Shown piece by piece: positions 1 through 12,538 of a stretch of DNA of 12,538 nucleotides (positions are counted from its first letter, which is position 1; each line of letters begins with the position of its first letter). The notes beneath the pieces are model-generated. The model saw only the letters and a program-made list of their open reading frames with translations, had not been told where the DNA came from and did no database searches. Origin of the DNA: Gammaproteobacteria bacterium (lineage in GTDB: Bacteria; Pseudomonadota; Gammaproteobacteria; UBA9214); assembly GCA_030635865.1 (NCBI GenBank), contig DAOVYA010000021.1, positions 1 to 12,538 on the forward strand, in the 5' to 3' direction. Made by a program: the position numbers and the translations under genes.

Positions 1-660
1 GTTGAGATAGATGATCAGGCCGATGATCGCGAGAAATCCGGCGCCATACAGGCCCCATTCAACGGGACTTCGATCCGCGTTGCGCGCACCTTCGAGGCTG
101 ATGTCGGCGGCAATTGAACCGAGATAAACATTATGCAGCGAGAGCGGAATGATGCCGACGAAGGTCCCACCCATAAATCCGCGCAACGAGAACTTCGTCA
201 GCCCGAAAAAATAATTGGAAAGCTTGAAGGGAAAGAACGGCACCAGGCGTGATAGCAGTATGATCTTCCAGCCTTGTGGTGTGAGTTCCTCGCTGACCAG
301 TCTGAGCCTGGCGTGTTGCAGCACAAACTGCGAGGCCCGGTCACCGAACAGATAGCGCGCAATCAGGAAGGCCAGTGTCGCGCCCAGTGTCGTCCCGACC
401 ACCACATAGAACGTGCCCTCAACCACGCCAAATATGAAACCGGCACCGATGGTAAACAACACGCCCGGAAGCACGAGCACAACCACCAGCACCATTAGCA
501 GAACAAACAGCAGCGGCCCCCAGATGCCTTGTGCATCCAGCCAGTTAAGCAACCGCAGCACCTCCTCGTGGGCGTCGAAATACACCAGCGCGGCGGTCAC
601 CAGCGCAACAAACAGGAGACTGATGACAATTACATGAAAAATTGATGGTTGCTTTGCCAT
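1..660 (-). CDS. TVP38/TMEM64 (DedA-like) membrane protein, 3' end cut by window edge
   Basis: Reading from the ATG at 660 gives 220 codons with no stop before the left edge, so the C-terminus is missing. The product is a multi-pass inner-membrane protein: a hydrophobic helix at residues 8-27, a long one at 48-68 followed by PG (65-66), glycine-rich segments around 70-104, and a last helix at 205-219. The run GATLAFLIARYLFG (93-106) and the LSRLVPFFPFKLSNY stretch (136-150) are characteristic of the TVP38/TMEM64/SNARE-associated family. Relatives of this superfamily are implicated in lipid scrambling and membrane homeostasis; the substrate here is unknown. The start has almost no Shine-Dalgarno sequence (AT-rich upstream), but the frame is closed upstream at 685-687 with no other ATG. 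It lies 53 bp beyond the DUF504 gene on the same strand, so read-through from the groEL unit is possible but unproven. Confidence 0.9.
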   Translation of the reverse strand, partial: MAKQPSIFHVIVISLLFVALVTAALVYFDAHEEVLRLLNWLDAQGIWGPLLFVLLMVLVVVLVLPGVLFTIGAGFIFGVVEGTFYVVVGTTLGATLAFLIARYLFGDRASQFVLQHARLRLVSEELTPQGWKIILLSRLVPFFPFKLSNYFFGLTKFSLRGFMGGTFVGIIPLSLHNVYLGSIAADISLEGARNADRSPVEWGLYGAGFLAIIGLIIYLN

Positions 661-713
661 ATTAATAATTAAACTTTCACAGCACTATCACACAAGGTTA
701 TGTATTGCGTATA

Positions 714-968
714 TCAATGTTCACGATGCCAGATCAACTCCTTGTCCTTGTAGACCTCTTTTATCCGGTGCAACGGTATGCTATGCACTACACCATCATG
801 ATCAAGCAGATCAAATGAGAAATGATCGCCGGGTTCGAAGAAAATCTCGCGCAGTGGAACGCGAACAATACGGTCTGCAACCCTGTCATAGTAGCCGATG
901 ACGAAATCACCCTGACCGAATTCCTTGTCCCAGTGAATGCGATTGAGCAATTCGTGGATCGGGATCAT
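714..968 (-). CDS. DUF504 / MJ1316-domain protein (UPF0248), predicted RNA-end recognition
   Basis: This 84-residue protein consists only of the MJ1316 domain (DUF504, UPF0248). The family pattern is clear along its length: PIHELLNRIHWD at 3-14, the IGYYDR segment at 24-29, RIVRVPLREI at 33-42, FSFDLLD at 50-56, and HSIPLHRIKEVYKD near the end. Pfam describes this domain as a predicted RNA cyclic-phosphate-end recognition module; in eukaryotes and some bacteria it is fused to RNA-processing domains. That function is a computational prediction, not something visible here. The gene begins 8 bp after the groEL stop (TAG at 977-979), so it is almost surely cotranscribed with groEL and translated after it. 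The ribosome site is weak and lies inside the groEL tail codons. The presence of RtcB and archease 5.5 kb away fits a role at RNA ends. The family assignment is firm; the role is inferred. Confidence 0.88.
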   Translation of the reverse strand: MIPIHELLNRIHWDKEFGQGDFVIGYYDRVADRIVRVPLREIFFEPGDHFSFDLLDHDGVVHSIPLHRIKEVYKDKELIWHREH

Positions 969-976
969 GGGGGTGA

Positions 977-2605
977 CTACATCATACCCATCCCTTCCCG
1001 ACCTCCTCCGGGAGCCTCTGGTCCGTGCTGTTCACCGACCATCACCTCGGTGGTGATCATCAGGCCTGCGACAGAGGCGGCGTTCTGTAACGCCACCCGG
1101 ACAACTTTGGTGGGATCGATAATGCCCATTTCCATCATGTCGCCGTACTCACCGGTCTGGGCGTTATAGCCGTAATTACCCGGATTTCCTTTTACCCGGT
1201 TCAGTACTACCGAGGGATCTATTCCAGCATTGGCTACAATCTCGCGTAGCGGCTGCTCCACCGCGCGTAACACGATGTCAATGCCGATACCCTGATCAGG
1301 GTTATCACCCTGCAGCTTACCTGACCGGACAGCCTGCAGCGCCCGTATCAGGGCAACACCACCACCCGGTACTACCCCCTCCTCTACGGCGGCTCGGGTT
1401 GCGTGCATGGCGTCTTCCACGCGGTCCTTTTTCTCCTTCATCGCAATCTCGGTTGCCGCACCCACCTTGAGCACGGCAACACCACCGGCGAGCTTGGCCA
1501 CGCGCTCCAGAAATTTCTCCTTATCGTAGTCGGATGCAGTTTCATCGGCCTGCTTGCGGAGTTGCGTGATTCGCGCCTTGATATCTTCCGGCTTGCCGCT
1601 GCCGCCTATGATCGTGGTAGTGTCTTTTTCGACAACGATTCTTTTCGTTGCACCCAGATCATCCAGAGTCGCCTTTTCCAGCGACAAGCCGACTTCCTCG
1701 GAAATAACACTACCGCCCGTCACAATGGCGATATCCTGCAACATTGCCTTGCGACGGTCACCGAAGCCGGGGGCCTTGACCGCGACCACCTTGATGATCC
1801 CCCGGATTGCATTGACCACCAACGTGGCCAGGGCCTCGCCCTCAATATCTTCAGCAATGACCAGCAAGGGCTTGCCGCTCTTGGCAATACCTTCCAGCAA
1901 AGGCAGCAGGTCATGGATATTGGAAAGTTTCCTGTCGTACAACAGGACCAGGGCATCCTCCAGTTCCGCACTCATATCTTCCGGATTGTTGACGAAGTAG
2001 GGTGACAGGTAGCCCCTATCAAACTGCATACCCTCGACCACTTCCACCTCATTCACCAGCCCGGAGCCCTCTTCCACCGTGATGACGCCTTCCTTGCCGA
2101 CTTTTTCCATGGCTTCCGCAATTATCTGACCAATATCTGCATCCAGGTTGGCGGAAATCGTGCCGACCTGGGCAATGGCCTTGCTGTCTGCACAGGGCGT
2201 GGAGAGATTCCCGAGTTCCTCAACCATCTGATCCACGGCCTTGTCGATGCCGCGCTTGAGGTCCATGGGATTCATGCCGGCAGCAACCGCCTTGAGACCC
2301 TCTTGCAGCATGGAGTGCGCCAATACCGTTGCCGTTGTCGTCCCGTCACCGGCAAGATCAGAAGTACGTGAGGCAACCTCTTTCACCATTTGCGCCCCCA
2401 TGTTTTCGAACTCATCTTCGAGTTCGATTTCCTTGGCCACGGATACACCATCCTTGGTTACCGCTGGCCCTCCAAAGCCTTTCTGTAATATGACATTCCG
2501 GCCTTTGGGACCCAGGGTCGCCTTCACAGCACAGGCCAGGATACCTGCACCGTGGGCCATGCGCTGTCGCGCGTCATCACTAAACCTGATTTCCTTTGCT
2601 ACCAT
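977..2605 (-). CDS. groEL: Chaperonin GroEL (Hsp60), lone copy without groES
   Basis: The 542-residue product is a full group I chaperonin that refolds proteins in the cytoplasm with ATP and a GroES lid. It aligns collinearly with E. coli Gro[10 protein letters not shown] at 31-38, GDGTTTATV at 86-94 including catalytic D87, and D398 in the [16 protein letters not shown] segment. The apical substrate and GroES contact residues Y199, Y203, F204, L234, L237, L259, V263 and V264 are all kept. The C-terminal tail is short, ending GREGMGMM rather than in long GGM repeats. ATG at 2605 has a GGGAG ribosome site 7-8 bases upstream. No groES lies upstream: 2606-2928 is non-coding, so GroES must come from elsewhere, which suggests a secondary or condition-specific groEL. 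A perfect FNR-type box lies 144 bp before the start, and a DUF504 gene follows directly. Confidence 0.97.
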
Positions 2606-2722
2606 GTCAGATCTCCCGGATTCATTGCATCAACCTGACGCAACCACTCATCGTGCTTCTGTTTGCATGCGTACTTTTACAGCACTACTGGTCTTCTGCT
2701 ATCACTGGTTACTGTTTATACC

Positions 2723-2762
2723 TGTATACCTGTTTATTGATGCCCGCATTGATCCTGATCAA
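2723..2762 (-). promoter_or_regulatory. FNR/ANR-type box and putative groEL promoter
   Basis: TTGATCCTGATCAA at 2749-2762 is a perfect match to the FNR/ANR/Dnr consensus TTGAT-N4-ATCAA. Reading toward groEL, TATACA at 2728-2723 is the best -10 candidate, 20 bases after the box. This puts the box centre at about -39.5, close to but not exactly the class II activator position of -41.5. The predicted 5' leader would be roughly 110 bases. No RpoH-type promoter or CIRCE inverted repeat was recognised here. The box itself is certain; its use by groEL is inferred. Confidence 0.68.
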
Positions 2763-2782
2763 TGTTCCCGGCCTTAATGGAA

Positions 2783-2815
2783 CCTGAGGCAATACTCAAT
2801 ATTCCGAGTATCAGG
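2783..2815. repeat. Imperfect inverted repeat between the two divergent FNR boxes
   Basis: ATACTC at 2792-2797 and GAGTAT at 2806-2811 form a 6-bp inverted repeat with an 8-base spacer. Outside it, CCTGA (2783-2787) and TCAGG (2811-2815) pair as well, giving a bulged 10-bp stem. There is no following T-tract in either direction, so a terminator is unlikely. It could be an operator for a second regulator of the divergent promoters. It may also be chance. Confidence 0.35.
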
Positions 2816-2847
2816 TCTGGATAATTCATGTTTGCAAGAGGTTGATA

Positions 2848-2889
2848 TTGATGCACATCAATAACCTTATTCTCAAATGTAACTATACT
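2848..2889 (+). promoter_or_regulatory. Class II FNR-type promoter of the lipoprotein-DUF2267 genes
   Basis: TTGATGCACATCAA at 2848-2861 is a perfect FNR/ANR-type box inside a larger palindrome, ATTGATG-CA-CATCAAT. TATACT at 2884-2889 is a strong -10 hexamer exactly 22 bases downstream. If transcription starts near 2896, the box is centred at -41.5, the standard class II position for FNR activators. The lipoprotein ATG is at 2929, leaving a leader of about 33 bases with its own ribosome site. An extra TTGAT half-site directly precedes the box at 2842-2846. Confidence 0.8.
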
Positions 2890-2928
2890 TATTCTGAGTG
2901 CGTTTATCGCTTGATGAGGGATTGTGAC

Positions 2929-3387
2929 ATGCAAAGTAAATATTTGTTGAGTGTTGTACTGGTTGGTGCTCTTGTATTCTCCGGATGTGCGGAGACCCCC
3001 CGGCATGAGCAACAAGGGATGGTGATCGGGGGCATACTGGGTGGCCTGCTGGGATCGCAGGTCGGTAGTGGAGACGGAAGAACGGCAGCCATCATTGTGG
3101 GAACAATGGCCGGCTCCATGATCGGTGGTTCTGTGGGGAGATCCATGGATGATACGGATCGCCTGAAAGCCGCGCACACCCTGGAAACAGTGCGCACAGG
3201 CGTACCGTCCGCCTGGCGGAATCCTGATACGGGCAACCAGTATACTGTCGTGCCCACGCGCACCTACGAGAGCAGTGCCGGCCCCTGCCGTGAATACACG
3301 ATTGATGCCATGGTCGGCGGAAACAGGGAAAAGGTCTATGGGACAGCCTGCCGGCAGCCGGATGGCAGTTGGAAGGTTCAGGGATGA
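2929..3387 (+). CDS. Glycine-zipper lipoprotein, 17-kDa surface antigen type
   Basis: The 152-residue product starts at the ATG at 2929, which has a GAGGG ribosome site eight bases upstream; an in-frame ATG at 2842 would add 29 residues in front of a good signal peptide and overlap the FNR box, so it is rejected. Residues 1-19 form a lipoprotein signal peptide ending VFSG, with C20 as the likely lipidated cysteine; phenylalanine at -3 is a slightly unusual lipobox. Residues 30-65 are a glycine zipper (GGILGGLLGSQVGSG, then GTMAGSMIGGSVG) typical of the Rickettsia 17-kDa antigen family. The C-terminal half has the PCREYTIDAMVGGNREKVYG segment of that family, with a cysteine pair that could form a disulphide. 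It probably sits in the outer membrane facing the periplasm; its molecular role is unknown. It heads a two-gene unit behind an FNR-type promoter. Confidence 0.88.
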   Translation: MQSKYLLSVVLVGALVFSGCAETPRHEQQGMVIGGILGGLLGSQVGSGDGRTAAIIVGTMAGSMIGGSVGRSMDDTDRLKAAHTLETVRTGVPSAWRNPDTGNQYTVVPTRTYESSAGPCREYTIDAMVGGNREKVYGTACRQPDGSWKVQG

Positions 3388-3424
3388 AGCACCTGTGGCG
3401 TAAACATCACTATGGAGGCCCCCA

Positions 3425-3862
3425 ATGACAACGTCAGAAACCCATGTCCGGACATTTGATTCAACACTCCAGACCACGCACCGCTGGCTTCGCGAACTCG
3501 AACTGCTCGCCTCATTGGACAATGAATCCGAGGCCTATTCCGTACTGCGCGCCGTACTCCATGCCCTGCGCGACCGCTTGCCCGCCGATGAAGCAGTCCA
3601 TCTCGGCGCACAGCTGCCCATGCTTATCCGTGGTTTCTATTATGAAGGCTGGAAACCGAGCGCCACGCCGAAAAAACAGCGTTCACTTGAGGCTTTTCTC
3701 GAGGGCATGCAGCCACTGCCAGGGCTGGGAGGAGAGTTGAGCCCCGAGCAGGCGTTACGCAATGTCTTCATGATGCTCGATCACCGGGTCAGCGAAGGTG
3801 AAATAGCCGACGTGCGCGAGGCGATGCCCGAAGAGGTTCGTGATCTGTGGCCGACGCATTGA
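3425..3862 (+). CDS. DUF2267 family protein
   Basis: This 145-residue, soluble, mostly helical protein lies 37 bp after the lipoprotein gene with a strong GGAGG site six bases before its ATG, so the two are probably cotranscribed from the FNR-type promoter. The DUF2267 signature is clear: LRAVLHALRDRLPADEA at 41-57, AQLPMLIRGFYYEGW at 62-76, and the tail EGEIADVREAMPEEVRDLW at 124-142. Family members are repeats of a small helical domain of unknown biochemical function and are often found near stress or low-oxygen genes. There is no signal peptide or membrane segment. The gene ends 29 bp from the oppositely oriented haem-protein gene; I saw no clear terminator in that gap. Confidence 0.85.
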   Translation: MTTSETHVRTFDSTLQTTHRWLRELELLASLDNESEAYSVLRAVLHALRDRLPADEAVHLGAQLPMLIRGFYYEGWKPSATPKKQRSLEAFLEGMQPLPGLGGELSPEQALRNVFMMLDHRVSEGEIADVREAMPEEVRDLWPTH

Positions 3863-3891
3863 TCTACCCGTCACGAACAGGTTTTTGCGCT

Positions 3892-4470
3892 TCAGTCGCG
3901 GTCCGATGAAAGCGGCCGGGTAATGGTGAAGGCACCACGGATATCACCTTCCCTGAAGCCGCGTGCCTGGTCATCGGGATAAAGCTTCTCCAGCCGGGTT
4001 GTCACGGTACTGTCGATACGGGTTCCATGACATACCAAACATATTTCCTGTGTCGGTATGGCTTTCATGTACCGAAAGACATCTTCACCATCTACTTCAA
4101 CGACCTCGTAGTGTTCCATCGTCCCGGGGTCCTCGCCGGATTGTTTACGCTTCTCAAACGACTCCAGCACGGATAGTTCCCAGGCATCCGGGGCATTGTC
4201 GGGGTTGCGGACCTTGAGGCTGGTGCGGCCTACATCCCAGCCCTTGCGGGCACTGTAGGTGTTGGCGATACCCGGTGCGGTCAGGTTGCAGACACTGATG
4301 GCATTAACCGGCCCGCCGTCCCGCATGCCTTGCCCAAGCTCGGTCTTGAGGGCCTGCATGAATTCCTTTGTCACGGCCCGGCTGGCAGCCGCCTCGCGAG
4401 CGTACTCGCCTGCGTGAGCGTTAGCGAGAGCCAGTACGCCGATTACTACCAGTGTCATCAATCCTTTCAT
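3892..4470 (-). CDS. Periplasmic DUF3365 (Tll0287-like) haem protein with CxxCH
   Basis: The 192-residue product has a signal peptide (residues 1-20, ending ANAHA) and then a DUF3365/Tll0287-like domain. Diagnostic parts are SVCNLTAPGIA (59-69), RTSLKVRNPDNAPDAWE (82-98), and CLVCH at 144-148, a single c-type haem attachment motif. It is therefore probably a secreted monohaem cytochrome or haem-based sensor domain; redox partner and role are unknown. The ATG at 4470 keeps a lysine in the n-region of the signal peptide. A longer form would need a TTG at 4491, and a shorter one could begin at the ATG at 4458, which follows AAAGGA with a short spacer. A perfect FNR-type box lies 38 bp upstream of 4470, so expression under low oxygen is likely. 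It converges with the DUF2267 gene. Confidence 0.85.
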   Translation of the reverse strand: MKGLMTLVVIGVLALANAHAGEYAREAAASRAVTKEFMQALKTELGQGMRDGGPVNAISVCNLTAPGIANTYSARKGWDVGRTSLKVRNPDNAPDAWELSVLESFEKRKQSGEDPGTMEHYEVVEVDGEDVFRYMKAIPTQEICLVCHGTRIDSTVTTRLEKLYPDDQARGFREGDIRGAFTITRPLSSDRD

Positions 4471-4477
4471 GATCGGT

Positions 4478-4522
4478 AATATACTCCGCAAATCTGCTGC
4501 CCAGGTCCTTGATTCAGATCAA
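4478..4522 (-). promoter_or_regulatory. FNR/ANR-type box and putative promoter of the haem-protein gene
   Basis: TTGATTCAGATCAA at 4509-4522 is a perfect FNR-type palindrome. Toward the haem-protein gene, TATATT at 4483-4478 is the best -10, 25 bases after the box, which places the box near -44.5, three bases off the ideal. With that -10, transcription would begin about one base before the ATG at 4470, making a leaderless start or the SD-led ATG at 4458 possible. The box is certain; the spacing makes the promoter details uncertain. Confidence 0.62.
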
Positions 4523-4664
4523 CCGATGGCTGCTCTCCCTTCCATGATACCGGTCAACCCGTGCCAGGGCCGGTTCGATTTGAATGCTGAAGGCATGATA
4601 TGTGCCACTTCGCCGGTGTTGCGTCAACTTCCCCACTCTGGATTCAACAAGCTGAAGACGGTTA

Positions 4665-4706
4665 TTGATCCTGGTCAAAATACCGGTCCGGCAATTGTGT
4701 ACTAAT
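4665..4706 (+). promoter_or_regulatory. Class II FNR-type promoter of the DUF6763-like gene
   Basis: TTGATCCTGGTCAA at 4665-4678 matches TTGAT-N4-ATCAA at nine of ten positions. ACTAAT at 4701-4706 lies exactly 22 bases downstream and is preceded by TGT, giving an extended -10. The implied start site near 4713 centres the box at -41.5, as in the lipoprotein promoter. Together with the box at 4509-4522, this makes a second divergent FNR-controlled intergenic region; the rest of 4523-4664 holds nothing else I recognise. Confidence 0.68.
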
Positions 4707-4713
4707 ATTAATC

Positions 4714-4818
4714 ATGAGAAACAATGAGACGATACCTGGAATAACTGCAGAGCAGGGAAGAGCCATGACAACATCCTTCATCACCGGTTTTAATCGACTA
4801 ACAGGAAAATCAACATGA
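4714..4818 (+). CDS. Possible 34-residue leader ORF overlapping the next gene
   Basis: An ATG at 4714 opens a 34-codon frame ending in TGA at 4816-4818, which overlaps the ATG of the downstream gene as ATGA. The predicted FNR-dependent start site falls about one base before this ATG, so translation would have to be leaderless; no ribosome site is visible. The peptide begins MRNNETIPG and resembles nothing I know. The downstream gene has its own AGGA ribosome site, so coupling is not required. This could be a leader peptide or simply an open stretch of 5' leader. Confidence 0.25.
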   Translation: MRNNETIPGITAEQGRAMTTSFITGFNRLTGKST

Positions 4819-5213
4819 CTAGCGAAGCTGACCCCATTATCGATGCGTGGTATCACCACCCGGAAAAGGCACAAAAATTCAAGGTCACTGCACTCGACGA
4901 TCATGCAGCTACTGTTGAAATCCAGTACTTCGATGGCAATATCGATGAGCTTGATCTCGACACCTGGTACGGTCTCGACATTGAACGTATTGAGGCCCCC
5001 GAGGACTGGACCGGCCCCATGGACAATATCGAAAAGGATGACCTGAATCCGGTCGGTACTGAAATGCGACGTGAGGACTGGGAGGCACCCTACAGTGAAG
5101 TGGGCGAAAAGCGTCGCGCCGGGCCGAGGACCCCTGCTGAAGGAGAGGAAGAACCGGAGGATGATTGGGGTGAAGGACGACCGGAAGAGGAGCCTTTGGA
5201 AGGGCCAAAGTAA
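4815..5213 (+). CDS. Small acidic protein, DUF6763-like
   Basis: The 132-residue product has two parts. Residues 1-75 form a compact domain: PIIDAWYHHPEKAQKFKVTALDDHAATVEIQYFDG, then DELDLDTWYGLDIERIEAPEDWTGPMDN, resembling the gammaproteobacterial DUF6763 family as I remember it. Residues 85-132 are a low-complexity tail rich in Glu, Pro and Gly, probably disordered. There is no signal peptide or membrane helix, so it should be cytoplasmic and strongly acidic. The ATG at 4815 has AGGA eight bases upstream. It stands alone between an FNR-type class II promoter and a hairpin terminator, so it looks like a single-gene low-oxygen-induced unit. The function is unknown. Confidence 0.78.
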   Translation: MTSEADPIIDAWYHHPEKAQKFKVTALDDHAATVEIQYFDGNIDELDLDTWYGLDIERIEAPEDWTGPMDNIEKDDLNPVGTEMRREDWEAPYSEVGEKRRAGPRTPAEGEEEPEDDWGEGRPEEEPLEGPK

Positions 5214-5319
5214 TCAGGCGCTCGCCGGAGCCCTGAAGGATCGCCAGGAAACGGCGCGCTGTAATGATACGGGTGCACAGAGAAAACTGCTGCAAAGTCG
5301 GGGTCTTGATATGTCGCAA

Positions 5320-5352
5320 GGACAAACAGTCCAGCCTGTTGTCTAATTTTTA
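5320..5352 (+). terminator. Rho-independent terminator candidate before nadA
   Basis: GACAAACAG at 5321-5329 pairs with CTGTTGTC at 5336-5343 with one bulged A and a six-base loop, followed by TAATTTTTAT. This is a plausible intrinsic terminator for the upstream acidic-protein gene. It lies 107 bp after that stop and 45 bp before nadA. The stem is AT-rich, so strength is uncertain. The remainder of 5214-5397 shows no gene; I could not find a convincing promoter for nadA in it. Confidence 0.55.
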
Positions 5353-5397
5353 TTATGGGGTTCATTCACTGCATTCCCCGCTGATGAGGTACCCGGG

Positions 5398-6441
5398 ATG
5401 CGTACAGACACAGAGAAAGAAACAGAACGCCTCTATGGCAAACTTCACCATCTTGGCTGGAGCAGGGGTGATTGCGAGCTCATCGCGCCAGTCACACAGG
5501 AGATAAACGAACTCAAGAAAGAGCAGAATGCCATCATCCTGGTCCATTCCTCCCAGACCCCGGATATTATGTACGGCGTCGGCGACTACATCGGCGACTC
5601 CTATGGTTTGAGCGTCAGGGCGACCGAACACCCGGCACAAAAGATCATCTTCAGTTCAGTCTATTTCATGAGCGAAACCGCCAAGCTGCTTAACCCCGAC
5701 AAGGAAGTGCTGGTCCCGCGGGTGGCAGGCTGTTCACTGGCAGACTCGATTACGGGCGAGCAGGTACGGGACCTGCGTAATGAACATCCCGATGCCGGGG
5801 TTGTGTGTTATGTAAACACCTACGCCGAGGTCAAGGCCGAGAGCGATGCGTGCTGCACTTCTGCCAACGCGGTGGAGGTAGTGGAGGCCATGCCACAGGA
5901 TGAAGTCCTGTTTATCCCTGACAGGTTGATGGGACTCAACCTTGCAAAGATCACCTCGAAAACCATCCTCACATGGGACGGTACCTGCGTGGTGCACGAG
6001 GGCTTTGATGTCGACTCGGTACGGGATATTCGGAAACGGTTTCCCGGCGTGAAAATTCTCGCCCACCCCGAGTGTACCCCGGGACTGGTTTCCGAAGTCG
6101 ACTATGCCGGCGGAACGTCGGGTATGCTCAACTACGTAAAGACCTCGAACGCAAAGACCTTCATGCTGGTCACCGAGTGCGGTCTTACCGACCGCTTCAA
6201 GGCGGAATTCAGGGACAAGGAGATCGTCGGCACCTGCATCCTGTGCCCCTACATGAAGCAGATCCAGCTTGAGGATGTGCTCAAGGCATTGAAGGACCCG
6301 GCGCCGGAGCAGTACATTGAGATTCCGCCGGAAATCGCGGCCCGCGCGAAGCATAGCCTGGACAGGATGTTCGAACTGGAGAAGGAAGGCAAAGCGCTGC
6401 TGGAAAAACAGGGCAGGAGCGCCCTGCCCTGGACGGCATGA
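5398..6441 (+). CDS. nadA: Quinolinate synthase NadA
   Basis: The 347-residue enzyme condenses iminoaspartate with dihydroxyacetone phosphate to quinolinate in de novo NAD synthesis, using a [4Fe-4S] cluster. The three cluster cysteines of the family fit C112 (VAGCSLAD), C197 (WDGTCVVHE) and C283 (CILCPYMKQ), with the family's spacing of about 85 residues between each. VHSSQTPDIMYGVGDYIGDS (49-68) and YVNTYAEVKAESD (138-150) are the substrate-site regions. The ATG at 5398 has GAGGT seven bases upstream. It opens an apparent operon: archease follows six bases after its stop, then rtcB and a DUF72 gene. No nadB or nadC is in the window. The cluster is oxygen-sensitive, in keeping with the low-oxygen theme of the region. 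NadA is unusual company for an RNA ligase, and the reason is not evident. Confidence 0.95.
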   Translation: MRTDTEKETERLYGKLHHLGWSRGDCELIAPVTQEINELKKEQNAIILVHSSQTPDIMYGVGDYIGDSYGLSVRATEHPAQKIIFSSVYFMSETAKLLNPDKEVLVPRVAGCSLADSITGEQVRDLRNEHPDAGVVCYVNTYAEVKAESDACCTSANAVEVVEAMPQDEVLFIPDRLMGLNLAKITSKTILTWDGTCVVHEGFDVDSVRDIRKRFPGVKILAHPECTPGLVSEVDYAGGTSGMLNYVKTSNAKTFMLVTECGLTDRFKAEFRDKEIVGTCILCPYMKQIQLEDVLKALKDPAPEQYIEIPPEIAARAKHSLDRMFELEKEGKALLEKQGRSALPWTA

Positions 6442-6447
6442 ACCAGT

Positions 6448-6858
6448 ATGTGGAGCCACTTTCATCATGAGGCCGACATCGGGGTGCGCGGCACCGGCCA
6501 GACACGGGAGGAAGCCTTCGAGGAAGCGGCCCTGGCCCTGACGGCTGTTATCACCGACCCTGAGTCGGTGACCTGTTCCGAGTCGGTGACCGTGGACTGC
6601 GAGGCCCCCGACCAGGAACTGCTGTTCGCTGACTGGCTCAATGCCCTGGTCTTCGAGATGGCGACCCGCAAGATGCTATTCAGCCGCTTTCGTGTCGAAT
6701 TCGAAGGACTGTGTCTTCATGCCACCGCCTGTGGTGAGCCTGTCGACGTGGCCCGCCACCGGCCTGCAGCGGAGGTCAAGGGTGCAACCTATACCGAGTT
6801 GGAAGTGTGTGAAGACGAGCCGGGAAAATGGCGCGCCCAATGTATCGTGGACGTCTAG
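6448..6858 (+). CDS. Archease, activator of RtcB RNA ligase
   Basis: The 136-residue protein is a full-length archease. In characterised systems archease speeds RtcB guanylylation and allows multiple turnover. The family landmarks are present: HFHHEADIGVRGTG at 4-17, with metal-ligand D10; LLFADWLNALVFE at 58-70, with D62; LFSRFRVEF at 77-85; and the tail QCIVDV, with D135. The KGATYTELEV strand at 111-120 is also typical. The ATG at 6448 is the only reasonable start, since the frame is closed three codons upstream by a stop at 6439-6441. The gene lies six bases after nadA and 28 before rtcB, so translation coupling with nadA and cotranscription with rtcB are likely. The adjacent RtcB confirms the assignment. 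Confidence 0.93.
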   Translation: MWSHFHHEADIGVRGTGQTREEAFEEAALALTAVITDPESVTCSESVTVDCEAPDQELLFADWLNALVFEMATRKMLFSRFRVEFEGLCLHATACGEPVDVARHRPAAEVKGATYTELEVCEDEPGKWRAQCIVDV

Positions 6859-6886
6859 TCCTGTACGGTTATTTTGAGAGCAACTT

Positions 6887-8317
6887 ATGGATACCTCAAT
6901 TCTGACACGTGTTTCCGAGTTCGAATGGCGTATCGAGCCAGAGGGTGATATGCGTGTCCCGGGCATCATCTTTGCCAGCGAAGACCTCATCCAGGACATG
7001 GATGACAAGGTGCGTGAACAGGTCACCAATGTCGCCAAACTGCCCGGCATTATCAAGGCCTCCTACGCCATGCCCGATGCGCACTGGGGCTATGGCTTTC
7101 CGATTGGCGGGGTCGCCGCCTTCGACGCGGAGGCGGACGGTGTGATCTCGGCCGGTGGCGTGGGCTTTGACATCTCCTGTGGTGTGCGCGCGCTGCATAC
7201 CGGGCTGCACCGCGCGGACATTGAACCGGTCAAGGAACGCCTGGCCGATGCCCTGTATCACACAATCCCGGTCGGCATCGGCAGCCACGGGGACATTCAC
7301 CTCGACGAACCCGGGATGGACGCCATGCTGACAGGCGGCGCCCAATGGGCCGTGGGGCGTGGCTGGGGTGATAGTGCCGACCTGGAACGCATCGAGGAAC
7401 ATGGCTGCATGGCGGGCGCTAAACCCGCAGCGGTGTCCGCGCATGCCAAAAAGCGCCAGCGCAATGAGATGGGCACACTGGGTTCCGGCAACCACTACCT
7501 GGAGGTGCAGGAAGTCAGCGAGATTTTTGATCCGGCTACCGCCAGAACATTCGGCATCGCTTCCGGCGACATGATCGTCAGCATCCATTGCGGTTCCCGT
7601 GGCCTGGGACACCAGATCGGTACGGAATTTCTCAAAACAATGGTACTCCGTGCGCCAGAGTACGGTATCACGCTCCCGGACCGTGAACTGGCCTGTGCCC
7701 CGATCAAATCGGAGACCGGACAAACCTATCTCGGCGCGATGCGCGCTGCCATCAACTGCGCATTCGCCAACCGGCAGATCATCACCCACCTCACCCGGCA
7801 GGTCTTTGCGAAAATCCTCCCGGAGGCAACACTGACACTGCTCTATGACGTATCACACAATACCTGCAAGGTAGAGGAACATATTATCGATGGTCAGCCA
7901 CGGCGGCTGTATGTACACCGCAAGGGGGCAACGCGCGCTTTCGGACCCGGACACCCGGACCTGCCGACGGCCTTTCGCGAGTCCGGCCAGCCCGTGCTGA
8001 TTGGCGGCTCGATGGGAACGGCCTCACATGTACTGGCAGGCAACCCGGGCAATGAATCCCTGTCGTTCTCCTCGGCATGTCATGGCGCCGGACGCGCCAT
8101 GAGCCGCCGCAAGGCGTACAAAATCTGGAAAGGACGCCAGGTCATCGACAACCTTTACGAGCAGGGCATCATCATTCGCAGCCCCTCCTCCCGCGGCGTG
8201 GCCGAGGAGGCACCTGGCGCCTACAAGGATGTGAATGCTGTCGTCAATGCGGCGGACAAAGCAGGCCTGGCACGCAAGGTTGCCCTGTTGAAGCCGGTCG
8301 TTTGCATCAAGGGATAG
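6887..8317 (+). CDS. rtcB: RtcB RNA-splicing/repair ligase
   Basis: The 476-residue enzyme joins RNA 2',3'-cyclic phosphate or 3'-phosphate ends to 5'-OH ends with GTP and Mn2+. Active-site residues match Pyrococcus RtcB nearly position for position: D95 and C98 in GGVGFDISCGVR, N202 and H203 in LGSGNHYLEV, H234 in IHCGSRGLGH, H324 in SHNTCKVEEH, and H399 in ACHGAGRAMSR, the histidine that becomes guanylylated. Length and sequence fit the longer archaeal-like RtcB that pairs with archease, rather than the 408-residue E. coli form with RtcA and RtcR. Indeed no rtcA or sigma-54 activator gene is present here. The ATG at 6887 follows a modest GAGAG site. In bacteria this enzyme is linked to repair of tRNA and rRNA cut by toxins or stress nucleases; the substrate in this organism is unknown. 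Confidence 0.97.
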   Translation: MDTSILTRVSEFEWRIEPEGDMRVPGIIFASEDLIQDMDDKVREQVTNVAKLPGIIKASYAMPDAHWGYGFPIGGVAAFDAEADGVISAGGVGFDISCGVRALHTGLHRADIEPVKERLADALYHTIPVGIGSHGDIHLDEPGMDAMLTGGAQWAVGRGWGDSADLERIEEHGCMAGAKPAAVSAHAKKRQRNEMGTLGSGNHYLEVQEVSEIFDPATARTFGIASGDMIVSIHCGSRGLGHQIGTEFLKTMVLRAPEYGITLPDRELACAPIKSETGQTYLGAMRAAINCAFANRQIITHLTRQVFAKILPEATLTLLYDVSHNTCKVEEHIIDGQPRRLYVHRKGATRAFGPGHPDLPTAFRESGQPVLIGGSMGTASHVLAGNPGNESLSFSSACHGAGRAMSRRKAYKIWKGRQVIDNLYEQGIIIRSPSSRGVAEEAPGAYKDVNAVVNAADKAGLARKVALLKPVVCIKG

Positions 8318-8365
8318 CCTCAACTATTCGATGCATCCTCTTGTTTATTCTGGATCTTATCCATA

Positions 8366-9103
8366 ATGATACAAGACAGCCATATCCATGTCGGCACCTC
8401 GGGCTGGTCCTACGATCACTGGAAGGGACCGTTCTACCCGGGGAACCTCCCCGGCAACCGGATGCTGGAATACTATGCGCAGCATTTTCGAAGCGTGGAG
8501 ATCAACTGTTCTTTTTATCGCCTCCCGGAGAAAAAGACCTTGCAGCACTGGTACGAATGCACCCCGGATGACTTTCTGTTTACCGCCAAGGCCAGCCGCT
8601 ACATCACCCACATGAAAAAACTCAAGGACCCTCAGGAGAGCGTACCTGTCTTTCTGGACCGCATCAGCCTTCTCAAAGACAAGCTCGGCCCGGTTCTGTT
8701 TCAACTTCCACCACGCTGGCGCTTCAATGCAACACGTCTGGGCGCCTTTCTGGACAGCTTGAGTAATGAGTTCCGTTACGCATTTGAATTCCGGGACCAT
8801 AGCTGGCTGAACCGGGAAGCCTTTGAACTACTGGCCCGGCATAACATGTCATTTTGTATCTACGAGCTGGAAGGATTTGTAACGCCAGATGAAATTACGG
8901 CCGATCACATCTATGTACGCCTGCACGGACCTGGTGACGCATACCAGGGCAGTTACAGTCACAAGGCCCTGTCTGACTGGGCCGGGACCTTGACGGACTG
9001 GGCGAGTCGGGGAAACACGGCGTATTGTTACTTCGACAATGACCAGCTCGGTTACGCGGTAAAAAATGCGGGCCGGCTGCAAAAAATACTGTCGCAGCAA
9101 TAA
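8366..9103 (+). CDS. DUF72 family protein (YecE-like)
   Basis: The 245-residue protein belongs to the DUF72 family (E. coli YecE type), which has a TIM-barrel-like fold and unproven biochemical function. Its signature segments are HVGTSGWSYDHWKGPFYP at 8-25, FRSVEINCSFYRLP at 41-54, FTAKASRYITHMKKL at 72-86, GPVLFQLPP at 108-116, AFEFRDHSWL at 139-148, and YVRLHGP in the C-terminal third. There is no signal peptide. It lies 48 bp after rtcB on the same strand, with only a weak GGAT ribosome site, and is probably the last gene of the nadA-archease-rtcB unit. It converges with the phosphoribosyltransferase gene across a 24-bp gap in which I see no terminator hairpin. The family is certain; the function is not. 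Confidence 0.92.
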   Translation: MIQDSHIHVGTSGWSYDHWKGPFYPGNLPGNRMLEYYAQHFRSVEINCSFYRLPEKKTLQHWYECTPDDFLFTAKASRYITHMKKLKDPQESVPVFLDRISLLKDKLGPVLFQLPPRWRFNATRLGAFLDSLSNEFRYAFEFRDHSWLNREAFELLARHNMSFCIYELEGFVTPDEITADHIYVRLHGPGDAYQGSYSHKALSDWAGTLTDWASRGNTAYCYFDNDQLGYAVKNAGRLQKILSQQ

Positions 9104-9127
9104 TATCAGGCAAACATTTCAAGGCAC

Positions 9128-9805
9128 TCATTTACGTCCAGATCCAGCCTGCATGCATTTTGAGAGAAGTTCCGGTTTACGGTCCAGAAATGCGTAAATA
9201 TTCCTGAGGCGTCGACTTGAAATTTCTATATTGAATCGTTCGGCTAACAGCTTGCGCGCGTCTTCCAGTGAACCGGGGGCCGGCGTCAGGCGTTGCAGAA
9301 AACCGGAAACGTCTTCGTTCACCGCCCATGGATAGATCAGCCAACGCCACTTAATGATTTTTCTGGCGTAATAATCCACTTTAAAATGGGTAACGGCCTT
9401 ATGGTGCATGACGGCAGTACGAATCTCGCCGGGCTGAAATGCCTGCAGATGTTGCATTGCGACTTCCAGGGTATCACCCGTATCATTGACGTCATCAACA
9501 AGAAGAACCCGCAAATCCCTGATATCGGCCTTGAGCGGATACCGAATGACAGCCTCCTCCTGCCGATTTGCACCCGATAGATAATGTTCAATCTTGATAC
9601 TGGTCAGTCCCATTATATTCAGATAGTCACATAGCAGCCGGGCCGGCACGTAACCCCCACGGCCTATGGCGATGACCAGGTCAGGGCGGTAACCCGACTC
9701 CCTGATCAATCCCGCGAGGCGTTGGCACAGCCGTTCCGTCTCTGACCATGAAATCAGTTCACAGCGCATTTGTTCCGGCATATGTAAATCCTGGTAATCG
9801 TTCAT
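9128..9805 (-). CDS. Phosphoribosyltransferase, archaeal Hpt/Gpt-like (COG2236 type)
   Basis: The 225-residue product is a type I phosphoribosyltransferase. The PRPP-binding loop is VLLVDDVNDTGDT at 100-112, preceded by the IAIGRGGYVPARLLCDYL region at 45-62 that binds pyrophosphate, and followed by WRWLIYPWAVNED, which resembles the base-binding hood of COG2236 purine phosphoribosyltransferases. Which base it salvages cannot be told; hypoxanthine, guanine or xanthine are the likeliest. About 50 residues after the hood form an extra helical tail. I chose the ATG at 9805 because it overlaps the reductase stop as ATGA with a GAGGGGG site just upstream; the longer form would need a TTG at 9832. 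The overlap means tight translational coupling to the ribonucleotide reductase, so a link to nucleotide supply is natural. Confidence 0.9.
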   Translation of the reverse strand: MNDYQDLHMPEQMRCELISWSETERLCQRLAGLIRESGYRPDLVIAIGRGGYVPARLLCDYLNIMGLTSIKIEHYLSGANRQEEAVIRYPLKADIRDLRVLLVDDVNDTGDTLEVAMQHLQAFQPGEIRTAVMHHKAVTHFKVDYYARKIIKWRWLIYPWAVNEDVSGFLQRLTPAPGSLEDARKLLAERFNIEISSRRLRNIYAFLDRKPELLSKCMQAGSGRK

Positions 9806-11655
9806 TCCCCCTCGCGTTCGATATCGCAGCAATGGGCATCACGCACCTCGCCAACCTGCCCCGCAGCTGGTGCCGAACTCAGTATTTCTCCTGTTACGGG
9901 ATTGGGCCGGAAGGTGGTACAGCCTTTCAGACCGTGCTTATAGGCCAACTCGTACAGGCCTCTGAATTCATCAAACGTGCAGTCATCCGGCACATTGATG
10001 GTCTTGGAAATCGCGCTGTCCACATGGGGCTGTAGCATGGCCTGCATCTCCAGATGTGCGTCTGGCGGCAGTGAACAGGCATCGACGAATTCGGCCGGCA
10101 GATTCGCTGTATCACCGCCCTGCTCCCTCCAGGCCCGTAACGCATAATCCTCCAGGTCGAAGCGCTCATACTCCCCTTCACGGTTAAGCACCTTCCGGGA
10201 AAACCGGAAATCGAACACCGGTTCAATACCACTGGAAACGTTGTTGGCGAGCAGGCTGATTGTCCCGGTCGGGGCAATGGCCGTCAGGTGACTGTTGCGT
10301 ATGCCATGCTCCGCAATCCCTGAACGAATATCTTCCGGCAGCGATCGGATAAAGCTGCTATCGAGAAAAGCCTCTCGTTCGAAGAATGGAAAGCAGCCTT
10401 TTTCACGGGCCAGCTGGATGGAGCTGCGGTAGGCCGCATGACAGATCGTCTCCATCACCCGGGCCGCTTCGCGCCGAGCCGTCGCCTCCCCATAATGCAG
10501 CCCCAGCATGATCAGGGCATCGGCCAGCCCGGTGATCCCGAGGCCGAGGCGGCGGCTGCCCCGGGCCTGCATGGCCTGCTTTTCCAGCGGGAATTCCGAA
10601 CAATCGATCACATTGTCCAGCAAACGCGTGGCAATCCCGACAGTGTCTCGAATGGCATCGAGATCCAGACGGGCTCCGGCAGTAAAGGGATTGCGAACAA
10701 ACCGGACAAGGTTCACGGAGCCAAGATTGCACGCCCCGTATGGCGGCAGCGGGATCTCGCCGCAGGGATTGGTCGTGGTGATGGATTCCCGGTAGGCAAG
10801 ATTATTGGATTCATTGATGCGGTCTACAAACAACACGCCCGGTTCGGATATGTCATAGGCCGCGCGCATGATGCGCTCCCACAGTTTGCGTGTAGGTTGG
10901 CGGGCAAACACCCTGCAGGGAACAGGTTCGTTACAGCCGGGCCACCGGCACATCACGGTTTCTGCATTGATATCCTGTTCCAGTGAATCATCGGGAAACA
11001 TCAGCGGCCAGTCCTTGTCGGCCTCGACTGCTGCCATGAATGCATCGGTAACCTGGACTGACAGGTTGAAGTGGCGCAATCGTCCGGGCTCGCGCTTGAC
11101 CTCGATGAAGGTCTCGATATCCGGATGGTCGCAGCGCAGGCTGGCGATCATGGCGCCGCGGCGTGCACCGGTGGACAGCACCGTGGTACACATGGCATCC
11201 CAGATATGCATAAAGGACACCGGGCCGGATGCGATACGCCCGGTTGCCCTGGCCACGCAGTTCCCGGGACGCAGGGTGGAAAAATCGTAGCCCACGCCGC
11301 CGCCCGCCTGCATGGTCAGCGCACCTTCCTTGAGGGCCTCGAAGATGCTTTCCATGTCATCCTCGATCAGCCCCATCACGAAACAGTTAAACAGGGTAAC
11401 GCGGCGGGCGGTCCCCGCGCCTGCCAGGATGCGGCCACCCGGCAAAAAGCGAAAGCCGCGAAGCACCTCATAAAATGCTTCTTCCCAGCGGTCCTGTTCA
11501 ACAGGCTCAACCGCGGCAGCCGTTCGGGCTACACGCTGCCAGGTCTCCTCGATGCAGACCTCCGGTACCTTGCCCCCGTTCAGCCAGCGGTACTTTGTCT
11601 CCCAGATATGGCGCGCAATGGGAGTAACCAGCCAGGATTTTCCAGCAGTTGTCAT
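9802..11655 (-). CDS. Class II (adenosylcobalamin-dependent) ribonucleotide reductase, short form
   Basis: The 617-residue enzyme reduces ribonucleotides to deoxyribonucleotides without oxygen, using B12 to make a thiyl radical. Key residues fit Thermotoga NrdJ: N296, radical C298 and E300 in the TTTNPCGEIPLPP segment, C309 eleven residues later, and C91 (LFNCFVMG) as its redox partner. APTGTISLLA at 461-470 is the phosphate-binding segment. There is no N-terminal ATP-cone and no long C-terminal extension; the protein ends shortly after GLKGCTTFRP, with adjacent cysteines C609 and C610 that may relay electrons from thioredoxin. I chose the ATG at 11655 because homology begins there; a GTG at 11715, seven bases after the ftsH stop, would add 20 residues of uncertain value. 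It lies between ftsH and the phosphoribosyltransferase, and needs cobalamin but no activase or NrdB partner. Confidence 0.93.
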   Translation of the reverse strand: MTTAGKSWLVTPIARHIWETKYRWLNGGKVPEVCIEETWQRVARTAAAVEPVEQDRWEEAFYEVLRGFRFLPGGRILAGAGTARRVTLFNCFVMGLIEDDMESIFEALKEGALTMQAGGGVGYDFSTLRPGNCVARATGRIASGPVSFMHIWDAMCTTVLSTGARRGAMIASLRCDHPDIETFIEVKREPGRLRHFNLSVQVTDAFMAAVEADKDWPLMFPDDSLEQDINAETVMCRWPGCNEPVPCRVFARQPTRKLWERIMRAAYDISEPGVLFVDRINESNNLAYRESITTTNPCGEIPLPPYGACNLGSVNLVRFVRNPFTAGARLDLDAIRDTVGIATRLLDNVIDCSEFPLEKQAMQARGSRRLGLGITGLADALIMLGLHYGEATARREAARVMETICHAAYRSSIQLAREKGCFPFFEREAFLDSSFIRSLPEDIRSGIAEHGIRNSHLTAIAPTGTISLLANNVSSGIEPVFDFRFSRKVLNREGEYERFDLEDYALRAWREQGGDTANLPAEFVDACSLPPDAHLEMQAMLQPHVDSAISKTINVPDDCTFDEFRGLYELAYKHGLKGCTTFRPNPVTGEILSSAPAAGQVGEVRDAHCCDIEREGE

Positions 11656-11721
11656 GGCGTTAATGTTATATCTGATTCTGCGGTCCGAACACTCTGCACG
11701 GTCAGCCTCGCGCACACCCTG

Positions 11722-12538
11722 CTACTGCCCGGCCCCTGCTGACCCGCGCAACTGCTGTGAACCCGTATCGATAAGCGCCTGGATCTGGTCAGCCTCCAGG
11801 ATCTCTTTTTCCAACAATGCTTCGGCCAGGATATTGAGTTGTTCGCGGTGCTCCGACAGGACCTCCTGCGCTTTTTTCTCGAGCTCCCCGATAAGCTTAC
11901 AGACCTCGTCATCAATCAGTTGCGCCGTATGTTCACTGAAATCGCGCGCCTGAGCCATCTCGCGCCCGAGAAAGATATGTTCCTCGCCGCGCCGAAAGGC
12001 GACCGGTCCCAGCTTCTCACTCATGCCCCACTGGCTGATCATGCGCCGCGCCAGGATTGTTGCCTGTTTGAGGTCGTCCTCTGCGCCACTACTGAGTTCA
12101 CCGAACACAATCTTCTCCGCAATACGGCCACCCAGCATGATCGTTATGCGGTCCCTGAGAAAACTTTCAGACAGGGTGTAACGTTCCTCTTCCGGCATTT
12201 GCTCGGTCGCGCCCAGTGCCCGGCCGCGAGGAATGATGGTTACCTTGGCCAGAGGGTCCGTATTGGGCAGCAGGCAGGCCAGCAAGGCATGACCGGACTC
12301 ATGGTATGCCACGCGTTTCTTCACCTCTTCATCGAGCACGGTTTCACTCTCGGCGCCGAGAACAATCTTGTCGTGCGCCACATCAAGAATCCTCGCGTCG
12401 ACTTTTTCCATGTACGCGCGCCCTGCAAGCAGGGCCGCTTCATTCATCAGGTTCTCCAGGTCTGCCCCTGAGAACCCGACTGTACGGGCCGCCAGATTCC
12501 CCAGATCAACATCATCGGCAAGCGGTATATCGCGTGCA
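11722..12538 (-). CDS. ftsH: ATP-dependent zinc metalloprotease FtsH, C-terminal part
   Basis: The open frame enters from the right edge and encodes the last 271 residues of FtsH, a membrane-bound AAA+ protease for misfolded or short-lived membrane and cytosolic proteins. The visible part starts in the AAA lid region (PLADDVDLGNLAARTVGFSG, then the ADLENLMNEAALLAGR helix) and continues into the protease domain. HESGH, encoded at 12289-12303, is the zinc site; GELSSGAEDDLKQAT further on supplies the third, acidic ligand. The end is a coiled, charged tail followed by a short GSAGAGQ. The linker YMEKVDARILDVAHDKIVLGAES differs from the E. coli housekeeping enzyme, so this may be a second copy. 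Membrane helices, Walker A and Walker B lie outside the window. The reductase follows on the same strand after 66 bp, suggesting one operon. Confidence 0.96.
   Translation of the reverse strand, partial: ARDIPLADDVDLGNLAARTVGFSGADLENLMNEAALLAGRAYMEKVDARILDVAHDKIVLGAESETVLDEEVKKRVAYHESGHALLACLLPNTDPLAKVTIIPRGRALGATEQMPEEERYTLSESFLRDRITIMLGGRIAEKIVFGELSSGAEDDLKQATILARRMISQWGMSEKLGPVAFRRGEEHIFLGREMAQARDFSEHTAQLIDDEVCKLIGELEKKAQEVLSEHREQLNILAEALLEKEILEADQIQALIDTGSQQLRGSAGAGQ

Follow-up and report, generated by a model that had tools for sequence, protein, structure and literature searches.

Class II promoters of the FNR/ANR/DNR family contain a regulator site near -41.5/-42, and a site at -41.5 implies, by geometry, a spacing of 22 nt between the site and the -10 hexamer. 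In the accessible part of one report, fnr1 of H. seropedicae is described with an Fnr site centred at -42, of class II (PMC5934665). For chaperonins, an Anr box was predicted upstream of groEL in Pseudomonas extremaustralis, and the available portion of that paper gives this predicted box as one of three unique to the species among the genes shared by five (PMC6588701). According to the accessible text of PMC4999443, groESL of alphaproteobacteria is a known NifA target. No experimentally demonstrated FNR-driven groEL was found in the available text of the literature searched, which was mostly without subscription papers.

The window (the whole stretch of DNA analysed, 12,538 nucleotides) is contig 158 of the MAG G000, which comprises 1.89 Mb in 325 contigs and is 82.8% complete and 6.3% contaminated. 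Its closest GroEL matches among the named genomes are gammaproteobacterial, which makes a gammaproteobacterial host probable. It was compared with relatives, labelled G002, G003, G007, G013 and so on. A gap of 326 bp between a groEL gene and a lipoprotein gene was found to contain two perfect FNR-type boxes. The locus shares with the FNR/ANR/DNR class II promoters a perfect palindrome, a distance of 22 nt to the -10 hexamer and the presence of FNR genes in the host, whereas the target here is a small glycine-zipper lipoprotein and the promoter of the window is a predicted one. An Anr/Fnr-type box before groEL is shared with P. extremaustralis, as far as the available part of that paper goes, and both are predictions, whereas the groEL of the window lacks groES, is a paralogue and lies in a repair island. 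With the NifA-controlled groESL of the partly accessible source, the window would share low-oxygen-linked control of a chaperonin copy; there the regulator is another one and the target is groESL, whereas in the window groEL stands alone. The canonical groESL heat-shock operons encode the same protein family, whereas the window groEL was found without groES, CIRCE or the sigma-32 consensus. The FNR-box region is ordinary in kind, with an uncommon set of targets, and the predicted regulation is modestly novel, an anaerobic-type box before groEL having been predicted earlier in the available part of PMC6588701.

The gap is probably a divergent control region that is read by the host FNR and acts both ways, as outlined below. 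The reader would be FNR itself or another protein closely related to CRP/FNR, for example a Dnr-like one, and the signal would be the absence of oxygen, or NO in the case of a Dnr-like protein.

Regulators of the host

Six Crp-type helix-turn-helix genes were found in G000. Two FNR genes (L017 and L018) were found to contain C-x2-C-x5-C together with the ETVSR recognition helix, and scored 285.6 and 252 bits against the NCBI Fnr cut-off of 228. The cysteines of FNR carry a 4Fe-4S cluster. A third CRP/FNR gene (L007 553-1275), located near another box, scored 96.8 bits and fell below the Fnr cut-off. Perfect boxes were present in G000 40 bp upstream of the gene for a cytochrome c/d1 protein, judged nirS-like from Pfam alone, and 95 bp upstream of napD-napA; the L003 gene was found to contain a cytochrome d1 domain in the family search. 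Taken together, the boxes before the nirS-like gene and napD-napA and the FNR genes point to a host that probably denitrifies and has an FNR-type regulon.

FNR-type boxes and their excess over chance

The perfect TTGAT-N4-ATCAA palindrome occurs twice in the gap, with 85 bp in between as the earlier note had described, at 2749-2762 (minus strand, facing groEL) and 2848-2861 (plus strand, facing the lipoprotein gene). Two further boxes of the window had been overlooked. A third perfect FNR-type box, with no strand assigned, lies at 4509-4522 between a Tll0287-like gene (minus strand) and a DUF6763 gene (plus strand). No -10 hexamer was found at 22 nt on either side of this box, and towards the Tll0287-like gene the best one was TATATT, off-register at 25 nt. 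The other is a one-mismatch box, TTGATCCTGGTCAA (4665-4678, plus strand), which faces DUF6763 and is followed by ACTAAT (4/6) 22 nt further.

The window has three perfect boxes, whereas 200 dinucleotide shuffles gave 0.02 on average and never three. Two boxes inside the 326-bp gap correspond to a Poisson P of ~5e-6 even at the box density of G000 itself. In the whole G000 genome 19 perfect boxes were counted, and the reversed pattern gave 0; the sums for the 23 genomes of the order are 288 and 9. Long frames (L001, L002, L008, L015, L138, L140, L141) enclose at least 7 of the 19 boxes in G000, and these may be without function. It is very improbable that the boxes are chance palindromes. Their presence inside long frames and their loss from some relatives would fit such an origin, but the excess over shuffles, the genome-wide excess, the peak at 22 nt and the partial conservation described below all argue against it.

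Spacing between the box and the -10 hexamer

The spacing was read for 94 of the 288 boxes, that is, the 19 of G000 and 75 among the matches listed from seven relatives. Both directions of each box (188 tails) were read, irrespective of gene direction, at offsets 8 to 38 for hexamers matching TATAAT in at least 5/6 positions. Such hexamers peaked at 22 nt with 18 of the 188 tails, not all of them independent since some boxes of the relatives are mutual orthologues, and were absent at 20 nt (0/188). Offsets of 21, 23 and 24 nt gave 4, 3 and 3 hexamers, 12 nt gave 6, and the remaining offsets gave 0 to 3. At a threshold of 4/6, with the better direction taken for each box, hexamers were found for 32/94 boxes at 22 nt and 9/94 at 20 nt, followed by 17/94 at 12 nt, 14/94 at 25 nt and 6 to 11 at four further offsets. 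As only 18 of the 94 perfect boxes had a 5/6 hexamer at 22 nt, and several of those in G000 lie inside long frames, a perfect box is not in itself proof of a promoter. The box, the 22-nt spacing and the -10 hexamer together form a usable rule for reading FNR promoters of this lineage.

Three observations were made beside this rule. Some boxes of the relatives that form the minor peak at 12 nt are possibly in repressing positions. An aminoacyl-tRNA editing-domain gene of G013 (L133 5637-6186) was found to have a perfect box and a consensus TATAAT exactly 22 nt away. A second phosphoribosyltransferase gene of the host (L139 511-1158), 80% identical to the window copy, is preceded at 28 bp by a perfect box with TATAAA at 23 nt; since this hexamer and the first ATG share bases, a promoter is doubtful there unless translation starts later.

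The probable lipoprotein-side promoter

The box at 2848-2861 is followed by the -10-like hexamer TATACT at 2884-2889 (plus strand), and the distance of exactly 22 nt agrees with the earlier note. The predicted centre of the box is at -41.5 and the start of transcription is predicted near 2896. Downstream lies the gene of a small glycine-zipper/17-kDa-antigen-type lipoprotein (2929-3387, plus strand; Pfam PF16998, PF05433), whose start codon was read from the sequence, followed 37 bp further by a DUF2267 gene (3425-3862, plus strand; PF10025). The short spacing suggests that the two genes are probably co-transcribed. A generic sigma-70 scan of 2580-4830 gave 0 matches against 1.9 in shuffles, which is unsurprising because class II sites are without a -35 element.

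The promoter was compared in eight relatives whose best lipoprotein copy had at least 60% identity; the copy G008:C462 (61%) and copies of 48% or less were left out. Three of the eight orthologous promoters combine a degenerate box with a hexamer 22 nt away, namely G007 (one-mismatch box, TATACT), G009 (two-mismatch box, TATATT) and G008 (two-mismatch box, TAGACT, 4/6). A box with a -10 hexamer at 22 nt was absent in the other five (G020, G022, G016, G006 and G002), and none of the eight had a perfect box. No further gene of the window adjoins the lipoprotein gene in the retrieved parts of G007, G008 and G009, so the promoter there travels with the lipoprotein gene and not with groEL.

The class II promoter that had been proposed for the lipoprotein gene is supported by the 22-nt spacing, which is the peak of the lineage, and by its recurrence with degenerate boxes in three of the eight orthologues. 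This promoter is very likely an FNR class II promoter. A regulator on the right box, at about -41.5, would contact RNA polymerase in the manner of class II promoters elsewhere, and its binding would turn on the lipoprotein-DUF2267 unit.

The groEL-side box

The box at 2749-2762 lies 143 nt from the start codon of groEL. The candidate -10 TATACA (2723-2728, minus strand; 4/6) was found exactly 20 nt from it, as had been stated before, and is two bases off the usual spacing. At 22 nt no -10 is present, the hexamer there being TACAGG (3/6). Two alternative hexamers on the minus strand are TATAAA (2715-2720; 5/6), which is off-register at 28 nt, and AATAAA (2733-2738) at 10 nt, which is GATAAA in G013.

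The groEL of G013 is 89% identical and was found to have the identical 14-bp box before it at a similar distance. This box lies inside a 17-bp identical block, the rest of the leader being diverged and shorter, and a lipoprotein orthologue is absent from the 20 kb of G013 that were retrieved. Upstream of the groEL of G003 (80% identical) there was no box within one mismatch, and a two-mismatch site was found at -183. G306 contained no box within two mismatches in the 400 bp before its same-clade groEL. The survey covered 55 groEL loci among the matches listed, with up to 600 bp upstream, and a perfect box was present in two of them, the window and G013. The 50 listed loci with a groES-like frame upstream contained 0 perfect boxes and 2 one-mismatch boxes. 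The best 80 named-genome groEL loci listed, which all pass the crude groES motif test, likewise contained 0 perfect and 2 one-mismatch boxes in up to 700 bp.

The earlier note had placed groEL under control of the box. The identical box of G013 speaks for this, whereas the off-register spacing of 20 nt and the absence of a box within one mismatch in G003 and G306 speak against it. There is a fairly good probability that groEL is controlled by the left box in some sense, and about an even chance that it is activated through it. Through the left box the groEL-MJ1316-VTT unit would come under the regulator that also binds the right box, with activation likelier than repression, by way of a sub-optimal -10.

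The off-register TATACA and the box-less groELs of G003 and G306 would also fit a reading in which the lipoprotein gene alone is controlled, the left box is auxiliary or a leftover, and groEL uses an unseen promoter of its own. This is rather unlikely, but not negligible; it conflicts with the box of G013, which stands before groEL without a lipoprotein orthologue in the 20 kb fetched. Less likely again is that FNR represses groEL when oxygen is absent, a reading that overlaps with the preferred one. The use of AATAAA as the -10 would put the groEL-side box over the -35 region, so that a promoter TTGATC-18-AATAAA would be covered by the box. A comparison of the window with G013 shows better conservation for AATAAA/GATAAA, at offset 10, than for the hexamer at offset 20, but the -35 and the -10 of such a promoter are both weak (4/6).

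The groEL paralogue and heat-shock control

The groEL gene (977-2605, minus strand) is without groES. Its product matched TIGR02348 with 807 bits, and its residues 3-525 align to residues 2-524 of the solved GroEL 8wuc_A. In a tree of 25 rows the groELs of the window, G013, G003 and G306 were split from the other 21 (100/100), which include the partial second copy of G003 itself and groELs from seven further genomes of the genus. None of the four groELs of this clade is immediately preceded by an intact groES (window, G013 and G003, and G306 by eye). The window groEL is a paralogue of a second type and not a groESL copy, so rules drawn from groESL are not directly applicable to it. The statement that oxygen/NO control of this groEL would be unusual is corrected accordingly for a groES-less groEL of the second type, and in the accessible parts of two sources predicted anaerobic-type control of groEL has precedents (PMC6588701, PMC4999443).

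The groES gene was not found in G000 (83% complete), G013 or G003, which says little because one was seen in only 11 of the order's 23 genomes. The groES motif test was crude, as it missed an interrupted groES-like frame before the groEL of G306 and perhaps another in G077, since the groEL of G077 falls with the canonical GroELs. The interrupted frame of G306 (L335, upstream of 5523) was seen by eye, hinting that the clade may be derived from a groESL pair that lost groES. A search of the 4,099 bases surrounding groEL that allowed as many as 3 mismatches gave no CIRCE element. The window was found to contain no exact match to the sigma-32 consensus, the absence of a consensus being weak evidence.

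One groEL and no groES were found in G000 and in the single-scaffold G013, as would be the case if this groEL were the sole chaperonin of the cell; its control would then be a major departure, whatever its sign. This is improbable. G003 contains this type together with a partial canonical groEL, yet groES was not found there either, and the small number of genomes of the order with a groES makes its absence weak evidence. Moreover, G000 is incomplete and G013 contains runs of unread sequence.

Two other groEL observations were made. In a plasmid search with GroEL the best 20 matches listed were groELs at ~73% only. A groEL of G005 (L135 8143-9112), ~80% identical at its start, was found in pieces of different frame adjoining archease-rtcB-DUF72, and an intact groESL was present on another contig of that genome.

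The island around groEL

The groEL gene is followed after 8 bp by the gene of an MJ1316 RNA cyclic-end recognition domain protein (714-968, minus strand; PF04457) and by that of a VTT-domain membrane protein (1-660, minus strand; PF09335), which runs off the window. The nadA, archease and rtcB genes lie at 5398-8317 (plus strand; PF02445, PF01951, PF01139), and the window also encodes DUF72, a phosphoribosyltransferase, a class II RNR and ftsH. Ten of the 14 window genes recur in the G013 stretch and eight in the G007 stretch, and no carrier of the island was found among the best 80 named-genome loci listed. The place of the MJ1316 gene behind groEL is taken in G013 by a frame with a presumed resemblance to endonuclease V (L133 12850-13503). 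The groES-less groEL lies in a repair/folding island with RtcB, archease, the MJ1316 domain, class II RNR and FtsH, and further promoters of the island were found to contain perfect or degenerate boxes.

The nadA-archease-rtcB-DUF72 genes are preceded by the box TTGATATGTCGCAA (5306-5319, plus strand) with TCTAAT 22 nt further, the site spanning 5306-5347; this box has two mismatches, and two-mismatch boxes taken alone are common. Upstream of nadA, TTGAT-N4-xGCAA was found at 22 nt from TCTAAT in G000 and G007 and from TACTAT in G013. No box within two mismatches was found upstream of nadA in G022 and G020, of which G022 keeps the hexamer and G020 has a similar one. The site suggests a weak FNR-type input into the RNA-repair unit.

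A wider reading of the island is tentative and stands somewhat on the doubtful side. The host would be a denitrifier with an O2- or NO-controlled repair/folding island, in which FNR would switch on the orphan groEL and MJ1316 and, through the weaker nadA-archease-rtcB site, the RNA ligase, beside class II RNR and FtsH. If this is true, RNA repair and protein folding would be tuned jointly to anoxia or nitrosative stress. If the predicted regulation of the gap is true, an extra chaperonin, and perhaps the RtcB/archease RNA-repair unit, would be placed in the anaerobic regulon, and anoxia, nitrate and NO would be testable conditions for two systems of which it is often unclear what triggers them in nature.
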